Part shown: positions 1 through 64,000 of the stretch, piece by piece
How the letters are laid out: each line of letters starts with the position of its first letter
Position numbering within the stretch: position 1 is the first letter of the stretch
Source: Candidatus Nitrosopumilus sp.
Lineage (GTDB): Archaea > Thermoproteota > Nitrososphaeria > Nitrososphaerales > Nitrosopumilaceae
Reading direction: 5' to 3'
Length of the DNA stretch: 64,000 nucleotides
Assembly: GCF_028278985.1 (NCBI RefSeq)
Contig: NZ_JANQTA010000018.1
Coordinates: 88,816 to 152,815 of the forward strand
Translations under genes and position numbers: made by a program
The notes under the pieces: model-generated
Told to the model about the DNA's origin: nothing
Database searches by the model: none
The model's input: the letters and a program-made list of their open reading frames with translations, nothing else

Positions 1-92
1 TAAATGACAATTTCAAAAATTATTCCAATGTTGATCGAATCCAAGAATTGTTAGCACTAGAAAAAAATTGGGCAGCAGGTTATATGCAATAA
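1..92 (+). CDS. C-terminal end of a gene cut by the window edge
   Basis: An open frame enters from the left edge (codon phase starts at base 3) and ends at TAA 90-92. About 29 residues are visible, ending in ...LEKNWAAGYMQ. There is no domain that I can recognise in so short a piece. It is followed 18 bases later by a plus-strand membrane protein gene, so the two may be co-transcribed. Confidence 0.5.
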   Translation, partial: NDNFKNYSNVDRIQELLALEKNWAAGYMQ

Positions 93-110
93 TTCAAAAA
101 TTCCTTTTAA

Positions 111-719
111 TTGAATCAAAAACTTGAGTCTCTGATTGTTTTTGGAGTGATGGCAGGAATCCTTTTACCTGTCAGATTGTTATTTGTTGAATTTGTCTCT
201 GATAGTTGGTTTGGTTCCCTTGGTGTTATCACTGTAGTTTCTCTAACTGTTGTAATTTTGGCTAAAAAACAAAAACTGGGATTTTTTGGTCACATGCTAG
301 AGCGCCAAATGTTTAATTTTCAAAAAGGTAAACGTATCTGGATTGTATTTGGAGAATCCGCATTTTTGTTATCAATTCTGGGTTTGATGATATTTGCTAT
401 AGACTATGGAAATTCTCTATCTGTTGAGAATTCTTTGGTTGGGAGCATGTCTACTGAAGAATTGATTGAGACTACCGAAGAACTTTCCCCAAATGATTGG
501 ATTTTTGGAATAATTATGGCTCCAATTGGATTTATCACTGCATTTCCAGAAATGAGTGTGGCCATAGCATCTATTGATCAAAAACTTGATGGATGGTTAA
601 TGCATTTTTACACTGTTGGATTTGTTGAATATCTTGAATTAGTTGGAATTTTAATCTACTATAAAATTTCATTCAGAAAAAAATCAATTATTGCACGATA
701 TGCAAAAACTGCAATCTAA
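111..719 (+). CDS. Hypothetical multi-pass membrane protein
   Basis: A 202-residue protein with a TTG start. Hydrophobic stretches near residues 8-27, 33-52, 80-98 and 129-150, plus one near 168-190, suggest four or five membrane segments, with a basic loop (KKQKLGFFGHMLERQ) between the second and third. I do not recognise the family. The ATG at codon 14 is an alternative start but would cut into the first helix. It ends 4 bases into a convergent minus-strand gene. Confidence 0.6.
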   Translation: MNQKLESLIVFGVMAGILLPVRLLFVEFVSDSWFGSLGVITVVSLTVVILAKKQKLGFFGHMLERQMFNFQKGKRIWIVFGESAFLLSILGLMIFAIDYGNSLSVENSLVGSMSTEELIETTEELSPNDWIFGIIMAPIGFITAFPEMSVAIASIDQKLDGWLMHFYTVGFVEYLELVGILIYYKISFRKKSIIARYAKTAI

Positions 720-1006
720 AATCCTTCTGGTGGCTTTTGTACAAAAACATTGCAAACAAGTGCATCTGTCTTCGAATCTCTGTACTGAACATTACAAGAA
801 AGGAATTTTCCCTTAAGGGCTTGCTCTAATTGTTCTTTTGTGGTATCTGAATATTGCGGTTTGTCAGGATCATCAATTTTTGCAATAATGATTTTCTCTG
901 TTTTCCCATATTCTTCTTTATTGTCTTTTCTTACATGGCTTACAACCATTCGAAATGCATTTCCAGCTAAAATCTCCATTACTGGACCACCGATTCCATC
1001 ACCCAT
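716..1006 (-). CDS. Small hypothetical protein
   Basis: A 96-residue soluble protein with no signal peptide. The N-terminus is glycine-rich (MGDGIGGPVMEIL) and the rest is a mix of charged and beta-like segments. Two cysteines lie in the last third. It sits 27 bases after the mqnD-like gene on the same strand and is probably co-transcribed with it. No family is recognised. The plus-strand ORF 840-1265 over this region is a shadow. Confidence 0.55.
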   Translation of the reverse strand: MGDGIGGPVMEILAGNAFRMVVSHVRKDNKEEYGKTEKIIIAKIDDPDKPQYSDTTKEQLEQALKGKFLSCNVQYRDSKTDALVCNVFVQKPPEGF

Positions 1007-1033
1007 TAATTTTAAAAAATTTTTGTTCTATAA

Positions 1034-1861
1034 TTACTTGGTGGCTATACTTAACTCAAAGTCTGGAACAAGATTTTTCTCTTTAGCCATTTCGAAGAGC
1101 TTTCTAATTGATTGCTCACCTGGTTCTCCCATGTTTACAGTAACTTTGTTAACGTACATTTTAACAAATTTCTCAATCAAATCTCTTGGTTTTCCTCTTG
1201 AATATTGCATTGCATATTCTAATGCATCATTAAGATTTTCCAATCCAAATTCAATGGATGCTTGAAGATATTTGTCAAATTTTACAATAGTGTCCATGCC
1301 TAAATCTGTCTTCATTACATTGATTCCAAGAGGAACTGGTAATCCATTAGTGGTTTTATCCCACCATTCTCCAACATCTAAAATTTTGACATTGCCTTCT
1401 TGTTCATATGATAATTGTGTCTCATGAATTACTAGTCCTGCATCTACTTTTCCTGATTTCACAGCTTCTGGAATGTCACTGAAATTCATCTCAACATAAT
1501 CAAATTTACCAATCATTAATTGAAGTAGTAAAAATGCTGATGTCATTTTACCTGGAATTGCAATCTTACATTTTTTAATTTCATCAATGCTCATCTGTTC
1601 TCTTGCAGTAACAATTGGACCGTATCCAATTCCAAAACTTCCTCCACTTCGTAAAATTGTGTACCCTGGAATGTATGCACATGCATGAACTGATACTGCA
1701 GTTACATCTAGCTGAGGATCTGTTGCCTTACGATTTAATTTCTCAATATCTTCTATTACGTGATTTACCTTAAAATCTGGAGAAGGAACTTTTCCTGTAA
1801 ACATTCCATAAAACATGAATGCATCATCTGAGTCTGGAGTATGTCCAACAGATATTTCCAT
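1034..1861 (-). CDS. mqnD: MqnD-like 1,4-dihydroxy-6-naphthoate synthase family protein
   Basis: A 275-residue protein of the MqnA/MqnD (DUF178) family. The N-terminus carries the family signature around HTPDSDDAFMFYG (residues 7-19), and a later GIGYGP segment also fits. MqnD converts cyclic de-hypoxanthine futalosine into 1,4-dihydroxy-6-naphthoate in the futalosine route to menaquinone. Thaumarchaeota are known to make menaquinones, and a UbiX-type gene in this window (20819) could serve the later decarboxylation. The fold is related to periplasmic solute-binding proteins, but there is no signal peptide, which argues for the cytosolic enzyme. The exact reaction is inferred. Confidence 0.75.
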   Translation of the reverse strand: MEISVGHTPDSDDAFMFYGMFTGKVPSPDFKVNHVIEDIEKLNRKATDPQLDVTAVSVHACAYIPGYTILRSGGSFGIGYGPIVTAREQMSIDEIKKCKIAIPGKMTSAFLLLQLMIGKFDYVEMNFSDIPEAVKSGKVDAGLVIHETQLSYEQEGNVKILDVGEWWDKTTNGLPVPLGINVMKTDLGMDTIVKFDKYLQASIEFGLENLNDALEYAMQYSRGKPRDLIEKFVKMYVNKVTVNMGEPGEQSIRKLFEMAKEKNLVPDFELSIATK

Positions 1862-1932
1862 ATCTGAGTAAAAATTTAGTCGTAATAAAAATCAAAACCT
1901 GTTTTCAAATCGTTTTTCTAATATATGTCTCA

Positions 1933-2853
1933 ATGATGATGAATCTTGTGAACACCATTACAGCATTTGAAAAGGATATGGAACTTCAAATCTCTTTACT
2001 AAAATCATTCAAGAAACAAAAACCAATTTCTAAAAATAATCAAAAAAATACTATATTTTCTGGCAGTGGAGATTCTTTGGTTTCTTCAATGATGGCTGAA
2101 TCTCTTTCTGATGGACTAGTTCGTGCAATGGACCCAATGGATTTGTATCGTAACAAATCTCTTGTAAAATCAAAAAATGTCTATTTTGTTTCAATTTCTG
2201 GAAATACTATTACTAACATCAAGACAGCATGTCATGCTAAACACTCAACAGCTATAACCGCAAAACCTGATAGTCGATTAGCCTCTGCCACGAATAATAC
2301 TATAATTTTGAATGCAGAAACTCATCATGTCTTTACTGCTGGAAGTATTTCGTTTTTAGAAAGTGCACTAACTTGCATGTCGTTAGTCAAAAATATCAAA
2401 ATTCCTAGAAATTCCAAACTCTTCTCAAAAGCAAAACGTGATTCTCAAAATCACCTCGTTTCAAAAAAGATCTATGTACTGGGGAGCCGATTCACTTTTC
2501 CTTTGGCAATGTATTGTGCTGCAAAATTTTATGAAATAATGGGTTATGATGCACATTATTGTAAAATTGAACAATTCTCTCACATGGAACTGTTCTCAGC
2601 AAAAAAAGGTGACACTGTAATTGTTTTTGAGGAAAAAAATCCTCATAATTCTCAATTAGTAAAAAATCTCAAAAAGGTTGGCATGAATGTGATCCACCCT
2701 TCAATCCCAACTGAGAAGATGTCCCAATTTCTCTATTGTACATTTTTTTCACAGTTTCTTGCTCTAAATGAGGCTAAAAGAAAACACAGAAGAGATTGTT
2801 ACTTTGTTACTGCAACAAAACTTCGAAATGTTAGCAATCAAATGATCTATTGA
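1933..2853 (+). CDS. SIS-domain sugar-phosphate isomerase/aminotransferase-like protein
   Basis: About 306 residues if started at the first of three consecutive ATG codons (1933). The ORF-track start at 1819 runs back into the divergent mqnD-like gene and is unlikely. FSGSGDS (residues 42-48) and VSISGNT (87-93) are the phosphosugar-binding loops of SIS domains, as in GlmS and phosphoglucose/phosphomannose isomerases. A second, weaker SIS-like half follows (VLGSRFTFPLAMYCAAKFYEI). The substrate cannot be told from the sequence. It lies just upstream of EF-2 on the same strand, but EF-2 has its own promoter. Confidence 0.7.
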   Translation: MMMNLVNTITAFEKDMELQISLLKSFKKQKPISKNNQKNTIFSGSGDSLVSSMMAESLSDGLVRAMDPMDLYRNKSLVKSKNVYFVSISGNTITNIKTACHAKHSTAITAKPDSRLASATNNTIILNAETHHVFTAGSISFLESALTCMSLVKNIKIPRNSKLFSKAKRDSQNHLVSKKIYVLGSRFTFPLAMYCAAKFYEIMGYDAHYCKIEQFSHMELFSAKKGDTVIVFEEKNPHNSQLVKNLKKVGMNVIHPSIPTEKMSQFLYCTFFSQFLALNEAKRKHRRDCYFVTATKLRNVSNQMIY

Positions 2854-2870
2854 TCTTTTCAAAGGCTAAG

Positions 2871-2880
2871 GTTTAATAGC
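2871..2880 (+). promoter_or_regulatory. TATA box of the EF-2 gene
   Basis: GTTTAATAGC, preceded by a purine-rich BRE-like AAGGCTAAG, is centred about 27 bases before the EF-2 ATG. This spacing implies a transcript starting at or just before the start codon (leaderless), which is common in this lineage. Confidence 0.6.
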
Positions 2881-2901
2881 TGAATACTTGGGTGTGCGAA
2901 T

Positions 2902-5094
2902 ATGGTAAAATTCAAGTCAACTGGTGAAGTTTTGAAAATTATCAAAAATAAGGATAATATCAGAAACTTTGGTGTTATTGCACACGTTGACCATGGAAAA
3001 ACTACCATGAGTGACAGTCTTTTAGCTTATTCTGGAATCATTGCTCCATCTGCAGCTGGTAAGGCATTAGCAATGGACTTTGATAAAGAAGAACAACAGA
3101 GAGGAATTACAATTTACCAAGCAAATGTTACATTACTTTTCCAACAAAAAGATAATGAATATGTCATTAACATGATTGATACCCCTGGACACGTAGACTT
3201 TAGTGGAAGGGTTATTCGTAGTCTTAGAGCAATTGATGGTGCAGTAGTTGTATGTGATGCAGTTGAAGGTATCATGACTCAAACTGAAACTGTAACAAGA
3301 ATGGCACTTGAAGAAAGAGTCAAACCAGTTTTGTTTATCAACAAAGTCGACAGACTCATCAAAGAACTCAGATTAACTCCTGAAAAAATGCAGCAACAAT
3401 TAGCTGAAGTAGTTTCCAACTTTAATCAATTAATTGACACATATGCTGAACCTGAATACAAAGAAAAATGGAAAGTTTCAATCCAGGATGCAAGTGTTAC
3501 CTTTGGTTCTGCTAAAGATAGATGGGCAATCAATGTCGACTTGATGAAAGAACGTGGTATCACATTCAAAGATGTAATTGATGCTTATGAAAATGAAAAA
3601 GTAGCTGATTTAGTAGAAAAAGCACCACTGGCTGATGCAGTTTTGGGCATGGTAGTAAAACATCATCCTGCACCATATGAGGCTGTAAAATACAGAATTC
3701 CACAAATTTGGAAAGGTGATTTAGATTCAGATGTTGGTAAAGCATTACTTGCATGTAGTGATGATGGACCAACAATTATGATGATTGTAAACATGGTATT
3801 AGATCCAGCGGCAGGTCCTGTTGCAATTGGAAGATTGTTTTCAGGAACCATCAAAGATGGGCAAACAATTAACATCATTGATGAAAAGCGTGAAGGAAGA
3901 GTTCAATCTGTCAACTTCTTTATGGGAAACCAAAGAGAACAAGTTGGAGAATTAGGTGCTGGAAATATTCCTGCATTACTTGGATTAACTGAAGCTAGAG
4001 CTGGAAATACTCTATCTACTGTAAAAGGCATTCCGATGTTTGAAGGTGTAAAGTATGTTTCAGAACCTGTTGTTCAAGTTGCAATTGAACCAAAACATCC
4101 AAAAGATTTACCTAAACTTGTCGAAATTCTAAAGCAACTAACCATTGAGGATCCAAACTTGATTGTAAAAATTGATGAGGAAAGTGGTGAAACAATTGTT
4201 GCCGGAATGGGTGTATTGCACCTTGATGTTGCAACTCATAGAATTCAAGATGCAAAATGTGAGATTGTAACTTCAGAACCTTTGATTAACTATAGAGAAA
4301 CAGTTAAAGCTCCATGTGAGCCAATCATGTCTAAATCTCCAAATAGACACAATAAAATTTTCATGAAAGTAGAGCCATTGGAACCTGAAATTGCTCATAT
4401 GCTAAGAACTGGTGAAATCAGTGATATGAAAGATAAAAAAGTTGTAGCAGATTTACTAAAGAAAGCAGGATGGGATACTGACACAATTAAGAGAGTTATG
4501 AAATTTGATTCTCGTGGAAATGTTTTGATTAATGGAACCAAAGGTGTTCAATTTGTTCAAGAATCAACTGATTCAATCAATTCTGGATTTGATGAAGTGA
4601 TGAAAGAAGGTCCTCTTTGTAAAGAACAGATGAGAGATTGTAAATTCACATTTACTCACTTTGTTCCTCACGAGGACACTGCACACAGAGGTCTATCTCA
4701 ATTAGGTCCTGCATCACGACGTGCATGTACTGGTGCATTACTAACTGCAGGAACTGCAATTTTAGAGCCTACATTGGCAATTGAAGTAAGAGTTCCTACT
4801 GATTTAGTGGGAAATGTTGCAACTGTATTGTCTGGTAAACGAGGTAAAGTTCTTGATATGTCTCAAAAAGGTGCATCAAGCATTGTTACTGGTGAGATCC
4901 CTGCTTCTGAAACCTTTACTCTTTCTGAAGAAATGAGAGGTCAGACTGCAGGTCGTGCTACTTGGAATACTTCATTTAAAGAATGGACTGAAGTGCCAAA
5001 ATCTATGCTGGCAACAGCTGTTGCAGATATCAGAAAGAGAAAAGGTCTTGCTCCAGAACCACCAGGTGCAAATGAATTCATTGATAAAGAATGA
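2902..5094 (+). CDS. fusA: Translation elongation factor 2 (aEF-2)
   Basis: A 730-residue GTPase that moves tRNA and mRNA through the ribosome. The G1 loop AHVDHGKT (27-34), G3 DTPGH (93-97) and G4 NKVD (147-150) are intact, as is the switch I segment QQRGITI. The length is standard for archaeal EF-2. In domain IV, HEDTAHRGLSQ contains the histidine (about residue 595) that is converted to diphthamide in archaea and eukaryotes. The ATG start is supported by the TATA-like box 27 bases upstream. A 46-residue gene follows after 17 bases. Confidence 0.97.
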   Translation: MVKFKSTGEVLKIIKNKDNIRNFGVIAHVDHGKTTMSDSLLAYSGIIAPSAAGKALAMDFDKEEQQRGITIYQANVTLLFQQKDNEYVINMIDTPGHVDFSGRVIRSLRAIDGAVVVCDAVEGIMTQTETVTRMALEERVKPVLFINKVDRLIKELRLTPEKMQQQLAEVVSNFNQLIDTYAEPEYKEKWKVSIQDASVTFGSAKDRWAINVDLMKERGITFKDVIDAYENEKVADLVEKAPLADAVLGMVVKHHPAPYEAVKYRIPQIWKGDLDSDVGKALLACSDDGPTIMMIVNMVLDPAAGPVAIGRLFSGTIKDGQTINIIDEKREGRVQSVNFFMGNQREQVGELGAGNIPALLGLTEARAGNTLSTVKGIPMFEGVKYVSEPVVQVAIEPKHPKDLPKLVEILKQLTIEDPNLIVKIDEESGETIVAGMGVLHLDVATHRIQDAKCEIVTSEPLINYRETVKAPCEPIMSKSPNRHNKIFMKVEPLEPEIAHMLRTGEISDMKDKKVVADLLKKAGWDTDTIKRVMKFDSRGNVLINGTKGVQFVQESTDSINSGFDEVMKEGPLCKEQMRDCKFTFTHFVPHEDTAHRGLSQLGPASRRACTGALLTAGTAILEPTLAIEVRVPTDLVGNVATVLSGKRGKVLDMSQKGASSIVTGEIPASETFTLSEEMRGQTAGRATWNTSFKEWTEVPKSMLATAVADIRKRKGLAPEPPGANEFIDKE

Positions 5095-5111
5095 CTTCCT
5101 AGTATACTATC

Positions 5112-5252
5112 ATGTCTGAAGATTCCAAAAGTCCTGCTGAATTACTAAAAGAAGAACAAGATCTATTGTTGGCAGAGATTAAAGAGAAAGCAGAAAAAAG
5201 AAAACATGCAATGAATCCAGACCAAGATCCTGACAATGAATATGTCAAGTAA
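5112..5252 (+). CDS. Small charged helical protein (46 aa)
   Basis: Too short for the ORF track. It starts MSEDSKSPAELLKEEQD and ends DPDNEYVK. The whole protein is acidic/basic and predicted helical, without cysteines or membrane segments. It lies 17 bases after EF-2 on the same strand and may be read through from it. No family is recognised. Confidence 0.55.
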   Translation: MSEDSKSPAELLKEEQDLLLAEIKEKAEKRKHAMNPDQDPDNEYVK

Positions 5253-5254
5253 TT

Positions 5255-5749
5255 TTATTCGGTAATTTCCTTAAACTCGTTTAACTTTTTAATTTCTTGA
5301 AAATCCAAATCTTGTTTTGCTTTTGCTTTTATTGAAAAATCTAATTTGATTGCCTTTTCTAAAACTATCAAACCTTCTTTGATATTTTGCATTTTAACTA
5401 GCGTTGATGCTTTATTGTATAATGTTGTAGCGTTGTTTGGTTTTGATTCAAGAACTTTTTCATAGCAATCTAGTGCAGATTGGAATTCGTTTTCAAAATG
5501 ATGTGATAATCCTTTGTTCAACCAAGCAAGCAAGTTTTGATTATCCTGAGTTAAGACTTTATCATAATGAATTATTGCTTGCTGATATCTCGCTAGTTTT
5601 CCTAATATGTGGCCTTTTTTCAATAATGCTTCTACATTATTTGGTTCTTGAGATAAAATTTTATCATAGACAACTGATGCCTCTTTTGGATTTCCCAAAT
5701 TAAGTAATGTTTGTCCCTCTTCTAATAATCTCTCAACATTATTTTCCAT
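5255..5749 (-). CDS. TPR-repeat protein
   Basis: A 164-residue soluble protein made almost entirely of tetratricopeptide repeats. Four 34-residue units can be seen with the usual pattern (GQTLLNLGNPKEASVVYDKIL, GHILGKLARYQQAIIHYDKVL, GLSHHFENEFQSALDCYEKVL, ASTLVKMQNIKEGLIVLEKAI); each is followed by a P/N-containing turn. TPR proteins act as protein-binding scaffolds, and the partner is unknown. It converges with the small gene after EF-2, leaving only 2 bases between the stops. Confidence 0.85.
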   Translation of the reverse strand: MENNVERLLEEGQTLLNLGNPKEASVVYDKILSQEPNNVEALLKKGHILGKLARYQQAIIHYDKVLTQDNQNLLAWLNKGLSHHFENEFQSALDCYEKVLESKPNNATTLYNKASTLVKMQNIKEGLIVLEKAIKLDFSIKAKAKQDLDFQEIKKLNEFKEITE

Positions 5750-5940
5750 GATTCATTCAAATGTTATGTTTTAATGAAATTTGTGATTATGATGAGATTG
5801 AGTGATTTCTCACCCTGTCTCCCATGTGTGTTAGGTGATTTGTCTTTCAAAATTTGTATTTAATACTGATGGACGATTTCTCTGTATTGGGAATTTTTCG
5901 AAGACCTTATTTCATATGATTTTCTATCTAATTTTGACTC

Positions 5941-6084
5941 ATGAGTGCTGCTGATAAGTACTGGAACAAACGCTTCAAAAAAGAACTTGTTGAGGAAGAA
6001 GACAGGCTTAAACAAGAAATTGATCAGGCTGTAAAAAAGAAACTTGCTGAAATCGATGAGGATTCTGAGACTGAGTCAAACTAA
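5941..6084 (+). CDS. Small coiled-coil-like protein (47 aa)
   Basis: Not in the ORF track. The sequence starts MSAADKYWNKRFKKELVEEE and is almost wholly charged and helical, ending in an acidic tail. There are no cysteines or membrane segments. The gene stands alone behind a 190-base gap in which nothing else was recognised. The function is unknown. Confidence 0.5.
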   Translation: MSAADKYWNKRFKKELVEEEDRLKQEIDQAVKKKLAEIDEDSETESN

Positions 6085-6140
6085 ATTAGTAATTATCAAT
6101 TTTCTTTACCATTTCTCCTTAATAATCAACCTAGAGATTG

Positions 6141-6152
6141 TAGGTCGACCTA
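6141..6152. promoter_or_regulatory. 12-bp perfect palindrome in front of a wHTH gene
   Basis: TAGGTCGACCTA is a perfect 12-base palindrome ending 6 bases before the ATG of the winged-helix protein at 6159. It would overlap the transcription start of a leaderless message, so binding there would block transcription. Autoregulation by the downstream protein is an inference. Confidence 0.4.
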
Positions 6153-6158
6153 GGAAAA

Positions 6159-6734
6159 ATGAGTCGATTAGAGCCTGAATTAGAACTACATGAGCGTGAA
6201 AGGATTGTTTTAGAGACAATTCGAGAAAACCCCACTTTGCATCATAATGCATTACTCCATCTGATTGTTCCAAAATTTATGGCCAAAACAACTTTTGAGA
6301 AGACACGAAATTCGCTTATTGATAAAGATATGATTTATGTGGAAATAAAACAAAACATGAAATTTTATCATCCTACAGAAAATTTTGAACATGTTTCACA
6401 TCAACACATTGAACGAAATACAAGTAACTTATTTCATGACCTAAAATCTCAAATAAGAAAATTAGATACTGATTTTTCTCACAAGGATATTGATGAAAAA
6501 ATATCATTGTCAAAAAATTTACTGTATTCATTATTGCTAACAGATAACGGTTTTACAATTTTAGATTCTGCAAAAAATCCAAAGAAAACACTTTATCGTG
6601 ATGAACACTTGACAATACAACAATTGATGTTCAAAATTTTTGAAATAATTAGAAACGATAAAGATTCCTCATTAATTTTTCCACCAATAATGAGTAGTTT
6701 AGGAATGCGTTTACCTCAATTGCAGAATAAATAG
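6159..6734 (+). CDS. Putative winged-helix DNA-binding protein
   Basis: A 191-residue protein. The first about 80 residues fit a winged helix: ERERIVLETIRENPTLHHNA gives helices 1-2, KTTFEKTRNSLIDKDMI the recognition helix, and YVEIKQNMKFYHPT the wing. The remaining helical part could be a dimerisation or sensing domain, and no ligand motif is visible. A 12-bp palindrome lies immediately before the start and may be its own operator. Specific family unknown. Confidence 0.6.
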   Translation: MSRLEPELELHERERIVLETIRENPTLHHNALLHLIVPKFMAKTTFEKTRNSLIDKDMIYVEIKQNMKFYHPTENFEHVSHQHIERNTSNLFHDLKSQIRKLDTDFSHKDIDEKISLSKNLLYSLLLTDNGFTILDSAKNPKKTLYRDEHLTIQQLMFKIFEIIRNDKDSSLIFPPIMSSLGMRLPQLQNK

Positions 6735-6777
6735 TTATTTCATCTAGTTATTTATTCAAGTACGTTTTTGGAATATT

Positions 6778-7008
6778 ATGGGATTACTCTATACAAAATT
6801 CTATTTGGATTTTGATGAAGTAGAATGGAAACAAATCTCCAACGATCCTGTGGTTTTTCAAACAGTAAAAGACTCTGTTTCATTGGAAATAGAAGATACT
6901 TCTCACAAATTTTACAAATTAAATTTTAAAGAAGGTGGAAAAATCAAGTTATTACGTGTCACAGGAAAATTTCGTCTAATCTGGGATGATGAAGACGTTT
7001 TAGACTAA
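6778..7008 (+). CDS. Small hypothetical protein (76 aa)
   Basis: A soluble acidic protein, MGLLYTKFYLDFDEVEW at the N-terminus and ending in WDDEDVLD. It is predicted to be mainly beta with one helix. No cysteines or membrane segments and no recognised family. It lies 43 bases after the wHTH gene on the same strand. Confidence 0.5.
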   Translation: MGLLYTKFYLDFDEVEWKQISNDPVVFQTVKDSVSLEIEDTSHKFYKLNFKEGGKIKLLRVTGKFRLIWDDEDVLD

Positions 7009-7041
7009 AAAATTATAACCAGCAATTCTATCTTTTGAATT

Positions 7042-7272
7042 ATGTCACTTCAAAATGAAATTTCTGAAATTCAGAATAGTTTTGATAATGTATCTTCTGA
7101 CAAATTTTTAGAAGTTTTATCTAAAATCAAGCCTGAATTAAAGAGTTCCTTGACTTCAGAATACCTACAAGGTAAAATTGACAAAGTCAAGGCTGAATCT
7201 GATGAAAATGAAAAAAAGAAATTGTGCAAATCCTTGATGCCTTATTTAGATTGGTATCAAAAGGGTCAGTAA
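7042..7272 (+). CDS. Small helical hypothetical protein (76 aa)
   Basis: All-helical, charged protein (MSLQNEISEIQNSFDNV... to ...LDWYQKGQ). It is 33 bases downstream of the previous small gene and is likely in the same transcript. Its stop nearly abuts the convergent gene at 7274. Function unknown. Confidence 0.5.
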   Translation: MSLQNEISEIQNSFDNVSSDKFLEVLSKIKPELKSSLTSEYLQGKIDKVKAESDENEKKKLCKSLMPYLDWYQKGQ

Positions 7273-7273
7273 A

Positions 7274-7699
7274 TTATTCTGAAAACTGTTTTATTTTCTT
7301 TAATGCTTTGTTGATTATCTCAAGATCATTTGTAGCTTCTTCCATATCTCCGACTAGATTGACGAAATATTCGTGACCGTAATCTTGAGCTTTGTGAATA
7401 TCTGCCTCGTAGCATTGTAATGCTTTTTCTAAAAATGGAATCTCATCTACTAATTTGTTTGTAGATTGAATGTCTTCTAAACTATTTTTGATTTTTTCAA
7501 CTGTTTCATCAATTTTTGGAACTGTTTTGACTGCTTGTTGATGAAGAACTGACGCGAACATTGCAGCTGCATCTTTTAATTCTGGACTATTTCCTAATGT
7601 CTTCAATCTTTTTTTATAATGTTGTAGTGCTTTAAGGACAATTTCGTATCCTCCTTCATCTTTGAGAAATATTGCACCTAGCCAAACTTTTTCAGACAA
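7274..7699 (-). CDS. Helical hypothetical protein (141 aa)
   Basis: A soluble helical protein that looks like two long helical hairpins: ALQHYKKRLKTLGNSPELKDAA and EKALQCYEADIHKAQDYGHEY. The size and pattern suggest a four-helix bundle, but I do not recognise the family. It is transcribed toward the small plus-strand genes. Confidence 0.55.
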   Translation of the reverse strand: MSEKVWLGAIFLKDEGGYEIVLKALQHYKKRLKTLGNSPELKDAAAMFASVLHQQAVKTVPKIDETVEKIKNSLEDIQSTNKLVDEIPFLEKALQCYEADIHKAQDYGHEYFVNLVGDMEEATNDLEIINKALKKIKQFSE

Positions 7700-7823
7700 T
7701 TCAAATGATCTTTTTTTCCATACTATAATTTCGTTGCCTCTTTAGCACTAGTATGATTCCTACTTGTTGCTAATATATCAGAAAACCGTAGATTGGATAT
7801 TGAAACTAAAGAATGAATTTGGG

Positions 7824-7991
7824 ATGAATATATTGTTGGCCCATTGTCCAAACTGTGATTCTAGTTCTTTGTATTGTGGAACGATCCCAACTGCAATTAA
7901 GAGTCTTGCAAATAAAGAAGTTCTTTTTTGTAAGGCATGTAAATTCGTTATTTCAGTTGACGAATACAAGAAAATGCTTTGGCACGTCTAG
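7824..7991 (+). CDS. Small zinc-ribbon-like protein
   Basis: The ORF runs from a TTG at 7764, but the ATG at 7824 (codon 21, MNILLAHCPNC) is the likely start, giving 55 residues. A CPNC pair, a lone Cys (YCG) and a CKAC pair can form a zinc ribbon. Proteins of this size are often nucleic-acid or protein adaptors. It overlaps the convergent gene by 4 bases. The role is unknown. Confidence 0.55.
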   Translation: MNILLAHCPNCDSSSLYCGTIPTAIKSLANKEVLFCKACKFVISVDEYKKMLWHV

Positions 7992-8212
7992 GTGTCATAA
8001 TTTTCTTTAATTTGAGGCTCATTTCTACTAATCAAAAATAGAATTACTCCTCCTAATGTTGCACCCATTCCAATTAATCCCACAAATGTACCCGTATTCT
8101 TTACTAGTCTTAGGTTGGGATCTGTCTCTCCTACCTCTATTGAATAAAACATTATCAATCCTACAATAAACATACAAATTCCAACAATTATGATGATTTT
8201 TCTAGTATTCAT
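7988..8212 (-). CDS. Small two-helix membrane protein (74 aa)
   Basis: Two hydrophobic segments (residues 5-25 and 42-63) are separated by a short loop with VGETDPNLRLVK. A basic N-terminus (MNTRK) suggests N-in topology. The acidic tail would lie on the same side as the N-terminus. No family recognised. Confidence 0.55.
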   Translation of the reverse strand: MNTRKIIIIVGICMFIVGLIMFYSIEVGETDPNLRLVKNTGTFVGLIGMGATLGGVILFLISRNEPQIKENYDT

Positions 8213-8302
8213 ACTTCTTTGACTAATCGGTAATTAATAAACTCCAAATCTAGTTTTGTTTGTTTTAGTGAACATAGTAAACTCTTTTAATTAAACAAAT
8301 CT

Positions 8303-9118
8303 ATGAGTTTCGTGAAACTACTCCTTGGATTATTTGCAACATTAATGATATTTGGAATATCTTCAAATGCTTTTGCTCAAACAACATTTGACGTAAATAT
8401 TCCCACCGGAGCTGCTAGTCCAGATGCCCCATATTTCTGGCAAAGTGAAATTAATGGGGACACTAGTGGAATTGTTGAAATTACTATAGGTGATTCTATT
8501 TCTTGGAAGAATGCAGATTCTGCTGCACACACGGTTACATCTGGAACTCCTGTTGATGGACCTGATAATATTTTTGATAGTGGTTTGTATGGACCTGGAA
8601 AATCGTTTACTCACAAATTTGATGAAATTGGATTTTATCCCTATTTTTGTTTAGTTCATCCATGGATGGATGGGGCTGTCATCGTTATTGACGCATATTC
8701 ACTAGTCCCTAATGTTGGTAAGGATGCAGGTGATGGTACCACTACATTTAATGTTGAATATGATTTTAACCGAGTTTTGTCTTCTCCAATTGTTGATGAA
8801 GAACAAAAATCTATTACTTTTCAAATAATTGGTGATGCTCAATCAAACAATCATGATTTAGAATTAAGACTTCCTTCTCAACTAATCGATGGTCCTTTTG
8901 TAATTTGGGCTGATGGTGAAAAAATTACAAATTATGAATCTGAGAAAGAAGGGGAACTGACAACACTGTTCATCCCACTGACATCTCAATCTGAAACTTT
9001 GACTATTGTCGGAACAACCGTTGTGCCTGAATTTGGAACTATTACTATGCTGATCTTACTGGTATCGATTTTGAGTGTGGTAATTCTTTCAAAAACACGT
9101 CCAATCTTGATTAAGTAG
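8303..9118 (+). CDS. Exported plastocyanin-like copper protein with PEFG C-terminal signal
   Basis: A 271-residue protein with a signal peptide (residues 1 to about 26, ...SSNAFAQ). The cupredoxin domain has the type 1 copper ligands: H76 (AAHTVTSG), C116, H119 and M122 (CLVHPWM). The central region (about 135-235) is a separate beta domain. The C-terminus has PEFG (242-245), a hydrophobic helix and a basic tail, which is the layout of the thaumarchaeal PEFG-CTERM sorting signal. Such blue copper proteins are thought to replace cytochrome c as electron carriers in ammonia oxidisers. Its redox partner is not known. Confidence 0.85.
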   Translation: MSFVKLLLGLFATLMIFGISSNAFAQTTFDVNIPTGAASPDAPYFWQSEINGDTSGIVEITIGDSISWKNADSAAHTVTSGTPVDGPDNIFDSGLYGPGKSFTHKFDEIGFYPYFCLVHPWMDGAVIVIDAYSLVPNVGKDAGDGTTTFNVEYDFNRVLSSPIVDEEQKSITFQIIGDAQSNNHDLELRLPSQLIDGPFVIWADGEKITNYESEKEGELTTLFIPLTSQSETLTIVGTTVVPEFGTITMLILLVSILSVVILSKTRPILIK

Positions 9119-9241
9119 TATATATTTGAAAATAAAAAATTATAATAAATTATAAAAATCTTATAAAAAATACTATAATAATTTGATTCTATATAGTAAT
9201 TATATAGAATTAACGAATAATCACTAAATATTAGAAATACG

Positions 9242-9250
9242 TAATTATAT
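9242..9250 (+). promoter_or_regulatory. TATA-like box ahead of the candidate RNA
   Basis: TAATTATAT is centred about 27 bases upstream of the 5' side of the RNA stem starting at 9274. The whole region (9119-9260) is very AT-rich, so a chance match is possible. Confidence 0.35.
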
Positions 9251-9273
9251 TGTCTGAATAGAATAAAGCAGAC

Positions 9274-9370
9274 TTGTGGCAGTAAATCTGAAATCAGAAA
9301 TTTGAGAATTCATTACGCCTGGTTCCAGTAAAAAGGATGAGAAAATTCATCTCACTGCTACAAATTTTTT
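9274..9370 (+). ncRNA. Candidate structured small RNA in a 348-base intergenic gap
   Basis: TTGTGGCAGT (9274-9283) pairs with ACTGCTACAA (9354-9363) in a 10-bp stem with one G-U pair. It encloses three short hairpins: TCTG-AAAT-CAGA (9287-9298), CTG-GTTC-CAG (9319-9328) and GATGA-N6-TCATC (9336-9351). A run of six T follows at 9365-9370, as at archaeal terminators, and a TATA-like box lies at the right distance upstream. It is not a tRNA: the T-arm is missing and the closing stem is 10 bp. It could also be a leader of the coiled-coil gene at 9467. The rest of the gap is AT-rich with nothing else recognised. Confidence 0.45.
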
Positions 9371-9466
9371 CCAAGTGTTAAATCATCAAAAATTCATGAG
9401 TGTGTTAATTTTTTTAAAAAGTTATTTTACTATCTAATAAAGAGAATATCTAGTCGGGGATATCCA

Positions 9467-10924
9467 TTGCAACAACTTAGTCTTTCTGAAACCATTAGTG
9501 AAGTAGAACAATTGATAGAGAGTGGTAACGGTGATCCTGGAAGATTATATCACATTCTTGAATTTTTGAAAAACAACAAACCCTTGTATCATTCTGATCA
9601 AATGTATTTAGAAAATAAACTGAATTCTCCTTTTTCATTAGATGAAGATCCTATAGAAGAAAATGACATCTTGCCAAAAGTGAAAGAACTAATTAATACT
9701 GGAAAAGGTGATCCTGGAAGACTACAGCATATCTATGACACATTATCCAATAACAAACCACTTTACCATTCTGATCAAGTTTATTTGGAATCAAAATTAG
9801 ATACGTCAATTCAAGAGCATATCCCTACTGAGTCTGCAGAAATTACAAAAGAAACAAAAAATGTTCCTCCTAAAGTTACTCTTGAAGAGAAAAAACCAGA
9901 ACCTGAAAAAATAGAAACAAACCAAACTAAAGAAAAAGGAGCTATGCCAAAAGGATGGTCCTCTAACGATGCCTCACCAGAACTTTCTGATATTGACAAA
10001 ACAATAGAATCTGAAGAAAACAAAATTAAGCAACAACAAATGATTTCAGAAGAAATTACAAATAAAAAATTGAAATTAACTGAACTGATTTCACATCGTA
10101 AAAACTTTGAAGAAAAAATCTCAAAAGAAAAATCATCACTAGAATCAGAAATACTTAATGAGAGAATAAAAATTGAATCACAAACTAAACTTTCTGAAGA
10201 AATTTCACAACAAAAAAATGAATTAGTGAAAGTTCAAAAAGAAAGAGCCTCCATTATTAAAAAAATTGAATCCGAAAAATCTACTATTACTAGAGATTTG
10301 GCAAGCCAAAAACGACAATTGGCTCAAGCCCAACTTGAACAAGAAAAAATCGAAAAACAGGTACAAAATGAACAAAAAATGTTAGCAAAACTTGCTTCTG
10401 AGCAAAAAATTAGACTTGTAGAACAAGCAAAAATTGCACAAGAAATTAAATCAAAACAAACAGAGTTAGACAAAGCCAAACAAGATTATGATGATATTGT
10501 TTCTGCTGTAAATGAAGAAAAAGCTAAATTTGCTGAGGCTGAAAAACTAAAAAAATCAATTAAAATTCAGGAGCAAGACTTGATTAAAGCCAAAGAAAGC
10601 CGCTTAAATCTTATCAATACTATTTCTAAAGAAAAAGAAATTATCGCTAAAAAAACTCTAGAAGAAAAAAATCGATTAAAATCACAAACAGATCTGACTA
10701 AACAATTACGAAAAGAGGAAAAATCTTATGAATCACTTAAAAAGAAACGTGAAAAAATTGAGGCCCAAATTAAATCTAAAAATAAAAAATTGAAAGAGCG
10801 ACAGCAAAAAATCAAAAAGCAAATTGCTGAAAAAGATAAAAAACTAAAATCCCTAAAAACGTCCAAACCTGTTAAACCAAAAACAACAAAGAAAACTGTT
10901 AAACCAAAAACAACAAAGAAATAA
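9467..10924 (+). CDS. Long coiled-coil protein with two N-terminal modules and a Lys-rich tail
   Basis: A 485-residue protein with a TTG start. Two related modules of about 43 residues (9-52 and 69-111) share GDPGRL-xHI and NNKPLYHSDQ-YLE. A linker rich in P/E/K follows, then one continuous coiled coil from about 165 to 465. The tail repeats VKPKTTKK and is strongly basic. There is no signal peptide or membrane segment. This layout suggests a cytosolic filament or scaffold, perhaps nucleic-acid-binding through the tail. The function is unknown. Confidence 0.75.
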   Translation: MQQLSLSETISEVEQLIESGNGDPGRLYHILEFLKNNKPLYHSDQMYLENKLNSPFSLDEDPIEENDILPKVKELINTGKGDPGRLQHIYDTLSNNKPLYHSDQVYLESKLDTSIQEHIPTESAEITKETKNVPPKVTLEEKKPEPEKIETNQTKEKGAMPKGWSSNDASPELSDIDKTIESEENKIKQQQMISEEITNKKLKLTELISHRKNFEEKISKEKSSLESEILNERIKIESQTKLSEEISQQKNELVKVQKERASIIKKIESEKSTITRDLASQKRQLAQAQLEQEKIEKQVQNEQKMLAKLASEQKIRLVEQAKIAQEIKSKQTELDKAKQDYDDIVSAVNEEKAKFAEAEKLKKSIKIQEQDLIKAKESRLNLINTISKEKEIIAKKTLEEKNRLKSQTDLTKQLRKEEKSYESLKKKREKIEAQIKSKNKKLKERQQKIKKQIAEKDKKLKSLKTSKPVKPKTTKKTVKPKTTKK

Positions 10925-11533
10925 TCATAGTTTTATTGTAATTTCTTCACCATTACCAATTGGTGATGTGATGGTTCTAACATTTTGATATTTTTTAATG
11001 TGTTTTGCATACTTTGCCATATGTTCCTTGTATTTTTCTGGGTACAGCATGTTATCTGTAATGATGACTCCCCCTGCTGATACCATCGGCAAAACCGAGT
11101 CAAAATACTCTATAACATTTTCTTTATCTGCATCAATTAAAACAAAATCAAAAAATTCATTGTATTCTTGATTCAATTTTGATAAAATATCTCTTGCAGT
11201 TCCTTGTTTTATTGTGATGTTATTTGCAACTTTAGCATCTTCAAAGTTTTTTTCGGCTCTTGTGATCTTGCTAGGGTTCTGTTCGATTGTGATTATTTGA
11301 CCCTGTTCTTCTAAAATTGCTTCAGCACACCAGATCGTAGAGTATCCTGTTGACATTCCTATTTCAAGTACATTTTTTGCATTTTTCAGTCGTAAAATCA
11401 TATTCAAGAGCTCACCTGTTTCTTTGGTAATTGCTAGCATTCTATCTTCAGGCGGAACATCTACTTTTCTTGCTTTTTCTAACTGGGATTGGCTTTCTAA
11501 TCTTTCAAGTACTCTGGAAATATCTGAATTCAC
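10925..11533 (-). CDS. SAM-dependent O-methyltransferase family protein
   Basis: A 202-residue class I methyltransferase of the caffeoyl-CoA/catechol O-methyltransferase family. Motif I is VLEIGMSTGYST (55-66), followed by an acidic residue at the end of beta 2 (IITIEQNP) and the metal-site region FDFVLIDADKENV and IITDN. These proteins methylate hydroxyl groups of small molecules with a divalent metal. The substrate here is unknown. Its stop directly abuts that of the coiled-coil gene. Confidence 0.85.
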   Translation of the reverse strand: MNSDISRVLERLESQSQLEKARKVDVPPEDRMLAITKETGELLNMILRLKNAKNVLEIGMSTGYSTIWCAEAILEEQGQIITIEQNPSKITRAEKNFEDAKVANNITIKQGTARDILSKLNQEYNEFFDFVLIDADKENVIEYFDSVLPMVSAGGVIITDNMLYPEKYKEHMAKYAKHIKKYQNVRTITSPIGNGEEITIKL

Positions 11534-11629
11534 ATTTGATCTCTATTTTCAAAGAATTTAATTCTGCTTGATTTTTTTCCAATAATCATATTATAGCTTA
11601 TATTTAGTATAGAAATTTTTTAAATTATC

Positions 11630-12010
11630 ATGGCTGCAAAGAAGAAAATCGATTTATTAGAAATTGTACAAAGTATTCTTAAATTGGATTCTAAGATGAG
11701 ATTTGCTGCAATAATCGATCCCAAAGGAAACATTCGAGAAGCCATTATGAAAACGGGTAAAACCAATCTAAAGAACCAAAAAGAAGAAGAACATTTCTGT
11801 AAACAGGTTGCACAAAGACGAAGTATGAGAAAAGAATTTGATCGTTCTCTTGGTAAGGTTAGATATGTTCATGTTGAAAGAGAAAAAGTTTCACAGATGG
11901 TCATCTACACAAAGCGTAACATTGTATACTTTACAATGGAACCTGAAATGCCTGTAAATACAAAAATTCGATTAATTACTAAAATTAAAAAAATTACTGC
12001 CGACATCTAA
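11630..12010 (+). CDS. DUF6659-type protein
   Basis: A 126-residue protein. The pattern of an N-terminal helix, a beta strand (MRFAAIIDPKGNI), a helical middle and two more strands resembles a roadblock/profilin-like fold. It is alignable by eye with the protein at 49832 in this window (DPKGNI versus DADGNI; KVSQMVIYTKRNIVYFTM versus KITRMTFPLGNDHLIFVSM). The family is common in Nitrosopumilus-type genomes, and I assign the DUF number from memory. A signalling or GTPase-regulating role would be inference. Confidence 0.6.
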   Translation: MAAKKKIDLLEIVQSILKLDSKMRFAAIIDPKGNIREAIMKTGKTNLKNQKEEEHFCKQVAQRRSMRKEFDRSLGKVRYVHVEREKVSQMVIYTKRNIVYFTMEPEMPVNTKIRLITKIKKITADI

Positions 12011-12043
12011 AATCTTTAGATAGTCTGATTTTCTTACAATGTT

Positions 12044-12376
12044 ATGTCTTTTCCAAAGTATCTTGGAGATTCTAAAATGTTTGAATATGACAAACATTAT
12101 CGTGATTGCAAACAATTTAACAAACCCTTCATTAAAGCTAAGGTAAACCCAAAGCATGGAAATTATTTGGTTAATATTGATATGATGACTTGTGATTACA
12201 ATTTCTCATCTGATGAGATAAAAGAATTAGAAAAATTTGTAATTATTGAAAAAAATTTCAATTTGGATGCCTATAACATTGATGAGGAAATAGCTTGGTT
12301 TGATGGAGTTGTGCCTGAAAATGTAGATTCTTTTTGTAAGAAATTATTTGATTTAACCCAAAAATACCATTCTTAG
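12044..12376 (+). CDS. Hypothetical protein (110 aa)
   Basis: A soluble protein, MSFPKYLGDSKMFEYDKHYRD at the N-terminus, with an acidic second half (IDEEIAWFDGVVPENV). Starts 33 bases after the DUF6659-type gene on the same strand. It has two cysteines that do not form a pair motif. No family recognised. It ends by overlapping the convergent gene at 12373 by 4 bases. Confidence 0.55.
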   Translation: MSFPKYLGDSKMFEYDKHYRDCKQFNKPFIKAKVNPKHGNYLVNIDMMTCDYNFSSDEIKELEKFVIIEKNFNLDAYNIDEEIAWFDGVVPENVDSFCKKLFDLTQKYHS

Positions 12377-12579
12377 AATCTTATTAGATTTTTTAAAATT
12401 TTATCAATTACTTGAATTTCTTGTTTCCTTTCTTTAATGGTAGTTTCATTCCATTTTTTTGCAAACTCTGATTGCTTATCCAATTTTTCTAATTCTTCGA
12501 TGTATTTTACTAAGTGAACTTTGTAGTTGTGTAGTAAATCTAAATGCTTGTTGTGATTTTTTTCAGTCGGTGTTGGCAT
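12373..12579 (-). CDS. Small coiled-coil protein (68 aa)
   Basis: Charged and fully helical (HNKHLDLLHNYKVHLVKYIEEL). Its start overlaps the 3' end of the upstream gene (12563-12796) by 17 bases, so translation is probably coupled. The two short helical proteins may form a complex. No family recognised. Confidence 0.55.
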   Translation of the reverse strand: MPTPTEKNHNKHLDLLHNYKVHLVKYIEELEKLDKQSEFAKKWNETTIKERKQEIQVIDKILKNLIRF

Positions 12580-12796
12580 CCCACTCCTCCCCTTTTACCT
12601 CTGGAAACATCTCTTTAATTCTTGTTTGATCTTTTCTCATCGCTTCAATCCTATCATCTAAATGATTTTGTACAGTAGGATCTGACTCTTCAGTTTTCTC
12701 TTTTTCAATGTCTGAAATGATTTTTGAGAGTGATTTGTAGTATGTAATGTGATTTCTCTTTGATTTTTCTGACTTATCTTCTACTTTTTCATCCAT
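12563..12796 (-). CDS. Small charged helical protein (77 aa)
   Basis: MDEKVEDKSEKSKRNHITYYKS at the start, helical, ending in GEEWDANTD. It is the first gene of a two-gene unit with the 68-residue protein, overlapping by 17 bases. Nothing identifies its role. Confidence 0.55.
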   Translation of the reverse strand: MDEKVEDKSEKSKRNHITYYKSLSKIISDIEKEKTEESDPTVQNHLDDRIEAMRKDQTRIKEMFPEVKGEEWDANTD

Positions 12797-12876
12797 TACT
12801 TTGATTTCAATTTTTGAAATAAGTACTTGATGTTTTGATTATTTACACTAATATTCTGATTTACAATACAAAATTC

Positions 12877-13152
12877 ATGAAAATTCTAATTGATGAAATG
12901 GATGATGGATGGGACGAAAAACTTCAAGATCTGGGGTATGATGCCTATAGTGTTAAAAAATTACGTATGGAAGGGCATAAACTGGCTACGGATTATTCTG
13001 TCATAAATTATGCAAAAGAAAATGACATGATTTTGGTAACCCGTGATACTGAAAGCGGACAAGCTTGTCAAGAGAATGATTTACCATACATATTGTTAGA
13101 TAATGATGAAATTTTCAAATTGATTGTTGAGAAGCTAAAAACTTTCAGTTAA
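12877..13152 (+). CDS. PIN-like protein of the DUF5615 type
   Basis: From the ATG at 12877 (codon 15 of the ORF) the protein is 91 residues and starts MKILIDEMDDGWDEKLQDLG. The pattern of an early acidic residue (LIDE), a short alpha/beta core, DYSVINYAKENDMILVTRD and a final strand is that of the PIN-like DUF5615/Mut7-C group. The acidic residues D6/E7 and D in VTRD would form the metal site of a ribonuclease. No antitoxin gene overlaps it on the same strand, so a toxin role is not supported. The convergent gene at 13145 is a helix-turn-helix protein. Confidence 0.65.
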   Translation: MKILIDEMDDGWDEKLQDLGYDAYSVKKLRMEGHKLATDYSVINYAKENDMILVTRDTESGQACQENDLPYILLDNDEIFKLIVEKLKTFS

Positions 13153-13711
13153 GATTTTCTGAATCAAGCTGATTTACTCTCAAATTTGCTAGCACTTCAT
13201 TTAGAAATGCTTCCTCAGTTTGATGTGAAATAATATTCATAATTGCATGCCAACAGTCATCAATTTTTCTATTAATTTGAGAAAACATCTTGTCTTTTTT
13301 GAACGTTGGGTAAAAAGAGAGTAATTTCATAATTCCACTTGTAGATTGAACAACATGAATAAAGTGTATTACAGATCTTAGCCTTTCATGAAATGAAAAT
13401 TTCTCTTCTTTAGTTAAACTTTCAAATCTCAAAATCTCTTCTAAAATAATCTCTACTTCTTTATGCAAATTCTTAAGTTGATTGTTTACTGATTCATACA
13501 AATCAATAAGTTCGTATTCGATATGTGATCTATTGTGAATTTTTTTCTCAATTTCCCCTGATTCTGCTAATGCACTAATTTCTCTGTAAACAGTTTTTTC
13601 ATTTCCAACTTTTTCAATAACTCTTTTTGCAAGATCAGTTCCCCTAGTTTTACCATTTTCATTTAATATTCGAATTATTTCTGTTCGTATGATCTCTGAA
13701 TTTTTATCCAT
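13145..13711 (-). CDS. Putative winged-helix regulator
   Basis: A 188-residue protein. Residues 1-70 look like a winged helix: EIIRTEIIRILNENGKTRGTDLAKRV, then a recognition helix KTVYREISALAESGEI and wing KKIHNRSHIEYEL. The rest is helical and could sense a signal or dimerise. It lies 8 bases after the 78-residue gene on the same strand, forming a pair. The target is unknown. Confidence 0.65.
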   Translation of the reverse strand: MDKNSEIIRTEIIRILNENGKTRGTDLAKRVIEKVGNEKTVYREISALAESGEIEKKIHNRSHIEYELIDLYESVNNQLKNLHKEVEIILEEILRFESLTKEEKFSFHERLRSVIHFIHVVQSTSGIMKLLSFYPTFKKDKMFSQINRKIDDCWHAIMNIISHQTEEAFLNEVLANLRVNQLDSENLN

Positions 13712-13719
13712 GATAACCT

Positions 13720-13956
13720 CTAATTTTTTTGGTACTTTTGAATTACTGCTTTTTGTCCAATCTCGTTAATTTCATTTACTAATGTCTCGAGTATTTCAAT
13801 ACCTTTTCTGATAGGTTCTTTTTCAAGATTTTTGTATTCTAATTTTTGTTTCAACACTAATTTTTCATTATTAGCAAAACTTAGTAAAGTAACACTATCA
13901 CCCATTTCCAAATTTATGAAAAAATCAACATATTCTTCAGCAGATTGAATTCCCAT
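13720..13956 (-). CDS. Small hypothetical protein (78 aa)
   Basis: MGIQSAEEYVDFFINLEMGDSV at the start, then helical. No cysteines or membrane parts. First gene of a two-gene unit with the winged-helix protein, with only 8 bases between them, so it may be a partner of that regulator. Confidence 0.5.
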   Translation of the reverse strand: MGIQSAEEYVDFFINLEMGDSVTLLSFANNEKLVLKQKLEYKNLEKEPIRKGIEILETLVNEINEIGQKAVIQKYQKN

Positions 13957-14032
13957 AATGTTTTCATTTTTACCTTGTATTTGATTGAAACACTTGACTT
14001 AGGTTTATTTACAATTTTGACAGTATTATTGC

Positions 14033-14287
14033 ATGGATAGTTGTGATAGACGAGTTCGTGCCTACAAAAATGGAAAAACCATGGAAGAATGCAAGGAGAT
14101 TGCTGAATCTATGAATCCTGATTTTAAATCACAAATTGATAAAAATGGAAAAGTTCTCTGGACTGAAATTTTAGAACAAGTTGATCATGATGAGTTACTT
14201 TACAAACTTTCGTTAAAATACCTACGACGTGACGGATATGATATTGGAAATTATAAAATTCCTGAAGTAAAGAAATTTACTTCATAG
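14033..14287 (+). CDS. Small hypothetical protein (84 aa)
   Basis: A soluble charged protein (MDSCDRRVRAYKNGKTMEEC...). Two cysteines lie in the first 20 residues. Ends 11 bases inside the convergent membrane protein gene. No family recognised. Confidence 0.5.
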   Translation: MDSCDRRVRAYKNGKTMEECKEIAESMNPDFKSQIDKNGKVLWTEILEQVDHDELLYKLSLKYLRRDGYDIGNYKIPEVKKFTS

Positions 14288-15119
14288 AATTTATCTTACA
14301 ACTGCCATCTGGATTTCTTAATTTTCTTGCCATTACAAATGGTATTACAAACAAGATCGGAATTGAAATTGCAATAAACAATGTTTGCATTTGTGCTAAT
14401 GCGACAGATAATGCTATTCCACTTGCAGTACCAATGAATATTGAAAGAAATGTCCCTGCACATGTTGGACATGCAATAAACAATCCTGTTGCAGCACCTA
14501 TGGTACTCATTCCACTTCCCTTTTTAGAAATTGTGTATGCATTGACAGCAATTGCTGTGTTTAATCCAACCAAATATGATACAATTACTTGTAAGACTAG
14601 ATTTATTGGAATAATTTGTAATCCAACATGTTCAGTAAGATACACAATAATTTTTGGCATGTATCCAGGACCGTCACAGCATGGTGCAATAAATCCTGAT
14701 GGAATTGTAGCTCCATAATGTGTGATAAAATTGACTTCAGGTTGGTAAACTAATGTTCCTGAAATTAAGGAAAAAAATATGCCATACCCAACAAAAGTTG
14801 CAACAAATATTTTTCTTGATTTTGAATTCCAAGTGGTTATTGCAATGATTGTAGATAGATCTTTGCCCTTAGATTCAACTTTTCCTTTATGGTATCTATA
14901 CATTCCAAATGCAATAGCTCCAAATGACGCAATGAGTGTTATGTAGAATCCTATTGCAATTCTTTGAATTGTTTCAATTGCACTTGGAGTCATTAATTCT
15001 GGGTCTTGAAATCTTCCATAGATTACAAATATGAAAGCAATTGTGACAAATCCTAAAATGATGAGCTTTTTGCCTTTAGATATGGCATTTGACTCTCCTT
15101 TACCCATAATTTTTACCAT
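14277..15119 (-). CDS. Multi-pass membrane protein with CC and CxxC motifs
   Basis: A 280-residue protein with about six membrane helices (near 19-36, 50-72, 103-123, 168-190, 205-228, 240-262). Two conserved-looking cysteine motifs are CCDGPGYM in the loop before helix 4 and CPTCAGT inside helix 5. Such positions suggest metal handling or thiol chemistry within the membrane, but I recognise no family. It is the next gene after the TrkH-CBS gene on the same strand (22 bases away), so the two are probably co-transcribed. Confidence 0.65.
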   Translation of the reverse strand: MVKIMGKGESNAISKGKKLIILGFVTIAFIFVIYGRFQDPELMTPSAIETIQRIAIGFYITLIASFGAIAFGMYRYHKGKVESKGKDLSTIIAITTWNSKSRKIFVATFVGYGIFFSLISGTLVYQPEVNFITHYGATIPSGFIAPCCDGPGYMPKIIVYLTEHVGLQIIPINLVLQVIVSYLVGLNTAIAVNAYTISKKGSGMSTIGAATGLFIACPTCAGTFLSIFIGTASGIALSVALAQMQTLFIAISIPILFVIPFVMARKLRNPDGSCKINSMK

Positions 15120-15141
15120 TTTTGATGAAATTAAATTCTAT

Positions 15142-16968
15142 CTAGCTTAATCTGGGTACGAAAATGTAGATAATTGCAATGATTTCAAGTCTCCCAAAAA
15201 TCATCAAAAATCCCAATACAATTTTTGTTGCTGGGTCCGTATCAAAATCAATTACTCCTGCAGATAATCCTCCTGTTGTGATTACTCCAGCTGCCTCAAA
15301 GAATGCATCTTGGAAGGGTACGTCTTCAATTGAAGCTAAATGTAAACCCGTTATTGCAGAAATAGTTGGGAATAAAGCAATAATGATCAATGTTGAAGTG
15401 AGCTCTTTTTTTGTTTGAGTAGATAATTCTGCTCTTTTTACTTTGCTAAGTAATGCTCGAACATCTTTAAGGTGGAATAACCTGAAAATTTTCAATCCTC
15501 CTGCTGTTGAAAATCCACATCCTCCTATGAACATCAAAATAATTAGTATTGCGTGTGCTCCTCCATTTAATCCAGCTAGACTTTCTAGTTGTAGTCCTGC
15601 AGTAGTACTTGCTGAAACAGAATAAAATGCACTGTCCAATGGGTTTAATCCACTAATTCCCATAAACAACACAATTGCACTTCCTAAAATTGCAAAGTAT
15701 ACTAATACCTCTTTACCAAGCTTTGGTGCAAGGAATTTTTTCCTTACAAATGCATAGTGGAATGTAAATGGCAAAGCACCCAGGATCATTGCTCCCATTA
15801 AGATTACTTCTTTTTGCCAACTAATGTCATCCAAAATTTGCGATGACGGTATGAATCCTCCTGTCGCCAGAGTACTCATTGCAAGTGAAAAATTATCTAA
15901 AATGTTAGCCTCTCCGAAGAAAAACAACAACATTGCAACAATTACAATGTATACTGCAAAAATTACAGTAATTGTTGAAAACAATTCTTTCATGTGTAGT
16001 GTTCTTCCTGAAATGAAACCCCTCATTGATTGTAATTTTGATTCAGGATAGAATGCAGTAATAACTAGGTAAATGAAACTCATTCCTCCTACCATCTGAG
16101 TATAGCTACGATAGAATGTGAAACTCTGTGTTAAATTTTCAGGCTCATCAAATAATGAAATTCCACCTGTAGTAAATCCTGCAGCACTAGAGAAAAATGC
16201 ATTAGCAAATACCTCTACATTAGTCTCATCTGATGGAAATACGTACAGGTACGGGACTGTTCCAAATAATGAGAGCAAGAATAAACTTGAAAACACTAGA
16301 ATTGATGCCTGCTGAAGATTTAGGCTGGATTTTTCACCATATGAATTCAGAAAGAATCCTGTCACCAACAACAGGACAGTTGTAAGATAAATCCCCGTCG
16401 CAGTAACCGTATCTTCTAAAATTGTAGATACGATTGCAGGAACAAGTAAAAGGACACCTGCAAATTGTAAAACAAAACCCAAATTTCCTAAGACTGCCTT
16501 TACTGGTGGACTTAGTACTCTTGGTGAAACAGCTGTTGCATCTCGAATAATGTTTGCAATACTTGCCTGGAAAATCATTCCCACCACTTGATTCTTTTTT
16601 GATAGTACTGGAAGCTTTCTAATGTGATTATCTCTCATCTTGTGTAATGCATCTTGTAATGTTGATTTTTCGTTAATAGTGACTAATGGAGCTGACATGA
16701 TATCTTTTAGAGTTGTAGCTTCTGCATAGACTGTTACATCACTAACTTTACTTAGAATATCTTCATCTGTTACAATTCCCACTGGAAGTTTTTCACTATC
16801 AGTAACAATGATGTCATCTGTTTCATAATGTCTTAACATTCGTGCAGCTTCTCTTGTTAGTGTATTTTCATTTAGTATCAGAACATCTTTGTCCATGTAT
16901 TCAGTAACATACTTACTAAGAACATACGAAACTGCCCGTTCTGGATTTGTAGACATTAAGCTACCCAT
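15142..16968 (-). CDS. TrkH-type potassium transporter with N-terminal CBS pair
   Basis: A 608-residue fusion. Residues about 20-145 form two CBS motifs (VLILNENTLTREAARML...GIVTDEDIL and DIMSAPLVTINEKSTL...VVGMIF). Residues about 155-608 form a TrkH/KtrB channel with four pore loops: GFTTGGIS, STLATGGF, STTAGLQL and GVITTGGL. CBS pairs usually bind adenine nucleotides, so gating by energy charge is an inference. TrkH is normally regulated by a separate TrkA RCK protein, and no trkA gene is in the window. An alternative start is the Met at codon 5. Confidence 0.88.
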   Translation of the reverse strand: MGSLMSTNPERAVSYVLSKYVTEYMDKDVLILNENTLTREAARMLRHYETDDIIVTDSEKLPVGIVTDEDILSKVSDVTVYAEATTLKDIMSAPLVTINEKSTLQDALHKMRDNHIRKLPVLSKKNQVVGMIFQASIANIIRDATAVSPRVLSPPVKAVLGNLGFVLQFAGVLLLVPAIVSTILEDTVTATGIYLTTVLLLVTGFFLNSYGEKSSLNLQQASILVFSSLFLLSLFGTVPYLYVFPSDETNVEVFANAFFSSAAGFTTGGISLFDEPENLTQSFTFYRSYTQMVGGMSFIYLVITAFYPESKLQSMRGFISGRTLHMKELFSTITVIFAVYIVIVAMLLFFFGEANILDNFSLAMSTLATGGFIPSSQILDDISWQKEVILMGAMILGALPFTFHYAFVRKKFLAPKLGKEVLVYFAILGSAIVLFMGISGLNPLDSAFYSVSASTTAGLQLESLAGLNGGAHAILIILMFIGGCGFSTAGGLKIFRLFHLKDVRALLSKVKRAELSTQTKKELTSTLIIIALFPTISAITGLHLASIEDVPFQDAFFEAAGVITTGGLSAGVIDFDTDPATKIVLGFLMIFGRLEIIAIIYIFVPRLS

Positions 16969-17063
16969 AGTTGGGGATTTTAAATAATTTGGGGTTACGC
17001 AGTAGAATTGATCGTTAAAAAATTATTTACCTCTTTATGTTTGATCCAGAATTTTTGCTATCT

Positions 17064-17071
17064 TTATAAGC
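17064..17071 (+). promoter_or_regulatory. TATA box of the DUF151 gene
   Basis: TTTATAAG ends 17 bases before the ATG at 17088 (centre about 20-22 bases away). A leaderless transcript would result. Confidence 0.5.
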
Positions 17072-17087
17072 ACTGAGCCTGCAGTTT

Positions 17088-17528
17088 ATGCGTACGACGA
17101 TGGATATTGATCAAGCACAAGAGCCTGATTATGAATCAGTCACAATTGATTATGTAGGGTTTGTAGACCCATATGCTGTTGAAGGGTTGGTAATTCTAAA
17201 AGCTGATAGTGGAAAAGAATTTCACATGCGTGCATTTTCTGGAGAAGTTGCAAGACATATCTCAAGTTTTGGTGAAACAGAATCCGAACAAGCTCCATCC
17301 ATTTACAAAATGATAGAGGAGATTTGTGAAGAAAATGAACTAGTACTAGTTAAAGTCAAAATCTATGAGAGTGGTGAGGTATTGCGCTCGAATCTTTATT
17401 TTACTGGCAAAAAAGACTTGGTTTTAAGAAATTATAGAGCATCAGACGCAATGGCACTTGGAGCATATTACAAAATCCCCATTTTAGTAAGGAAAAATCT
17501 TCTAAAAGAGAGCATGGAAGCTGAATAA
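17088..17528 (+). CDS. Bifunctional nuclease (DUF151) family protein
   Basis: A 146-residue protein of the BFN/DUF151 family, which in characterised members has DNase/RNase activity. Recognisable parts are VTIDYVGFVDPYAVEGLVIL, then EFHMRAFSGEVARHI, and SDAMALGAYYKIPILV near the C-terminus (the usual ...R-S-DAIALA-R...PI pattern). The length is typical. The ATG start sits right behind a TATA box. Its physiological substrate in archaea is not known. Confidence 0.8.
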   Translation: MRTTMDIDQAQEPDYESVTIDYVGFVDPYAVEGLVILKADSGKEFHMRAFSGEVARHISSFGETESEQAPSIYKMIEEICEENELVLVKVKIYESGEVLRSNLYFTGKKDLVLRNYRASDAMALGAYYKIPILVRKNLLKESMEAE

Positions 17529-17567
17529 TTTAGAATAGTTTTTTGTATTGAAAGTTATTGAGAAATC

Positions 17568-17741
17568 ATGAGTGAACAAGAGCAACTAATGGATAATCTA
17601 CTAAATGTAGATCTTGAAATAATTGAATATGTGCGTGGCCTTCATGAGGCAAATTGGGACTCTGATTCACTAAAACAAAAGGTTGGAGACCTGCTAAAGA
17701 TTAGAGATGAAATGGTTGCAAAACTAATGGATTCTACTTGA
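17568..17741 (+). CDS. Small helical protein (57 aa)
   Basis: Not in the ORF track. It starts MSEQEQLMDNLLNVDLEIIE and is acidic and helical throughout. It begins 39 bases after the DUF151 gene on the same strand. No family recognised. Confidence 0.5.
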   Translation: MSEQEQLMDNLLNVDLEIIEYVRGLHEANWDSDSLKQKVGDLLKIRDEMVAKLMDST

Positions 17742-17784
17742 ATTATCTTACAATAAAATTGTGATTTACTAATCTCATCAATAA

Positions 17785-17961
17785 TTAATTTCTATCAAAA
17801 AATCCTTCTGGAAACTTTTTCTCAATTTTTAACAATTCTTCTTTGTATAGTTTGATTTTTTCATTATCGGGCTCTTTTGAATCTTCTAATTCCTGAATTT
17901 TTTTGAGCAGCGTTTTGTGTATGATAGAAAATTCTGGAAAATTTTTAGGAAGTCTTGACAT
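17785..17961 (-). CDS. Small helical protein (58 aa)
   Basis: Not in the ORF track. It starts MSRLPKNFPEFSIIHKTLLK, continues as a charged helix and ends in PEGFFDRN. It faces the 57-residue plus-strand gene and is divergent from the exported protein at 17997. Codon use is like the neighbours. Function unknown. Confidence 0.5.
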   Translation of the reverse strand: MSRLPKNFPEFSIIHKTLLKKIQELEDSKEPDNEKIKLYKEELLKIEKKFPEGFFDRN

Positions 17962-17996
17962 ATCTAGATTAAATATGCGTCTTACTAATACTAGCT

Positions 17997-18389
17997 GTGA
18001 AAATTCTTCTTTTACTTGGATTGATAATGTTTTCTGGAATAAGTGTTGCCTCAGCTGAGCCTGTTACTTCCCAATCAACAACACCTTCTAAAACTCACTT
18101 TGTTGATGAGCAGATAATGATCATGACTGATATCTCAAACAATCAAGATATTGTACAGGATTTTGCATATTTGACTCAAGTAACAAACGATGAAGGAGTT
18201 GTAATTTCCCTTTCTTGGTTAACTGGATCTTTGTCTCCAAGACAATCTTTTTCTCCTGCACAATCTTGGACTCCAACTGAATCTGGAATTTTCCACATTA
18301 AGGTATTTGTTTGGGAAAGCATTGATAATCCTGAAGCATTATCTCCTCCACTGTCTATGACAGTAGACGTTAGTGAAAGATTTTCTTAA
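17997..18389 (+). CDS. Exported hypothetical protein (130 aa)
   Basis: GTG start. A clear signal peptide covers residues 1 to about 20 (MKILLLLGLIMFSGISVASAE). The mature part is beta-rich and resembles an Ig/CARDB-like extracellular domain (FVDEQIMIMTDISNNQD... SGIFHIKVFVWES). Without a C-terminal anchor it should be secreted or held by partners. Specific family unknown. Confidence 0.65.
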   Translation: MKILLLLGLIMFSGISVASAEPVTSQSTTPSKTHFVDEQIMIMTDISNNQDIVQDFAYLTQVTNDEGVVISLSWLTGSLSPRQSFSPAQSWTPTESGIFHIKVFVWESIDNPEALSPPLSMTVDVSERFS

Positions 18390-18541
18390 AAATTATCTTG
18401 CTTCATAATTCGGCAAACTCATCATCTATCAGTGATAGCTTAGTTTTGAGATTAATCATCAGCTATTATTTTTGAAAATTTCTATGGTATATTGTTATCG
18501 CAAAACAGAACACTTTTGATTCTAGTATGTGGAATGGTTTT

Positions 18542-18787
18542 ATGGTTAATCTTGAGAAACTCTACAAAAAAGTTGCCTTACAAGTAATTGATAGGTGTCA
18601 TGGAGGAATTAAAATTACAAAACACGGAAAAATTATCGAAGTCTATGATCCTAAACGCCATATTTGGAGCAAAGGATTAGCTGGATTAGTCATTAAAGAA
18701 GAATGTAAAATTGCTAATCTTCGTGATTGGGAGATTGCAAATGTTAGAGGTTATGTCATTGATGAGTTACTTTCAAAATCTGACTAG
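18542..18787 (+). CDS. Small hypothetical protein (81 aa)
   Basis: The ORF starts at 18527, but the ATG at 18542 (codon 6, MVNLEKLYKKV) looks as good. The protein is basic and mixed alpha/beta with one HGGIK segment. No motif identifies it. The 137-base region upstream shows nothing else. Confidence 0.5.
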   Translation: MVNLEKLYKKVALQVIDRCHGGIKITKHGKIIEVYDPKRHIWSKGLAGLVIKEECKIANLRDWEIANVRGYVIDELLSKSD

Positions 18788-18803
18788 TATTCCACTTTTC
18801 TAA

Positions 18804-19067
18804 TCAAATGTGGTTCTTTAAGCATATGGTGTCATCTTTGAGCGATGATAATTCTACTTGTTTTAGATTGTAATTTGTAATCACAATTAGCGCTTCACAT
18901 CTTGTACACAAAATTGTCTTTCCATCAGATCTTTCTTCTCTAATGACGTTTTTTTCTAACCTGTCATCTTTCTGACATGTGGGACATAGTCTTGGTTCTT
19001 TTGAAATTATGATGATCTCTTTTACAAAAATCATCTTTCCCATGAATCTTGCAATTTTATTGCCCAA
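18804..19067 (-). CDS. Small zinc-ribbon protein
   Basis: Up to 87 residues. CPTC and CTRC pairs, 26 residues apart, make a likely zinc ribbon. The start is uncertain: Met codons at positions 1, 9 and 12 are possible, and the last (MIFVKEI) would leave 76 residues. Similar ribbon proteins often bind nucleic acids. No closer match is recognised. Confidence 0.55.
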   Translation of the reverse strand: MGNKIARFMGKMIFVKEIIIISKEPRLCPTCQKDDRLEKNVIREERSDGKTILCTRCEALIVITNYNLKQVELSSLKDDTICLKNHI

Positions 19068-19220
19068 AAAAGAGTTTGTAAGTCAATTGGCATCAGCAAT
19101 TTATCTTTGAGCGTCAAACCGTTTAATCACTCAAATCAAAATGAATGGTATTCAGTATATTTCCAATCTAACCAATTGACAAATGCATTAACAATTTAGA
19201 GAAAAATAATCTTTTTGCCA

Positions 19221-19361
19221 CTAAAGTGATTCTCTAATGATGTCATTAACTGCTTTTGAATAACTATAGGTGGAATTTTGTTTCTGCATTTTTTTTGCTT
19301 GATATGATCTTATTTTTTTGTCTAAATCGTCTTCGATCATTATTGTTGCGCGTCTAACCAT
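19221..19361 (-). CDS. Ribbon-helix-helix regulator (46 aa)
   Basis: Not in the ORF track. It starts MVRRATIMIEDDLDKKIRSY, with the beta strand followed by helix A, and SYSKAVNDIIRESL forms helix B. This is the CopG/Arc-type ribbon-helix-helix pattern, which works as a dimer. A 22-base inverted repeat lies 39-60 bases upstream and could be its operator. It follows purP on the same strand with a gap of 71 bases. Confidence 0.65.
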   Translation of the reverse strand: MVRRATIMIEDDLDKKIRSYQAKKMQKQNSTYSYSKAVNDIIRESL

Positions 19362-19399
19362 GTTATGCAATTCATAAGTTCAGTATTAATGCTAGTTAA

Positions 19400-19421
19400 T
19401 AATTATCACAATTGATAATTA
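19400..19421. promoter_or_regulatory. 22-bp inverted repeat between purP and the RHH gene
   Basis: TAATTATCA (19400-19408) and TGATAATTA (19413-19421) are perfect inverse copies separated by CAAT. The site lies 39 bases upstream of the ribbon-helix-helix start and 12 bases after the purP stop. It could be an operator for the RHH protein or a weak terminator of purP. It is not followed by a T-run on the minus strand, which favours the operator. Confidence 0.45.
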
Positions 19422-19432
19422 CTTTTTGTCTA

Positions 19433-20533
19433 TTATGTAACTATCTCGTCTAATCTATCTTCTTCTTGAGCTCGTTTGATTTCCATTGCAATTCTTCTTC
19501 CTACACCAAATGTAGTTCCATACTGATACTTTGTGTAAGGACTAGTTGTTGCAACAATTGGATTTCCTGGAACTCTTAAAGAGACATCATACACAATCAA
19601 TTCTAAATCTTTTGTAATCACACTTTGCAATGAGAATGGACCGATAATTCCTGGTGCATATTCCCTTTTAGCTGCAGCCACAAATTTGTCTCCCATTTTG
19701 ATTACTTTTTCTAATAGGGATTCTCTGATGCTTGCTGGAGTGTGACCTACCTCAATATTTTGCAAATCCATGTTGATATCAAGCTGCTGTTGTGCAGGTA
19801 ATGCATTATAATCGTGAATGTTTGTCTGTAATCTTCTTTCAATTCCAATAAAATCAACTTGGTCTGAAATTGGTGTATGAAAGAAATTAAAATTCATGTA
19901 TGTTCCAATTGCTAATTCTTCAATACTAGCAATCTCTAAATCTTTTCTTGCAATTATTCCTTGTTTGATTTTTTCTTCAGATTTTTCTTTATAGTCTTTG
20001 TAAGATGAAACGGTGAAAAATGCTCTCTCTAGTGGTCTGTTTTTTTCTTGAACCTTTACAATACATGGTTTGTTGATTCTCTTTGGGTCTTTGAATAATT
20101 TTGGATATTTGATCCTGGCTTTCTCTAGAAGATAATATTGTCCTTTTTTAGCTGTTCTCTCTTCGGCTTGGAATAATTTTCTATTTCCAAAAATTGGAAC
20201 TTTGAAAGAATTTTCTAGAGTTTTGTATCCTAGATATACTGTAAGTGAGCGATGAGGAACAATTATTGTATTTGATTCTCTTAACTCCTTTTGATATTTA
20301 GCTGAAGCCATATCTTTGAATTTGTTTAATACTATGATATTGTCTGCAATTCTTCCAAATCTTTGGTATGGTCCTTCTCTACCTTTTTGGCAAAATACTG
20401 TGGTCTCAAAGTCTTCATCTTTTGCACCGTCCATAATTTCTAGTGCAGAATGGCTTCCAAGAACACCAATTTTTACATCTGAATAATCATTTACAATTTT
20501 TTTAATCTCAGAACTCTTTATCATGTAACTCAT
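19433..20533 (-). CDS. purP: FAICAR synthetase (ATP-dependent formate-AICAR ligase)
   Basis: A 366-residue ATP-grasp enzyme of the archaeal PurP family. It makes 5-formamidoimidazole-4-carboxamide ribotide from AICAR, ATP and formate, replacing the folate-dependent PurH step. The N-terminus VKIGVLGSHSALEIMDGAKDE and the segments GREGPYQRFGRIAD and GIIGPFSLQSVIT are family hallmarks. Length is standard. It stands apart from the purS and purQLF genes nearby. A small divergent membrane protein lies upstream. Confidence 0.92.
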   Translation of the reverse strand: MSYMIKSSEIKKIVNDYSDVKIGVLGSHSALEIMDGAKDEDFETTVFCQKGREGPYQRFGRIADNIIVLNKFKDMASAKYQKELRESNTIIVPHRSLTVYLGYKTLENSFKVPIFGNRKLFQAEERTAKKGQYYLLEKARIKYPKLFKDPKRINKPCIVKVQEKNRPLERAFFTVSSYKDYKEKSEEKIKQGIIARKDLEIASIEELAIGTYMNFNFFHTPISDQVDFIGIERRLQTNIHDYNALPAQQQLDINMDLQNIEVGHTPASIRESLLEKVIKMGDKFVAAAKREYAPGIIGPFSLQSVITKDLELIVYDVSLRVPGNPIVATTSPYTKYQYGTTFGVGRRIAMEIKRAQEEDRLDEIVT

Positions 20534-20644
20534 TGATGGGAGGAGCTAATATAGCTAATTTCTCATTTTTCAGATCGACTAAAACACAAGATATTTCTCA
20601 ATCTTTTATTCAAGGAATATGTGCTGTATAATTTTGAACTTCAG

Positions 20645-20764
20645 ATGGCTGGAGTAATTTTACTAACTGCTATGGCAATAGGGGGAATCTCCTTGTGGAT
20701 AAAAAGAAGACGGCAAAGACAGCAACTTGAATCTGCATCAGATGATGAATTTGCAAATATCTAG
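20645..20764 (+). CDS. Small single-pass membrane protein (39 aa)
   Basis: Not in the ORF track. One hydrophobic helix (MAGVILLTAMAIGGISLWIK) is followed by an arginine-rich RRRQRQQ stop-transfer and an acidic tail. It sits between divergent purP and ubiX, 54 bases upstream of ubiX on the same strand. The function is unknown. Confidence 0.5.
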   Translation: MAGVILLTAMAIGGISLWIKRRRQRQQLESASDDEFANI

Positions 20765-20818
20765 TGCCTTATTGCATATTATCTCTAATACATAAAATAC
20801 AGTAATTTTCAATAATAG

Positions 20819-21379
20819 TTGTTGAGACTAATTGTTGCAATTACTGGCAGTACTGGGGTAATCTATGGAATCAGAATGCTTGAGACATTGAAAAAACTCA
20901 ATGTTGAAACCCACTTGGTAATTTCTGAATGGGGAGAAAAATGCATTTCAATGGAAACAGAACATTCTGTTGATTATGTAAAATCACTTGCAATAACTGT
21001 ATCTGATGAAAAAAATATGGCAGCAAGCGTTTCAAGTGGAACTCATAGAATTGATGGAATGATTGTAGCTCCATGCAGTATGAAAACACTGTCTGCTATT
21101 GCAAATGGTTATGATGATACTCTAGTTGCAAGAGCAGCTGGTGTAACAATCAAGGAATCTAGAAAATTGGTATTGATGGTTCGTGAAACTCCTTTATCTG
21201 CAATTCATTTGGAAAACATGCTAAAACTTGCACGTCTTGGAATTGTAATTTTGCCACCTGTTACTGAATTTTATACAAAACCAAAATCAATAGGTGATAT
21301 TGTAAATCATGGTGTTGGAAAGTGTCTTGATCAATTTGATTTAGAGCACAATTTATACCCTCGATGGGGTTCTTTCTAA
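20819..21379 (+). CDS. ubiX: UbiX-family flavin prenyltransferase
   Basis: A 186-residue flavoprotein with a TTG start. GSTGVIYGIRMLETL (residues 9-23) is the FMN-binding loop, and IVAPCSMKTLSAIANG and VRETPLSAIHLENM are classic UbiX motifs. UbiX joins a prenyl group to FMN to make the cofactor of UbiD decarboxylases. In the futalosine pathway a UbiX/UbiD pair (MqnM/MqnL) works after MqnD, whose homologue is at 1034. No ubiD gene is in the window. The next gene follows after 7 bases. Confidence 0.9.
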   Translation: MLRLIVAITGSTGVIYGIRMLETLKKLNVETHLVISEWGEKCISMETEHSVDYVKSLAITVSDEKNMAASVSSGTHRIDGMIVAPCSMKTLSAIANGYDDTLVARAAGVTIKESRKLVLMVRETPLSAIHLENMLKLARLGIVILPPVTEFYTKPKSIGDIVNHGVGKCLDQFDLEHNLYPRWGSF

Positions 21380-21386
21380 GATACCA

Positions 21387-21812
21387 TTGACAACATTTTC
21401 GTTAGAAAAAATAATTTCAGCTAATAGAGATTCTGTATTTGAGATTTTTTCAAATTATGAAAACTATCAAAAGATATTTCCTCAACATTATCCTTCAATT
21501 CGAATACGTTCTGTAAGGGATAATGTGGCAGTAGTTGAAGAACATGTCAATTTTGGATCTGAAGAATTTCTTATTATGGCAAAACATGTTTCAAACAAAT
21601 CTGCATTGCATGAAGTATTTGTCATTGGCGGTGATATCAAAGGAAGTTATTTCAAGCAACAATTCGTTGATCTTCCTCAAGGAACAAAGGTAATTGTAGA
21701 TGTTCAACTAAAATTTGGAAAACTAAAAATCAAAAAATTATTTGGTGCAAGCAAATATGCTCAATATTATGAAGATATTCTAAATGATTTTGTAAAAATG
21801 TGCGAAAACTAG
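21387..21812 (+). CDS. SRPBCC-fold (polyketide cyclase/START-like) protein
   Basis: A 141-residue protein with a TTG start. ISANRDSVFEIFSNYENYQKIFP at the N-terminus and the final long helix (YAQYYEDILNDFVKMCE) fit the SRPBCC helix-grip fold, which binds lipids or quinone-like molecules. Coq10-type members bind quinone. Coupling to ubiX (7 bases apart) makes a quinone link possible, but this is inference. Confidence 0.7.
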   Translation: MTTFSLEKIISANRDSVFEIFSNYENYQKIFPQHYPSIRIRSVRDNVAVVEEHVNFGSEEFLIMAKHVSNKSALHEVFVIGGDIKGSYFKQQFVDLPQGTKVIVDVQLKFGKLKIKKLFGASKYAQYYEDILNDFVKMCEN

Positions 21813-22015
21813 TCTGTTTTTGCTTCTTTATCTTTAAAGTCTTTGAGTTCTTTTTCGCCTTCGATTTTCCCTTTCTCAAATTCACCTTTTGCCTTACCAA
21901 AAGTCTTGGCTAGTTCTGGAATCTTTTTTGCTCCAAAAATCAATACTACTGCAATGATTATGATGAAGATCCATTCTTGACCTGCGATAAAGTTGGCTAG
22001 ATTCAGTCCTAACAT
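21809..22015 (-). CDS. tatA: Twin-arginine translocase subunit TatA
   Basis: A 68-residue protein with one membrane helix (IFIIIIAVVLIFG), the conserved FGAKKIPELAKTFGKA amphipathic helix and a charged tail. TatA subunits polymerise to form the pore for folded proteins. It lies 27 bases after tatC on the same strand, so the pair is an operon. It overlaps the convergent SRPBCC gene by 4 bases. Confidence 0.93.
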   Translation of the reverse strand: MLGLNLANFIAGQEWIFIIIIAVVLIFGAKKIPELAKTFGKAKGEFEKGKIEGEKELKDFKDKEAKTD

Positions 22016-22042
22016 TATGCTTCTTATTCACCAAATTTGGAT

Positions 22043-22834
22043 TTAAGTGTTCAACTTTTGGCGCTCTTTACGCTCAATGATGATCATGCCTGCTGTGTAC
22101 AGTGCTATCATTGGTCCTGCAATAAACCACATTGTAACACCACTTCCATCTGGTGTTATGACTGCTCCAAAAATTACTATTGCAACAATTGCATATCTGA
22201 TATTTTTTCTCCAAAAATTAGAATCAACCATACCTGAAGCTGAAATTGCATACATTACTAGGGGTAATTGAAATGAAAATCCAAATGCTAACAAAAATTG
22301 CAAAACAAATGTTACAAAGTCAATTACATTCAGAAATGTAACTAGTCCTGCTGATTCACCATATCTATACAAAAATTCTAAGATGTATGGAACTACTAAA
22401 TTATAAGAAAAAACACATCCTGCAGCAAACAAACCTATTGCTGGCAATGAAATACTTCTACTAACATTGATTTCATGTTCTTTTAATGCTGGTTTGATAA
22501 ATCCTACAAATTCTTTAACTATCATTGGCATTCCAACTACTAATCCAACTAATGCAGCAATGTAGACTTGTGCAAAAAATGCTTGACCTGGTGCAGTTTG
22601 AATTAATTGCACATCTTGTGGTACAAGGTTATCTTTCATATGATTAGTAATCTGTGCTGCAATGTTATCCATTGGTTGTGGTGTTGGATAATACAATGTA
22701 ATCTGACCAAGATGAATTGGTTCTGCATGAAATGTTAGGATGAATGCTGTAATCACTCCGATAACAATTACAACTCGAAGTAGACGCTTTCGCAATTCTT
22801 CTAAATGTTGATTAAAACCTTCCAACTCAGACAT
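22043..22834 (-). CDS. tatC: Twin-arginine translocase subunit TatC
   Basis: A 263-residue protein with six membrane helices. The N-terminal FNQHLEELRKRLLRV is the cytosolic signal-recognition segment, with the key Glu in HLEELR. FGFSFQLPLVM is the conserved helix 4 region. TatC binds twin-arginine signal peptides and works with TatA. The extracellular loop after helix 1 is longer than usual (about residues 40-75). The two genes 22865 and 22043 are only 30 bases apart. Confidence 0.93.
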   Translation of the reverse strand: MSELEGFNQHLEELRKRLLRVVIVIGVITAFILTFHAEPIHLGQITLYYPTPQPMDNIAAQITNHMKDNLVPQDVQLIQTAPGQAFFAQVYIAALVGLVVGMPMIVKEFVGFIKPALKEHEINVSRSISLPAIGLFAAGCVFSYNLVVPYILEFLYRYGESAGLVTFLNVIDFVTFVLQFLLAFGFSFQLPLVMYAISASGMVDSNFWRKNIRYAIVAIVIFGAVITPDGSGVTMWFIAGPMIALYTAGMIIIERKERQKLNT

Positions 22835-22864
22835 TGGGTATCTTTGTTTTCTAATCTATATCAA

Positions 22865-23332
22865 TTATGTGGGAATTGGCAATAATTTTGCTTCTGGGAG
22901 ACCAGCCTCTTTGAGTTGCTCCTGAGTAATTCCTTCAAATTCTAATGAAATAATGGCTTTGGTGTTAAATTTAGTCTCCATCTCTTTTGCCAAATTACCA
23001 ATCTCTTTACTTGCATAGATTTGCTTTGAATCTTTTAAGAAAATTCGTTCACCTTTCTCCATCTCTTTTCCATCAAACTTTCCTTGCAAGAAACTGGTAA
23101 TTGCTGGCAATTCTTTTCTGTCTATGTTATTGTGGAAATAACAGATTCCTTTAACTGATTCATAGTCAAATGCAGTTCCATTTCTATACATGAATACTCC
23201 AATAAAATGAGCCTCGTCTTCAGGTTCTCTGATGCATTTTATTTCCCAATTCAATAATTTAGATTCATCATAGGAAAATCCATCCATCTCATCTGCTGTA
23301 AGTTTCCAATATCGTGATCTTCCTTTAGCCAT
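22865..23332 (-). CDS. Hypothetical protein upstream of tatC
   Basis: 155 residues from the ATG at 23332 (codon 22 of the ORF). A TATA-like TTTATATC lies about 29 bases before that ATG, which supports this start. The protein is soluble and alpha/beta, with MAKGRSRYWKLTADEMDGF at the start. The N-terminal half resembles an EVE-like fold in its RYWK opening, but I cannot confirm this. Likely co-transcribed with tatC. Confidence 0.6.
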   Translation of the reverse strand: MAKGRSRYWKLTADEMDGFSYDESKLLNWEIKCIREPEDEAHFIGVFMYRNGTAFDYESVKGICYFHNNIDRKELPAITSFLQGKFDGKEMEKGERIFLKDSKQIYASKEIGNLAKEMETKFNTKAIISLEFEGITQEQLKEAGLPEAKLLPIPT

Positions 23333-23432
23333 AATGTAATATTGTAAATTAATCTGATATAAATTCCAATATCTAGGGCTAACCGTCATTTTCAAAGTTA
23401 TTTCTTTAATATCTGATCAACGTAGTAGTCTC

Positions 23433-23588
23433 ATGGGTGACAGAATTACTGTCGTATTGGATTCTACAAATATCGAAAAATTACGTAGTATTCAAGCCAA
23501 AATGATCAAATCTTCACCAAAATCTGTGAGTTTCTCTCATGTGGTGAATATTGTTGTCAGTGAAGGCCTGAAAAAATTCAGAGCATAA
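23433..23588 (+). CDS. Ribbon-helix-helix protein (51 aa)
   Basis: Not in the ORF track. MGDRITVVLDSTNIEKLRSI gives the beta strand and helix A, and SFSHVVNIVVSEGLKKF gives helix B, as in CopG/MetJ-type regulators. It starts divergently from the gene at 23332, so it might control that promoter. The next plus-strand gene is 41 bases downstream. Confidence 0.6.
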   Translation: MGDRITVVLDSTNIEKLRSIQAKMIKSSPKSVSFSHVVNIVVSEGLKKFRA

Positions 23589-23629
23589 TAAAGAAACAAA
23601 AACTGTTGTCGTATAATCTTACTGCTAGT

Positions 23630-24016
23630 ATGGACTCTCAAAAAAATCCTCTATATCCAGTTCCAATAGATGACTATCCAAAACTATTTGATTATGTTTT
23701 AACTGTTGATGGTTTGGTATATTTTCAAACATTAAAACGAAATTACATTTTAGGAAAAGACCTAACTTTAGACGAATATAACAAATTACGACTCTTGTAT
23801 GTCTACTATGCAACTGCTAACAAGAATCCAAAAGAAGTTTTTGCTTGGCAAGACATTTGCATAAGTCTTGATGATAAAGGGATTTACGAAAAAGAAATGT
23901 TCCAATCAAAAGAAGATCTTAAAAATTCAAAATTAATTATTGAAAATCCTCAATACAATTCAGGACTGTATCGAAAATATACAGAATATGTAAAACAGAA
24001 AATGAATTCAAAGTAA
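23630..24016 (+). CDS. Hypothetical protein (128 aa)
   Basis: The ORF begins with a TTG at 23606, but the ATG at 23630 (MDSQKNPLYPVPID) is preferred. The protein is soluble, mostly helical and rich in Tyr/Lys/Asn. No family recognised. A strong hairpin follows directly after the stop. Confidence 0.5.
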   Translation: MDSQKNPLYPVPIDDYPKLFDYVLTVDGLVYFQTLKRNYILGKDLTLDEYNKLRLLYVYYATANKNPKEVFAWQDICISLDDKGIYEKEMFQSKEDLKNSKLIIENPQYNSGLYRKYTEYVKQKMNSK

Positions 24017-24065
24017 CCGATTCTGGGCTGGGAGATATCTGAACAACACAAGTCCTCAGAATCGG
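24017..24065 (+). terminator. Hairpin directly after the stop codon at 24016
   Basis: CCGATTCTG (24017-24025) and CAGAATCGG (24057-24065) are perfect 9-bp inverse copies enclosing a 31-base loop that contains its own AGATATCT palindrome. It begins on the base after the stop codon. There is no T-run close behind it, so it may be a 3'-end stabiliser or a processed RNA rather than a terminator. Confidence 0.4.
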
Positions 24066-24151
24066 ATTACCTGATATAGATTTCAAAATTAGTATAAAAG
24101 GACAAGATTTTTCGGAAGATAGATTAACCACGTTTGGAATTTTCATTTCAG

Positions 24152-24412
24152 ATGGCAACTTTTGAAGTTCATGTGACTATAGAAAACAAACCTGGAATTA
24201 GTGATCCTGAAGGTGAAACAATTCTAAATGACCTGGTTCTAAAAGGAACTCACAAAACAGTCTCTAAAATCAAAACTGCAAAAATGCTAAAGTTTACTAT
24301 TCAGGAAAAAGATCAAAAAACTGCCCAGTCAAAAATTCAAGAAATTTGTGATGAATTAAGGATTTACAATCCTATGGTAAGCAAAGTATCTTTTGATATC
24401 TTGAAGATTTAG
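24152..24412 (+). CDS. purS: Phosphoribosylformylglycinamidine synthase subunit PurS
   Basis: From the ATG at 24152 (codon 7 of the ORF) the protein is 86 residues, normal for PurS. FEVHVTIENKPGISDPEG and the later VSKIKTAKM are family features. PurS, PurQ and PurL form the FGAM synthase complex in archaea and many bacteria. A TATA-like TATAAAAGG lies about 50 bases upstream. A minus-strand CBS gene separates purS from purQ, so they cannot share one simple transcript without antisense overlap. Confidence 0.88.
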   Translation: MATFEVHVTIENKPGISDPEGETILNDLVLKGTHKTVSKIKTAKMLKFTIQEKDQKTAQSKIQEICDELRIYNPMVSKVSFDILKI

Positions 24413-24855
24413 TTTTTCTCTGTTTCTATATTTTCAATTGTACCATTTATGAGAATTTTACTTCGTAAAAATTCTGTTAGATTTGTTTGAGTTATTACTC
24501 CGGCTAGATTCCCATCATGTAAAATAATCATACGTCTAATGTTATTGTTCAGCATTTTTTGTACTACATCTTCAATGGCAGTATCTGGTTCAACCCATTT
24601 GAATTTCTTTGACATTATCTCTTCTAATTTTACTTGTGAAGCAAGCTTATCTTCTGCAGTAATCTTTCTTACAATATCTCTTTCTGATACAACTCCAGAG
24701 GGTTTCCCATCTTGCATGATTACTAGAAAACTGATCTCTTTTTCTTTTAGGATGTTTGATGCATCAAGAACAGTCTTGTCATGTTCAATGGTGATGACAT
24801 TTTTTTCCATAATGTCTCTAACCTGAGTCATGGCGATCAGGACGTTTTTTCCCAT
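24409..24855 (-). CDS. CBS-domain pair protein
   Basis: A 148-residue stand-alone CBS pair: VRDIMEKNVITIEHDKTVLDAS...GVVSERDIV and LEEIMSKKFKWVEPDTAIEDVV...GVITQTNLTEFL. Such proteins bind AMP/ATP or SAM and regulate partners. It lies antisense between purS and purQ, which suggests a link to purine nucleotide status, though only as inference. A Met at codon 9 is an alternative start. A TATA-like ATATTTAATT about 28 bases upstream supports the first Met. Confidence 0.85.
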   Translation of the reverse strand: MGKNVLIAMTQVRDIMEKNVITIEHDKTVLDASNILKEKEISFLVIMQDGKPSGVVSERDIVRKITAEDKLASQVKLEEIMSKKFKWVEPDTAIEDVVQKMLNNNIRRMIILHDGNLAGVITQTNLTEFLRSKILINGTIENIETEKN

Positions 24856-24909
24856 AAAAATTTTTTCTGACTAGATTCAAATTAAATATCGCTCATTGTA
24901 ATTGAAATT

Positions 24910-25590
24910 GTGAAGGTTGGGGTTGTAGTTTTTCCTGGTAGTAATTGCGATCGTGATATGTATCATGTTTTAAAAGATGTATTCAAGCTTGACACTGAAT
25001 ACTATTGGCATGAAAAATCCTTGCCAAAAAATATTGATGCGATAGTTTTGCCTGGTGGCTTTTCATATGGAGATAGACTTCGTGCTGGAGTGATTGCTGC
25101 TCACAGTCCTATCATCAAAGATGTTCAAAAAATGGCAAAGAAAGGAATTCCGATTCTTGGCGTCTGTAATGGATTTCAAATTTTAGTTGAATCGGGCTTA
25201 TTGCCAGGTGTTTTGCTCAAAAATGAATCTCTGAATTTTATGTGTGAGTGGACTAATCTTGTGGTTGAAAATAACAATACTCCTTTTTCCAATCAATTTG
25301 AGATTGGTCAAAAAATCCCAATTCCAATAGCCAATGGTGAAGGACGGTATTACGTCGATGATGATACACTAAAAAAATTAAAGAAAAAAAATCAAATTGT
25401 TTTCCGATATGATGAAGTTGTAAATGGTTCCTCTCATAGAATTGCGGGTGTTTGCAATGAAGATGGTAATGTTGTTGGAATGATGCCTCATCCAGAGCGT
25501 GCTGTTGAATCTGAAATTAATCCAATTGATAACAAACCTTCAACTTTGATTTTTGAATCACTACTAGCAAAAATGGGTGTAAGCAATTGA
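24910..25590 (+). CDS. purQ: FGAM synthase glutaminase subunit PurQ
   Basis: A 226-residue class I glutamine amidotransferase with a GTG start. It contains the nucleophile elbow GVCNGFQ and the final catalytic His-Glu in MMPHPERA. It supplies ammonia to PurL. The next gene overlaps by 4 bases (TTGA), which indicates translational coupling with purL. Confidence 0.95.
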   Translation: MKVGVVVFPGSNCDRDMYHVLKDVFKLDTEYYWHEKSLPKNIDAIVLPGGFSYGDRLRAGVIAAHSPIIKDVQKMAKKGIPILGVCNGFQILVESGLLPGVLLKNESLNFMCEWTNLVVENNNTPFSNQFEIGQKIPIPIANGEGRYYVDDDTLKKLKKKNQIVFRYDEVVNGSSHRIAGVCNEDGNVVGMMPHPERAVESEINPIDNKPSTLIFESLLAKMGVSN

Positions 25591-27752
25591 GTTTAGAACC
25601 ACAAGAACTAGATGAACTAAAATCCAAAATTGGAAGAGATCCTACATCTACTGAATTACAAATAGTTGCAGCAGAATGGTCTGAACACTGTTCCTACAAA
25701 TCTTCTAAACGTCATCTGAAAATGCTCCCAATGAAGGGACCTCTAGTAATTACTGAAAAAGGATATGATTCAGGTGTCTTAGATGTTGGAGGTGGGTATG
25801 TGGTTACAGCTCATATTGAAAGCCATAATCACCCATCAGCTGTTGAACCCTATGGCGGTGCTGCAACTGGCGTTGGTGGGGTAATACGCGATATTTTATC
25901 CGCAGGTACAAGACCTATTGCAATTTTTGATGGATTACGATTTGGAGATATTGAAAAAGATCAACAAGCACGATGGCTTTTCAAAAATGCTGTGACTGGA
26001 ATTGCAGATTATGGAAATTGTTTGGGGATTCCTACCATAGGAGGAGAGGTAGAATTTGATCAATGTTATGAAAATTATGCTCTAGTGGATGTTGCAGCTG
26101 TTGGGTTTGGTAAAAAAGAAAATCTAATAAAAAATCATGCAAAAAAAGGTGACGTCGTAGTTCTGATGGGCGGTTCTACAGGTAGAGATGGAATTGGTGG
26201 TTCTCAATTTGCCTCTGATTCTTTAGAATCTGAAGACCGTTCTGCCGTTCAAATTCCAGACCCCTTTATTGAAAAACTAATCATTGAAGCAGTTCTTGAA
26301 GCACGAAATCAAAAACTCATTCATGCCATGAAAGACTTAGGTGGTGGAGGTTTATCATGTGCCATTTCTGAAACTGCTGATGCATTAGAAGTTGGAATTG
26401 AAATGGATGTGTCCAAAGTACATACTAGAGAATCTGATATGCATCCTGACGAAATCATGGTTTCTGAATCACAAGAGAGAATGTTAATTGTTACAACTAA
26501 AACAAAATTAAAAAAATTGCAGGATATTTGTAAGAAATTTAGAATTGGATGTTCTGTAATTGGTGTAGTAAAATCCGATAATCAAATGCATGTCAAAAAA
26601 GGAAAAAAGACATTTGCAAACCTTCCAACTGATGTAGTTGCAAATGCTACCTTGTTGAATTTACCTTCAAAAAAACCTGCATATCTTGAGAATATTGAAA
26701 AAGAAAAGAAATTCAAACCAATTTCCAATTATTCAAAAACTTTGTTAAAATTACTAGGTGCCCCAAATATTGCAAGTAAGATTTGGGTATATGGTCAATA
26801 TGATCATGAAGTTGGAATTAGAACTGTAGTTAAACCTGGACGAGATGCATCTGTTTTACGATTAGATAACGGAAAATTCCTTTCAGCAAAAATTGATGGA
26901 AATCCCAAACAATGTTACCTCAATCCAAGAGAAGGTGCAATTGGATGCTTTGAAGAAGCATGCAGAAATGTTGTATGCACTGGAGCCAAGCCAATTGGAA
27001 TGTTAGACCATCTTCAATTTGGAAATCCCAAAGACCCTGAAATATTTTGGACATTTCTTGAATCTCTTAAAGGACTCACTGATTTTGCCAAAGACTTCAA
27101 AATTCCTTGTGTTGGTGGCAAAGTCAGCCTATACAATGAAACTCCTGTAGGCCCAATCAAACCTACTCCTCTAATTGGAGTTTTAGGATTGATTGACAAA
27201 ACTCCTCTAATTCCTCAAAAAATCACTGATGGGGATTGTCTCATTTTAGTTGGTGATACAAAAGACGAAATGGGTGGTTCTGAATATTTTGAATACATTC
27301 ACAAATTTGTTGGTGGTAAATGTCCTGCAGTTGATTTCAAATCATCAAAAAATAATATGAAATCTGTTCTTGACTCAATAAAGAAAAAACTGCTAAAATC
27401 TGCTCATGATTGCTCTAAAGGTGGACTTGCAGTTGCAGTATCCGAATTATGTATGACAAATCAAATTGGATGTAAAGTATCATTAGAAAAAATCCCTGGC
27501 AAAAAATTAGATGTAGATAGATTATTGTTTTCAGAAAGCCATTCCCGATATCTTTTGACTGTGCAGAAAAAGAATCTCAAAAAACTAGAAGATATTCTAA
27601 AGAAAAACAAAACCGCATTCAAACAAATTGGTCAATTTTCAGGCGACTCTATTGTATTTTCTAAAGGAAACAAACCGATCATAGATCTAAGAGTTGATAA
27701 GGCACAAAAGACTTGGGTAAATTCGTTAAGGGATTTGGTACTGCATGGATGA
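25587..27752 (+). CDS. purL: FGAM synthase large subunit PurL
   Basis: A 721-residue protein of the small PurL type. Motifs include AAEWSEHCSYKSSKRHL near the N-terminus, ESHNHPSAVEPYGGAATG for the ATP site, and GGGGLSCAISE and DCSKGGLAVAVSE in the two repeated halves. It converts FGAR, glutamine-derived ammonia and ATP to FGAM. The TTG start overlaps purQ by 4 bases and purF starts 8 bases before its end. Confidence 0.95.
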   Translation: MSLEPQELDELKSKIGRDPTSTELQIVAAEWSEHCSYKSSKRHLKMLPMKGPLVITEKGYDSGVLDVGGGYVVTAHIESHNHPSAVEPYGGAATGVGGVIRDILSAGTRPIAIFDGLRFGDIEKDQQARWLFKNAVTGIADYGNCLGIPTIGGEVEFDQCYENYALVDVAAVGFGKKENLIKNHAKKGDVVVLMGGSTGRDGIGGSQFASDSLESEDRSAVQIPDPFIEKLIIEAVLEARNQKLIHAMKDLGGGGLSCAISETADALEVGIEMDVSKVHTRESDMHPDEIMVSESQERMLIVTTKTKLKKLQDICKKFRIGCSVIGVVKSDNQMHVKKGKKTFANLPTDVVANATLLNLPSKKPAYLENIEKEKKFKPISNYSKTLLKLLGAPNIASKIWVYGQYDHEVGIRTVVKPGRDASVLRLDNGKFLSAKIDGNPKQCYLNPREGAIGCFEEACRNVVCTGAKPIGMLDHLQFGNPKDPEIFWTFLESLKGLTDFAKDFKIPCVGGKVSLYNETPVGPIKPTPLIGVLGLIDKTPLIPQKITDGDCLILVGDTKDEMGGSEYFEYIHKFVGGKCPAVDFKSSKNNMKSVLDSIKKKLLKSAHDCSKGGLAVAVSELCMTNQIGCKVSLEKIPGKKLDVDRLLFSESHSRYLLTVQKKNLKKLEDILKKNKTAFKQIGQFSGDSIVFSKGNKPIIDLRVDKAQKTWVNSLRDLVLHG

Positions 27753-29190
27753 TAGACCTAAGGAAAACTGTGGTGTAGTTGGAATTTACAGTTTATCTGG
27801 AAAAAATGTCATACCTATGGTATTTGATGCATTACGTGCTTTACAACATAGAGGACAAGAAGCTTGGGGTTTTGCTGTTCCAAACAAACCCCCATTTAAG
27901 AGAGTAGGACTGGTTTCTCACTCTTCATCAGATTTTAAAAAATTAGCAAAAGAATACGAATCCTCATGTGTAATTGGACATGTGAGATACTCTACTATGG
28001 GAACAAGTACTTTAGATAATGCACAGCCTCTTAAGGTCAAAGACCTATGTGTTGCACACAATGGAACAATTGCAAACGCTCAAGAATTATCTAATTTAGT
28101 TGGAGGTTGCTCATTTACTCCTCAAAACGCAAGTGATACTTTGGTTGCAGCTGAGCGTCTAGTTTCATTAATTTCTGAAAATGGAGAAATGGGAAAAGCC
28201 CTTTCAATTTTGAAAAATGAAATGGCAGGCTCTTATTGTTTTACTTTCATCTCTGATGATCATTCTGTTTATGCTGCTCGTGATCCTAAGGGATTTCGCC
28301 CAATGGTTTTAGGACATAAAGAATCTGATAATACTTACATTGTAACTTCTGAATCTTCTGCAGTTACTGCAGTCGGTGCAACATTACAACGAGATGTTGT
28401 TCCAGGAGAATTAATCAAACTTAGTCAATCTGGTTTAGAAACTGAAAAATTCTCTGATGATCCTTCACGTGCACATTGTTCTTTTGAATTCACCTACTTT
28501 GCACATCCTTCTAGTAATATGGAGGGACATAACATCTACATCTCAAGAAAACGAATTGGAGAATTTATGGCAAGAAAATTCCCTCTCAAAGATGCTGACT
28601 TGGTAATTCCTGTACCTGATTCTGCAAGACCTGCAGCATTAGGATATGCCCAGGAACTTGGAATTTCATTTGATGAGGGATTGCTAAAAGATAGATACAG
28701 TAAGAAAGGTCCTTTGCGTAGTTTCATTGAACCTCACCAAAGTGATCGAGTAGACATTAATCGTTGGATTATCCCAATTACTGAAATTATCAAAGACAAA
28801 CATGTTGTGGTGATTGATGATAGTCTTGTTAGGGGAACGAGTTCAAAGGCAATCATCAAAGCCCTACGTAGAGCAGGCGCCAAAAAAATTAGCATGCTAA
28901 TTACATATCCCCAAATCAATTATCCTTGCTATGCTGGAATTGATTTTCCTTCACAAGAAGAACTTGCAACATATGTCAATGGAAAAACAATGACTCATGA
29001 TGAAATTACTGAAATGGTTAGACAAAGTATCGGTGTTGACTTTTTGGGATATAATGATGCTGAGAATTTAGCTAATGCAGTTGGCATGCCAAAAGATTCT
29101 ATGTGTTTTACTTGCTCTTCTGGAAATTATGAATCTCTAGGCATAAAGCCTGATTTTACAAAGCGTGAGCAGGTAAAGGCAACTAACTAG
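27745..29190 (+). CDS. purF: Amidophosphoribosyltransferase PurF
   Basis: A 481-residue enzyme for the first step of purine synthesis. An 8-residue leader (MDDRPKEN) precedes the Cys of CGVVGIYS, which would become the N-terminal nucleophile after processing. The PRPP site is VVVIDDSLVRGTSSKA. Cysteines near the end (MCFTCSSG) fit the iron-sulphur type of PurF. The overlapping starts show purQ-purL-purF are one operon. Confidence 0.95.
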   Translation: MDDRPKENCGVVGIYSLSGKNVIPMVFDALRALQHRGQEAWGFAVPNKPPFKRVGLVSHSSSDFKKLAKEYESSCVIGHVRYSTMGTSTLDNAQPLKVKDLCVAHNGTIANAQELSNLVGGCSFTPQNASDTLVAAERLVSLISENGEMGKALSILKNEMAGSYCFTFISDDHSVYAARDPKGFRPMVLGHKESDNTYIVTSESSAVTAVGATLQRDVVPGELIKLSQSGLETEKFSDDPSRAHCSFEFTYFAHPSSNMEGHNIYISRKRIGEFMARKFPLKDADLVIPVPDSARPAALGYAQELGISFDEGLLKDRYSKKGPLRSFIEPHQSDRVDINRWIIPITEIIKDKHVVVIDDSLVRGTSSKAIIKALRRAGAKKISMLITYPQINYPCYAGIDFPSQEELATYVNGKTMTHDEITEMVRQSIGVDFLGYNDAENLANAVGMPKDSMCFTCSSGNYESLGIKPDFTKREQVKATN

Positions 29191-29232
29191 AATCAATTTA
29201 GAGATTTGATTAAATATGGTTTGGAGTGATTT

Positions 29233-29517
29233 TTGTTAATGCAAGCAATTTGGAATGATGTAGTAATTGCTGAAAGTGATGATACTGTTGTAGTTGAGGG
29301 TAATCACTATTTTCCAATTGATTCAATCAAAAAAGAATATTTTCAAAAAACAGACTTGACTTCATTTTGTGGTTGGAAAGGAATGGCTAATTACTATTCT
29401 GTAACCGTTAATGGTAAAACAAACAAAGATTGTGCATGGTATTATGCAGAACCAAATGATGCTGCCATGAAAATTAAAGGAATGGTTGCATTTTGGAATG
29501 GTGTTAAAGTAGAATAA
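29233..29517 (+). CDS. DUF427 family protein
   Basis: About 92-94 residues, with a TTG at 29233 or an ATG at 29239 (MQAIWNDVVIAES). The pattern AIWNDVVIAESDDTVVVEGNHYFP, then CGWKGMANYYSV and CAWYYAEP is the DUF427 fold. The biochemical role of the family is not established. It follows purF by 42 bases on the same strand. Confidence 0.8.
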   Translation: MLMQAIWNDVVIAESDDTVVVEGNHYFPIDSIKKEYFQKTDLTSFCGWKGMANYYSVTVNGKTNKDCAWYYAEPNDAAMKIKGMVAFWNGVKVE

Positions 29518-29519
29518 TT

Positions 29520-30062
29520 TTAGTTGGGAATCTTTACTTTGAATTCAAAATGGTCTTCATCTGATACAAATTCACTAGTAGGATATTTTGCATCATTGAA
29601 CATTTTGAAATAAATCTGTCCGTTTACATAGAGCCAATTATACCCCATGTCACTGTTTGCACACACTAACGTTCTAAATTCTTCCTTATCATCAAAGTAA
29701 AGATGATGTCCATTTTGTTTGAACCATCCTAACATGGTATCTGTCATTTCTTCAAATTTTAGCATTGGAGAAAATAACTGCATACAAGAAACTGTTGGTT
29801 GGTATTTTTCATTAACCCATTCGTCTAAATCTGATTTTGAAAATCTATTGTAGAGTTTCTTAATTTCTCCTCTCTGAATAATCATATCTTGTCGTTTGAA
29901 ACACTTATTGAGAACATCGAGGTTATTTACAATAATATTTTCAGCTGCCTTTGATGGAGAGATGTTGTTTTCTTTTGCAATTGCTCTGATGGCATCTGCA
30001 TGCTCTTTTGTAAAACGTAAACTGATTACTTCGTCTTTGGTCTTGCTTAGCGTTTTACTCAT
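29520..30062 (-). CDS. Protein with N-terminal ribbon-helix-helix-like segment
   Basis: A 180-residue protein. DEVISLRFTKEHADAIRAIAKENNISPSKAAENIIVNNL (split here into strand and two helices) resembles an RHH DNA-binding unit at residues 10-50. The remaining about 130 residues are alpha/beta with many aromatic residues (WFKQNGHHLYFDD, NWLYVNGQIYF) and could bind a ligand. The family is not recognised. It abuts the DUF427 gene tail to tail. Confidence 0.6.
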   Translation of the reverse strand: MSKTLSKTKDEVISLRFTKEHADAIRAIAKENNISPSKAAENIIVNNLDVLNKCFKRQDMIIQRGEIKKLYNRFSKSDLDEWVNEKYQPTVSCMQLFSPMLKFEEMTDTMLGWFKQNGHHLYFDDKEEFRTLVCANSDMGYNWLYVNGQIYFKMFNDAKYPTSEFVSDEDHFEFKVKIPN

Positions 30063-30161
30063 AGTGGTAACTTGTTGGTTTTTTTAATAAATTTACTTGT
30101 GTCTTATTTGAAAATCACATCTGTAACTAAAGCTTACAATTAGAACATCCTTTAAATTGCA

Positions 30162-30401
30162 TTGCAGAGCACTCAGGGTATGGGGATAGGCACGGCAATT
30201 GAAAAAATTGAGACCAGTAATCGTGGCATTGACATGCTTTTAGAGACCATAAATGAACAACTAGATGAAATTTCTCAGGATCCTCGAATGGAAAATCTGA
30301 CTGGTGATTTGAAGGATTTGTTTGAATCCTATTTGCTTACTTGGCGAAAAAATAACTCTGAAATTTTGACATTAATTAAATCCGGAGATTCTATTGCCTA
30401 A
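30162..30401 (+). CDS. Small helical protein (73-79 aa)
   Basis: The ORF starts with a TTG at 30162, with an ATG (MGIGTAIEKIETS) six codons later. It is helical and acidic. Its stop overlaps the next gene by 8 bases, so the two are coupled. No family recognised. Confidence 0.5.
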   Translation: MQSTQGMGIGTAIEKIETSNRGIDMLLETINEQLDEISQDPRMENLTGDLKDLFESYLLTWRKNNSEILTLIKSGDSIA

Positions 30402-30501
30402 CCCGAAAACTTGTAGATATTGCAAAAAGAATTACACTAATCGTGCTAGTGATTTTTGTTCAGTAGATTGTGCTCTTGATTTTATGGTATTGAAAAACTA
30501 G
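30394..30501 (+). CDS. Tiny Cys4 zinc-finger protein (35 aa)
   Basis: Not in the ORF track. A TTG start gives PNPKTCRYCKKNYTNRASDF followed by CSVDCALDFMVLKN. The C-x2-C and C-x3-C pairs can bind one zinc in a treble-clef or MYM/FCS-like finger. It overlaps the preceding small gene by 8 bases and ends one base before a convergent stop. It may act as a subunit of its coupled neighbour. Confidence 0.6.
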   Translation: MPNPKTCRYCKKNYTNRASDFCSVDCALDFMVLKN

Positions 30502-30915
30502 TTATTTCTGAGTTGAATTCTCTTGAATTTTAATTGGAATTGTCTTACTTTCTGTCAAAATACTCCATGACCTAAACATTACTCCTTGAACGGTACTGCA
30601 GTCTGAAGCACATTTGGACATATCAAATTCATTTTCCGGAAAATTCTTTTTGATATTGGATTTCTTTCTTGAAAACATGTATCCTAACAATTTTCTCAAT
30701 CCTTTACTTCCTCCATATGCTGTGTTTGGTGTGACAAACCATGACATTTCTAGCCCTTCATATCCTTGAGGAAAAATCTTCTTTTTGAATTCCTTTCCTT
30801 CTTCTGAATAATGCCCAATGATTGTAATTTTACCCTTAACCAATTTGTTGACCCATTTAGCATAAGAAGTACAAGATGAACAAAGATCATCATAAATTAA
30901 GACTGGGAAGTTCAT
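30502..30915 (-). CDS. DCC-family (DUF393) thiol protein
   Basis: 137 residues from the ATG at 30915 (codon 6). A TATA-like CTATATACATC about 27 bases upstream supports this start. PVLIYDDLCSSC is the DxxCxxC motif of the DCC family, thioredoxin-like proteins of unknown substrate. DCC proteins are often encoded beside HTTM membrane proteins, as here with 31087. There are two further cysteines in SKCASDCS. Confidence 0.78.
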   Translation of the reverse strand: MNFPVLIYDDLCSSCTSYAKWVNKLVKGKITIIGHYSEEGKEFKKKIFPQGYEGLEMSWFVTPNTAYGGSKGLRKLLGYMFSRKKSNIKKNFPENEFDMSKCASDCSTVQGVMFRSWSILTESKTIPIKIQENSTQK

Positions 30916-31086
30916 ACCTAAATTACGCAATTCTGATGTATATAGTATTCAGTTTAATTATTAAAATTCGTGCATGTAATTACGGAACATACTCTATTGC
31001 CTCCAAACTAGAATAAATTTTTGTAATCCTGTCTGTATTTTTTTGAATGACGTTGAAGTAAAATAATTGATTATTTTAGTTGGTTC

Positions 31087-32433
31087 ATGACTGCTATCAA
31101 ATCAGTACTAGTTCAAAAATTAGTTGAGCCTAGAAACATCTCCATTCTAGTTTATTTTCGCATAATTTTTGGTGCGATAATGATTTGGGAGGTCTTTAGA
31201 TATTTTGACCATGATTGGATTGCAGATTATTGGATAGACCCTGTTTTTCATTTTACATATTATGGGTTTGATTGGGTAAAACCCCTTCCTGGAGATTTAA
31301 TGTATGTTCATTTTATCGTAATGGGTATTGCTGCAGCTTGCATGATGATTGGATTTCAATATAGGATTGCAAGTGTTGCATTTTTTGTTCTCTTTTCTTG
31401 GATGTTTCTTGCAGAACAGACTAGGTATCTTAATCACTTTTACTTGGTCTGTTTGGTTAGTTTTGTTTTGATGTTTGTTCCTGCAAATCGTGCATTGTCA
31501 GTTGATAGTATATTGAACAAAAAAATACGGACAAATTATGTACCTGGTTGGTCATTGTGGGCCCTTCGTTGCCAAGTTGGAGTTCCATATTTTTTTGGTG
31601 GTATAGCAAAAATTAATGAAGATTGGCTTAGAGCTGAGCCGCTAAGATCTTGGTTATCTGAACGTGCAGACACTTTTCCTCTTTTAGGTCAGTATTTTAC
31701 TGAAGAATGGTTTGTCTATCTTTTTTCCTACGGTTCACTTTTTGTAGATTTGTTTGCTGTTGTCTTTTTGCTATGGAGAAAAACTAGAATTCCAATGTAT
31801 GTGATTCTTGTATCTTTTCATCTCATTAATTTTCAGCTTTTCAACATTGGTATTTTCCCTTGGTTTATGATCTTTGCAACACTGATATTTTTTGAGCCTG
31901 ATTGGCCTCAAAAACTAACTCGATTTAAGATTCCACAAAAACCTCCATTTTCAATTAGTTCATTAACAAAAAATCAAAAAATCATTGTAAGCCTATTTTG
32001 CATCTTTTTGATTTTCAATTTTGCAATGCCGTTAAGACACTTTGCATATCCTGGAGAAGTCAATTGGACTGAAGAAGGACATAATTTTTCATGGCACATG
32101 AAATTACGAGATAAAGATACGATGTATGTGGAGTTTATTGCAGTAGACCCTGTAACTGATGAAGAATGGTATATTGATCCTCATGATGAACTCAGTGATA
32201 GACAAGTATCAAAAATGTCTAAACGGCCTGATATGGTTTTACAATATGCACATTTTCTTGCAGACCAATTTAGAAATGATGGTTATCCTGAAATTGAAAT
32301 TTATGCTGATGTTGAAATTTTACTAAATGATAGACCTCCACAATATTTGATTGATCCTAATGTCGATTTGGCAAAACAACCAATAACAATTGCGCCAAAG
32401 TCTTGGATTGTTCCATTGGAAAATCATTCTTAA
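31087..32433 (+). CDS. HTTM membrane protein, vitamin K-dependent gamma-carboxylase-like
   Basis: A 448-residue protein with about eight hydrophobic segments in the first 310 residues, then a soluble extracytoplasmic part. RIIFGAIMIWEVFRYF, the RYLNHFYLVCLVSF region and VGVPYFFGGIAKINEDWL match the HTTM/GGCX family. In human GGCX the active base is a Lys in the corresponding segment, and a Lys is present in IAKINEDW. GGCX uses reduced vitamin K to carboxylate Glu. Since this lineage makes menaquinone, a quinol-dependent enzyme is possible, but carboxylase activity is unproven. Divergent from the DCC gene. Confidence 0.82.
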   Translation: MTAIKSVLVQKLVEPRNISILVYFRIIFGAIMIWEVFRYFDHDWIADYWIDPVFHFTYYGFDWVKPLPGDLMYVHFIVMGIAAACMMIGFQYRIASVAFFVLFSWMFLAEQTRYLNHFYLVCLVSFVLMFVPANRALSVDSILNKKIRTNYVPGWSLWALRCQVGVPYFFGGIAKINEDWLRAEPLRSWLSERADTFPLLGQYFTEEWFVYLFSYGSLFVDLFAVVFLLWRKTRIPMYVILVSFHLINFQLFNIGIFPWFMIFATLIFFEPDWPQKLTRFKIPQKPPFSISSLTKNQKIIVSLFCIFLIFNFAMPLRHFAYPGEVNWTEEGHNFSWHMKLRDKDTMYVEFIAVDPVTDEEWYIDPHDELSDRQVSKMSKRPDMVLQYAHFLADQFRNDGYPEIEIYADVEILLNDRPPQYLIDPNVDLAKQPITIAPKSWIVPLENHS

Positions 32434-32457
32434 TAATCAGCGTCACTCATTATTCCT

Positions 32458-32844
32458 GTGAATCAATACACTATCCTAATTGGTATTGGTGTTGGGGCAA
32501 TTGGAATCATGGCTGTGATCTTTGGCATGGATATTATGAAATTGTCTGTATCAACACAGGATTATGATATCTTTGTGGACCCAATTTTAGACAAACAAAG
32601 CCTCTTTGTTATGGGTCGGGTGACAATTCAAAATACTGGTTCCGAACCACTGACAAATGTTCGTGTTAACTTTGGTTCTGGTGATACCTTGGATTTGGGA
32701 ACTCTCAAAGTAGGACAAAAGATCATTGTTTCTCCTCCCCCTGAAAACCCTATGGAGTTTGTAATGATTAGTGCTGACAATGATGTCTTTGTTAACAAGG
32801 CATATCGTGAAATGCCAAAAATGGTTGGTATGATGGGATCCTAG
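32458..32844 (+). CDS. Membrane-anchored protein with extracellular beta domain
   Basis: 128 residues with a GTG start. One hydrophobic helix (residues 5-26) anchors the protein, followed by a beta-sandwich-like domain (DPILDKQSLFVMGRVTIQNTG...VRVNFGSGDTLDLG). The domain resembles FxLYD/CARDB-like adhesion modules. It follows the HTTM gene by 24 bases, so it could be a partner or substrate. No family assigned. Confidence 0.6.
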   Translation: MNQYTILIGIGVGAIGIMAVIFGMDIMKLSVSTQDYDIFVDPILDKQSLFVMGRVTIQNTGSEPLTNVRVNFGSGDTLDLGTLKVGQKIIVSPPPENPMEFVMISADNDVFVNKAYREMPKMVGMMGS

Positions 32845-32883
32845 CCCTAGCAGTTAAATTTAATCACGCTCAACAAACTCTGA

Positions 32884-33708
32884 TTGGAATTTCTAACTAG
32901 TGGAAAGGTAAAAGATCTCTATAATGCAGATGAGAATACATTACTTTTCAAATTCTCTGATCGTGTATCAGCTTATGATGTAAAATTCAAACAAGATATT
33001 CCTAGAAAAGGAGAGATTTTGTGCAAGTTTGCTGAATTTTGGTTCAATGAACTAGATGTTCCAAATCATTTTGTAAAAAGAGAATCAGATAATGAAATTC
33101 TAGTTAAAAAAATGAAAATGCTTCCTATAGAATGTGTGGTTCGAGGCTATTTCTATGGTAGTTACATTAGCAGATGGAAGAAAGGTGAGGTTACAATTCC
33201 TGAAGGAACTAACACTACTATGGCAGCTAAACTTCCTACTCCGATATTTGACCCTACTACAAAATCTGAACATGATATTCCTATTGACAAATCAAAAGCA
33301 CTTGAAATGAAACTTGTTACTGAAGAACAATATGACTGGTTAGAAAAAACTTCTATTGAAATTTACAAGAAAATGTTTTCTATAGCTGATTCTGTTGGAT
33401 TTATTCTGGCTGATTTGAAATTAGAATTTGGAATTTTAGATGGCCAAATCACATTAGGTGATTCAATAGGACCTGATGAGTATCGCTTGTGGCCAAAAGA
33501 TACTTTTGAAGTTGGAAAAATTCAAGAAGCATACGACAAACAACTACTACGTGACTGGTTGACTGCAAATGGATATCAAAAACAATTTGATGATGCTAGG
33601 GATGCAGGACAAGAACCTGTTGCACCCACTATCCCTGATGAAATTGTTTCAAAGATGACGCAACGATATGTTACTGCTTTTGAGAAACTCACTGGTAACT
33701 CTCTGTGA
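32884..33708 (+). CDS. purC: SAICAR synthetase PurC
   Basis: A 274-residue enzyme joining aspartate to CAIR in purine synthesis. It has a TTG start (MEFLTSGKVKDLYNADE). GKVKDLY, then ECVVRGYFYGSY, LILADLKLEFG-like FILADLKLEFG and DSIGPDEYRLW are family motifs. Length is normal. It lies 39 bases after the membrane-anchored protein gene and is separate from the other pur genes. Confidence 0.94.
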   Translation: MEFLTSGKVKDLYNADENTLLFKFSDRVSAYDVKFKQDIPRKGEILCKFAEFWFNELDVPNHFVKRESDNEILVKKMKMLPIECVVRGYFYGSYISRWKKGEVTIPEGTNTTMAAKLPTPIFDPTTKSEHDIPIDKSKALEMKLVTEEQYDWLEKTSIEIYKKMFSIADSVGFILADLKLEFGILDGQITLGDSIGPDEYRLWPKDTFEVGKIQEAYDKQLLRDWLTANGYQKQFDDARDAGQEPVAPTIPDEIVSKMTQRYVTAFEKLTGNSL

Positions 33709-33886
33709 TTGATTCATTGTTGACTCGAAGCTAACTTTCAACTCGAATTCTATTTTTGAATATTTGTGAATATCTACCTGTTTAGGGTATTTTGGCAACC
33801 AAACATCCCAGAGCTCCCCTTTTTTGATATTTTACAAAAAATCTAATACCATTACAATATAATTTCTATCTATACTATATTCATTG

Positions 33887-33962
33887 TAGTGCTATCAATA
33901 ATACTAGTTAAACTACAAAATATTTGATAGTGGTTACAATGAATTTAGTAGTGGTATCAATA
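33887..33962. promoter_or_regulatory. Three phased copies of TAGTGNTATCAATA-type repeats
   Basis: TAGTGCTATCAATA (33887), TAGTGGTTACAATG (33928) and TAGTGGTATCAATA (33949) are near-identical direct repeats, 41 and 21 bases apart, about four and two helix turns. They overlap further TATTCATTGTA (33878) and inverted TACAATGAAT (33935) copies. A further TATTCATTGTA runs into the ATG of the wHTH gene at 34070. They lie in a 361-base gap with no gene. Cooperative regulator binding is likely, perhaps by that wHTH protein. Confidence 0.55.
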
Positions 33963-34069
33963 TTCATTAAAACGCTATGAAATTATTGGAAATAAAAAAA
34001 AATTGATGCGATTAGACAAAAAAATATGATACGAGGATCTTTTAGATCATACTGAAATGTATTCATTGT

Positions 34070-34573
34070 ATGTCTACTCTGTTAGAAAAACAAATCAAAG
34101 TAAATCGTATTGTTACGACAAGCACTGAACATGCAAGAGCAATTGAAGACCCTGCTCGTGCAAAAGTTATGGAGATTCTATATCGACAAGCAATGTCTGC
34201 AGACCAAATCGCTACAGCATTAAAAAAGACAGGTTACAAAAAAGCACTAACTACTGTCCGACATCATTTAGAGATTCTCAAAGAATCTGGTCTGATTGAG
34301 GTTGTCAAAATTGAAGAATCCCGTGGAGCAATTACAAAATACTATGGTACGTCAACAAAGCTACTTGATTTCGAAACTCCTAAAGATTTTGAATCTCAGT
34401 ATTCAAAAGTAATAGATAACACATCAGCAAAAATCGAAAAAATCCTCAAAGGATTAACTCCAAAAACATCAAAGACAAAAGGAAAGAAATCACCAGAGTA
34501 TTCTCAGTATTTGGTTATGGAAATCATGAATCGTGCCATGACAAATGTATTTGAAAATTCGGGCAAAAAATAA
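34070..34573 (+). CDS. ArsR-like winged-helix transcriptional regulator
   Basis: A 167-residue protein. Residues about 20-90 form a winged helix: EDPARAKVMEILYRQAMSAD, then the recognition helix region ALTTVRHHLEILKESGLIE and wing VKIEESRGAITKYYG. The C-terminal half is helical with a lysine-rich linker. No metal-binding cysteines are present. The unusually long, repeat-rich upstream region suggests tight or autogenous control. Confidence 0.82.
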   Translation: MSTLLEKQIKVNRIVTTSTEHARAIEDPARAKVMEILYRQAMSADQIATALKKTGYKKALTTVRHHLEILKESGLIEVVKIEESRGAITKYYGTSTKLLDFETPKDFESQYSKVIDNTSAKIEKILKGLTPKTSKTKGKKSPEYSQYLVMEIMNRAMTNVFENSGKK

Positions 34574-34611
34574 TCGCTAAACCTAAGTATTCCGTGTAGG
34601 GTAATTCCTTC

Positions 34612-34932
34612 ATGGTACGAGTGTTTTACAGCCAGAAGACAGAGGATCTCATCGAAAAGATGACTCTCACACATTGGAGACACCAGGTTCAGAGTGAACT
34701 TGGTGAAGAACATCAGAGCATGTCTGATAATTGGAAAATGTGTGCCATTGGTGAACGGATACGTATAGAAGGAAAGGACCTAGAGTCAATCAAGGATCTA
34801 TCTCCTGAGGCGATCCAATTAGGTTATGATTTCTCAATTGCCATGCAAGAAAAAGACAATCAAAAAGCATTGGAAATCATAACAAAGATTGAACAACTAC
34901 CCTCTATTTGGCGTGATGAAAAATATGGATGA
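34612..34932 (+). CDS. Hypothetical protein (106 aa)
   Basis: A soluble helical protein starting MVRVFYSQKTEDLIEKMTLT, with one CAIGERIR segment in the middle. Its stop overlaps the next gene by 8 bases, so it is coupled to the FMN split-barrel protein. No family recognised. Confidence 0.6.
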   Translation: MVRVFYSQKTEDLIEKMTLTHWRHQVQSELGEEHQSMSDNWKMCAIGERIRIEGKDLESIKDLSPEAIQLGYDFSIAMQEKDNQKALEIITKIEQLPSIWRDEKYG

Positions 34933-35329
34933 TAAAGCTGTAAAATTATTTTCTGAAAAAAATCTTGTTTTTATTGCAACCGTAATGAAAGATGGTGCTC
35001 CACAGGTATCTCCGGTTTGGGCAAATTTTGAAGATGGATATGTTTTGGTAAATACTGCTGAAGGTAGAATTAAACACAAAAATGTTTTACGAGATCCTCG
35101 AGTTGCAGTTTCAGTTGTCTCAAAAGATAACCCCTTAGACATGACGACAATACGTGGTGTTGTGGAAGAATTAATTCCTGATTATGAATACAAACATGCT
35201 GATAAATTAACACAGCAATACATGGGACGTGAACATTATCCATTCAAACGTGATGATGAAAAAAGAGTTGTACTAAAAATAAAGCCTGACAAAGTTTTTG
35301 TTTTACCTGAATTGAAAATGTCAGAGTAG
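34925..35329 (+). CDS. FMN/F420-binding split-barrel protein (PPOX class)
   Basis: 134 residues from the ATG at 34925 (codon 13 of the ORF), which overlaps the previous stop by 8 bases. FIATVMKDGAPQVSPVWANFEDGYVLVNT (two beta hairpins) and RDPRVAVSV fit the pyridoxamine-oxidase-like split barrel of F420-dependent reductases. Nitrosopumilus-type archaea make F420. The substrate is unknown. Confidence 0.8.
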   Translation: MDDKAVKLFSEKNLVFIATVMKDGAPQVSPVWANFEDGYVLVNTAEGRIKHKNVLRDPRVAVSVVSKDNPLDMTTIRGVVEELIPDYEYKHADKLTQQYMGREHYPFKRDDEKRVVLKIKPDKVFVLPELKMSE

Positions 35330-35337
35330 TAATTTAG

Positions 35338-35367
35338 AATATTTCTAAATTCGAATTTAAAAATATA
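35338..35367. repeat. Dispersed 30-bp palindrome, copy A
   Basis: AATATTTCTAAATTC / GAATTTAAAAATATA around a central TCGA. The left half is the exact consensus and the right half has two differences. It lies between two convergent gene ends (35329 and 35411), so it is not in a promoter. An extra half-copy (AATTTAGAA) overlaps on the left. Confidence 0.6.
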
Positions 35368-35410
35368 CTAGATATAGCATGTAAGATTAGAAAAAATATT
35401 CAAAGACAGT

Positions 35411-35794
35411 TTAACGTTTCCGTTTAGCTGTCTTTCTCTTTGGAGCGGCTTTGCGTTTAGCTGCAGTCTTTCTCTTTGGAGCTGCCTTTCTTTTTGCGGC
35501 TTTTCTCTTTGGAGCTGCTTTCTTTGCTGCAGTCTTTCTCTTTGGAGCGGCTTTGCGTTTAGCTGCCTTTCTCTTTGGAGCTGCTTTCTTTGCTGCACTT
35601 CGCTTACGGGTTGCTGCTGCTTTCTTTGCTGCTGCACTTCTCTTTCGAGTTGCTGCTGCACGTTTAGCTGCTGCTTTTCTTTTGCGAGATGCTGCTGCCT
35701 TTGCTTTTTCAGCTGCTGCTTTAGCTGCATTTCTCTTTCGAGTTCTTGCTGCTTTCTTTGCGGCTGCTACTCTTTTGGCTTTGGAAATTGCCAT
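35411..35794 (-). CDS. Lys/Ala/Arg-rich histone H1-like protein
   Basis: 127 residues made almost only of K, A, R, P, S and T. Repeats of the type AAPKRKAAKRK and AAATRKRSAA run through the whole length. The composition matches the tails of histone H1 and bacterial H1-like proteins, which bind DNA without a fixed fold. MAISKAKRV is the start, 20 to 40 bases behind an AT-rich promoter area. Tandem DNA repeats in the gene could cause length changes between strains. The two plus-strand and alternate-frame ORFs here are shadows. Confidence 0.75.
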   Translation of the reverse strand: MAISKAKRVAAAKKAARTRKRNAAKAAAEKAKAAASRKRKAAAKRAAATRKRSAAAKKAAATRKRSAAKKAAPKRKAAKRKAAPKRKTAAKKAAPKRKAAKRKAAPKRKTAAKRKAAPKRKTAKRKR

Positions 35795-35898
35795 GACATT
35801 TTTGCAAAAGTAATCTGTGTTATATAGTAAAAGTCACACTAAATTGCTTAAACTATAGAAAAATTTGACACTTTTTTTGATTTTTTAAAAATTTTCGA

Positions 35899-36381
35899 TC
35901 AGCAATTTACTAAACAAACAGAAGCTGTATCAACAGTTGATTGTTCTTTTTGTGGTCTTATCAAAATTTTGTATTGTTTTTCTTCATCAAACTCTACATC
36001 AAACTGCGTAGTTCTTTGAACTGGTTTGTTTGGTTCAATTTTTTCAAATAACAAGTCATTTGCATCAAATTCTCCGTAAGTTGCTTCTGTTTTCTTGTTT
36101 CCATCAATAAAGAAGAATTGTCCTCCTGACAGATTTGTTTCTTCATTGCTGATGTTTTTAGCTACAATTCCAATTTTTACGAAGGTATTTTCAGGTTTTA
36201 CTTCCTTTGTTCCTTCAAATGTGCCTTCAAAAGTAATGATATACTCTACTGGTCCTACTCTAATTGACTCTCCTACCACTCCTGTTACAAAATTAGTTTG
36301 ATATTGTGAATACATGTACATGGCGATCCCCATAGAACCTATTACTGCACCAATGACAATAATTACTCCTAGATTTACCAT
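35899..36381 (-). CDS. Membrane-anchored DUF4352-type protein
   Basis: 160 residues from the ATG at 36381 (codon 45 of the ORF). A TATATA box 25 bases upstream and an N-terminal membrane helix (VNLGVIIVIGAVIGSMGIAM) support this start over the ORF-track start. The rest is an extracellular beta domain of the DUF4352/telokin-like kind (NTFVKIGIVAKNISNEETNL). Two cysteines are at the extreme C-terminus. Role unknown. Confidence 0.7.
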   Translation of the reverse strand: MVNLGVIIVIGAVIGSMGIAMYMYSQYQTNFVTGVVGESIRVGPVEYIITFEGTFEGTKEVKPENTFVKIGIVAKNISNEETNLSGGQFFFIDGNKKTEATYGEFDANDLLFEKIEPNKPVQRTTQFDVEFDEEKQYKILIRPQKEQSTVDTASVCLVNC

Positions 36382-36400
36382 GAAAAATGCTATTTTTTTT

Positions 36401-36410
36401 AGTATATAGT
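36401..36410 (-). promoter_or_regulatory. TATA box of the DUF4352-type gene
   Basis: ACTATATACT on the minus strand is centred 25 bases before the ATG at 36381. It fits a leaderless transcript and fixes the start codon. Confidence 0.6.
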
Positions 36411-36418
36411 TGAAACGC

Positions 36419-36501
36419 AAAAAATAGGACGTAAGTCCAGACCCTGTCCAATTAGTGAACAAATGAGAGTGGGAAGGCCTGAACTCTGCTATATTTACGT
36501 C
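36419..36501 (-). ncRNA. Candidate structured small RNA with terminator
   Basis: On the minus strand GACGTAA (36501-36495) pairs with TTACGTC (36434-36428). The next inner segments GTTCAG and CTGGAC extend this by six pairs beside a bulge of about ten bases. Near the 3' end GGAC-TTAC-GTCC can also form a local hairpin, and TATTTTTT follows directly. A TATA-like TAAATTT lies about 25 bases upstream. The 388-base gap 36382-36769 otherwise holds only the DUF4352 TATA box, a palindrome and the hairpin at 36645. Coding potential is weak. Confidence 0.4.
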
Positions 36502-36567
36502 AAAAAACCACATAAAACTGGCGGAAATTTACCAAAAAATCCCCTACCACTATGGCATATTGGAATA

Positions 36568-36579
36568 TTGATCGATCAA
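36568..36579. promoter_or_regulatory. 12-bp palindrome TTGATCGATCAA
   Basis: A perfect 12-base palindrome, followed after two bases by a further CGATCAG half. It lies in the gap between the divergent DUF4352-type gene and the exported protein at 36770, and may be a protein-binding site. Confidence 0.3.
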
Positions 36580-36644
36580 ACGATCAGTTTTGTAATTTTT
36601 TTTACACACACAGCAATATGTATGAAAATCCTCAAATGTTATTT

Positions 36645-36697
36645 GATCAGAGAGACCTTGAGGCAACTCATTGTTCTCAGTCTTGAGGTCTCTGATC
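36645..36697 (+). promoter_or_regulatory. Long hairpin upstream of an exported protein gene
   Basis: AGAGACCT and AGGTCTCT are perfect 8-bp inverse copies. They are extended outward by GATC/GATC after a 2-base bulge and inward by six more pairs including G-U. The element lies 72 bases before the ATG at 36770, upstream of its TATA-like TTAAATTAAG. It is therefore probably not in that mRNA; it may be a separate RNA, a terminator or a DNA-binding site. Confidence 0.35.
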
Positions 36698-36769
36698 TTA
36701 TGTAAAGTCCATATTGTTATAGTATGACACTAGGAACTGCTTAAATTAAGCTCTTTGGCAGTTGTACCA

Positions 36770-37420
36770 ATGACTCCAAAAACACTTTTGGGAATTTCTG
36801 TTGCAGCAATCTTTGCAATAGGAATAATTGCATCTCCAATAGGGGTAGATGCTGCAGGAAGTTTCCTCGATGTGAAAAAAGCAAAAGTAGTAATCGATGA
36901 TGACGATGAGTTTGAAAAAGCAAAAATCAAGACTAATGCAAAAGTACTCGAAGTAGGTGCATATGGATATGGAATAATATCTGGTGCTGGCCTTGAGGCA
37001 ATTGCAGTAACAACAACTCATGGCGGTGTTCTTGATTCTGAAGCACAAACAGATGCATCTGATGCCTCATTTCATAATCACTATGTAGCACTTCAAGACT
37101 CTCAGGATCCAAATCCCGAAATTGGAACTGGTTTGTGTCCAGGTCTAGAAGTACGTGATATTACATGGGAAGAACCCGGTGATGTGAAAATAAAAGGCAA
37201 AAAAGCAACTATGAAAGATGTTCCATTTTCCTTTAGTGGTACTCATAGCCTATCAGGAGATGATATCAGCTTTAATGCAGATGGAAATGTAGGCGCTGTT
37301 GTTTCCTTTACTATTGCACCTGTTTTCAATGGGGCTGGTGGAATTGATGCGGTATGTATCAATGATGTTACTCCTGCTGAAAAATTAAAAGTCATCACCG
37401 ATGATGACGATGATGATTGA
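36770..37420 (+). CDS. Exported hypothetical protein (216 aa)
   Basis: The start is the ATG at 36770 (codon 6 of the ORF), 25 bases after a TTAAATTAAG box. A signal peptide covers residues 1 to about 27 (TLLGISVAAIFAIGIIASP...VDAAG). The mature part is beta-rich, begins with an acidic DDDDEFEKAK and ends in a run of aspartates (ITDDDDDD), which could bind cations such as calcium. There is no membrane anchor at the C-terminus. The family is not recognised. Confidence 0.65.
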   Translation: MTPKTLLGISVAAIFAIGIIASPIGVDAAGSFLDVKKAKVVIDDDDEFEKAKIKTNAKVLEVGAYGYGIISGAGLEAIAVTTTHGGVLDSEAQTDASDASFHNHYVALQDSQDPNPEIGTGLCPGLEVRDITWEEPGDVKIKGKKATMKDVPFSFSGTHSLSGDDISFNADGNVGAVVSFTIAPVFNGAGGIDAVCINDVTPAEKLKVITDDDDDD

Positions 37421-37600
37421 TTAAATCAATCATTTTTTCTTTATTTTTTCATCAAAATTAGGGGGTTTAGCTTTTACGCACAACAATAAAACTTTGGACA
37501 TGTTTTGGTGGGAGAGCTTGGTGGATTGACGGTTGCTTTTCACAGATAGGCACAAGTGTTCAACCCCCCCCAAAATCGCCTATTTTTGAAAATATGGCAT

Positions 37601-37648
37601 TATGCCTAAACCCCTAAAATTTGTAGGGGGGTTTAACGCCTAGGCATA
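37601..37648 (-). terminator. Hairpin downstream of the 52-aa gene
   Basis: TATGCCTAAACCCCTA is matched by an inverse copy split by two small insertions (TAGGGG-GG-TTTA and AGGCATA). It begins 12 bases after the stop of the minus-strand gene at 37660 and probably ends that transcript. The region 37421-37600 holds G/C homopolymer runs (C8 at 37564) but no gene I can support. Confidence 0.4.
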
Positions 37649-37659
37649 AATTTGAAAAT

Positions 37660-37818
37660 TTACGAAATTTTGAGATTTTCTAACATTGGAGTAATCCAAT
37701 TGATTATTTGAAAAAATAAGTCTGAGGAAAATTCTCTGAATCCTCCAAATACATTATTTGCTGAATTAAATGACTCATTTACTGTCTTTACATCCACCTG
37801 TGATGTGAATTTTTCCAT
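37660..37818 (-). CDS. Small helical protein (52 aa)
   Basis: Not in the ORF track. It reads MEKFTSQVDVKTVNESFNSA, then NNVFGGFREFSSDLFFQIIN and WITPMLENLKIS. The amphipathic helix with many Phe recalls phasin-like or other surface-binding proteins, but this is only a similarity in type. It is the last of three small minus-strand genes in a region without longer ORFs and is followed by a hairpin. Confidence 0.5.
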   Translation of the reverse strand: MEKFTSQVDVKTVNESFNSANNVFGGFREFSSDLFFQIINWITPMLENLKIS

Positions 37819-37879
37819 GTGATATCTATGTCACATGGACATTTGTTGTTCTGGATGTGCATTTTGGACTACATTTATC

Positions 37880-37901
37880 TCAAAAAAGGGGGGTTTTTTG
37901 A
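37880..37901 (-). terminator. Inverted repeat with G6 centre after the interrupted gene
   Basis: TCAAAAAA-GGGGGG-TTTTTTGA is an 8-bp perfect inverted repeat that starts 14 bases after the stop at 37915. On the minus strand the transcript would end in a U-run, so it fits an archaeal terminator. Confidence 0.4.
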
Positions 37902-37914
37902 TATGTTTTTAGTA

Positions 37915-38094
37915 TTATTGACCTAAATTGCCCTTCACTTGCTGCTCTGTTTTTTTAGCCATGTCTGAAATAACGTTATTTCCCCATTCTTACAATTCTG
38001 GATTTTCAGAGATACTGAATACTGAAGACAATAATGAATTCATGTAATCAATAATCATACTAGGATCTAAGTTGAACAATAGCCCTAATTCCAT
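37915..38094 (-). pseudogene. Small gene with an in-frame stop codon
   Basis: The frame from ATG 38094 reads MELGLLFNLDPSMIIDYMNS, then LLSSVFSISENPEL, a TAA at 37990-37992, and continues as EWGNNVISDMAKKTEQQVKG-NLGQ to a second TAA. Both halves look like one helical protein of 59 residues. The TAA is one base from GAA, AAA or CAA. It may be a nonsense mutation, a sequencing error, or a functional 34-residue product. A terminator-like repeat follows the distal stop, which fits a once intact gene. Confidence 0.45.
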
Positions 38095-38158
38095 AGTTTT
38101 TTGAGGATTTTTTTTGTATTAACCATCTGTATGTATGCCTAGTTTACATATTGACTGA

Positions 38159-38175
38159 AGAGGGAAAATCCCTCT
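38159..38175 (-). terminator. Hairpin after the 50-aa gene
   Basis: AGAGGG-AAAAT-CCCTCT forms a 6-bp GC-rich hairpin 20 bases after the stop codon at 38196 on the minus strand. It probably ends or stabilises that transcript. Confidence 0.4.
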
Positions 38176-38195
38176 GAAATGACAAATGATGAAAT

Positions 38196-38348
38196 TTACT
38201 CTCTCTCCAGCTTTATAGTGATTTTTCCTTTCTTGGCAGAATCAACTACTTTTAGTGCTCTGTTCATAACCCCAATACCAAACTTCGATAATTCAGCTGA
38301 AGATAGGGTTATTTCTTTTGGTTTAGATTTTGATGTTTTTCTTTTCAT
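38196..38348 (-). CDS. Small basic protein (50 aa)
   Basis: Not in the ORF track. It starts MKRKTSKSKPKEITLSSAEL and ends GKITIKLERE. A basic tail precedes a short helix and a final strand. First of the three small minus-strand genes, 60 bases downstream of the 152-residue protein. No family recognised. Confidence 0.5.
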   Translation of the reverse strand: MKRKTSKSKPKEITLSSAELSKFGIGVMNRALKVVDSAKKGKITIKLERE

Positions 38349-38408
38349 AATTTGAATAAGTGAATTTTTGATATAAGCCCCGCGTAGGACTGATAAATTA
38401 TCTATTTT

Positions 38409-38867
38409 CTAGAATGTCTTCATTAAAAATCTGGCAGTTTTTTCATGCAATTCCGAAACCCTATCTATTGCATTAAAAAGTCCTTGCTGGTTTAACTGGT
38501 CCTCCTTATCTAATACCACATACACTCCAATCTTTCGTTTTCCATCTTCTGTAGTATTTTTGTTAATTGCTTGAATAGAATAACAATAGTCTGCTACTTT
38601 TTTCTCAAATTTTGTCTTTTCTTCTTCACTAAATCCTAGATATCGTGCAATCTGATTATTTTTCATTATGACTTTGGAACCTATTACAAGAATTCCTTGT
38701 TGTGCTTTTGGCTCAAAAACTTCTACTGGGACTCCTGCTGGACCTGCATGTTTTACTAAAATCTCAAATGTATTTTCAGGATTTTTTCTATCTTCAAATG
38801 ACAATCCTTCATGAATTAACCATCGTTCTACATTATCTCGCATTCTAGATGTCATATACTGACTCAT
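38409..38867 (-). CDS. DUF2299-like protein (152 aa)
   Basis: An alpha/beta protein: MTSRMRDNVERWLIHEGLSF, then TFEILVKHAG and FEPKAQQGILVIGSKV, and a helical C-terminus. The pattern resembles archaeal DUF2299 proteins, which are related in fold to secretion chaperones; I am not certain of the number. Copy B of the 30-bp palindrome lies 49-78 bases upstream. Confidence 0.6.
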   Translation of the reverse strand: MSQYMTSRMRDNVERWLIHEGLSFEDRKNPENTFEILVKHAGPAGVPVEVFEPKAQQGILVIGSKVIMKNNQIARYLGFSEEEKTKFEKKVADYCYSIQAINKNTTEDGKRKIGVYVVLDKEDQLNQQGLFNAIDRVSELHEKTARFLMKTF

Positions 38868-38915
38868 TCTTGCTTCTATATGATTCTAAATCTATGATTA
38901 CTAGTCTAAATTTAT

Positions 38916-38945
38916 AATATTTCTAAACTCGAATTTAGAAATATT
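38916..38945. repeat. Dispersed 30-bp palindrome, copy B
   Basis: AATATTTCTAAACTC / GAATTTAGAAATATT, with one mismatch between the 15-base arms. It lies between the stop of the gene at 38975 and the start of the DUF2299-like gene (minus strand), so it could act as terminator or operator. Confidence 0.65.
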
Positions 38946-38974
38946 CAAAATTTAGTATGTGTAGCAATAGTGTC

Positions 38975-39202
38975 TTACACATTAACACTAAAACCAGAAT
39001 CTAGTCCTGGAATAATTGCTGCTAGAATTAGATTCATGATAATTCCTACAACCATTAATGCGATGCCCAAATAAAGACAGTTTTTGGCCTTTGAAGGATC
39101 ATCTTGTCTCAAAACAAAGAATGCGATTAACCCACCAATAATTCCGAAAAAAATTGGTAACAAAAACCATGCATTACTTCTTCTTTTTTCTGGATATGAC
39201 AT
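38975..39202 (-). CDS. Small two-helix membrane protein (75 aa)
   Basis: Two membrane helices (about residues 11-29 and 43-65) joined by RQDDPSKAKNC. The N-terminus is basic (MSYPEKRRSNA). The arrangement is like the DUF4190/archaeal PrsW-neighbour type small proteins but is not assignable. It follows the zinc-ribbon gene with 8 bases between, so it is co-transcribed. Confidence 0.6.
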   Translation of the reverse strand: MSYPEKRRSNAWFLLPIFFGIIGGLIAFFVLRQDDPSKAKNCLYLGIALMVVGIIMNLILAAIIPGLDSGFSVNV

Positions 39203-39210
39203 TTTTTTAC

Positions 39211-39456
39211 TTATTTTGAAGCTGCTTTTTTCTGTATCTGTGTAATTTCGATCTCTACTGTCTCTAACGGATCTTCAACTTGGTTTCTTCTAATTGAAAA
39301 CATCTTTGGTTTTTCAAAATCATCAGTACAATCTGGACATGCATATACTAGTACTCTGTGTTCATTTGGTGCTTTAGGATTGGATAATCTTGGGTAATAC
39401 ACTAGTCTGGCACCACAATCAACACAATATCTGTTGGCCCTTCTAGTTCTGACCAA
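39211..39456 (-). CDS. Zinc-ribbon protein (81 aa)
   Basis: C11/C14 (CVDC) and C40/C43 (CPDC) form a zinc ribbon after a basic N-terminus (MVRTRRANRY). The C-terminal part is charged and ends in QKKAASK. Probably nucleic-acid binding. It heads an operon with the two-helix membrane protein. Copies C and D of the 30-bp palindrome lie 88-188 bases upstream. Confidence 0.65.
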   Translation of the reverse strand: MVRTRRANRYCVDCGARLVYYPRLSNPKAPNEHRVLVYACPDCTDDFEKPKMFSIRRNQVEDPLETVEIEITQIQKKAASK

Positions 39457-39543
39457 TGTAAACCTCCTGCATTCTTACTAGTATGCGATCATCTATTAGA
39501 TCTATGTTGTCTAATAGAGTAAACTAAATACTATCAACCGATC

Positions 39544-39573
39544 AATATTGCTAAATTCGAATTTAGAAATATT
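39544..39573. repeat. Dispersed 30-bp palindrome, copy C
   Basis: AATATTGCTAAATTC / GAATTTAGAAATATT around TCGA, with one mismatch. It lies in the gap between the zinc-ribbon gene and tRNA-Asn. Confidence 0.65.
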
Positions 39574-39614
39574 ATTTTCCTTTAATCTATCTAAATCTAA
39601 CATTAACAAAAAAC

Positions 39615-39644
39615 AATGTTTCAAAACTCGAGTTTAGAAATAAA
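39615..39644. repeat. Dispersed 30-bp palindrome, copy D
   Basis: AATGTTTCAAAACTC / GAGTTTAGAAATAAA, a more divergent copy with a perfect CTCGAG core. It begins 6 bases after the 3' end of tRNA-Asn on the minus strand, where a T-rich stretch (CTTTATTTTATTTC) would terminate the tRNA transcript. Confidence 0.5.
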
Positions 39645-39650
39645 ATAAAG

Positions 39651-39724
39651 CGCCGCCCATCAGACTTGAACTGACGACCGTCCGATTAACAGTCGGATGC
39701 TCTACCACGCTGAGCTAGGGCGGC
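39651..39724 (-). tRNA. tRNA-Asn (anticodon GTT)
   Basis: A full cloverleaf on the minus strand. The acceptor stem is GCCGCCC/GGGCGGC with discriminator G. The D-arm is GCTCAGCGTGGTAGAGC, the anticodon arm TCCGA-CTGTTAA-TCGGA gives GTT, and the T-arm is GTCAG-TTCAAGT-CTGAT. There is no intron, and CCA is not encoded. Confidence 0.96.
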
Positions 39725-39796
39725 AACATGTTTGTACCTTGGTAAAAGTGATTTAATCCTTGCGACTATGATATTTAGACCAAAGTGGGAATTTAG

Positions 39797-40084
39797 TCAG
39801 TTAAATTTTGCAAAAAATTCTTTGATTTCCTTTGAATGACTTTCAACAAGTTCAATAATTTCTAAATGCTCATCAGGTGTTGGTTCTCTTTGATGCACTA
39901 CTTGAAATGCACTTAGTGCAGAACCTACCATTTCTCCTACAAAAAACCCACATAGAAAGTCACCAACATTTTCGCACCCCCATGCTTCTCCAACTCTTGG
40001 AGAAGCTCCTGCAGATTTGTATAATTCTAAAGTTTGCTGAATAAGTTCAGTAGTTTGTTTTGAAAATTCAGGATCTAGGGTCAT
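39797..40084 (-). CDS. Hypothetical protein at the end of the ribosomal operon (95 aa)
   Basis: A soluble helical protein. FSKQTTELIQQTLELYKSAG begins it and WGCENVGDFLCGFFVGEM lies in the middle, with two cysteines. It starts 12 bases after rpl6 and is probably part of the same transcript. No family recognised. Confidence 0.6.
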   Translation of the reverse strand: MTLDPEFSKQTTELIQQTLELYKSAGASPRVGEAWGCENVGDFLCGFFVGEMVGSALSAFQVVHQREPTPDEHLEIIELVESHSKEIKEFFAKFN

Positions 40085-40096
40085 CAGAAGAATCTA

Positions 40097-40654
40097 TTAT
40101 TTTTCGATTCCCTTTTTCTTTTCATAGACGTAGATACCATCTAGGAAAACTCTATGATCTTTATTTTTTACTTTTGTTTTTAGTTCAATGTTAGCTGCAG
40201 TTTGTGTAATGTCTGTCCAAACTTCTCCAGTAAGTAAAACATCTTCTCCTTTTGGAATTACTTTGGTGTTTCCTACAATTGATGTTGTTCTAGGAGCTCT
40301 TTCACCTTGGAAGTTTTCAATTAAAATTTTCTTTCCTTCAACTTTTACTGTAATTGGAAAGTGTGCAAAGACTACTTTCATTTTGATAGTGTAACCTTCA
40401 ATGAGTCCTTCACAAATATTTCTGATTAATGATCTTGCTGCATGCAAAATTGCATAATCTCTTTTTTTGTGTTCAATGGTTTTTAGAATTACTTTTCCTT
40501 CAGTAATTTCTAATGTTACTGGAATACTTCTAAAACTTTGATGTGTTTTTCCTAGTGGACCTTCGAAAGTTAACATGTGTTTTTTCTGTGTGACAGTAAC
40601 TCCTTCCGGAATCACAACTTCATCTTGGAATTTTTCAATTTGCTCAGTAGACAT
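40097..40654 (-). CDS. rpl6: Ribosomal protein uL6
   Basis: A 185-residue large-subunit protein with the two uL6 repeats. VTQKKHMLTFEGPLGKTHQSF is the first, and the IKMKVVFAHFPITVKVEGK region the second. It binds 23S rRNA near the sarcin-ricin loop. It overlaps rps8 by 11 bases. Last ribosomal gene of this operon in the window. Confidence 0.95.
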   Translation of the reverse strand: MSTEQIEKFQDEVVIPEGVTVTQKKHMLTFEGPLGKTHQSFRSIPVTLEITEGKVILKTIEHKKRDYAILHAARSLIRNICEGLIEGYTIKMKVVFAHFPITVKVEGKKILIENFQGERAPRTTSIVGNTKVIPKGEDVLLTGEVWTDITQTAANIELKTKVKNKDHRVFLDGIYVYEKKKGIEK

Positions 40655-41036
40655 ATCCTATCAAAAACCCTCCAATTCCTTTTTGTGTTGCATCATGATG
40701 AGACATTACTCCTTGATTTGTTGTTACCAATAACATGCCTCTATTGTATGCTGGTAGGTATTGTTGCTCCCAATTGTTGAACTCATCAGTTTTTACTTTG
40801 AATCTTGGTGAAATTGCACCACATTTTGTTATTTTTGCTAATAGTTTGATTTTGAATTTTCCTCCTCTTTTGTCATCAACATGCTCAAATTCTCCGATGT
40901 ATCCATCTCTTTGTAGAGTTTTGAGAACCTCAATTCCTAATTTTGATGTTGGAAGGATAGTGCATTCACTCTTTCTTCTTGTTTCATTATTGAAAATTGT
41001 GACAAATAGATTTGCTAAAACATTACTTGCTGGCAT
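40644..41036 (-). CDS. rps8: Ribosomal protein uS8
   Basis: A 130-residue protein. It starts MPASNVLANLFVTIFNNETR and contains the conserved C-terminal MLLVTTNQGVMSHHDA element that binds 16S rRNA. It follows rps14 by 4 bases and overlaps rpl6 by 11. The plus-strand ORF 40735-41064 is a shadow. Confidence 0.96.
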   Translation of the reverse strand: MPASNVLANLFVTIFNNETRRKSECTILPTSKLGIEVLKTLQRDGYIGEFEHVDDKRGGKFKIKLLAKITKCGAISPRFKVKTDEFNNWEQQYLPAYNRGMLLVTTNQGVMSHHDATQKGIGGFLIGYVY

Positions 41037-41040
41037 GGTA

Positions 41041-41220
41041 TCACCTATTTTTCCTAAATCCTAAAGAAACAGCTACTTCTCTGAAGCATCTTCTGCATAT
41101 CATCAAGTCATATTTCTGAATAACTGCAGTATAATCTCCGCATCTTTTACACCATCTTGATCCTCTGCCAAAGTCGTGTTTTTTTCTTCCAGTAAATTCG
41201 TAAGATCTATCTTTTGCCAT
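41041..41220 (-). CDS. rps14: Ribosomal protein uS14 (zinc type)
   Basis: Not in the ORF track. A 59-residue protein with C24/C27 (CKRC) and C42/C45 (CRRC) binding zinc, and the C-terminal FREVAVSLGFRKNR. It fills the rpl5-rps8 gap in the usual archaeal order. Its start overlaps the rpl5 stop by one base. Confidence 0.97.
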   Translation of the reverse strand: MAKDRSYEFTGRKKHDFGRGSRWCKRCGDYTAVIQKYDLMICRRCFREVAVSLGFRKNR

Positions 41221-41741
41221 TATGCTACAGTCACTCCAAATTCTTTTGCTAGATAATCCTTTGCTTCTTGGCTTGTAATGATGTGAGATTTTCCAACACT
41301 TGCTTTGTGTTTACTTCTTGTTCTAACACCATAACCAGGTCTTGTTAATGTAACAGCAATTCCTAATCCTAAAATTCCAATTTGAGGATCATATTTTACA
41401 CCTGGAATATCGATGTGTTCACTAATTCCAAATGAATAATTACCAAAGTTGTCAAATGATCTGCCGTTAACTGTATTTCCTTTTGCTTCTAACAATCTTT
41501 TTAGTAATGCTTTTGCATCTTCTCCTCTGATTGTTACTGCTGCCCCGATTGGTTCTCCTTTTCTTACTCCCCAATCTCTTTGAGTTTCTTTAGCTTCTCT
41601 AGCGCATGATCTTTTTCCTGAGATTTGATCAAGTGCTTTCTTTGCAATTTCAATTACATCGCCAGATTTTCCTACGCCCATGTTTAATACAACTTTTTCA
41701 AGTTTGATTTTTTTCATTGAGGATTCAGTTGTTTGAGACAT
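41220..41741 (-). CDS. rpl5: Ribosomal protein uL5
   Basis: 173 residues. KIKLEKVVLNMGVGKSGD and FGNYSFGISEHIDIPGVKYD are family hallmarks. It binds 5S rRNA. Four bases separate it from rps4e. Confidence 0.96.
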   Translation of the reverse strand: MSQTTESSMKKIKLEKVVLNMGVGKSGDVIEIAKKALDQISGKRSCAREAKETQRDWGVRKGEPIGAAVTIRGEDAKALLKRLLEAKGNTVNGRSFDNFGNYSFGISEHIDIPGVKYDPQIGILGLGIAVTLTRPGYGVRTRSKHKASVGKSHIITSQEAKDYLAKEFGVTVA

Positions 41742-41745
41742 AATA

Positions 41746-42462
41746 TCACTTTAATTGAATAATTGGTTCCTCTTTTCCGATTGGCATTATGATGTCTGCT
41801 GGAATTTCGATTTTTCTTTCTCCTAGTGCAAGAACAACTCTTTTTGGAAGAATAAATGTACCTTCTTCGACACTTTCGATTTTACCGATTTGTCCTGCAT
41901 TGATTCCACGAGTTACCAAACCTTGGCAACCTGTTTCTAATTTGATTACTTCAATAATTTTTTGACTTGGAATTTCAATCAAACATGTATCTCCAACACT
42001 AACTTTAGTATCCGAAATTGTAGAACGCCCATCATGGAAACCAATTTGCATTTTTCCTTTGTTGATTGTTGTCTTTTTTGTGACGATGACTAATTTTTTA
42101 GATTTTTCTGATTCGTTAATTTTAATTGGTTTTAGTAATTTTCCTTCGGTTGGAACTAGACGATAAATGTCTGAAACATTTTCTAGCTCAACTACATCCA
42201 TTAATCCGATTGCATGATGAAGTGATTTTCTAACAACACCGTCAATCTTTACTTTGCCTGAATAGATTGATGTTTTTGCTTCTCTCAAACTTGTTACAAT
42301 CTTTAACATGTCTCTGAGAAATACTGCTGTTGGAACTGAATAGTGTTTTTTGTGTGCACCTGGTCTTGTAGTAATTACAAATCTTTTGTCTTTTCTTGTA
42401 ATGCCCCAAAATTGAGGTGCCATTTGTCGTTTGAGTTTTTTACTTCCAGAAATGCTTACCAT
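41746..42462 (-). CDS. rps4e: Ribosomal protein eS4
   Basis: A 238-residue archaeal/eukaryotic protein. It has SGSKKLKRQMAPQFWGITRKD at the N-terminus, an S4-like RNA-binding part, and a KOW segment (RGINAGQIGKIESVEEGTF) near the end. It overlaps rpl24 by one base. Standard position in the archaeal operon. Confidence 0.96.
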   Translation of the reverse strand: MVSISGSKKLKRQMAPQFWGITRKDKRFVITTRPGAHKKHYSVPTAVFLRDMLKIVTSLREAKTSIYSGKVKIDGVVRKSLHHAIGLMDVVELENVSDIYRLVPTEGKLLKPIKINESEKSKKLVIVTKKTTINKGKMQIGFHDGRSTISDTKVSVGDTCLIEIPSQKIIEVIKLETGCQGLVTRGINAGQIGKIESVEEGTFILPKRVVLALGERKIEIPADIIMPIGKEEPIIQLK

Positions 42463-42962
42463 TAATTCTCATCTTCCTTTTTTTCAGATTTTTCTTCTGC
42501 TTTTGTTTCTTTAGGTGCTTCTTTGACTGTTTCTTTTGGTTTTTCAGCCTTTGTTTCCTTGGGCTCTTCCTTTACTGTTTCTTCTTTAGGCGTAGTTTTA
42601 GGCATGCTACTTGGGTTTTTGCCTTCTAATTTTGCTATTCTCCATTTATCATCTGTGTTTAATGATTTTACAACTAAGTTTGATGTGTGAATGTATACGT
42701 CGTATTTTTCTCCTCTAGTTTGCTCTTTCTTAATTCCTTCAATAGCAACACTACTTTTTTGAGTTGATACTTGTGAAACTTTACCGTCTACTCCTGCAAA
42801 TTCTCCTCTAACAATTGTGACGTTATCGCCTTCGACAACTCTTACACTTCGTTTTCCATATTTCTTTTGTAGATCCTTTGATAGTGCACTGCCAAGTTGT
42901 TTACTTTTTGTTTGGTATGATGCACGATAAATCATATTGTTACGCATTTTAGTTGGTTTCAT
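42462..42962 (-). CDS. rpl24: Ribosomal protein uL24 with Lys/Glu-rich tail
   Basis: 166 residues. The KOW motif ([21 protein letters not shown]) is at about 40-65 and the conserved [10 protein letters not shown] follows. The last about 50 residues are a low-complexity [10 protein letters not shown]-type extension not found in most archaeal uL24, which are about 120 residues long. The core binds 23S rRNA, and the tail may be flexible and exposed. Confidence 0.94.
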
Positions 42963-42966
42963 CTTT

Positions 42967-43389
42967 TTACACCACCATTGATGCCAAGTTAGCTACTCTT
43001 GGCCATTTTTCTGAAGCTTCTGCTGCTACTGGTCCTTTGATGTCTGTACCTTTTGTTTCTCCTTCTGGAGTGATTAATACTGCTGCATTATCCTCAAAAC
43101 AAACTCTTACTCCGTTTAATCTTCTAACTGCATATTTTTGTCTAACAATAACTGCACCATACACTTGCTTTCTTAATTCTGCTGGACCTTTCTTTACAAC
43201 AACATTACAAAAGTCACCAACGGCTGCTGCTGGCAATCTTGAAACTCTTGTTTTGTGTCTTGGAACATTAATTACTTCTAAAATTTTAGCACCAGAATTA
43301 TCTGCACATACAATTTCAGCTCCGACTGGAATTGATCTAGTGACATATGGACGGAATTCTTCTACTCCTTTACCTGCTTGTTTTGCCAT
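42967..43389 (-). CDS. rpl14: Ribosomal protein uL14
   Basis: A 140-residue protein with [20 protein letters not shown] and [11 protein letters not shown] typical of uL14. It lies at the subunit interface. It is followed by rpl24 after 4 bases and its start codon overlaps the rps17 stop by one base. The 148-residue plus-strand ORF is antisense shadow. Confidence 0.96.
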
Positions 43390-43712
43390 TATGATCTAAC
43401 CTCCACAACAACATATGATACTGATTTTGATATTGGTCTGCATTCTGCAGTCAATACTGTATCGCCTAGTTCAACATCAATACATGATGGAACATGTGCA
43501 TGAATGCTACTTTTTCCTCTTGCATATCGTTTGAATTTGTTATAGTAAACTGGTGCATCTTTTTGTAAGGTGATTGTTTGTTTTGCTTTGTTTCCTGTAA
43601 CTTTTCCTTCAAAGAGTTTTCCTCTAATGGCTAGATTTCCACAGAAAGGACAATTTTTGTCATCACATTCTCTCTTTGGATCTTTTACTTTAAGGCCGAT
43701 ATTTCTAGTCAT
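43389..43712 (-). CDS. rps17: Ribosomal protein uS17
   Basis: A 107-residue archaeal-type uS17 with an extra N-terminal CDDKNCPFCG cysteine cluster (possible zinc site), then FEGKVTGNKAKQTITLQKD and HVPSCIDVELGDTVLTAECRP. It overlaps the upstream rnp1 by 4 bases. Confidence 0.95.
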   Translation of the reverse strand: MTRNIGLKVKDPKRECDDKNCPFCGNLAIRGKLFEGKVTGNKAKQTITLQKDAPVYYNKFKRYARGKSSIHAHVPSCIDVELGDTVLTAECRPISKSVSYVVVEVRS

Positions 43713-43975
43713 GATTTTCCTCCTATTCTATCAAATGGTCTTTTTTGGATATTTGAACCATTAACAATTGCTAAAGAACTTCCGATTGAGAATTCCCAAC
43801 TATTGTTTGCTTTTGCAATTGATTTAATTCCGTTTTCTGTATTTAATGTGAACATCGATTTTGTTTCATTTATGATTTTTCCATTTAACCCTACAATTTG
43901 AGGATTAGATGATTCTACAATTTTGGTGTTTAATCCAATAAATTCATGTGATGTAATGTTTGTAGTTGTAATCAT
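43709..43975 (-). CDS. rnp1: RNase P protein component 1 (Rpp29/POP4)
   Basis: An 88-residue Sm-like barrel protein. EFIGLNTKIVESSNPQIVGLNGKI and NETKSMFTL are typical. It assists the RNase P RNA in tRNA 5' processing. It sits between rpl29 and rps17, the usual archaeal position, and overlaps both neighbours by 4 bases. Confidence 0.9.
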   Translation of the reverse strand: MITTTNITSHEFIGLNTKIVESSNPQIVGLNGKIINETKSMFTLNTENGIKSIAKANNSWEFSIGSSLAIVNGSNIQKRPFDRIGGKS

Positions 43976-44178
43976 TTTTCTTTCTTCATCTCGTTTAATC
44001 TGGTCAGCATTCTTGCGATGTCATGTCGAAGTGGTTTTAGTTTTCCACTTTCTTTTCTTAATGTACCTTTAGCTCCATCAACACGTAATTTTGCTAACTC
44101 ACTACGTGATTCTTGGATTTTACTTTTAAGATCTTTTTCGTTCAAGTTGTTAATTGTTTTCATACTGATTCTGGTCAT
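43972..44178 (-). CDS. rpl29: Ribosomal protein uL29
   Basis: 68 residues forming two helices: [20 protein letters not shown] and the C-terminal [17 protein letters not shown]. It lies near the exit tunnel, where SRP and nascent-chain factors dock. It overlaps rps3 and rnp1 by 4 bases each. Confidence 0.94.
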
Positions 44179-44930
44179 TTCAATTTGGCCTCCTCTTCCT
44201 CTAGTGTTTCAAGTTCTTTCATCTTTTCTTCTTCCATTGCAATTTGTTCTGATTCTGTTCTTGCTTTCTTTTCAGCTTCTGTTTCATCTCTCATCTTTCC
44301 AGTTTCTGCATCTTTGACTTGTTTTGCTTTCTTTGGTTTTTCTGCCTTTAACTCAAATTCTGGAATGAATTTTTCTTTTCTTGCAATTCTAATTCTGATT
44401 CCAATTAATCCCATTGGGGTTCCTACATGTGCAATGTCTTCATCAACAATAACTTCTGCATGATGACCTGCTCTTGGCAAAACTCCTGCAGTATGTTTCT
44501 CAAATGCTGAACGGTCACCTCTTAATTTTCCTGAAATTGTAATTTGAACACCCATGGCACCATTTTCCATGATTTGTTTTAGAGTCCACATGGTTGCTCT
44601 TCTAAATGCAGTTCCTCTTTCAAGGTGTGATGCCATTCTGTTACACATTACGCTTGGTGATAATTCTGGCTTGTCAATTTCAACTACTGATATTTGAGGG
44701 CTCTTTAATCCAAAGTCTGTTGACAATTTTTCAGTTAGTTCTCTGATTCCTGAACCTTTTCTTCCAATGACAATTCCTGGTCTGGTAACATGTAATGCAA
44801 CCCTTGTACCTGTTGGTGTTTTTGAAATTTCTGCGTGAGAAAATCCTGCTTCTTTAATTGCATCTCTGAGATAATCTTTGAGTAGCATCATGTTGTAGTT
44901 ATCTTTGATTACGTTTTTGACAGATGACAT
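44175..44930 (-). CDS. rps3: Ribosomal protein uS3
   Basis: A 251-residue protein. It contains the KH domain [20 protein letters not shown] and the C-terminal [14 protein letters not shown]...[15 protein letters not shown] part. The last about 50 residues form an acidic/basic helical tail ([12 protein letters not shown]-like end), longer than in most bacteria. It lies at the mRNA entry. Confidence 0.96.
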
Positions 44931-44933
44931 TTT

Positions 44934-45401
44934 CTAAATCTCCTGGGCCACCAATTCTACATGAGTTAATACATTATTCTTTGGGGTTGCTCTTCCCATT
45001 GCTCTTGGGATGAATCTTTTTACAATCACTCCTTTGTGAACAGTTGCATTTACAATTCTTAATCTGTCTAAATCCATTCCTTTGTATTCTGCATTTGATT
45101 CTAAATTATCTAAAACTTTGATAAATTCGTGAGCTGTTTTTTGTGGATAACGTCCTGACATCATTCCAGGGTCTGATTTGTGTCCTACTTGATTTTTGAA
45201 TCTTCTAAATGCAATTGCTCTGTCTTTGTGAACTACTGCTTGCAAGTAATCTCTTGCTTTTTCAATCGATAATCCTTTGATTGCAACTGCAACTTCTCTT
45301 GCATGTTTATGAGAAATGTCTTTTTCTCTTAATGAAGAACGTACATGACGAGTTGAGTCATAATTTTGGAAAGCGTAACCGAATCTACCCATACTAATCA
45401 C
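44934..45401 (-). CDS. rpl22: Ribosomal protein uL22
   Basis: 155 residues from a GTG at 45401, or 152 from the ATG at 45392 (MGRFGYAFQNYD). HVRSSLREKDISHKHAREVAVA and VHKGVIVKRFIPRAMGRATP belong to uL22, whose loop lines the exit tunnel. The GTG overlaps the rps19 stop. Confidence 0.94.
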   Translation of the reverse strand: MISMGRFGYAFQNYDSTRHVRSSLREKDISHKHAREVAVAIKGLSIEKARDYLQAVVHKDRAIAFRRFKNQVGHKSDPGMMSGRYPQKTAHEFIKVLDNLESNAEYKGMDLDRLRIVNATVHKGVIVKRFIPRAMGRATPKNNVLTHVELVAQEI

Positions 45402-45793
45402 TTCAATGGTACGTAGAGACTGGATCTTGATGCTCCTACACCTGGTGCACCGTGTGAAACTCTCTTGTTTGTTATGACATATTCTCCCAAGTAATGTCCA
45501 ATCATTTCTGTTCTGATTGTAACTGGAAGGAATTCCTTTCCTGAGAAAACATTTACTGTAACATCTACCATGTAAGGTAAGATAATCAAGTCTCTAACAT
45601 GTGTCTTGATTGGATTCTTTAATTTGCCTGCTTTTGCAGCTTTGATTTCTTCAATTAGTTTTCTCTTACCATCTGTAATTCCTCTGGTAAGAGATCTTCT
45701 TTGTCTAGCGTTGAACAATTGGAATAATTTTTCTAATGACATGTTCTCTAGTTCTTCCTTAGGAATTCCTCTGTATGAAAATTCTTTAACCAT
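45398..45793 (-). CDS. rps19: Ribosomal protein uS19
   Basis: 131 residues. THVRDLIILPYMVDVTVNVF, then IRTEMIGHYLGEYVITN and HGAPGVGASRSS are the conserved uS19 elements. Only 44 bases separate it from rpl23, so rpl2, usually found here, is absent. Confidence 0.96.
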   Translation of the reverse strand: MVKEFSYRGIPKEELENMSLEKLFQLFNARQRRSLTRGITDGKRKLIEEIKAAKAGKLKNPIKTHVRDLIILPYMVDVTVNVFSGKEFLPVTIRTEMIGHYLGEYVITNKRVSHGAPGVGASRSSLYVPLK

Positions 45794-45837
45794 GATTCAT
45801 CTCCTCTGCTTGTGTTCTTCGAGTTTTAGTGTCCATA

Positions 45838-46104
45838 TTATAGCATTCCTATCTTTGTTGCGAGGTCTCTTGCTTTTGCGGTATCTGTGAACTGAACAAA
45901 TGCTTTTTTGCCGTAAATTGTTCTGGCAGTGTTAACATTTGTTACTTTTTCGTTGTATAGTGTGTTTACAGCTTCAGCGATTTCTGGCTTACTTGCAGAT
46001 CTCTCTACAATAAAACAAATCTTACTTTCATTTTCAACCATTGCAAATGTTTTTTCTGTAATGTATGGTTTAATGATAATTTTACTTGCTTGATCTACAT
46101 TCAT
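45838..46104 (-). CDS. rpl23: Ribosomal protein uL23
   Basis: An 88-residue protein with IKPYITEKTFAMVENESKIC and FIVERSASKPEIAEAVNTLY typical of uL23. It sits at the tunnel exit and binds 23S rRNA. It overlaps rpl4 by 4 bases. Confidence 0.95.
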   Translation of the reverse strand: MNVDQASKIIIKPYITEKTFAMVENESKICFIVERSASKPEIAEAVNTLYNEKVTNVNTARTIYGKKAFVQFTDTAKARDLATKIGML

Positions 46105-46913
46105 TGTGTTTTCACCATTATCTCCAAGTGTGTTGATTTGATCTTTCCAATTTCTTCAATAGCTGATTTTGTATATACTGTTAATCTAATAGGATCTGAG
46201 CCTGGTGCTAAATCTAAAACGCTAAGATCTTTAACATTTGTTGCTTCGACTCCTGGTAATGCACCGATTGCTTTTGAAATATTTGTTGCATCTTTGGTTA
46301 CAAACAAAACACTTTTTCCTACTTTTTTACTTCTTCCTCTAAGTCTTGATTGACCAGAGCGAGCTTTTCTTGCATCAAGTCTTTTGATATCTTGAGATAG
46401 TTTCAATGAATCTAAGACTTTGGTAATCTCACTTGTTTTAGAAATTGATTCAATGTCATCTGAAACAATAATTGGGAATGATTCAATTCCTTCTACTTTA
46501 TGTCCTCTCGATTCGATTAATTCCTTTGATGCAGTAGCTGCAATTGCTGAACATAATGCTAATTTCTTTTCTTTTTTGTTTAATTTTTTGTAAATGACTT
46601 TTTCAACAATTGGTGGATGAGCTTGTCTTCCTCCTCTTGTGGATGCAACTTCGGCACCTTGACCTTGTCTTCCACCACCACCACCTTGGGCTCTTGCTAC
46701 ACGAGAAACACCTTGTCCTGTTGGAGGATCATTAGAGTCTGCAACTACATCCATTCCTGCTGTTGGTTTTCTTCCTTGTGGTTGGAATTTGTGTGAGTTT
46801 AGATTAGTGTAGGCTTTGTGAATCAATTCCTTTCTATAAGGTGTTGAAAAGACTAATGGAAGTTCAATTTCTCCATCTTTTGTTCCAGAAGAATTAGTTA
46901 CTGTAGTTTTCAT
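46101..46913 (-). CDS. rpl4: Ribosomal protein uL4
   Basis: A 270-residue archaeal uL4. VFSTPYRKELIHKAYTNLNS and the glycine-rich loop VARAQGGGGGRQGQGAEVAS, which reaches into the exit tunnel, are clear. IFVKEATN-like VLFVTKDATNISKAIGALPG follows near the end. It overlaps rpl3 by one base. Confidence 0.96.
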   Translation of the reverse strand: MKTTVTNSSGTKDGEIELPLVFSTPYRKELIHKAYTNLNSHKFQPQGRKPTAGMDVVADSNDPPTGQGVSRVARAQGGGGGRQGQGAEVASTRGGRQAHPPIVEKVIYKKLNKKEKKLALCSAIAATASKELIESRGHKVEGIESFPIIVSDDIESISKTSEITKVLDSLKLSQDIKRLDARKARSGQSRLRGRSKKVGKSVLFVTKDATNISKAIGALPGVEATNVKDLSVLDLAPGSDPIRLTVYTKSAIEEIGKIKSTHLEIMVKTQ

Positions 46914-47905
46914 TATACAACTACCTCCAAGATATTTGGTTTGTTGACTTTGGCTGGAACGTTCCTGATTTGACTTCTTAGTTTGATTAATCTTCTATAT
47001 GTACCTGGAACTGAACCTTTCAAAATTATGAAATCCCCTTTAACTAATCCAAAGTGTTTGTAACCGCCTTTAGGATTGATTTCAATTTGATTGTCGTCAG
47101 TATTTCCCATAATCATTATTCTTTTATCATATTCGACTCTTTGATGGAATCCCATTTGTCCTGCTCTTGGAACTGTATACATAACGTATTGTGGTGAGAT
47201 TGGACCTAAAGAACCAAGTTCTCTAACTGTCTTTCTTGATTTGTGTTGTTTTTTCTTTGCACCATATCTTTGAATGACTCCTTGCCATCCTTTTCCTTTT
47301 GTAATTGCTGCAACATCAACACTTGCACCAGTTTCAAAAATTTGATCAATCTTGATTTCTTTGCCAAGTAATTCTTTAACATGATTGAATTGTTTTGCAA
47401 TGTCGCCGCCACTCACTGATGCTTCAAAGATGTATGGCTTCTTTTGTTCTAAACCTGCAGCACTTGGAGATACTGCCACAATTGCAAAAATTTCTTTAAT
47501 TTTTCCTAATCTTTTTTCTGCATTTTCTAATGCGCCTTCTTTATTTTTTAATGTAATTTCTTTTGCAATGTCTTTTGGAATATCTTCTGCATACACATCA
47601 AACTCTGCGTGTAAACCGTCATGATTTTTTGAATATCCTCTAACTCCTAAAATCAAAACTGGTGGAGTTACTAAAACAGTTCCTAAACTAACTAACTGCT
47701 TTCCTGCATTTGGTGTTTTATCTCTGTCATCAATGCTAACAATCTGAACACATCCTGCTTTGAATCCACAATGAGCTAAAATTTTTGGTTCTTCTGAATC
47801 TAATTTTGGCCAAGCACGAATTCTGGCTTCCATGCTTTTAGCACGTCCTCTAGGTAAGTATGCAAGACTTCCTCTACGTGGTTGACTGTGTTTTCGAGCA
47901 CCCAT
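46913..47905 (-). CDS. rpl3: Ribosomal protein uL3
   Basis: A 330-residue archaeal/eukaryotic-type uL3. HSQPRRGSLAYLPRGRAKSM at the N-terminus, KGKGWQGVIQRYGAKKKQHK and VPRAGQMGFHQRVEYDKRI in the middle are diagnostic. The ATG at 47905 (codon 4) is preferred over 47914 because a TATA box lies 26-35 bases before it. First gene of the operon running to rpl6 and perhaps 39797. An unusual palindromic operator is just upstream. Confidence 0.95.
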   Translation of the reverse strand: MGARKHSQPRRGSLAYLPRGRAKSMEARIRAWPKLDSEEPKILAHCGFKAGCVQIVSIDDRDKTPNAGKQLVSLGTVLVTPPVLILGVRGYSKNHDGLHAEFDVYAEDIPKDIAKEITLKNKEGALENAEKRLGKIKEIFAIVAVSPSAAGLEQKKPYIFEASVSGGDIAKQFNHVKELLGKEIKIDQIFETGASVDVAAITKGKGWQGVIQRYGAKKKQHKSRKTVRELGSLGPISPQYVMYTVPRAGQMGFHQRVEYDKRIMIMGNTDDNQIEINPKGGYKHFGLVKGDFIILKGSVPGTYRRLIKLRSQIRNVPAKVNKPNILEVVV

Positions 47906-47930
47906 TGTTAACACGCGTCATCGAAAACCC

Positions 47931-47940
47931 TCTATTAAAC
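47931..47940 (-). promoter_or_regulatory. TATA box of the ribosomal operon
   Basis: GTTTAATAGA on the minus strand, closely similar to the EF-2 box GTTTAATAGC. It lies 26-35 bases before the rpl3 ATG at 47905. Confidence 0.6.
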
Positions 47941-47950
47941 CAAGTGTTAC

Positions 47951-47984
47951 TTGGTTAACCTACTATTTTTTAATGGTTAACCAA
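47951..47984. promoter_or_regulatory. BirA-like bipartite palindrome upstream of rpl3
   Basis: TTGGTTAACC (47951-47960) and GGTTAACCAA (47975-47984) are exact inverse copies 14 bases apart. The pattern matches the BirA operator layout TTGTNAACC-N14/15-GGTTNACAA known in bacteria and some archaea. It lies about 10 bases upstream of the rpl3 TATA box. The same element occurs in the biotin locus at 57621. Binding by the archaeal biotin regulator is inference. Confidence 0.5.
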
Positions 47985-47997
47985 CTGTGCCTAAAAT

Positions 47998-48108
47998 TTA
48001 TGGTTGAAGCAATTCTGTTGTAATGTTGTAAATTGTGTACGCTCCAATAATAATTCCAACTACACCCATTCCGATAGCTAACAATAAAAAATTCTTTTTT
48101 TCAGCCAT
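47998..48108 (-). CDS. Tiny membrane protein (36 aa) before rpl3
   Basis: Not in the ORF track. One hydrophobic helix (NFLLLAIGMGVVGIIIGAYT) lies between MAEKK and a short tail ending LLQP. It starts 4 bases after the SPOUT gene stop and is co-transcribed with it. Its size is like that of Sec or respiratory accessory subunits, but no assignment is possible. Confidence 0.6.
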   Translation of the reverse strand: MAEKKNFLLLAIGMGVVGIIIGAYTIYNITTELLQP

Positions 48109-48112
48109 TAGA

Positions 48113-48922
48113 TCACATTCTTTGAGAATTAATAATTGCCAATGTTCCTAAAAGTGCTTCTTCTAATCTGACAGTTTCTGTTGCTTGATCTGGGAAAAAA
48201 TTCAATGATTTTGCATTTTGAACATTTTTCATCTTGCCACCTAATATCTCATGAACTCCTTTTTCAGGAGAACCAAACACCAAGAGAGTTTCTTCATTAG
48301 ATTTTACATATTTTGTAAGTTGTTCTCTTGTTGCAATTTTTCCTTTTCGTGATGTAATGATGATGTTGCCTTTCCATTCATTCATTAATGAAAAAAGATT
48401 TGCTCTCTCTTTTACAGAATATCCCCAATATTTTAAAATCTCTGACTTGTTAATTTCTTTCACTGATAATTTTGGATGGCCTTCTTTGAATTGAACTGTA
48501 ACTCTTTTTCCAATAGGTGTTTTTCCAAAGAATGGAACCAGTTGATTTATTCCAACATCAACAAATCGTTTACCTTTTACGCTAATTACAATTCCTTCTC
48601 TGATATCTCCTTGTTTGATTTTTTTTGAATTTGCAGGGGTTACGTGGCTTGCAATTCTTAATGGTTGCAAAACTCCTGCAAATTTCAAATCATTCATTTT
48701 TGGAAACAGTCTTTTTCTCAAGAATTGTGGTGTTTCTAAATATTTTAGAATCATAACCATTAGATTTCCGTCTTGTTTATTTTGACCCTCTTGGTAAACA
48801 TAGATTGTATCAATTTTAAAAATCGCACATGCACGTGCCAATACTGAAATTTTTCTAGTTTTGTCTATTTTTAGGGATTCATCAGAAAGTGATGATTCAG
48901 GAATTGCTACTGATAGTTTCAA
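48113..48922 (-). CDS. SPOUT-family RNA methyltransferase-like protein
   Basis: A 269-residue protein of the Methyltrn_RNA_3/SPOUT1 type (DUF171), which in archaea is usually found directly before rpl3. LSVAIPESSLSDESLKIDKT begins the methyltransferase domain. A small OB-like insertion (REGIVISVKGKRFVDVGIN) is central, and LVFGSPEKGVHEIL is the SAM-binding knot. The RNA target is unknown; the neighbourhood suggests ribosome assembly. Confidence 0.83.
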   Translation of the reverse strand: MKLSVAIPESSLSDESLKIDKTRKISVLARACAIFKIDTIYVYQEGQNKQDGNLMVMILKYLETPQFLRKRLFPKMNDLKFAGVLQPLRIASHVTPANSKKIKQGDIREGIVISVKGKRFVDVGINQLVPFFGKTPIGKRVTVQFKEGHPKLSVKEINKSEILKYWGYSVKERANLFSLMNEWKGNIIITSRKGKIATREQLTKYVKSNEETLLVFGSPEKGVHEILGGKMKNVQNAKSLNFFPDQATETVRLEEALLGTLAIINSQRM

Positions 48923-48953
48923 TGTTATCTAGTCTCACAAGTAGTTAATAGAT

Positions 48954-49691
48954 TTAGTTTTGATTGTGTGGGTATTTTTCTTTAGCAGTTTTTGCATAGT
49001 TTGCAATCTGCTCGTCTGAAACTATTTCATACAATCCTGTTTCAGTTTTAATCTGAGCCATTCTAATTTGACTTGAATTTTCTTTGTCTTCACTTGCAAG
49101 ATAAATTCCTGCAGAGGCCAATACAGCTGCATCATCTAATGAAAGATCTTTACTGTAAGTTTTCTCTAAGAAATCTGTTACCTGATCTGAACCAGAACCA
49201 ATTGCAATAGCATCATATGAAATGTAAGTTCCACTAGGATCAGTCAAAAACAATTGCGGCGTTTTGTTAACTACTCCACCTAAAATCAAAGCAACACCAA
49301 AAGGTCTTACTCCTGCATATTGTGTATATTGTTGAGATTGATCTGCTAGATGTTTTGCAATTGTTTCAACTTCAACTGCTTCATCGTAAATCATTTTGTT
49401 ACTTTGTGAGAAAAATCGTGCATTGTCGACTTGACTTCTTGCATCTGGGATGTATCCAGCAGCTGCAACCCCTACATGATCATCAATTTGGAAAATCTTT
49501 TGAGCAACATCTGAAATTTGTAATTTTCTAGTTTTTTCTTCTACTGCAATGACTATTCCATCTTTACATTTTACTCCAACAGCAATAGTCCCTCTTCTGA
49601 CTGTTTCAATAGCATATTCTACTTGGTATAGTCTACCGTCTGGTGAGAATACGGTAATTGCTCTATCGTAACCTTGTTGTGCAGGAAGCAT
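48954..49691 (-). CDS. psmA: 20S proteasome alpha subunit
   Basis: 245 residues. The N-terminal GYDRAITVFSPDGRLYQVEY and ETVRRGTIAVGVKCKDGIVI are the alpha-type signature and gate region. Alpha rings open the chamber for unfoldase partners. There is no catalytic Thr, as expected for alpha. A TATA-like CTTTAAATT lies about 25 bases upstream. The SPOUT gene follows after 31 bases, an archaeal arrangement. Confidence 0.96.
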   Translation of the reverse strand: MLPAQQGYDRAITVFSPDGRLYQVEYAIETVRRGTIAVGVKCKDGIVIAVEEKTRKLQISDVAQKIFQIDDHVGVAAAGYIPDARSQVDNARFFSQSNKMIYDEAVEVETIAKHLADQSQQYTQYAGVRPFGVALILGGVVNKTPQLFLTDPSGTYISYDAIAIGSGSDQVTDFLEKTYSKDLSLDDAAVLASAGIYLASEDKENSSQIRMAQIKTETGLYEIVSDEQIANYAKTAKEKYPHNQN

Positions 49692-49831
49692 TTAATTCAA
49701 ATGCTTTTGAAGTTTAATTTAAAGTCTGCTCATAATCTGAAATCAATATTTTCAAGATCGGAGCCTGAAAAGAACTGTTTTCCCACTATTTTCTTCGATC
49801 TCTTAAGTAATATTTTGACGTAATCAATGGA

Positions 49832-50224
49832 ATGAATTTTGAAAACCTCTTAACGAGAATAATGAATTCAGATGTTAACATCAGACATAGCATCGTTACA
49901 GATGCTGACGGAAACATACTTGCAACAAATCATCGCGAAGGTGTGACAAATTATCTGTCACCAGAAGAAACTGCAGCTTCATTACAAAGAGCTGCAAGTT
50001 CTTGGAAAGGAAGAAAGGAATTAAGACCAAAAATTGGAGATGGACTATATGCAGTGGCTGCTTTTGAAAAAATTACAAGAATGACTTTTCCTTTAGGGAA
50101 TGATCATTTAATTTTTGTAAGCATGGGCTCTGATACAGTTCGAGCGGATATGCATGAAGGTGGTCAGAAACAAATTGTTGAACATGTGTTAAACATTTTG
50201 AGTCGTGACCCCACCAAAGAATAA
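49832..50224 (+). CDS. DUF6659-type protein
   Basis: A 130-residue paralogue of the protein at 11630. RHSIVTDADGNILATN and ITRMTFPLGNDHLIFVSMGS fit the same roadblock-like pattern. The C-terminal helix is longer. It stands alone, divergent from psmA. Possible role in signalling or polarity is inferred from the fold only. Confidence 0.62.
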   Translation: MNFENLLTRIMNSDVNIRHSIVTDADGNILATNHREGVTNYLSPEETAASLQRAASSWKGRKELRPKIGDGLYAVAAFEKITRMTFPLGNDHLIFVSMGSDTVRADMHEGGQKQIVEHVLNILSRDPTKE

Positions 50225-50298
50225 CCTGAATAGTAATTATTCCCATTTTTTTTGTTTTCAAATGAAAGGTTAATTTTGTCTAGTGATTGTTTTATGGT

Positions 50299-50718
50299 AT
50301 GGAATTCCAAATAGAGTTTTCTGGACATGAAAATATTCGTTCAAATCACCAAAAAACAATTGAAATTACTAAAGAATCTCATCTAACTCCTCAAGGTGAT
50401 TGTATTGTTGGTGTTAATGCTACATCCAGTTGTGCTGATTTACCAGAAGAATTAAAACAAAAATTAAAAAATCCTAATTCAAAAATCATTTTCTCTATAG
50501 GTGTAGATGATGAAGAGTTTGTTGTAATTGGCAGAGGACATCCTGACTTGATATTGACTCATCAAGATGACATTGTAATTAGAAAAAGTGATTTTATTTG
50601 TCCTAGAACGCTTGCAATAAAATGTGATAAAGCATCTGATTTAGTTCCTAGAAAAATGATCTCTTTATTACAAAACCCTTTGGCAAAAGGAATTTTCACT
50701 ATCAAAGTTGAAGAATAA
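50299..50718 (+). CDS. DUF371 family protein
   Basis: 139 residues from the ATG at 50299 (codon 5 of the ORF). FSGHENIRSNHQKTIEITKE, then GDCIVGVNATSSCADLPEEL and GHPDLILTHQDDIVIRKSDF, and TLAIKCDKAS are typical of archaeal DUF371. The function of the family is not known. Standard length. Confidence 0.82.
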   Translation: MEFQIEFSGHENIRSNHQKTIEITKESHLTPQGDCIVGVNATSSCADLPEELKQKLKNPNSKIIFSIGVDDEEFVVIGRGHPDLILTHQDDIVIRKSDFICPRTLAIKCDKASDLVPRKMISLLQNPLAKGIFTIKVEE

Positions 50719-50754
50719 TGAGACAATTTTATACTCTATTTCTTTAGTTCAACT

Positions 50755-50874
50755 ATGGGAAAAAAGACCAATTTTTTCATTTTAGTTCCTTTAGCAACTT
50801 TTGCTGCAATAATCATCGGATTTGGAATGTATAATACAATTTGTAAAAATTCAAACATTCCAATTAGTTGTTAA
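50755..50874 (+). CDS. Small single-pass membrane protein (39 aa)
   Basis: Not in the ORF track. A helix (FFILVPLATFAAIIIGFGMY) follows MGKKTN, then a short tail with two cysteines (TICKNSNIPISC) that could form a disulphide outside. It begins 36 bases after the DUF371 gene. Function unknown. Confidence 0.55.
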   Translation: MGKKTNFFILVPLATFAAIIIGFGMYNTICKNSNIPISC

Positions 50875-50889
50875 AAAAAGAAAGTTTGA

Positions 50890-51273
50890 TTAGCAGTTTG
50901 CTAATGTTTGCCAAACTCCGATAACATTACCTTCAGTATCAGAAACTCTGGCGTACAAACCAAATTCTCCTACTTTGATTGATGGCATGACAATTTTTCC
51001 TCCTGCCGATTCAATCTTTTTTAGATGTTCTTCTACTGAGGGAACATCAATTACGATTACTGGATGCGGTCCTGTAGGATCTTTTGGAAGCATTCCTCCG
51101 TTGATGGCCCCTGGTTCAGTAGGTTTCATCTTCTCATCGGTAGGAGTGGTTGTTACCAAATGATAATCCATTTCTGGGAATTTGTTAATCTGCCACCCAA
51201 AAACATCTTCATAGAACTTTTGTGCTCTACTTTGATCATCATATGGTATTTCAAAGTGTACTACTTTGTTCAT
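50890..51273 (-). CDS. VOC-family (glyoxalase-like) protein
   Basis: A 127-residue protein with two beta-alpha-beta-beta-beta modules: VVHFEIPYDDQSRAQKFYED and PVIVIDVPSVEEHLKKIES, with FGWQINKF and GLYARVSDTEGNVIGVWQ. The N-terminal His and the later Glu positions could bind metal. Similar proteins act in stress or antibiotic resistance, but the substrate is not known. Confidence 0.85.
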   Translation of the reverse strand: MNKVVHFEIPYDDQSRAQKFYEDVFGWQINKFPEMDYHLVTTTPTDEKMKPTEPGAINGGMLPKDPTGPHPVIVIDVPSVEEHLKKIESAGGKIVMPSIKVGEFGLYARVSDTEGNVIGVWQTLANC

Positions 51274-51521
51274 AAATCATATAAATTACTGATAACTGAT
51301 AACTTTTTTTCCAGATTTTAATTCAAAGTAGTTTTCTTTTGTTTACACCAGCATTTGGGAGAGCATTGAAATTTTTGAGTTTTTTGATACATGATTAATG
51401 TTTGAATGCATTTTTAGCATAACTAGATGTGTATATTCATAAAAAACATACAGTAAAAACAATGCTTTGGTAAAATCTGGTTTAGCACGATTCTCTTAAA
51501 TCATTACATTCTTTTCATTTT

Positions 51522-51863
51522 ATGGTAAAACCTACCATTGAATTACCTATTTCAAAAAAACCAACTGATGCAGAATTAAAAAAATTGAAAGATTATTTTA
51601 AAGAAATGCCTGTTAGTGAAATTCTTACTGGGCTTAAATTTGCAAAAAATAGGTGGTCTGCAAAAGATGCTGGCACTTTAAAAGTTGGAAGAAAAAGCAT
51701 TATTCAAAAAGAAGTTCATTCTGTAACTACAGAGCAAGCTCAATGGAGATTAAAAAATTGGAAAATGATGATTGCTAACTATAGAAGACGTGGTTATAGC
51801 TACCCAACAATTTCTCGAATTAAAAAAATCCTAATTCAAAAAAGTAAAAAGAAATCTAAGTGA
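51522..51863 (+). CDS. Basic hypothetical protein (113 aa)
   Basis: A soluble, Lys-rich protein. TDAELKKLKDYFKEMPVSEI begins it and the tail RIKKILIQKSKKKSK is strongly basic, so nucleic-acid binding is possible. The 248-base gap before it is AT-rich and contains a short direct repeat (CTGATAACTGATAAC near 51285) but nothing else. No family recognised. Confidence 0.55.
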   Translation: MVKPTIELPISKKPTDAELKKLKDYFKEMPVSEILTGLKFAKNRWSAKDAGTLKVGRKSIIQKEVHSVTTEQAQWRLKNWKMMIANYRRRGYSYPTISRIKKILIQKSKKKSK

Positions 51864-52212
51864 ATTGAAGATTCCATTTTTTGGACCATCTTCTAATTAG
51901 ATATACTGCTATAGCATATGCAATTCCATTATGAATGATGATAGTTAGAATTGTTAGTTCTGGATTATTTCCTAAAATCGCATAACCCCAATCAAACCCT
52001 GTTTCCTCTGAGAATACTCTTTCATTATACACTGAAGTTTCATCAAGAGGATTTACAACTGCTTGAACTCCTGTTGAAATTGCACCAAAAACAATGAAAA
52101 TCAAAAGATACCATCGTAATCTTTTCACTCTGTAGGATGCAACAATATCCATTATTGGAATAAAACAAAATATGGTTTGCCATGTAAGACTTACAGGACC
52201 TTTTGCAGGCAT
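51856..52212 (-). CDS. Small membrane protein (118 aa)
   Basis: Three hydrophobic segments (about residues 7-24, 32-52, 85-105). A loop with NPLDETSVYNERVFSEETG lies outside. The pattern resembles small thaumarchaeal membrane proteins of unknown role. It overlaps the convergent basic protein gene by 8 bases. Confidence 0.55.
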   Translation of the reverse strand: MPAKGPVSLTWQTIFCFIPIMDIVASYRVKRLRWYLLIFIVFGAISTGVQAVVNPLDETSVYNERVFSEETGFDWGYAILGNNPELTILTIIIHNGIAYAIAVYLIRRWSKKWNLQFT

Positions 52213-52269
52213 GGTGGTATGAATTTATGATTCCTATTTAGGATTACTAACAAATTCTTTGAACGAAAA

Positions 52270-52638
52270 TTATTGTATCCATCCACGCTGTGTTAATTTT
52301 TCAACACTTGAAGATTTCACACATGCAGGTTCTCCTGAAATTTTGAAAACTAGTTCCATTGATTCTTTACATTGGATTTCTGTTGGTGCTACTCCTTGTT
52401 TGATCTGTTTGTGAGGTGCCAAATTCATTATATCTTCTTGCTCTGGTTCCGTGTCTTCTGATTTCATTGATAATTCTTCAGTTAACTCAACAGTTTTTTC
52501 TTCAGCAGGTGCTTTGTTTTTTTCACCAGTAGTCATTGAAAATGTCTCTTCTAATTCTACTGTTTTATCTTCTGAAAAAGCAAGAGGCATACTAAACAGA
52601 ATCATAATTGAAAATAATGAAATTCCAAGTTTTCTCAT
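52270..52638 (-). CDS. Exported protein with thaumarchaeal C-terminal Cys domain
   Basis: 122 residues. The signal peptide is residues 1 to about 22 (MRKLGISLFSIMILFSMPLAFS). Two imperfect repeats follow (EDKTVELEETFSMTTGE and EEKTVELTEELSMKSED). The C-terminal half, QIKQGVAPTEIQCKESMELV and ACVKSSSVEKLTQRGW, is a short two-cysteine module that I have seen at the end of many exported proteins of this group. The module probably makes a disulphide. Role unknown. Confidence 0.65.
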   Translation of the reverse strand: MRKLGISLFSIMILFSMPLAFSEDKTVELEETFSMTTGEKNKAPAEEKTVELTEELSMKSEDTEPEQEDIMNLAPHKQIKQGVAPTEIQCKESMELVFKISGEPACVKSSSVEKLTQRGWIQ

Positions 52639-52705
52639 TATTCTAAAAAAATCTCTCTAGTTTAAAAAGATGTTTTGATCTATAATTTAGATTATTTTGT
52701 AAATT

Positions 52706-53356
52706 CTAAATGAAAATGTCTGTTTTCTTCTCTACAATTTGTTGTTTCAAACTGTCTGGAACATCTGGAATTGTGGATTTTGTTTGTCCTGCAATAACAC
52801 TGTGTGCTTCTTCTAAGATTGCAAGAGTATCTGCATTGGTTTCTGTTCCTACATTGAATGAGTCTTCTAATCCTACTGAAGATCCTGACATAACGTCTCC
52901 AAGAATTTGTGAAAGATCTTGCATTGATGCGTTAGCCTCAGGCATAATTCCACTTAATGATGGACTTAGTCCTTTGATAATTGACATACATGGACTAAGT
53001 GTTACCACTACATCTCCTAATTCTGATACTGTATCTAATCTGAGTTTGATTTGCTCCATGGATAATTTTGCTCCACTGACCATGTTTTTCATTTTTCTTA
53101 CTTGGGCTAATTCCCCTGCATAGGCTTGAGCATAACCATTTTTGTTATTTTTTTGAGCATTTACTATTTTTTCAAAAATTGTATCATGTTTTTTCTGTAA
53201 TTTTTCATTAATTCCTTCTAGTTTTGATATCTGAAATTGTAATTTTTTCTGTGCAAAATCTATCTTGTTTTTTAGAGGCTCATCCGGCTTTACTTTGCCC
53301 ATTACTTTTTGAGAAATGCTTTCCCCACCTGCATTTGTCCAAGAATTGCTTAACAT
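52706..53356 (-). CDS. ESCRT-III-like protein (CdvB paralogue)
   Basis: A 216-residue Snf7-type protein. Residues about 25-140 form the long basic helical hairpin (LKNKIDFAQKKLQFQISKLE, then AQVRKMKNMVSGAKLSMEQI). The acidic helical C-terminal part ends with a proline motif, KSTIPDVPDSL, that resembles the MIM2 element recognised by the MIT domain of the CdvC ATPase. CdvB proteins form the division filaments of these archaea. There is no winged-helix domain, so this is a short paralogue. No cdvA or cdvC gene is nearby. Confidence 0.82.
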   Translation of the reverse strand: MLSNSWTNAGGESISQKVMGKVKPDEPLKNKIDFAQKKLQFQISKLEGINEKLQKKHDTIFEKIVNAQKNNKNGYAQAYAGELAQVRKMKNMVSGAKLSMEQIKLRLDTVSELGDVVVTLSPCMSIIKGLSPSLSGIMPEANASMQDLSQILGDVMSGSSVGLEDSFNVGTETNADTLAILEEAHSVIAGQTKSTIPDVPDSLKQQIVEKKTDIFI

Positions 53357-53450
53357 CCCTAAATTTCCTCATTCTGGCTCCAAATTTTTCTTTTAAAGAA
53401 ATTTGTAACCACAACTAGTGTCACTGGAGTGACAGATAACCGTGGTTACA

Positions 53451-54551
53451 TTATCCAAAGGTATATGTGAATATCTGAAAGCCTTTTCCTACGACATTGA
53501 TTTCCAACTCATGAGTTGAACTTTCATCACTGCTAATGATATTGTATAGGTTTGGTTCAGACACTGAAAGCATACTTGATGATGATAAGTCAGAACCCAA
53601 ATATTTTGGAGGTATGGGTTTTCCGTCAAGTAAAATTTCCAATTCAGCATCTCCCTCAGTAACGATGTTTACCTCTTTTGCATTATACAATAGTTTGATT
53701 GAACCTGTCTCTGAAACTAGTTCCATACTGTCATCATAATTCTTCCATTGTCCTACTGGGTAGAAATTATGCAAATTAATTTTATCAGGTTCTGAATATG
53801 TCACAATTTGCCCTGGTTGAAATCCTTCTTCACTTCCTAATTGATTTCTATTTTGTGCAAACTTGTAACCAAAATACAATTCTGGAGTTCTAAACAATGA
53901 ATGCTCAAACTCTTCAATATCTACTAATGATGCAGCAGATGCAAATTGAATTCCCATTGCTTCAGATCTTTCTTTTAGCAACTGCTGAATAATTTTTTCA
54001 GTTTCTTGATATGCTCCTTCTCCAATATGATCATATCTGATATATCCTTCATGATCTGCAATGTATTTTCTTGGCCAGTATCTGTTTTCAAATGCCTTCC
54101 AAGTTTCCATATCATTATCCATTACAACAGGATAATTGATTCCATGTTTGTCAATTGACATTTGTACATTGTCTGGATTTTTTTCAAATTCAAATTCAGG
54201 TGAATGAATTCCAACAATTAACAATCCCTGATCTGAATATTTATCATCCCATGCAGTAATGTATGGTAAAGTTCTGATGCAGTTAATGCAACTGTATGTC
54301 CATATATCATATAGTACAACTTTACCTTCAACCTCTTTTTCTAATTGTTCAGGTGTAGTATTGAGATAATGTGCAATTCCCACCAAATCTGGTGCCATTT
54401 TGAACCTAGATTTGTCAATTTTACTGATAGTTTCACCAATGGTACTGGTCTGAACCTCTTCATCAAAGGTTGAAAAAACAATACTCATGATTCCAACCGC
54501 AGTTGTAATTGCAATTCCTAAAATCAACGCAGTCTTAAATTCACTTTTCAT
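53451..54551 (-). CDS. Membrane-anchored TlpA/DipZ-like thioredoxin
   Basis: A 366-residue protein. An N-terminal anchor (about 7-28) is followed by a thioredoxin domain with the CxxC C88-I-N-C91 (WTYSCINCIRTLPYI). The segment from about 230 to 366 is beta-rich, like the C-terminal domain of DipZ proteins. The thioredoxin faces outward and would be reduced by the CcdA protein encoded just upstream (4 bases). It may keep copper proteins or cysteines reduced. Confidence 0.87.
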   Translation of the reverse strand: MKSEFKTALILGIAITTAVGIMSIVFSTFDEEVQTSTIGETISKIDKSRFKMAPDLVGIAHYLNTTPEQLEKEVEGKVVLYDIWTYSCINCIRTLPYITAWDDKYSDQGLLIVGIHSPEFEFEKNPDNVQMSIDKHGINYPVVMDNDMETWKAFENRYWPRKYIADHEGYIRYDHIGEGAYQETEKIIQQLLKERSEAMGIQFASAASLVDIEEFEHSLFRTPELYFGYKFAQNRNQLGSEEGFQPGQIVTYSEPDKINLHNFYPVGQWKNYDDSMELVSETGSIKLLYNAKEVNIVTEGDAELEILLDGKPIPPKYLGSDLSSSSMLSVSEPNLYNIISSDESSTHELEINVVGKGFQIFTYTFG

Positions 54552-54555
54552 TTTA

Positions 54556-55290
54556 TCACCCTAACAACAATAATTCATTGAGAAGTGGAAAGTTTGCAAT
54601 ATATGCCAACTGATTTGTAAATACCAAACCTCCTAAGACAATTATGAATCCTCCTAAAATTATGTTATAGTATTTTAGATGTTTACTCATTGAACGAATT
54701 AGTCTATTTGCTCTTGAATAAAATATTCCCATTAGAATAAATGGAATTCCTAATCCTAAAGAATAAACCAATAACAAATTAAATGCAACAGATGGTGTAG
54801 TGGCTGCTAAAGTTAGAATAGTTCCAAGTATTGGGCCTACACATGGTGTCCACCCTGCTGCAAAAGCTAATCCAAAAACAAATGACATTGGATAACTGGC
54901 TTTAGATCTTTTTGGAAAGAATTTTTTCTCCATATTTAATTTACTAATCTTTGTTGAAAGAAGCAAAAATGTTCCAAATCCAATTATGATGATTCCTCCT
55001 ACTTGATTGAATCCTTCAATAAATTCTCCAGAAGAAGTTGATAGAACACTGTTAATGATCACTCCAAATGTTGAGAATACTATTGAAAATCCTAACACAA
55101 AAAATATTGAGTTTAGAATTATGTTAGAACGATTAATTGCTACTGTTTTTGAACCATCATTTTGATTTAGTTCTGAAAGAGTGGTCCCTGAAATATATGC
55201 CAAAAACGCTGGAATCATAGGAAGTATGCATGGAGCAGCAAATGATCCAAGCCCTGCAAGTGCAGCAATACCTAATGTGATTTCAGCCAT
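54556..55290 (-). CDS. ccdA: CcdA/DsbD-type transmembrane electron carrier
   Basis: A 244-residue protein with six membrane helices. The two redox cysteines are in AAPCILPMIPAFLAYISG and GWTPCVGPILGT. It carries reducing power from cytosolic thioredoxin to extracellular thioredoxins. Operon with the TlpA-like gene. Confidence 0.92.
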   Translation of the reverse strand: MAEITLGIAALAGLGSFAAPCILPMIPAFLAYISGTTLSELNQNDGSKTVAINRSNIILNSIFFVLGFSIVFSTFGVIINSVLSTSSGEFIEGFNQVGGIIIIGFGTFLLLSTKISKLNMEKKFFPKRSKASYPMSFVFGLAFAAGWTPCVGPILGTILTLAATTPSVAFNLLLVYSLGLGIPFILMGIFYSRANRLIRSMSKHLKYYNIILGGFIIVLGGLVFTNQLAYIANFPLLNELLLLG

Positions 55291-55386
55291 GTATCAAAAT
55301 CGTAATTTTTGCTTTAAAGCCTTCTTCCATATCTTTCCCCAATCATTATACAATCGATTTTTAATGGGGTTCTGGGTACTCTAATT

Positions 55387-55491
55387 GTGAACAAGCGTTT
55401 TCTAATTGTAGGCATAGTTTTGGGAATTGTAGTCACAATTGCTGTAGTTATAGGCTCTCCTGCTATAGGTGGCTTTGATGCTATGCGATAA
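55387..55491 (+). CDS. Tiny membrane protein (34 aa)
   Basis: Not in the ORF track. GTG start; a hydrophobic helix (FLIVGIVLGIVVTIAVVIG) follows MNKR. It ends one base before the bioF stop on the opposite strand. It has no support beyond its hydrophobic pattern and the start. Confidence 0.4.
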   Translation: MNKRFLIVGIVLGIVVTIAVVIGSPAIGGFDAMR

Positions 55492-56622
55492 TCACATGAA
55501 TTTTGTGTAAGCTTTATCAAAAATATCTAGTGTATCATTGATGTGTTTTTCAGTTAGCCATGCAGTGACAGAGACTCTTAGTCTTGCTTGATTTTTTGCT
55601 ACAGTTGGATATCTAATTGGTTGAGCAAATAACCCCTTTTCAAACAAATATTTTCCAAAATCCATCGCTGTTTTTTCTTTTCCAATAATTATTGGAATTA
55701 TGTGTGATGGTGATTTGATTTCAAATCCTATACTCCTAAGTCCTTTTGATAATTTGTTTGTATTTATTTCTAGTTTTTTTCTTTGTTTTTCTCTATTTGA
55801 TGTAATGCGCTTCAGAGAATGTTCTACAAGAAATGATGGAAGTGCTGATGTATAGATAAATGATTTTGATTTATTGATACATAAATCAATAATGTTATTT
55901 TTTGCTGCAATGTATCCTCCGAATGATCCTAATCCTTTACTTAAACTGCTAATATACAAATCAACTTTCTTTGAAACATTAAAGTGACTTGGAGTACCTT
56001 TACCGTCTTTTCCTACAACAAAATCACCGTGAGCATCATCAACAATTGTAATCGCATTGTGTTTTTCTGAAAGATTTGTAATTTGTTTAAGTGATGAAAA
56101 GTCTCCATCCATACTAAAAATTCCTTCAGTTACAATAAACTTGGTTTTTGCTTTTTGTTTTAGTTTCTTTTCTAAATCTAAAATGTCGTTATGTTTGTAA
56201 ATTACAATCTTTGCATCCGATAGTTTACATGCTTCAATTATACTTGCATGGTTTAATTCATCACTGAAAACAATGTCTCCTTTTTTTGCAATAGTTGAGA
56301 TTGCTCCAAGATTTGCCATATAGCCTGTTGGATAAATCAGACTGTTTTGTTGAGACTTGTGTTTTGCAAGAATTTTTTCTAATTTTTTGTAGGATTCATC
56401 ATTTCCTGATACTAGTCTTGAACTTGATTGTAGTTGTTTGTTTGAAATTTTTGTTGATGGAATTCCTAGATAGTCATTTGAAGACAAATTTAGTAGTTTT
56501 TTACCTTTGATAGTAATCTGTGCCCCTAGAGCCTTACCATACCTCAGGGTTCGATATAGATTATTTTTTCTAATTTGCTCTAATTCTGAATCAATAAAAT
56601 CCAGTTTATGCTTTGAGGCCAA
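55492..56622 (-). CDS. bioF: 8-amino-7-oxononanoate synthase
   Basis: A 376-residue PLP enzyme that condenses pimeloyl-thioester with alanine. LNLSSNDYLGIPS, the LVSGNDESYKKLEKILAKHK region (GS/GN), VDDAHGDFVVGKDGKG and SSLSKGLGSFGG (with the PLP lysine) are all present. It overlaps bioB by 17 bases, which indicates coupling. Near the end of the transcript. Confidence 0.94.
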   Translation of the reverse strand: MASKHKLDFIDSELEQIRKNNLYRTLRYGKALGAQITIKGKKLLNLSSNDYLGIPSTKISNKQLQSSSRLVSGNDESYKKLEKILAKHKSQQNSLIYPTGYMANLGAISTIAKKGDIVFSDELNHASIIEACKLSDAKIVIYKHNDILDLEKKLKQKAKTKFIVTEGIFSMDGDFSSLKQITNLSEKHNAITIVDDAHGDFVVGKDGKGTPSHFNVSKKVDLYISSLSKGLGSFGGYIAAKNNIIDLCINKSKSFIYTSALPSFLVEHSLKRITSNREKQRKKLEINTNKLSKGLRSIGFEIKSPSHIIPIIIGKEKTAMDFGKYLFEKGLFAQPIRYPTVAKNQARLRVSVTAWLTEKHINDTLDIFDKAYTKFM

Positions 56623-57580
56623 TTTTTTCTATCATTTGACGGTCTTTTCCAGCCTCATTTCCGCCCATGGTGAGATATCCTTCAGTAATGATTCCGTTTG
56701 CGCCGCTTTGTAGAAGTTCTTCTCCTGCATCATTTAGTTTTGATTCTCTGCCTCCTGAAATTTTGATTACTGATTCTGGAAGTAAGAATCGTACCACAGA
56801 AAATATTCTAACAATTTCGGAATTTGGCAGATCGGTCTGAAGCTCTAATGGAGTTCCTGGCATTGCAACCAATATGTTAATTGTAACTTCTTCAGGATAT
56901 AATCTTCCAAGCTCTAATGCTAACTCTAATCTTTGCTCTCTTGTTTCTCCTAATCCTATAATTCCACCAGTACATAATTCTAATCCTGCATCTCTTGCTA
57001 TTCCTAACGTTTCTAATCTGTCTTCGTATGTGTGGGTTGTACAAATTTCAGAGAATTTTGATTTTGCAGTTTCTAAATTATGATTGTATCTTTTTACTTT
57101 GAGTTCTTTGAGTTTTTTTGCTTGTTCTGGAGTTAGAAATCCTAAACTACATTCAACACTAATTCCTACTTTATTGTTAATCTCTGAAATAATCTTACAA
57201 ACTTTCTCAAAATCTTTTGGTGATGGTTCTCTCCAAGCTGCTACCAAACAATATGATTCAGCACCCTCTTCTTTGGCTTTTCTTGCTTTTTCTACAACTT
57301 CTTCAGGTTGAGGTAATTGGTATGTTTCAATACCTGTGTCAAAAAATGCTGATTGCCCACAAAATGTACAGTCTTCACTACATGCATTTTTCTTAATGTT
57401 GTTTAGTTGTTCTACATCGACTTTTTTCCCGTTAAAATCTTGTGTAATTTCATTAGCACAAATTGCCAAATCCTTGAGATTCTCTTCAGGAATGTTTAGA
57501 AGTTTTTCTGCTTCTATGGCATTAATGCCAATTCCAGAAAATACCTTTTCTTGACATTCTTTGATAAACTCTAAACTCAT
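56606..57580 (-). CDS. bioB: Biotin synthase
   Basis: A 324-residue radical-SAM enzyme inserting sulphur into dethiobiotin. The SAM cluster is C67-x3-C71-x2-C74 (CSEDCTFCGQ). The further cluster ligands fall in YCLVAAW, VECSLG and the CTGGIIGLGE region. It is the first gene of bioB-bioF and has a TATA-like box and a palindromic operator upstream. Confidence 0.95.
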   Translation of the reverse strand: MSLEFIKECQEKVFSGIGINAIEAEKLLNIPEENLKDLAICANEITQDFNGKKVDVEQLNNIKKNACSEDCTFCGQSAFFDTGIETYQLPQPEEVVEKARKAKEEGAESYCLVAAWREPSPKDFEKVCKIISEINNKVGISVECSLGFLTPEQAKKLKELKVKRYNHNLETAKSKFSEICTTHTYEDRLETLGIARDAGLELCTGGIIGLGETREQRLELALELGRLYPEEVTINILVAMPGTPLELQTDLPNSEIVRIFSVVRFLLPESVIKISGGRESKLNDAGEELLQSGANGIITEGYLTMGGNEAGKDRQMIEKIGLKA

Positions 57581-57602
57581 TGATTTAGTTCAAAATATTC
57601 CA

Positions 57603-57612
57603 TTAATAAAAT
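57603..57612 (-). promoter_or_regulatory. TATA-like box of bioB
   Basis: The minus-strand sequence ATTATTTTATTAATG contains a TTTTATTAAT box centred about 27 bases before the bioB ATG at 57580. It suggests a leaderless bioBF message. Confidence 0.45.
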
Positions 57613-57620
57613 AATTGGAA

Positions 57621-57653
57621 AGGTTAACCTGCTAGGTATAGGGGGGTTAACAG
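57621..57653. promoter_or_regulatory. BirA-like bipartite operator upstream of bioB
   Basis: Read toward bioB the site is CTGTTAACC, 15 bases, GGTTAACCT (plus strand 57653-57621). The arms are inverse copies, and the 15-base spacer equals that of known BirA operators. It lies about 10 bases upstream of the bioB TATA box and touches the bioA stop codon. Its place in the biotin locus supports control by biotin. The regulator gene is not in the window. Confidence 0.6.
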
Positions 57654-59012
57654 TTAGATTACTTGATTTTTTGCAGATTTGATGGTTTGAATTGCCCTTT
57701 GAATTAATGAGTCTAGTTCTTTTTCTGCTATGGCTAATGGGGGCACAAGCATGACTATATTGCCTAGAGTTCTCAAATAGATGCCATTTTTCTTACCTTC
57801 TTCAAAGAAAATCTTGTTAATTGATTTTTCTGGTGAAATTGGAGTCTTTTGTTTTTGATCCTGTACTAATTCTATTCCCATAAGCATTCCTTTGTGACGA
57901 ATGTCTCCCACATAATCAATTTTTGAAATCTCGTCATAGTATTTTTCAAACACTTTGGATGTTTTTTGGATCTTTTTTATCAGATTATTCTTCTTGTACA
58001 TTTTCAAATTTTCATTTGCAACTGCAGCAGCAAGTGGATTTCCTGTAAACGTATGTCCATGGAAAAGATGTCTCCACTCATTAAACTCTCCCAAAAATGA
58101 ATCATAGATTTTTTTATTTGCTAGAGTTGTTGCCATGGTCAGATATCCTCCTGTTAACATCTTACCATATGCAACAATATCTGGAGTAGATTTTTGCTCA
58201 TCATATTGTAACATAGAACCTAATCTTCCAAAACCTGTTGCAATTTCATCTAAAACAAATAGCACGCCATATTTTTTACATAACTGAGAAATTTTCCTTT
58301 GAAATCCTTTAGGATAAATTATTACACCTCCAGCTACTTGTGCACCACTCTCCATAACAAACGCTGCAATATCTTCTTTCTTTCTAAATCGTTTTTCAAT
58401 TTTATCTAAACAGTAATTTTGATAATCTGCAATTGTCATTTTTTTTGGGAATCTGTAATTATTTGGAACTGGAAATTGTATTGTTGAAAATAATTGTTTT
58501 TTAAATTTACCAAAAAACTCTGGTACATATCCAACTGACATTGCACCAAATGTATCTCCATGATATCCATTTTCAATTGTTGCAATCTTTATTTTTTTCT
58601 TTTCACCAATGTTTTTCCAATATTGTAATGATAGTTTGATTGCAATTTCCATTGCAGAAGAACCATTGTCTGAAAAAAATACTTTGTACATTCCAGGTGA
58701 AATTTTGATAAGTGATTTTGCTAGTTGCTCAACAGGCTCATTTGTAAGATTAAACATGGATGTGTGTTGTGATATTTTGCTTTGATTTGTGATTGCTCTG
58801 ACTAACTGAGGGTTTGAATGCCCCCATACATTACACCACATTGATGCAACTGCATCAATCATTTTGTTACCTTTTGAATCTGTTAACCAGACACCTTTTG
58901 CCTTTGAAATGTTGGTAAAATCAGACCATTCTTTCATCTGGGTGTTTGGATGCCATACGGAACTAGAATTTTTCAAGTATCTTGAATATTGACAATCTTC
59001 ATAAAAATTCAA
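57654..59012 (-). CDS. bioA: DAPA aminotransferase (7,8-diaminononanoate synthase)
   Basis: A 452-residue class III PLP aminotransferase. VWHPNTQMKEWSD begins it, SMWCNVWGHSNPQL follows, and the PLP site is VLDEIATGFGRLG with lysine in VAYGKMLTGGY. It converts KAPA to DAPA using SAM in most organisms. The start codon lies 35 bases from the divergent bioD start, so both promoters overlap. Confidence 0.93.
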   Translation of the reverse strand: MNFYEDCQYSRYLKNSSSVWHPNTQMKEWSDFTNISKAKGVWLTDSKGNKMIDAVASMWCNVWGHSNPQLVRAITNQSKISQHTSMFNLTNEPVEQLAKSLIKISPGMYKVFFSDNGSSAMEIAIKLSLQYWKNIGEKKKIKIATIENGYHGDTFGAMSVGYVPEFFGKFKKQLFSTIQFPVPNNYRFPKKMTIADYQNYCLDKIEKRFRKKEDIAAFVMESGAQVAGGVIIYPKGFQRKISQLCKKYGVLFVLDEIATGFGRLGSMLQYDEQKSTPDIVAYGKMLTGGYLTMATTLANKKIYDSFLGEFNEWRHLFHGHTFTGNPLAAAVANENLKMYKKNNLIKKIQKTSKVFEKYYDEISKIDYVGDIRHKGMLMGIELVQDQKQKTPISPEKSINKIFFEEGKKNGIYLRTLGNIVMLVPPLAIAEKELDSLIQRAIQTIKSAKNQVI

Positions 59013-59047
59013 CGATAAAGTTAATCAAGCATGATTCAAGAAAGATC

Positions 59048-59737
59048 TTGTTGAAATCCCTTTTTGTGGCAGGAACTGATACTGATGTAGGTAAAACGTA
59101 TGTCACAGCAGGTCTTGCAGTTACTTTACGTAAATTAGGAATAGATGTTGGAGTGATGAAGCCATTTGCTGCAGGAATTGCACAGAAAAAAGGTTACAAA
59201 TCTGAAGATGTTGAGATTATTGCAAAAGCTTCTCAAACAGATGATCCTGAAAACCTTGTAAATCCACAATTTTTCCCAATTCCTGCTTCACCATACACTG
59301 CTTGGAAAAATCTAAAGATAAAACCAAAGATTAGCACCGTTATCTCTGCATACAAGAAACTCTCAAAATCACATTCTATGCTTTTAGTTGAAGGAATGGG
59401 AGGCATCATGACTCCAATTCTCAAAGATTACTATGTGACTGATTTAATCAAAGACATGAAAATTCCTTCTGTTATAGTTACAAGAACTAAAGTTGGAACT
59501 GTTAACCATACTATGATGACTGTAGAGATGTGCAAAAAATACAAAATTCCAGTCAAAGGAATCATCATAAATGATTTTGATTCAGATGGTTACAAAGTAA
59601 AGGAACTTACACGTGACCTCAAAAATCTAACAAACGTACCTATTTTAGGTTCAATTCCATTTATCAAAGACATGAGTGATTCTTCTTTGTATAGAATCTT
59701 CAAGAAAAATCTTAACATGAACTTAATTTTAAAGTGA
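59048..59737 (+). CDS. bioD: Dethiobiotin synthetase
   Basis: About 229 residues from the TTG at 59048 or 59051 (LLKSLFVAGTDTDVGKT); the ORF-track start at 58982 overlaps bioA and is unlikely. The P-loop GTDTDVGKTYVTAG and MKPFAAG, then LLVEGMGGIMTPI, are typical. It closes the ureido ring using CO2 and ATP. A 4-base gap follows, then a transporter gene. Confidence 0.92.
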   Translation: MLKSLFVAGTDTDVGKTYVTAGLAVTLRKLGIDVGVMKPFAAGIAQKKGYKSEDVEIIAKASQTDDPENLVNPQFFPIPASPYTAWKNLKIKPKISTVISAYKKLSKSHSMLLVEGMGGIMTPILKDYYVTDLIKDMKIPSVIVTRTKVGTVNHTMMTVEMCKKYKIPVKGIIINDFDSDGYKVKELTRDLKNLTNVPILGSIPFIKDMSDSSLYRIFKKNLNMNLILK

Positions 59738-59741
59738 TAAT

Positions 59742-61019
59742 ATGACATTCAAAGAATATCTTTTCAAAAACTTGTGGATTCAAGTTGTTATTTCATTAAT
59801 TGTTGGTCTTGGTGTTGGATTAATTCTTGGTGATGATGTTGGTGTTGGTCTGGATGATGAAACACTAGATACGATGTCTGATTATCTCAAAATACCTGCC
59901 AACATATTTTTGAGTGTTATTTTGATGATAATTGTTCCATTAATTTTTGCATCAATTGTAGTTGCCATTACTAATTTGGGAGTACAAAAAAAGATGAAGA
60001 CTCTGGGATTGGGAATTGGTGTATATTTTGTAATTACTACCACTATTGCAATTTTGATTGCAATTACTCTTGCTTCAATTATTGCCCCTGGAAGTATTTT
60101 GGATCTTACAGCACTTCAAGAAACACACGACTTGTCTGATGCAGATTTGAAAGTGACTGAAGGATTTTCCCTAGATGATATTCCAGATACAATATCAAAT
60201 GTTATTCCAAGAAATCCAATTGTTTCATATCTTGAAGGACAGATGTTTAGCATTTTGATTATGGCAGTTATTGTTGGTCTATCTATGGCTGCACTTCCAA
60301 GAGATTCTGTAAAACCTTTGTTGGATTTACTAGAATCTATCCAGAAAGTTACGTTATACATCCTGCTTATGGCCATGAAGATTGTCCCCTTTGCAGTTTT
60401 TGGTTTGATTGTCGGCATGGTTGCCAAAGTAGGAGTAGAAACTATGGCTGGTCTAGGAGTTTACATGGCAACAGTAATTCTTGGCCTTGGAGCTATGTTG
60501 CTAGTTTACACAATGATAATCAAGATTGTCGCCAAAAGGCCAATTTCCGCTACATTTTCAAAATTCCGTAATCCACAAACTTTGGCATTCTCTACTGCAA
60601 GCTCAATGGCAACAATGCCAATGACACTGAAAACTGCAGAAGAAGATCTTAAACTTGACAAACGTGTTTCAAAATTTGTAATTCCTCTTGGAACTACGGT
60701 TAACATGGATGGAACTGCTCTGTATCAAGTTATTGCTGTTTTCTTTTTAGCACAACTCTTTGCAATCGAACTAAGTGTTTTGTCCATACTTGTAATCATT
60801 GTTACTTCTCTTTTAGCTTCCATTGGAACTCCTGCAGTACCCGGGGCTGGCACAATTGTATTGTCTACTATTCTCATTACCGTTGGAATTCCACCAGTTG
60901 GAATTTTGTTATTGCTTTCAGTAGATAGAATATTGGATATGATTAGGACTATGGTAAATGTTACAGGTGATCTTACTGCGAGCTGTGCGTTTGATAAAAT
61001 AACACGAGATAAGGAATAG
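59742..61019 (+). CDS. Dicarboxylate/amino-acid:cation symporter (DAACS family)
   Basis: A 425-residue protein with about eight membrane helices and two re-entrant hairpins. AFSTASSMATMPMTLKTAEE is the serine-rich hairpin 1, PLGTTVNMDGTALYQ contains the NMDGT cation motif, and GTPAVPGAGTIVLS is hairpin 2. It would take up glutamate, aspartate or C4-dicarboxylates with Na+ or H+. Four bases after bioD, so co-transcribed. A role in importing a biotin precursor is possible but speculative. Confidence 0.92.
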   Translation: MTFKEYLFKNLWIQVVISLIVGLGVGLILGDDVGVGLDDETLDTMSDYLKIPANIFLSVILMIIVPLIFASIVVAITNLGVQKKMKTLGLGIGVYFVITTTIAILIAITLASIIAPGSILDLTALQETHDLSDADLKVTEGFSLDDIPDTISNVIPRNPIVSYLEGQMFSILIMAVIVGLSMAALPRDSVKPLLDLLESIQKVTLYILLMAMKIVPFAVFGLIVGMVAKVGVETMAGLGVYMATVILGLGAMLLVYTMIIKIVAKRPISATFSKFRNPQTLAFSTASSMATMPMTLKTAEEDLKLDKRVSKFVIPLGTTVNMDGTALYQVIAVFFLAQLFAIELSVLSILVIIVTSLLASIGTPAVPGAGTIVLSTILITVGIPPVGILLLLSVDRILDMIRTMVNVTGDLTASCAFDKITRDKE

Positions 61020-61043
61020 TGTTACCAAAAAATAAACTATTGA

Positions 61044-61592
61044 CTATATTCGTAAAATTTTGAATTTGTTTGCTCCTCCAACGTTACTGAATTGAGCAAT
61101 CTCAAAAATTATTTTTGAAAAAGTATTGTTTTGTTTTTCAAGCACAAATGATCTTCTATTAGTCTCGATATTTTCTGATAATACTAGCCAAATGTTTTCT
61201 TTCTCTGGTTGAATTTTCTCTAAATCTTCTAGTTTTTTGTTAATTATTCTTTGATCAGATGATTTTGGTATACAAATGATCAGAGATTTTTTTTCATCTT
61301 TTTCTAATGTTTTGATTCCTGGAATTACTATGTCGATTTCTTGTCCTTGATATTCTACTTTTCTTTGACTGGAAATCAATGAATTTGTTAGTAAATAATG
61401 TAATAATCCTGTAGCAAGAACCCCTACTACTTCATCTTTTTCCCCCATTGTGATAATTTTATCATAACAGTTGTCAATAACCTCATTAATTATAACATCA
61501 AATTTTTTCTCAGAGATTAACTGTGGAATGGTTTTTGAATTGTTTATGTACTCAAATAGATAATCCTTGATTGGATTTACCTCTTCATCCAT
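61044..61592 (-). CDS. Hypothetical protein coupled to HMG-CoA synthase (182 aa)
   Basis: A soluble alpha/beta protein. It has KDYLFEYINNSKTIPQLISE at the start and YQGQEIDIVIPGIKTLEKD with IICIPKS, a pattern that resembles a nuclease-like core (Glu-Ile-Asp...Ile). The start codon overlaps the HMG-CoA synthase stop by one base. No family is firmly recognised. Confidence 0.6.
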   Translation of the reverse strand: MDEEVNPIKDYLFEYINNSKTIPQLISEKKFDVIINEVIDNCYDKIITMGEKDEVVGVLATGLLHYLLTNSLISSQRKVEYQGQEIDIVIPGIKTLEKDEKKSLIICIPKSSDQRIINKKLEDLEKIQPEKENIWLVLSENIETNRRSFVLEKQNNTFSKIIFEIAQFSNVGGANKFKILRI

Positions 61593-62986
61593 TATTCGTT
61601 AAAGACGTAGCGTCTTTCGCCTCTAGATTCTCTGTCTGTTTTGACATGTACTAGAGCAAATTCTTTTGTTGTTTGTAACATTGATTCATTTGGTGATAGT
61701 TTATTTTCATGTAATTTTTCATATTCCTCCCAAGTGAGTTTTCTTCTTTCTCCAATCTCTGCCTCTAGATTCATGTTCTTTACAATTTCTTTGTATTCTG
61801 GTTGGATAACTCCGCTGAATACCATTGCACTACTACCACTACCATATGATCCAAATCCTACTCTTTTTCCTTCCAAATCAATTCCTTTTTGGAATTCATA
61901 TTCTAAACTACTTCTGAATCCCAAGTAAAGTGATGCAGTGTAGAGATTCCCAATCATACTTGATGCAATAAGTGAACTTGCTAATTTTGCTTCGTATACT
62001 TCTTGATATTCTGGAGTCTTAGTAAACAATTTTGTAAATTCATGATCTTTTGCCATAAACTCTTCATCTCCTAGAACTGACTCTATTGTTCCACGAGGAT
62101 CTTTTGGTACTGGTTCTTCAGTTCCTATTTCTTGCAATACTCTCTTCCATCTTGGAAGTTGTCTCCACTCATGTCTAACTAAATATGCTAATGCTTTCTT
62201 TCCCATGTTACTGTATGGTAAGTGCATGTTGATGTAATCCATATGATCAAGAATTGTTTCACCTGATTCTATCTTGATTAATCCAGTCGAAATCACTTTT
62301 TTCTTGTATGCCTCTAATGCTTTTCTAACTTGAATCATGTAAAGCAAATTAGAATACTGACCATGTACAATTGGTGTTTCTTTTCCAAATGGTCTGTAAA
62401 AATCATATTCGTCTTTAATTGATGTGGATGTTACTTTAGGATCAAATGCTAATAATCTAGGGTCGTCATTTAGAAGCATTACAACTGCCCCTGCACCTTG
62501 AGTCATTTCACCACTTGAACCCATATCATATTTTGCAATATCTGATACTACCACAAGAGCATACTTTCCTTCTGCTTCTCCTGCCCTAATCCAATTTGTG
62601 TTATCATATAATGCATAAGAACCACTAACACAGGCAAATTTTGTTTCAACTCCACCACAGTGCTCAAATGCACCTTGTCCGTAAACTTGCTCTAACATTC
62701 CAATCACATATGAGTTCATAGCCTTTGATTCGTCAAATGATGATTCTGTTGATACGTATAATCTTCCAATATCTTCTGGTGATAGTTTGTTTTTTTGCAT
62801 AATTTTCAAACATGCATTTGCTGCAAGAATTGCTGGGTCTTGATTTGCATCAACAATTGCCATTTGAGAAACTCCAAGACCTTTTTGTAATTTTACTGGG
62901 TCTAATCCTCTAGCTGCTGCAAAATCTGCGGCATCAATGTATAGTCTTGGGATGTATATTGCAATATCATCAATTCCAGCTGCCAT
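61592..62986 (-). CDS. HMG-CoA synthase
   Basis: A 464-residue thiolase-fold enzyme for the mevalonate pathway, hence archaeal lipids. The catalytic Cys is C119 (KFACVSGSYAL), Glu is E81 (VSTESSFDESK) and His lies in NMHLPYSNMGKKA. It is longer than the about 350-residue synthase of most archaea and closer to the bacterial/eukaryotic kind. There is no thiolase or DUF35 gene beside it. Confidence 0.9.
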   Translation of the reverse strand: MAAGIDDIAIYIPRLYIDAADFAAARGLDPVKLQKGLGVSQMAIVDANQDPAILAANACLKIMQKNKLSPEDIGRLYVSTESSFDESKAMNSYVIGMLEQVYGQGAFEHCGGVETKFACVSGSYALYDNTNWIRAGEAEGKYALVVVSDIAKYDMGSSGEMTQGAGAVVMLLNDDPRLLAFDPKVTSTSIKDEYDFYRPFGKETPIVHGQYSNLLYMIQVRKALEAYKKKVISTGLIKIESGETILDHMDYINMHLPYSNMGKKALAYLVRHEWRQLPRWKRVLQEIGTEEPVPKDPRGTIESVLGDEEFMAKDHEFTKLFTKTPEYQEVYEAKLASSLIASSMIGNLYTASLYLGFRSSLEYEFQKGIDLEGKRVGFGSYGSGSSAMVFSGVIQPEYKEIVKNMNLEAEIGERRKLTWEEYEKLHENKLSPNESMLQTTKEFALVHVKTDRESRGERRYVFNE

Positions 62987-63089
62987 AAGCTTGCCTCCGA
63001 GATTTTACTAATAAGGCTTGTGTGTCAATTTCTATCAAATATAGGGGGAATTTTTATGATTTTTTTGTACTATTTTCGGTAATTGATCG

Positions 63090-63803
63090 CTAATTTTTTG
63101 ATTTTTCTAGCTCAATTTCAAAAGTTTCTACAAATACCTCATATGGCTGTGCTCCAAATAATCTAGTAATATTACCATCAGGCCCAATAACAAAAAATGC
63201 AGGCGTACCTCCTAATTCTAAACTTCTAGCATCTTCATTACTGGCAAGAATAGTTTGAGAATGAGTTCCTTTTGTCATGCATTCAGACCATTGTTCAATG
63301 TCTAATCCTATTTCTTGAGCAAATCTAAGTTGGTTGTCTGATGATGCCCATCCATTATTTTCTCCTGTCCAATTGTTATACAAAATGTCATGATATTCCC
63401 AAAATAGTCCTTGATCACTGGCACAGTGGGCTCCGTGAGATGATGTTACTGAATCAGGACCGATAATATTGTAATCTTTGAAGATCATTCTAACTTTACC
63501 TGTATCCACATAATTTCTAATGATGGATTCTTCTGTGGAATGAAAGAAAACATTACAAAAATGACATTGATAATCTCCAAATTCTACTAGAGTAACAGGA
63601 GCATCAGTTTTACCGAGAATTGGTGAGCCGTTATCCAAAAACGTCATCATGGTAATTTTTGGTGGTCCAGATTCTTGAATTGTGGGAGCACCTTCAATTT
63701 TTAATTCTGGTTCATTTGAAAAATTATCAAATCCTAAAAATACGGCAACCAATACAACTGCTGAAATCCCAGCACCGATAACTATTGATGGACCATGAAT
63801 CAA
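63090..63803 (-). CDS. Membrane-anchored DsbA-like thioredoxin-fold protein
   Basis: A 237-residue protein. An N-terminal anchor (about 5-23) is followed by a DsbA-type domain with C80-H-F-C83 (GDYQCHFCNVFF), a helical insertion and the cis-Pro region ELGGTPAFFVIGPDG. It would act outside the membrane to form or isomerise disulphides. The CcdA/TlpA pair at 53-55 kb serves the same compartment. Confidence 0.88.
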   Translation of the reverse strand: MIHGPSIVIGAGISAVVLVAVFLGFDNFSNEPELKIEGAPTIQESGPPKITMMTFLDNGSPILGKTDAPVTLVEFGDYQCHFCNVFFHSTEESIIRNYVDTGKVRMIFKDYNIIGPDSVTSSHGAHCASDQGLFWEYHDILYNNWTGENNGWASSDNQLRFAQEIGLDIEQWSECMTKGTHSQTILASNEDARSLELGGTPAFFVIGPDGNITRLFGAQPYEVFVETFEIELEKSKN

Positions 63804-63865
63804 TGATTTTCAGGTTGTTTTCAGACATTTAGTCTTTTGTAGTATAATTTGAGAAATTTTATATT

Positions 63866-64000
63866 TTAACTCTGCTCTTTTTCTTTCTTCTTCTGCTCTT
63901 TCTTCTCTTGTTGTTCTTTCTTCTTCTGCTCTTTTTCTTTCTTCTTCTGCTCTTTCTTCTCTTGTTGTTCTTTCTTCTTCTGCTCTTTTTCTTTCTTCTT
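63866..64000 (-). CDS. C-terminal end of a Lys/Glu/Gln-rich repeat protein (cut by the edge)
   Basis: The minus-strand frame ending at TAA 63866-63868 reads only K, E, Q and a final S. A 54-base unit (18 residues, of the KKKEKEQKKKEQQEKKEQ type) repeats exactly, with about 2.4 units visible. A long charged single helix is expected. Nothing more can be said without the rest of the gene. Confidence 0.6.
   Translation of the reverse strand, partial: KKKEKEQKKKEQQEKKEQKKKEKEQKKKEQQEKKEQKKKEKEQS

Follow-up and report, generated by a model that had tools for sequence, protein, structure and literature searches.

The window analysed here, a 64,000-nucleotide stretch of a Candidatus Nitrosopumilus sp. 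genome, contains a ribosomal protein operon headed by rpl3 as well as the biotin synthase gene bioB (Table 1). The genes that follow rpl3 are closely spaced, and their products were named by inspecting the open reading frames (ORFs). Between rpl3, whose ATG lies at position 47905 of the minus strand, and an ORF encoding a membrane-like peptide of 36 amino acids (stop codon near 47998), there is a perfect dyad that reads TTGGTTAACC-TACTATTTTTTAAT-GGTTAACCAA in full, with arms of 10 bp each. Its near GTTAAC (47954-47959) ends 14 nt before the TTTAATA element when read in the minus-strand orientation of rpl3. A further inverted repeat, AACCAAGT-GTT-ACTTGGTT (47938-47956), shares bases with both the near half-site and the TATA region; it is seen in this genome without being conserved in relatives.

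Table 1. Features of the rpl3 and bioB promoter regions, with positions in the window
Feature	Position	Strand	Remarks
Ribosomal run, part 1: L4, L23, S19, L22, S3, L29, Rnp1-like, S17	40097..46913	-	parts 1 and 2 together; by eye
Ribosomal run, part 2: L14, L24, S4e, L5, S14, S8, L6	40097..46913	-	parts 1 and 2 together; by eye
rpl3, ribosomal protein L3, first gene of operon	46913..47905	-	PF00297, E 5.7e-72
TATA-like element TTTAATA of the rpl3 promoter	47933..47939	-	
Candidate BirA operator, perfect dyad TTGGTTAACC-N14-GGTTAACCAA	47951..47984	.	conserved in the Nitrosopumilus/Nitrosarchaeum clade
Promoter-proximal half-site TTGGTTAACC	47951..47960	.	
A/T-rich spacer, 14 bp	47961..47974	.	
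Distal half-site GGTTAACCAA	47975..47984	.	
bioB, biotin synthase	56606..57580	-	PF04055 and PF06968
Second site, upstream of bioB, GGTTAACC-N15-GGTTAACA on the plus strand	57622..57652	.	reference copy of the operator

A second copy of the site precedes bioB and is separated from a TATA-like sequence by about 12 nt. The geometry of operator and core promoter is nearly the same at the two genes. An earlier reading, made from the sequence only, had described a perfect dyad at rpl3 and had called it the same operator as the one at bioB. The dyad is present as described, and none of 100 shuffled windows contains it. The identity of the two sites holds for the half-sites and, closely, for the geometry; the spacer at bioB is N15 as opposed to N14 at rpl3, a difference within the normal tolerance of BirA. 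Within the biotin cluster, the operator-like site is confined to the bioB-bioF side. The genes bioA (minus strand) and bioD (plus strand) diverge from annotated starts that overlap (58982-59012), and a search there found no such site.

Both copies are rare. The window contains three copies of the half-site GGTTAACC, where 0.41 are expected. In the whole genome (1.69 Mb), exact GTTAAC-N15..18-GTTAAC pairs are found at two places only, upstream of rpl3 and of bioB, while about 0.37 pairs are expected by chance from the frequency of GTTAAC in 94 kb. These genome-wide scans used exact or one-mismatch patterns, which weaker sites may escape. No further site scoring at least 12 of 14 was found near the acc/BCCP genes, near birA or in 30 kb of neighbouring DNA. 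The sole other near-match of the genome has one mismatch (G000:C25:58792-58819; L268, approximately 1501-1528) and is probably due to chance; it falls within the 3' end of an ORF of 163 aa that immediately precedes a gene for a Vps4/CdvC-like AAA ATPase. One other genome, G160, carries 13 GTTAAC pairs where its relatives have two, perhaps as part of a repeat family.

Conservation of the site upstream of rpl3

Regions upstream of rpl3 were aligned from the genus, the family and beyond, with some of the genomes being incomplete and the genus names resting on matches to named records. The site occurs in five genera, namely g1 (Nitrosopumilus and relatives), g25, g29, g31 (Nitrosarchaeum) and g33. 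At rpl3 it scores 13-14 of 14 in these genera, and the spacer is always 14 bp. Almost all copies lie between -75 and -78 relative to the ATG; one divergent genome has its copy at -73. Among 67 site-bearing rpl3 sequences, a count that includes some loci twice, 61 have a gap of 14 nt to the TATA-like element and six have a gap of 15 nt. Over 45 rpl3 sequences the arms hold 1.9 bits of information per column, compared with 0.8 for the spacer and 0.5 for the DNA 5 to 45 nt upstream. For comparison, upstream sequences from other families reach a background score of 8-10 of 14, and shuffled upstream regions give a score of 12 in 17 of 3,300 cases and never 13.

In a tree of L3, the five site-bearing genera form one clade (support 99/97) whose sampled members all have the site, and the simplest history is therefore a single gain followed by retention. 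The sister lineages of this clade have rpl3 without an upstream site, which implies that the control is not essential. The exceptions within g1 are divergent genomes outside the tree: G030, G175 and G184 have one half-site only and G021 has none. Among 85,462 named species genomes, a stringent scan for the proximal half-site with the TATA region returned 27 matches. In all 27 the upstream half-site is present and the start of L3 follows; the matches are titled Nitrosopumilus, Nitrosarchaeum, Nitrosopumilaceae or Thaumarchaeota, apart from one titled Nitrososphaeraceae. The sequence-only reading had named two findings that would tell against it, a lack of conservation upstream of rpl3 in relatives and a random placement of the palindromes. 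What was found is near-complete conservation within one clade and sites that are not scattered.

Outside the clade, other arrangements occur at rpl3. In genus g36 a near-match to the operator (12-13 of 14, spacer N15) straddles the TATA box at about -47 from the ATG. It is present in all 14 genomes with an rpl3 sequence (L118-L120, L151, L152, L294-L300, L302 and L313) as TCGTTAYCY-N15-GGTTAACRA or close variants, and may mean that this control was recruited a second time, independently. Since the whole rpl3 promoter is conserved in g36, this lead is suggestive only. A lone half-site, GGGGTTWAC, follows the rpl3 TATA box in g22, g24, g34 and g37 (e.g. L117 and L105) and also in g30, g38 and g39 (L163, L156 and L154). 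It takes the form GTTAAC in the first four genera and GTTTAC in the last three, where the bioB boxes have GTTTAC too.

BirA as the candidate reader of the site

The published BirA box has the consensus TTGTAAACC-[N14/15]-GGTTTACAA (PMC545781). Scored against GTWAACC-N14-GGTTWAC, the rpl3 site of this genome matches at 14 of 14 positions, with a difference in the outer base before the half-site (TTG-GTTAACC here versus TT-GTAAACC in the published box). Sites upstream of bioB score 13-14 of 14 against GTWAACC-N14..16-GGTTWAC in most genera. In g35 and g38 they are near-literal BirA boxes, e.g. TTGTAAACC-N14-GGTTTACAG, while g36 and g37 are mixed and g1, g25, g33 and g34 have the GTTAAC form. Because distant genera carry a textbook BirA box at bioB, the bioB partner of the rpl3 site can be recognised as a BirA operator.

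The BirA protein encoded by this genome (335 aa) combines an N-terminal HTH_11 domain (PF08279, E 8.7e-14) with BPL_LplA_LipB (PF03099, E 3.8e-20) and BPL_C (PF02237, E 7.1e-9), and is by these domain matches a complete, DNA-binding group II form. The recognition segment of BirA varies with the form of the box among genera, being SRAA in the three sampled g35/g38 genomes, which have GTAAAC/GTTTAC boxes, and SRVA alongside GTTAAC boxes. This match agrees with a role of BirA as the reader, although it probably reflects a single evolutionary event.

The distribution of sites and of the BirA helix-turn-helix (HTH) was also compared directly. Among 40 genomes, 32 have both an intact HTH and at least one site, two have an HTH without a site (G030 and G080, with an intact HTH and no site found at rpl3 or bioB), six have neither, and none has a site without an HTH. 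The association has a Fisher p of 7e-6, with the caveat that the test ignores phylogeny and so overstates the independence of the genomes, which are related. The six genomes with neither, G101, G273, G065, G079, G021 and G268, belong to six genera; they lack a site at both rpl3 and bioB. The HTH of their BirA is degenerate or missing, with no HTH_11 match that reaches the Pfam cut-off, and the ligase domain is kept.

Together with seven others, these genomes form a natural experiment, on which the link of BirA to rpl3 rests. In six Nitrosarchaeum (g31) genomes and in G081 (g29), the bioB site is lost, with best scores of 8-10 of 14 that lie at the background level, and rpl3 is the only site found genome-wide (14-bp spacer, at most one mismatch). 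Their BirA HTH is intact and has the recognition segment ISRVAVWKHIKKI or a near-identical one. In B. subtilis the N-terminal domain that holds the HTH is dispensable for ligation (PMC4016012), so that the ligase function alone need not explain why the HTH is retained. The simplest reading of the Nitrosarchaeum case is that the HTH has been retained on account of the rpl3 site.

Taken as a BirA site, the dyad resembles the bacterial BirA regulons of E. coli, B. subtilis and delta-proteobacteria in its inverted repeat, its 14/15-bp spacer range and its GTWAACC/GGTTWAC half-sites, in the presence of a group II BirA, and in having a bio gene that bears the same site. It differs in its target. Bacterial targets are genes of biotin synthesis, transport or related functions, which is typical of BirA sites and is not required for binding, whereas here the second target is rpl3 with the ribosomal operon. 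Comparative genomics by Rodionov et al. in 2002 reportedly predicted signals of the BirA type ahead of biotin-related genes in archaea. We know of no ribosomal target among archaeal BirA sites, and a partial literature search, which covered mainly non-subscription papers, returned no report of BirA control of ribosomal genes. While operator and protein would be of a known kind, the ribosomal target appears to be new.

Competing readings of the dyad

With the evidence assembled, it is probable that the dyad at rpl3 serves as an operator of BirA, the bifunctional biotin protein ligase/repressor of this genome, and that it stands directly before the core promoter of the major ribosomal operon. 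The earlier reading had proposed a biotin-type regulator at this operon, or another regulator with the same site. The clade-wide conservation, the restriction of the sites to rpl3 and bioB, and their co-occurrence with the HTH support that proposal and favour BirA itself. An alternative is that the dyad belongs to another transcription factor with a GTTAAC half-site and that its likeness to the biotin operator is convergent. The rpl3 spacer is always N14 and is 87% A+T over 45 sites, compared with N14-16 and 67% A+T at bioB, and the two sites are uncoupled in Nitrosarchaeum, where rpl3 kept its site and bioB lost it. Nevertheless, rpl3 and bioB have the half-site, the orientation of the dyad, a near-identical spacing and the distance to the TATA box in common; there are no exact pairs elsewhere in the genome; and the BirA HTH is kept in lineages with the rpl3 site only and lost in lineages without sites. 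Convergence is therefore improbable, though an extra or different protein could account for the longer and more A/T-poor range of spacers at bioB relative to the fixed, A/T-rich one at rpl3. The dyad might also be no protein operator at all and act as a hairpin or terminator in the transcript of the 36-aa ORF that lies upstream, or as an architectural A-tract element. Its arms could pair in RNA, the spacer has an A/T tract, and the dyad starts about 14 nt past the stop codon of that ORF. However, the T-run falls on either strand depending on the species, the arms are conserved as sequence with no compensatory changes, the same dyad stands at bioB, and the rpl3 transcript probably starts downstream of its dyad. 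The varying strand of the T-run and the absence of compensatory changes led us to reject the hairpin or terminator, which is largely refuted; readings of this kind are very improbable.

If BirA is the reader, and it very probably binds the rpl3 promoter, the sign of its effect has to be considered. Archaeal activators often sit upstream of the BRE/TATA region, and since the operator lies there too, classical occlusion is not an obvious mechanism. The dyad operators of Ptr2, TrmB and SurR are generally known to stand immediately upstream of a core promoter with fixed spacing, as here, while their protein families and ligands differ from those of BirA and no membership is claimed. BirA could thus be an activator that binds just upstream of the BRE and recruits TBP/TFB to a weak TATA box, such that biotin sufficiency would raise ribosome synthesis. 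The fixed distance to the TATA-like element (14 or 15 nt) is what a protein-protein contact would produce, and site-bearing promoters read GGTTTAATAGAGGG or GGTTTATTAGACGG where most relatives without a site have TATATAATGGGG or CTTATAATGGGG, although TATA strength was judged by eye. Against activation, BirA is to our knowledge a corepressor wherever it has been studied. The geometry at bioB is similar, and it would make little sense for biotin to activate this gene. The g36 near-match over the TATA box is repression-like, as is the g34 bioB site, which abuts its TATA box. Activation is for these reasons the less likely option, and repression at low carboxylase demand is modestly favoured because of the corepressor role elsewhere, the bioB geometry and the g36 lead.

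A possible link between carboxylase charging and ribosome synthesis

The BirA proteins of E. coli and B. subtilis bind DNA once they carry biotinoyl-AMP, and carrier protein that lacks biotin lifts the repression (PMC4016012; PMC6391492). The present genome encodes one protein with a biotin/lipoyl carrier domain (171 aa), which adjoins an ORF that by eye resembles a biotin carboxylase. By analogy, BirA with biotinoyl-5'-AMP would dimerise and fill both half-sites, and unbiotinylated carrier protein of the carboxylase would pull it off the DNA by engaging it as a ligase. Occupancy of the operator would then report the supply of biotin relative to the need for newly made carboxylase, the enzyme with which these autotrophs fix CO2. 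Repression would set in when unbiotinylated carboxylase is scarce and biotinoyl-AMP-BirA builds up. Sharing this signal, the ribosomal operon and bioB would both be turned down as production of the carboxylase slows. The site, its distribution, its conservation across the clade and its co-occurrence with the BirA HTH are computed results; binding by BirA, the sign and the physiological signal are inferred.

A strictly conserved operator at the main ribosomal operon suggests that BirA may also adjust ribosome numbers. It is plausible, though somewhat less likely than not, that BirA in the Nitrosopumilus/Nitrosarchaeum clade has become a growth regulator that reads the charging of the single CO2-fixing carboxylase carrier and sets the synthesis of ribosomal proteins, this being the only transcriptional role left to it in Nitrosarchaeum. 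If so, a biotin-ligase sensor would couple translation capacity directly to carbon fixation, which depends on a carboxylase that requires biotin. Ammonia-oxidising archaea rank with the most abundant microbes on Earth, and the large site-bearing clade comprises marine and freshwater members of this group. Moreover, the hypothesis concerns one protein and one site and can be tested in vitro without genetics.

As a final observation, the regions upstream of bioB in Nitrosarchaeum (L124-L128 and L133), where the BirA site has been lost, have another stretch in common, TCACGCATGAAAA or TTACGCACAAA followed by CTCACTAATCTTTTTTAAT, which may be a replacement regulatory element.

Follow-up and report, generated by a model that had tools for sequence, protein, structure and literature searches.

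We propose that the biotin protein ligase BirA, probably together with biotinyl-5'-AMP, controls two operons of this Nitrosopumilus-type archaeon, the biotin synthesis genes bioBF and the ribosomal-protein operon headed by rpl3, by reading an operator at each promoter; on the evidence of the DNA sequence, we put the probability of this reading at roughly 0.65. The proposal draws on two operators, their conservation, a common promoter geometry, a helix-turn-helix (HTH) domain in BirA and one co-loss, all of which are observed. BirA operators in archaea were reportedly already proposed by Rodionov in 2002, and the bioB operator belongs to an already known kind; the novelty is the rpl3 site. Both sites lie in a window of 64,000 nucleotides (the whole stretch of DNA analysed here) from contig C17 of a 1.69-Mb Nitrosopumilus-type genome, labelled G000 (Table 1). 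Below, g1, g2 and so on are genus labels (g1, Nitrosopumilus; g11, Nitrosarchaeum), and G000 and its like are genome labels.

Table 1. Coordinates of the two operators, their promoters and the neighbouring genes in the window.
Feature	Position	Strand	Remarks
bioB operator	57621..57653	-	CTGTTAACC-N15-GGTTAACCT on the bioB strand, AGGTTAACC-TGCTAGGTATAGGGG-GGTTAACAG on the plus strand; proximal arm 57621-57629, spacer 57630-57644, distal arm 57645-57653
bioB TATA box TTTATTAA	57603..57610	-	12 bp downstream of the proximal core arm; relatives keep TTATAAAT/TTTATAAA
bioB, biotin synthase, radical SAM + BATS	56606..57580	-	ORF + Pfam; ATG at 57580
bioF	55492..56622	-	ORF + Pfam; downstream of bioB, which it overlaps
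bioA	57654..59012	-	ORF + Pfam; upstream neighbour of bioB
rpl3 operator	47951..47984 (core 47954-47981)	-	TTGGTTAACC-N14-GGTTAACCAA
rpl3 TATA box TTTAATAG	47932..47939	-	14 bp downstream of the proximal core arm
rpl3, ribosomal protein L3	46913..47905	-	ORF + Pfam; heads the ribosomal-protein cluster
L4, L23 and further ribosomal-protein genes closely after rpl3	40097..46913	-	ORFs, identified by eye (Pfam for L3 only); presumed to share the rpl3 promoter

A palindrome at bioB and a ligase with a DNA-binding domain

The earlier note had proposed a BirA-type operator at bioBF, directly upstream of the bioB TATA box, and this was borne out: the element and its position relative to the TATA box are as described, and sequence, count and conservation agree. 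The operator takes up the space from the bioA stop codon (57654), which adjoins it, to the bioB promoter; downstream of it, bioB and bioF are encoded on the same strand, and bioD and bioA are divergently oriented. Within the window, GTTAACC-N13..17-GGTTAAC occurs twice against an expectation of zero in shuffled windows. When spacers of 12 to 18 bp were allowed across the whole genome, exact matches were found only at bioB and rpl3, each with a gene end on one side and a TATA box on the other, and the reversed-pattern control gave none. Extra matches at up to three mismatches looked like chance, those with one or two mismatches being inside coding sequence; a one-mismatch site at C25:58792, within coding sequence beside an AAA-ATPase gene, was rejected. 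Relaxed matches in distant classes and in family f3 (L252-L256, L359, L368-L371, L373) were likewise dismissed as chance because they fell inside genes, beside an apparent tRNA or in unrelated context and had no bio, rpl3 or birA gene in their vicinity.

Among relatives, bioB promoters were compared by a core score out of 12 with a cut-off of 11. Sixty of 79 unique promoters scored at least 11, and none of the shuffled bioB promoters reached 11. The spacers of these 60 are N14 (39 promoters) or N15 (21), and no other length occurs; the operators mostly lie 71-81 bp before the ATG, and their arms are 98-99% identical versus 56% for the spacer. The published bacterial BirA box is TTGTAAACC-[N14/15]-GGTTTACAA (PMC545781). 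Set against the arms of the bacterial consensus, TTGTNAACC/GGTTNACAA, the bioB site agrees at 13 of 16 specified bases with a spacer of 15, and the rpl3 site at 14 of 16 with a spacer of 14. In other genera, the variation in the bioB arms falls on the position that the consensus leaves open: g15 has TTGTAAACC-N14-GGTTTACAG and TTGTCAACC-N14-GGTTTACAA, g16 has TTGTAAACC-N14-GGTTAACAT, g18 has TTGTAAACC-N14-GGTTTACGC, and g20 has TTGTTAACC-N15-GGTTAACAA. Another family of the order, f2, carries GTGAACC-N14-GGTTCAC. In this family and in g15, g18 and g20, all deeper lineages, the bioB operator has the form of the bacterial box. The conservation that the earlier note asked for upstream of bio genes in related genomes is therefore found in 60 of 79 promoters, in other genera and in one other family, and the bioB element is very probably a BirA-type operator.

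Could the inverted repeat instead be an RNA element, such as a terminator or leader hairpin, or a product of chance? Pairing of its arms is possible, and at bioB it comes directly after the bioA stop codon. However, no U-tract follows the repeat, the spacer keeps a fixed length of 14/15 across many genera while its sequence is free, and the shuffle expectation is zero; moreover, the repeat is upstream of the TATA box and therefore outside the transcript from that promoter. We regard this explanation as very improbable.

Two other conserved features were noticed in bioB promoters. Seven promoters from Nitrosarchaeum (L072, L080, L082, L085, L087, L089, L105) have another conserved block (ACGCA ... 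CTAATCTTTTTTAATG) instead of the operator, perhaps the site of a different regulator. In L060, L061 and L064 (also L055, L065 and L086), a stretch like TGCCTAAAATTGACAATAATGGAAAG is conserved between operator and TATA box, or in the operator's place.

A single biotin protein ligase (BPL) gene is present in the genome; it encodes HTH_11, catalytic and C-terminal domains. The N-terminal HTH_11 domain, whose presence the earlier note wished to see checked, is intact (residues 13-65, E 8.7e-14, Pfam), and PDB-sequence matches show that the protein is similar over its full length to the BirA proteins of S. aureus and E. coli, DNA-binding domain included. In 21 genomes, conservation is 0.83 for the HTH region versus 0.75 for the catalytic region. 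Group I biotin protein ligases, for example that of Pyrococcus horikoshii, have no DNA-binding domain; the protein of this genome shares their catalytic and C-terminal BPL domains but, unlike them, has HTH_11. The system thus resembles the biotin regulons of E. coli, B. subtilis and delta-proteobacteria in its palindrome (arms of the TTGTNAACC type, N14/15 spacer, upstream of bioB), in having one or two sites per genome and in its single BPL with an N-terminal HTH. It differs from the bacterial operators in lying upstream of an archaeal BRE/TATA, in having arms fixed at GTTAACC/GGTTAAC in this genus and, as a regulon, in a second target that is a ribosomal-protein operon.

The earlier note had further suggested a search for the motif upstream of bio, birA and carboxylase genes, and had read the operator as control of carbon-fixation capacity. 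The search was positive at bioB only: no site was present at up to three mismatches near the only biotin carboxylase gene of the genome (C12:12.6 kb), and none was found in the birA upstream regions of 20 relatives checked. Direct control of carbon fixation is therefore unsupported, and the carboxylase could be affected only indirectly, via biotin supply. In several delta-proteobacteria, too, birA itself has no site (PMC545781).

The second operator, upstream of rpl3

The rpl3 match is the second exact one in the window and had not been listed by the earlier note; of the operators described here, it is the best conserved and the least expected. Among sampled genomes of g1, g5, g11 and g13, 56 of 57 unique rpl3 promoters carry the pair of arms, always with an N14 spacer and 74-78 bp before the ATG; in the unique promoters of these genera, the arms are 97% identical versus 59% for the spacer. 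A fifth genus, g9, has the pair in its single genome. In most other genera, the rpl3 promoter has no pair; its TATA box is strong, and a single GGTTAAC-like stretch comes after it. The rpl3 pair thus seems to have been recruited later, in one clade, the bioB operator apparently being the older. bioBF belong to biotin synthesis, transport or use and rpl3 does not; for this reason, we class the rpl3 element, by its sequence, as a BirA-type site that falls short of an established regulon member.

BirA might read bioB only, with another regulator that has a similar half-site reading rpl3, and part of the likeness between the two sites might descend from an older GGTTAACGAC stretch of the rpl3 promoter. 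Such a stretch does occur alone, right after the TATA box, in the rpl3 promoters of other genera; the outer arm bases differ slightly, being TCG/CGA at rpl3 and CTG/CCT or CAA at bioB; and the literature searched held no link between BirA and ribosomal proteins and no precedent for regulation of rpl3 by biotin. Yet the two promoters agree in their 7-bp arms and N14 spacing and nearly agree in the distance to the TATA box, and two patterns of loss described below also count against separate readers, so that we find this alternative doubtful.

Several observations concern the surroundings of the rpl3 site. In g2, g4, g14, g16 and g17 (L202-L216), the core rpl3 promoter TATATAATGGGGTTAACGAC is highly conserved, with a lone GGTTAAC between TATA box and start that is a possible ancestor of the rpl3 proximal arm. 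Between a SPOUT-like gene and rpl3, the window holds an ORF of 36 residues with one membrane span (47998-48108, minus strand), and other genomes show similar C-termini ahead of rpl3.

Distribution of the operators and of the HTH domain of BirA

A BirA with a conserved HTH is found in most genera, and its distribution was compared with that of the operators. Genera g9 and g11 have lost the bioB operator and kept both the rpl3 operator and HTH_11, which argues against a BirA that reads bioB only. The same holds for G161, the only genome of the window's own genus with a BirA lacking HTH_11, in which the rpl3 operator is gone as well; this co-loss counts as one event, and the genome concerned is GC-rich and diverged. 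In g12 and g21, BirA has no HTH_11 and both operators are absent, and no operator was found in several other families of the order whose BirA likewise lacks the domain. The converse also occurs: an HTH without a strict site is seen in G133 and g8, and probably in some outer genera. A genome-wide search gave no strict site in G133, where HTH_11 is intact, or in G129, where the BirA match reaches into the HTH region, and the BirA search in G146 returned no match; the rpl3 promoters of these three genomes were left out of the promoter comparison.

The joint presence of a vitamin gene and ribosomal proteins would also suit a growth or nutrient regulator other than BirA that controls bioBF and the ribosomal-protein operon together, and the lack of an autoregulatory site at birA in the 20 relatives fits such a regulator. 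A global regulator should, however, have more than two sites per genome; in addition, the bioB operator of other genera takes the form of the bacterial BirA consensus, and most genera have a BirA with a conserved HTH. We therefore think it unlikely that BirA reads neither site, and infer that it probably reads both.

Promoter geometry and a possible mechanism

From the proximal core arm to the start of the TATA box, the distance is 12-13 bp at most bioB promoters and 14-15 bp at rpl3. In the bioB promoters of g14 and g20, the arm almost touches the TATA box, a closeness that suits repression by occlusion. According to a title cited in PMC4016012, E. coli BirA covers a forty-base-pair site, and a dimer bound here would therefore reach the BRE. 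Both operators lie completely upstream of the TATA box, a location that archaeal activators may use as well. One of these, OxsR of Haloferax volcanii, whose motif lies at -50 to -74, activates from such an upstream position (PMC9426492); it belongs to another DNA-binding family and has another motif, but the position of its site relative to BRE/TATA is similar. We consider activation by BirA only somewhat less probable than repression.

On the repression model, the bifunctional ligase and regulator BirA (group II, with an N-terminal winged helix-turn-helix) would bind the element as its operator, and the same operator type would have been recruited to the rpl3 operon promoter in the Nitrosopumilus/Nitrosarchaeum clade. 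In E. coli, biotinyl-5'-AMP builds up on BirA once all acceptor proteins are biotinylated, and repression follows (PMC4016012). A comparable dependence on biotinyl-AMP is expected here from the BirA family. With too little apo-carboxylase to biotinylate, BirA would keep its biotinyl-5'-AMP, dimerise and bind the two palindromic arms just upstream of BRE/TATA, where it would hinder TFB/TBP and lower transcription of bioBF and the rpl3 operon. During growth, abundant apo-carboxylase, the entry enzyme of the 3HP/4HB cycle, would drain biotinyl-AMP from BirA and release both promoters. If the E. coli logic holds, low carboxylase synthesis would thus turn both operons down, and high synthesis would release them.

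We consider it somewhat more probable than its opposite that BirA directly regulates the main ribosomal-protein operon in the Nitrosopumilus/Nitrosarchaeum clade, and that ribosome synthesis is set by the level of biotinyl-AMP, that is, by the demand for biotinylation of carboxylase that a CO2-fixing cell has yet to meet. In the ocean, ammonia-oxidising archaea rank among the most abundant cells, and to our knowledge little is known of their transcriptional regulators. The two operators suggest that the marine members may tie ribosome production to biotin use. If so, growth would be controlled in a new way, by a vitamin-sensing enzyme acting on ribosomal-protein genes, with the cofactor demand of a carbon-fixing carboxylase read directly at a ribosome promoter; the BirA regulon would reach beyond biotin metabolism, and in Nitrosarchaeum the rpl3 operon would be its sole recognisable target.

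As a separate observation on these promoters, TCTCACATGG is conserved right before the TATA box at rpl3 in g1, g5, g11 and g13, beyond what would be expected for a BRE alone.
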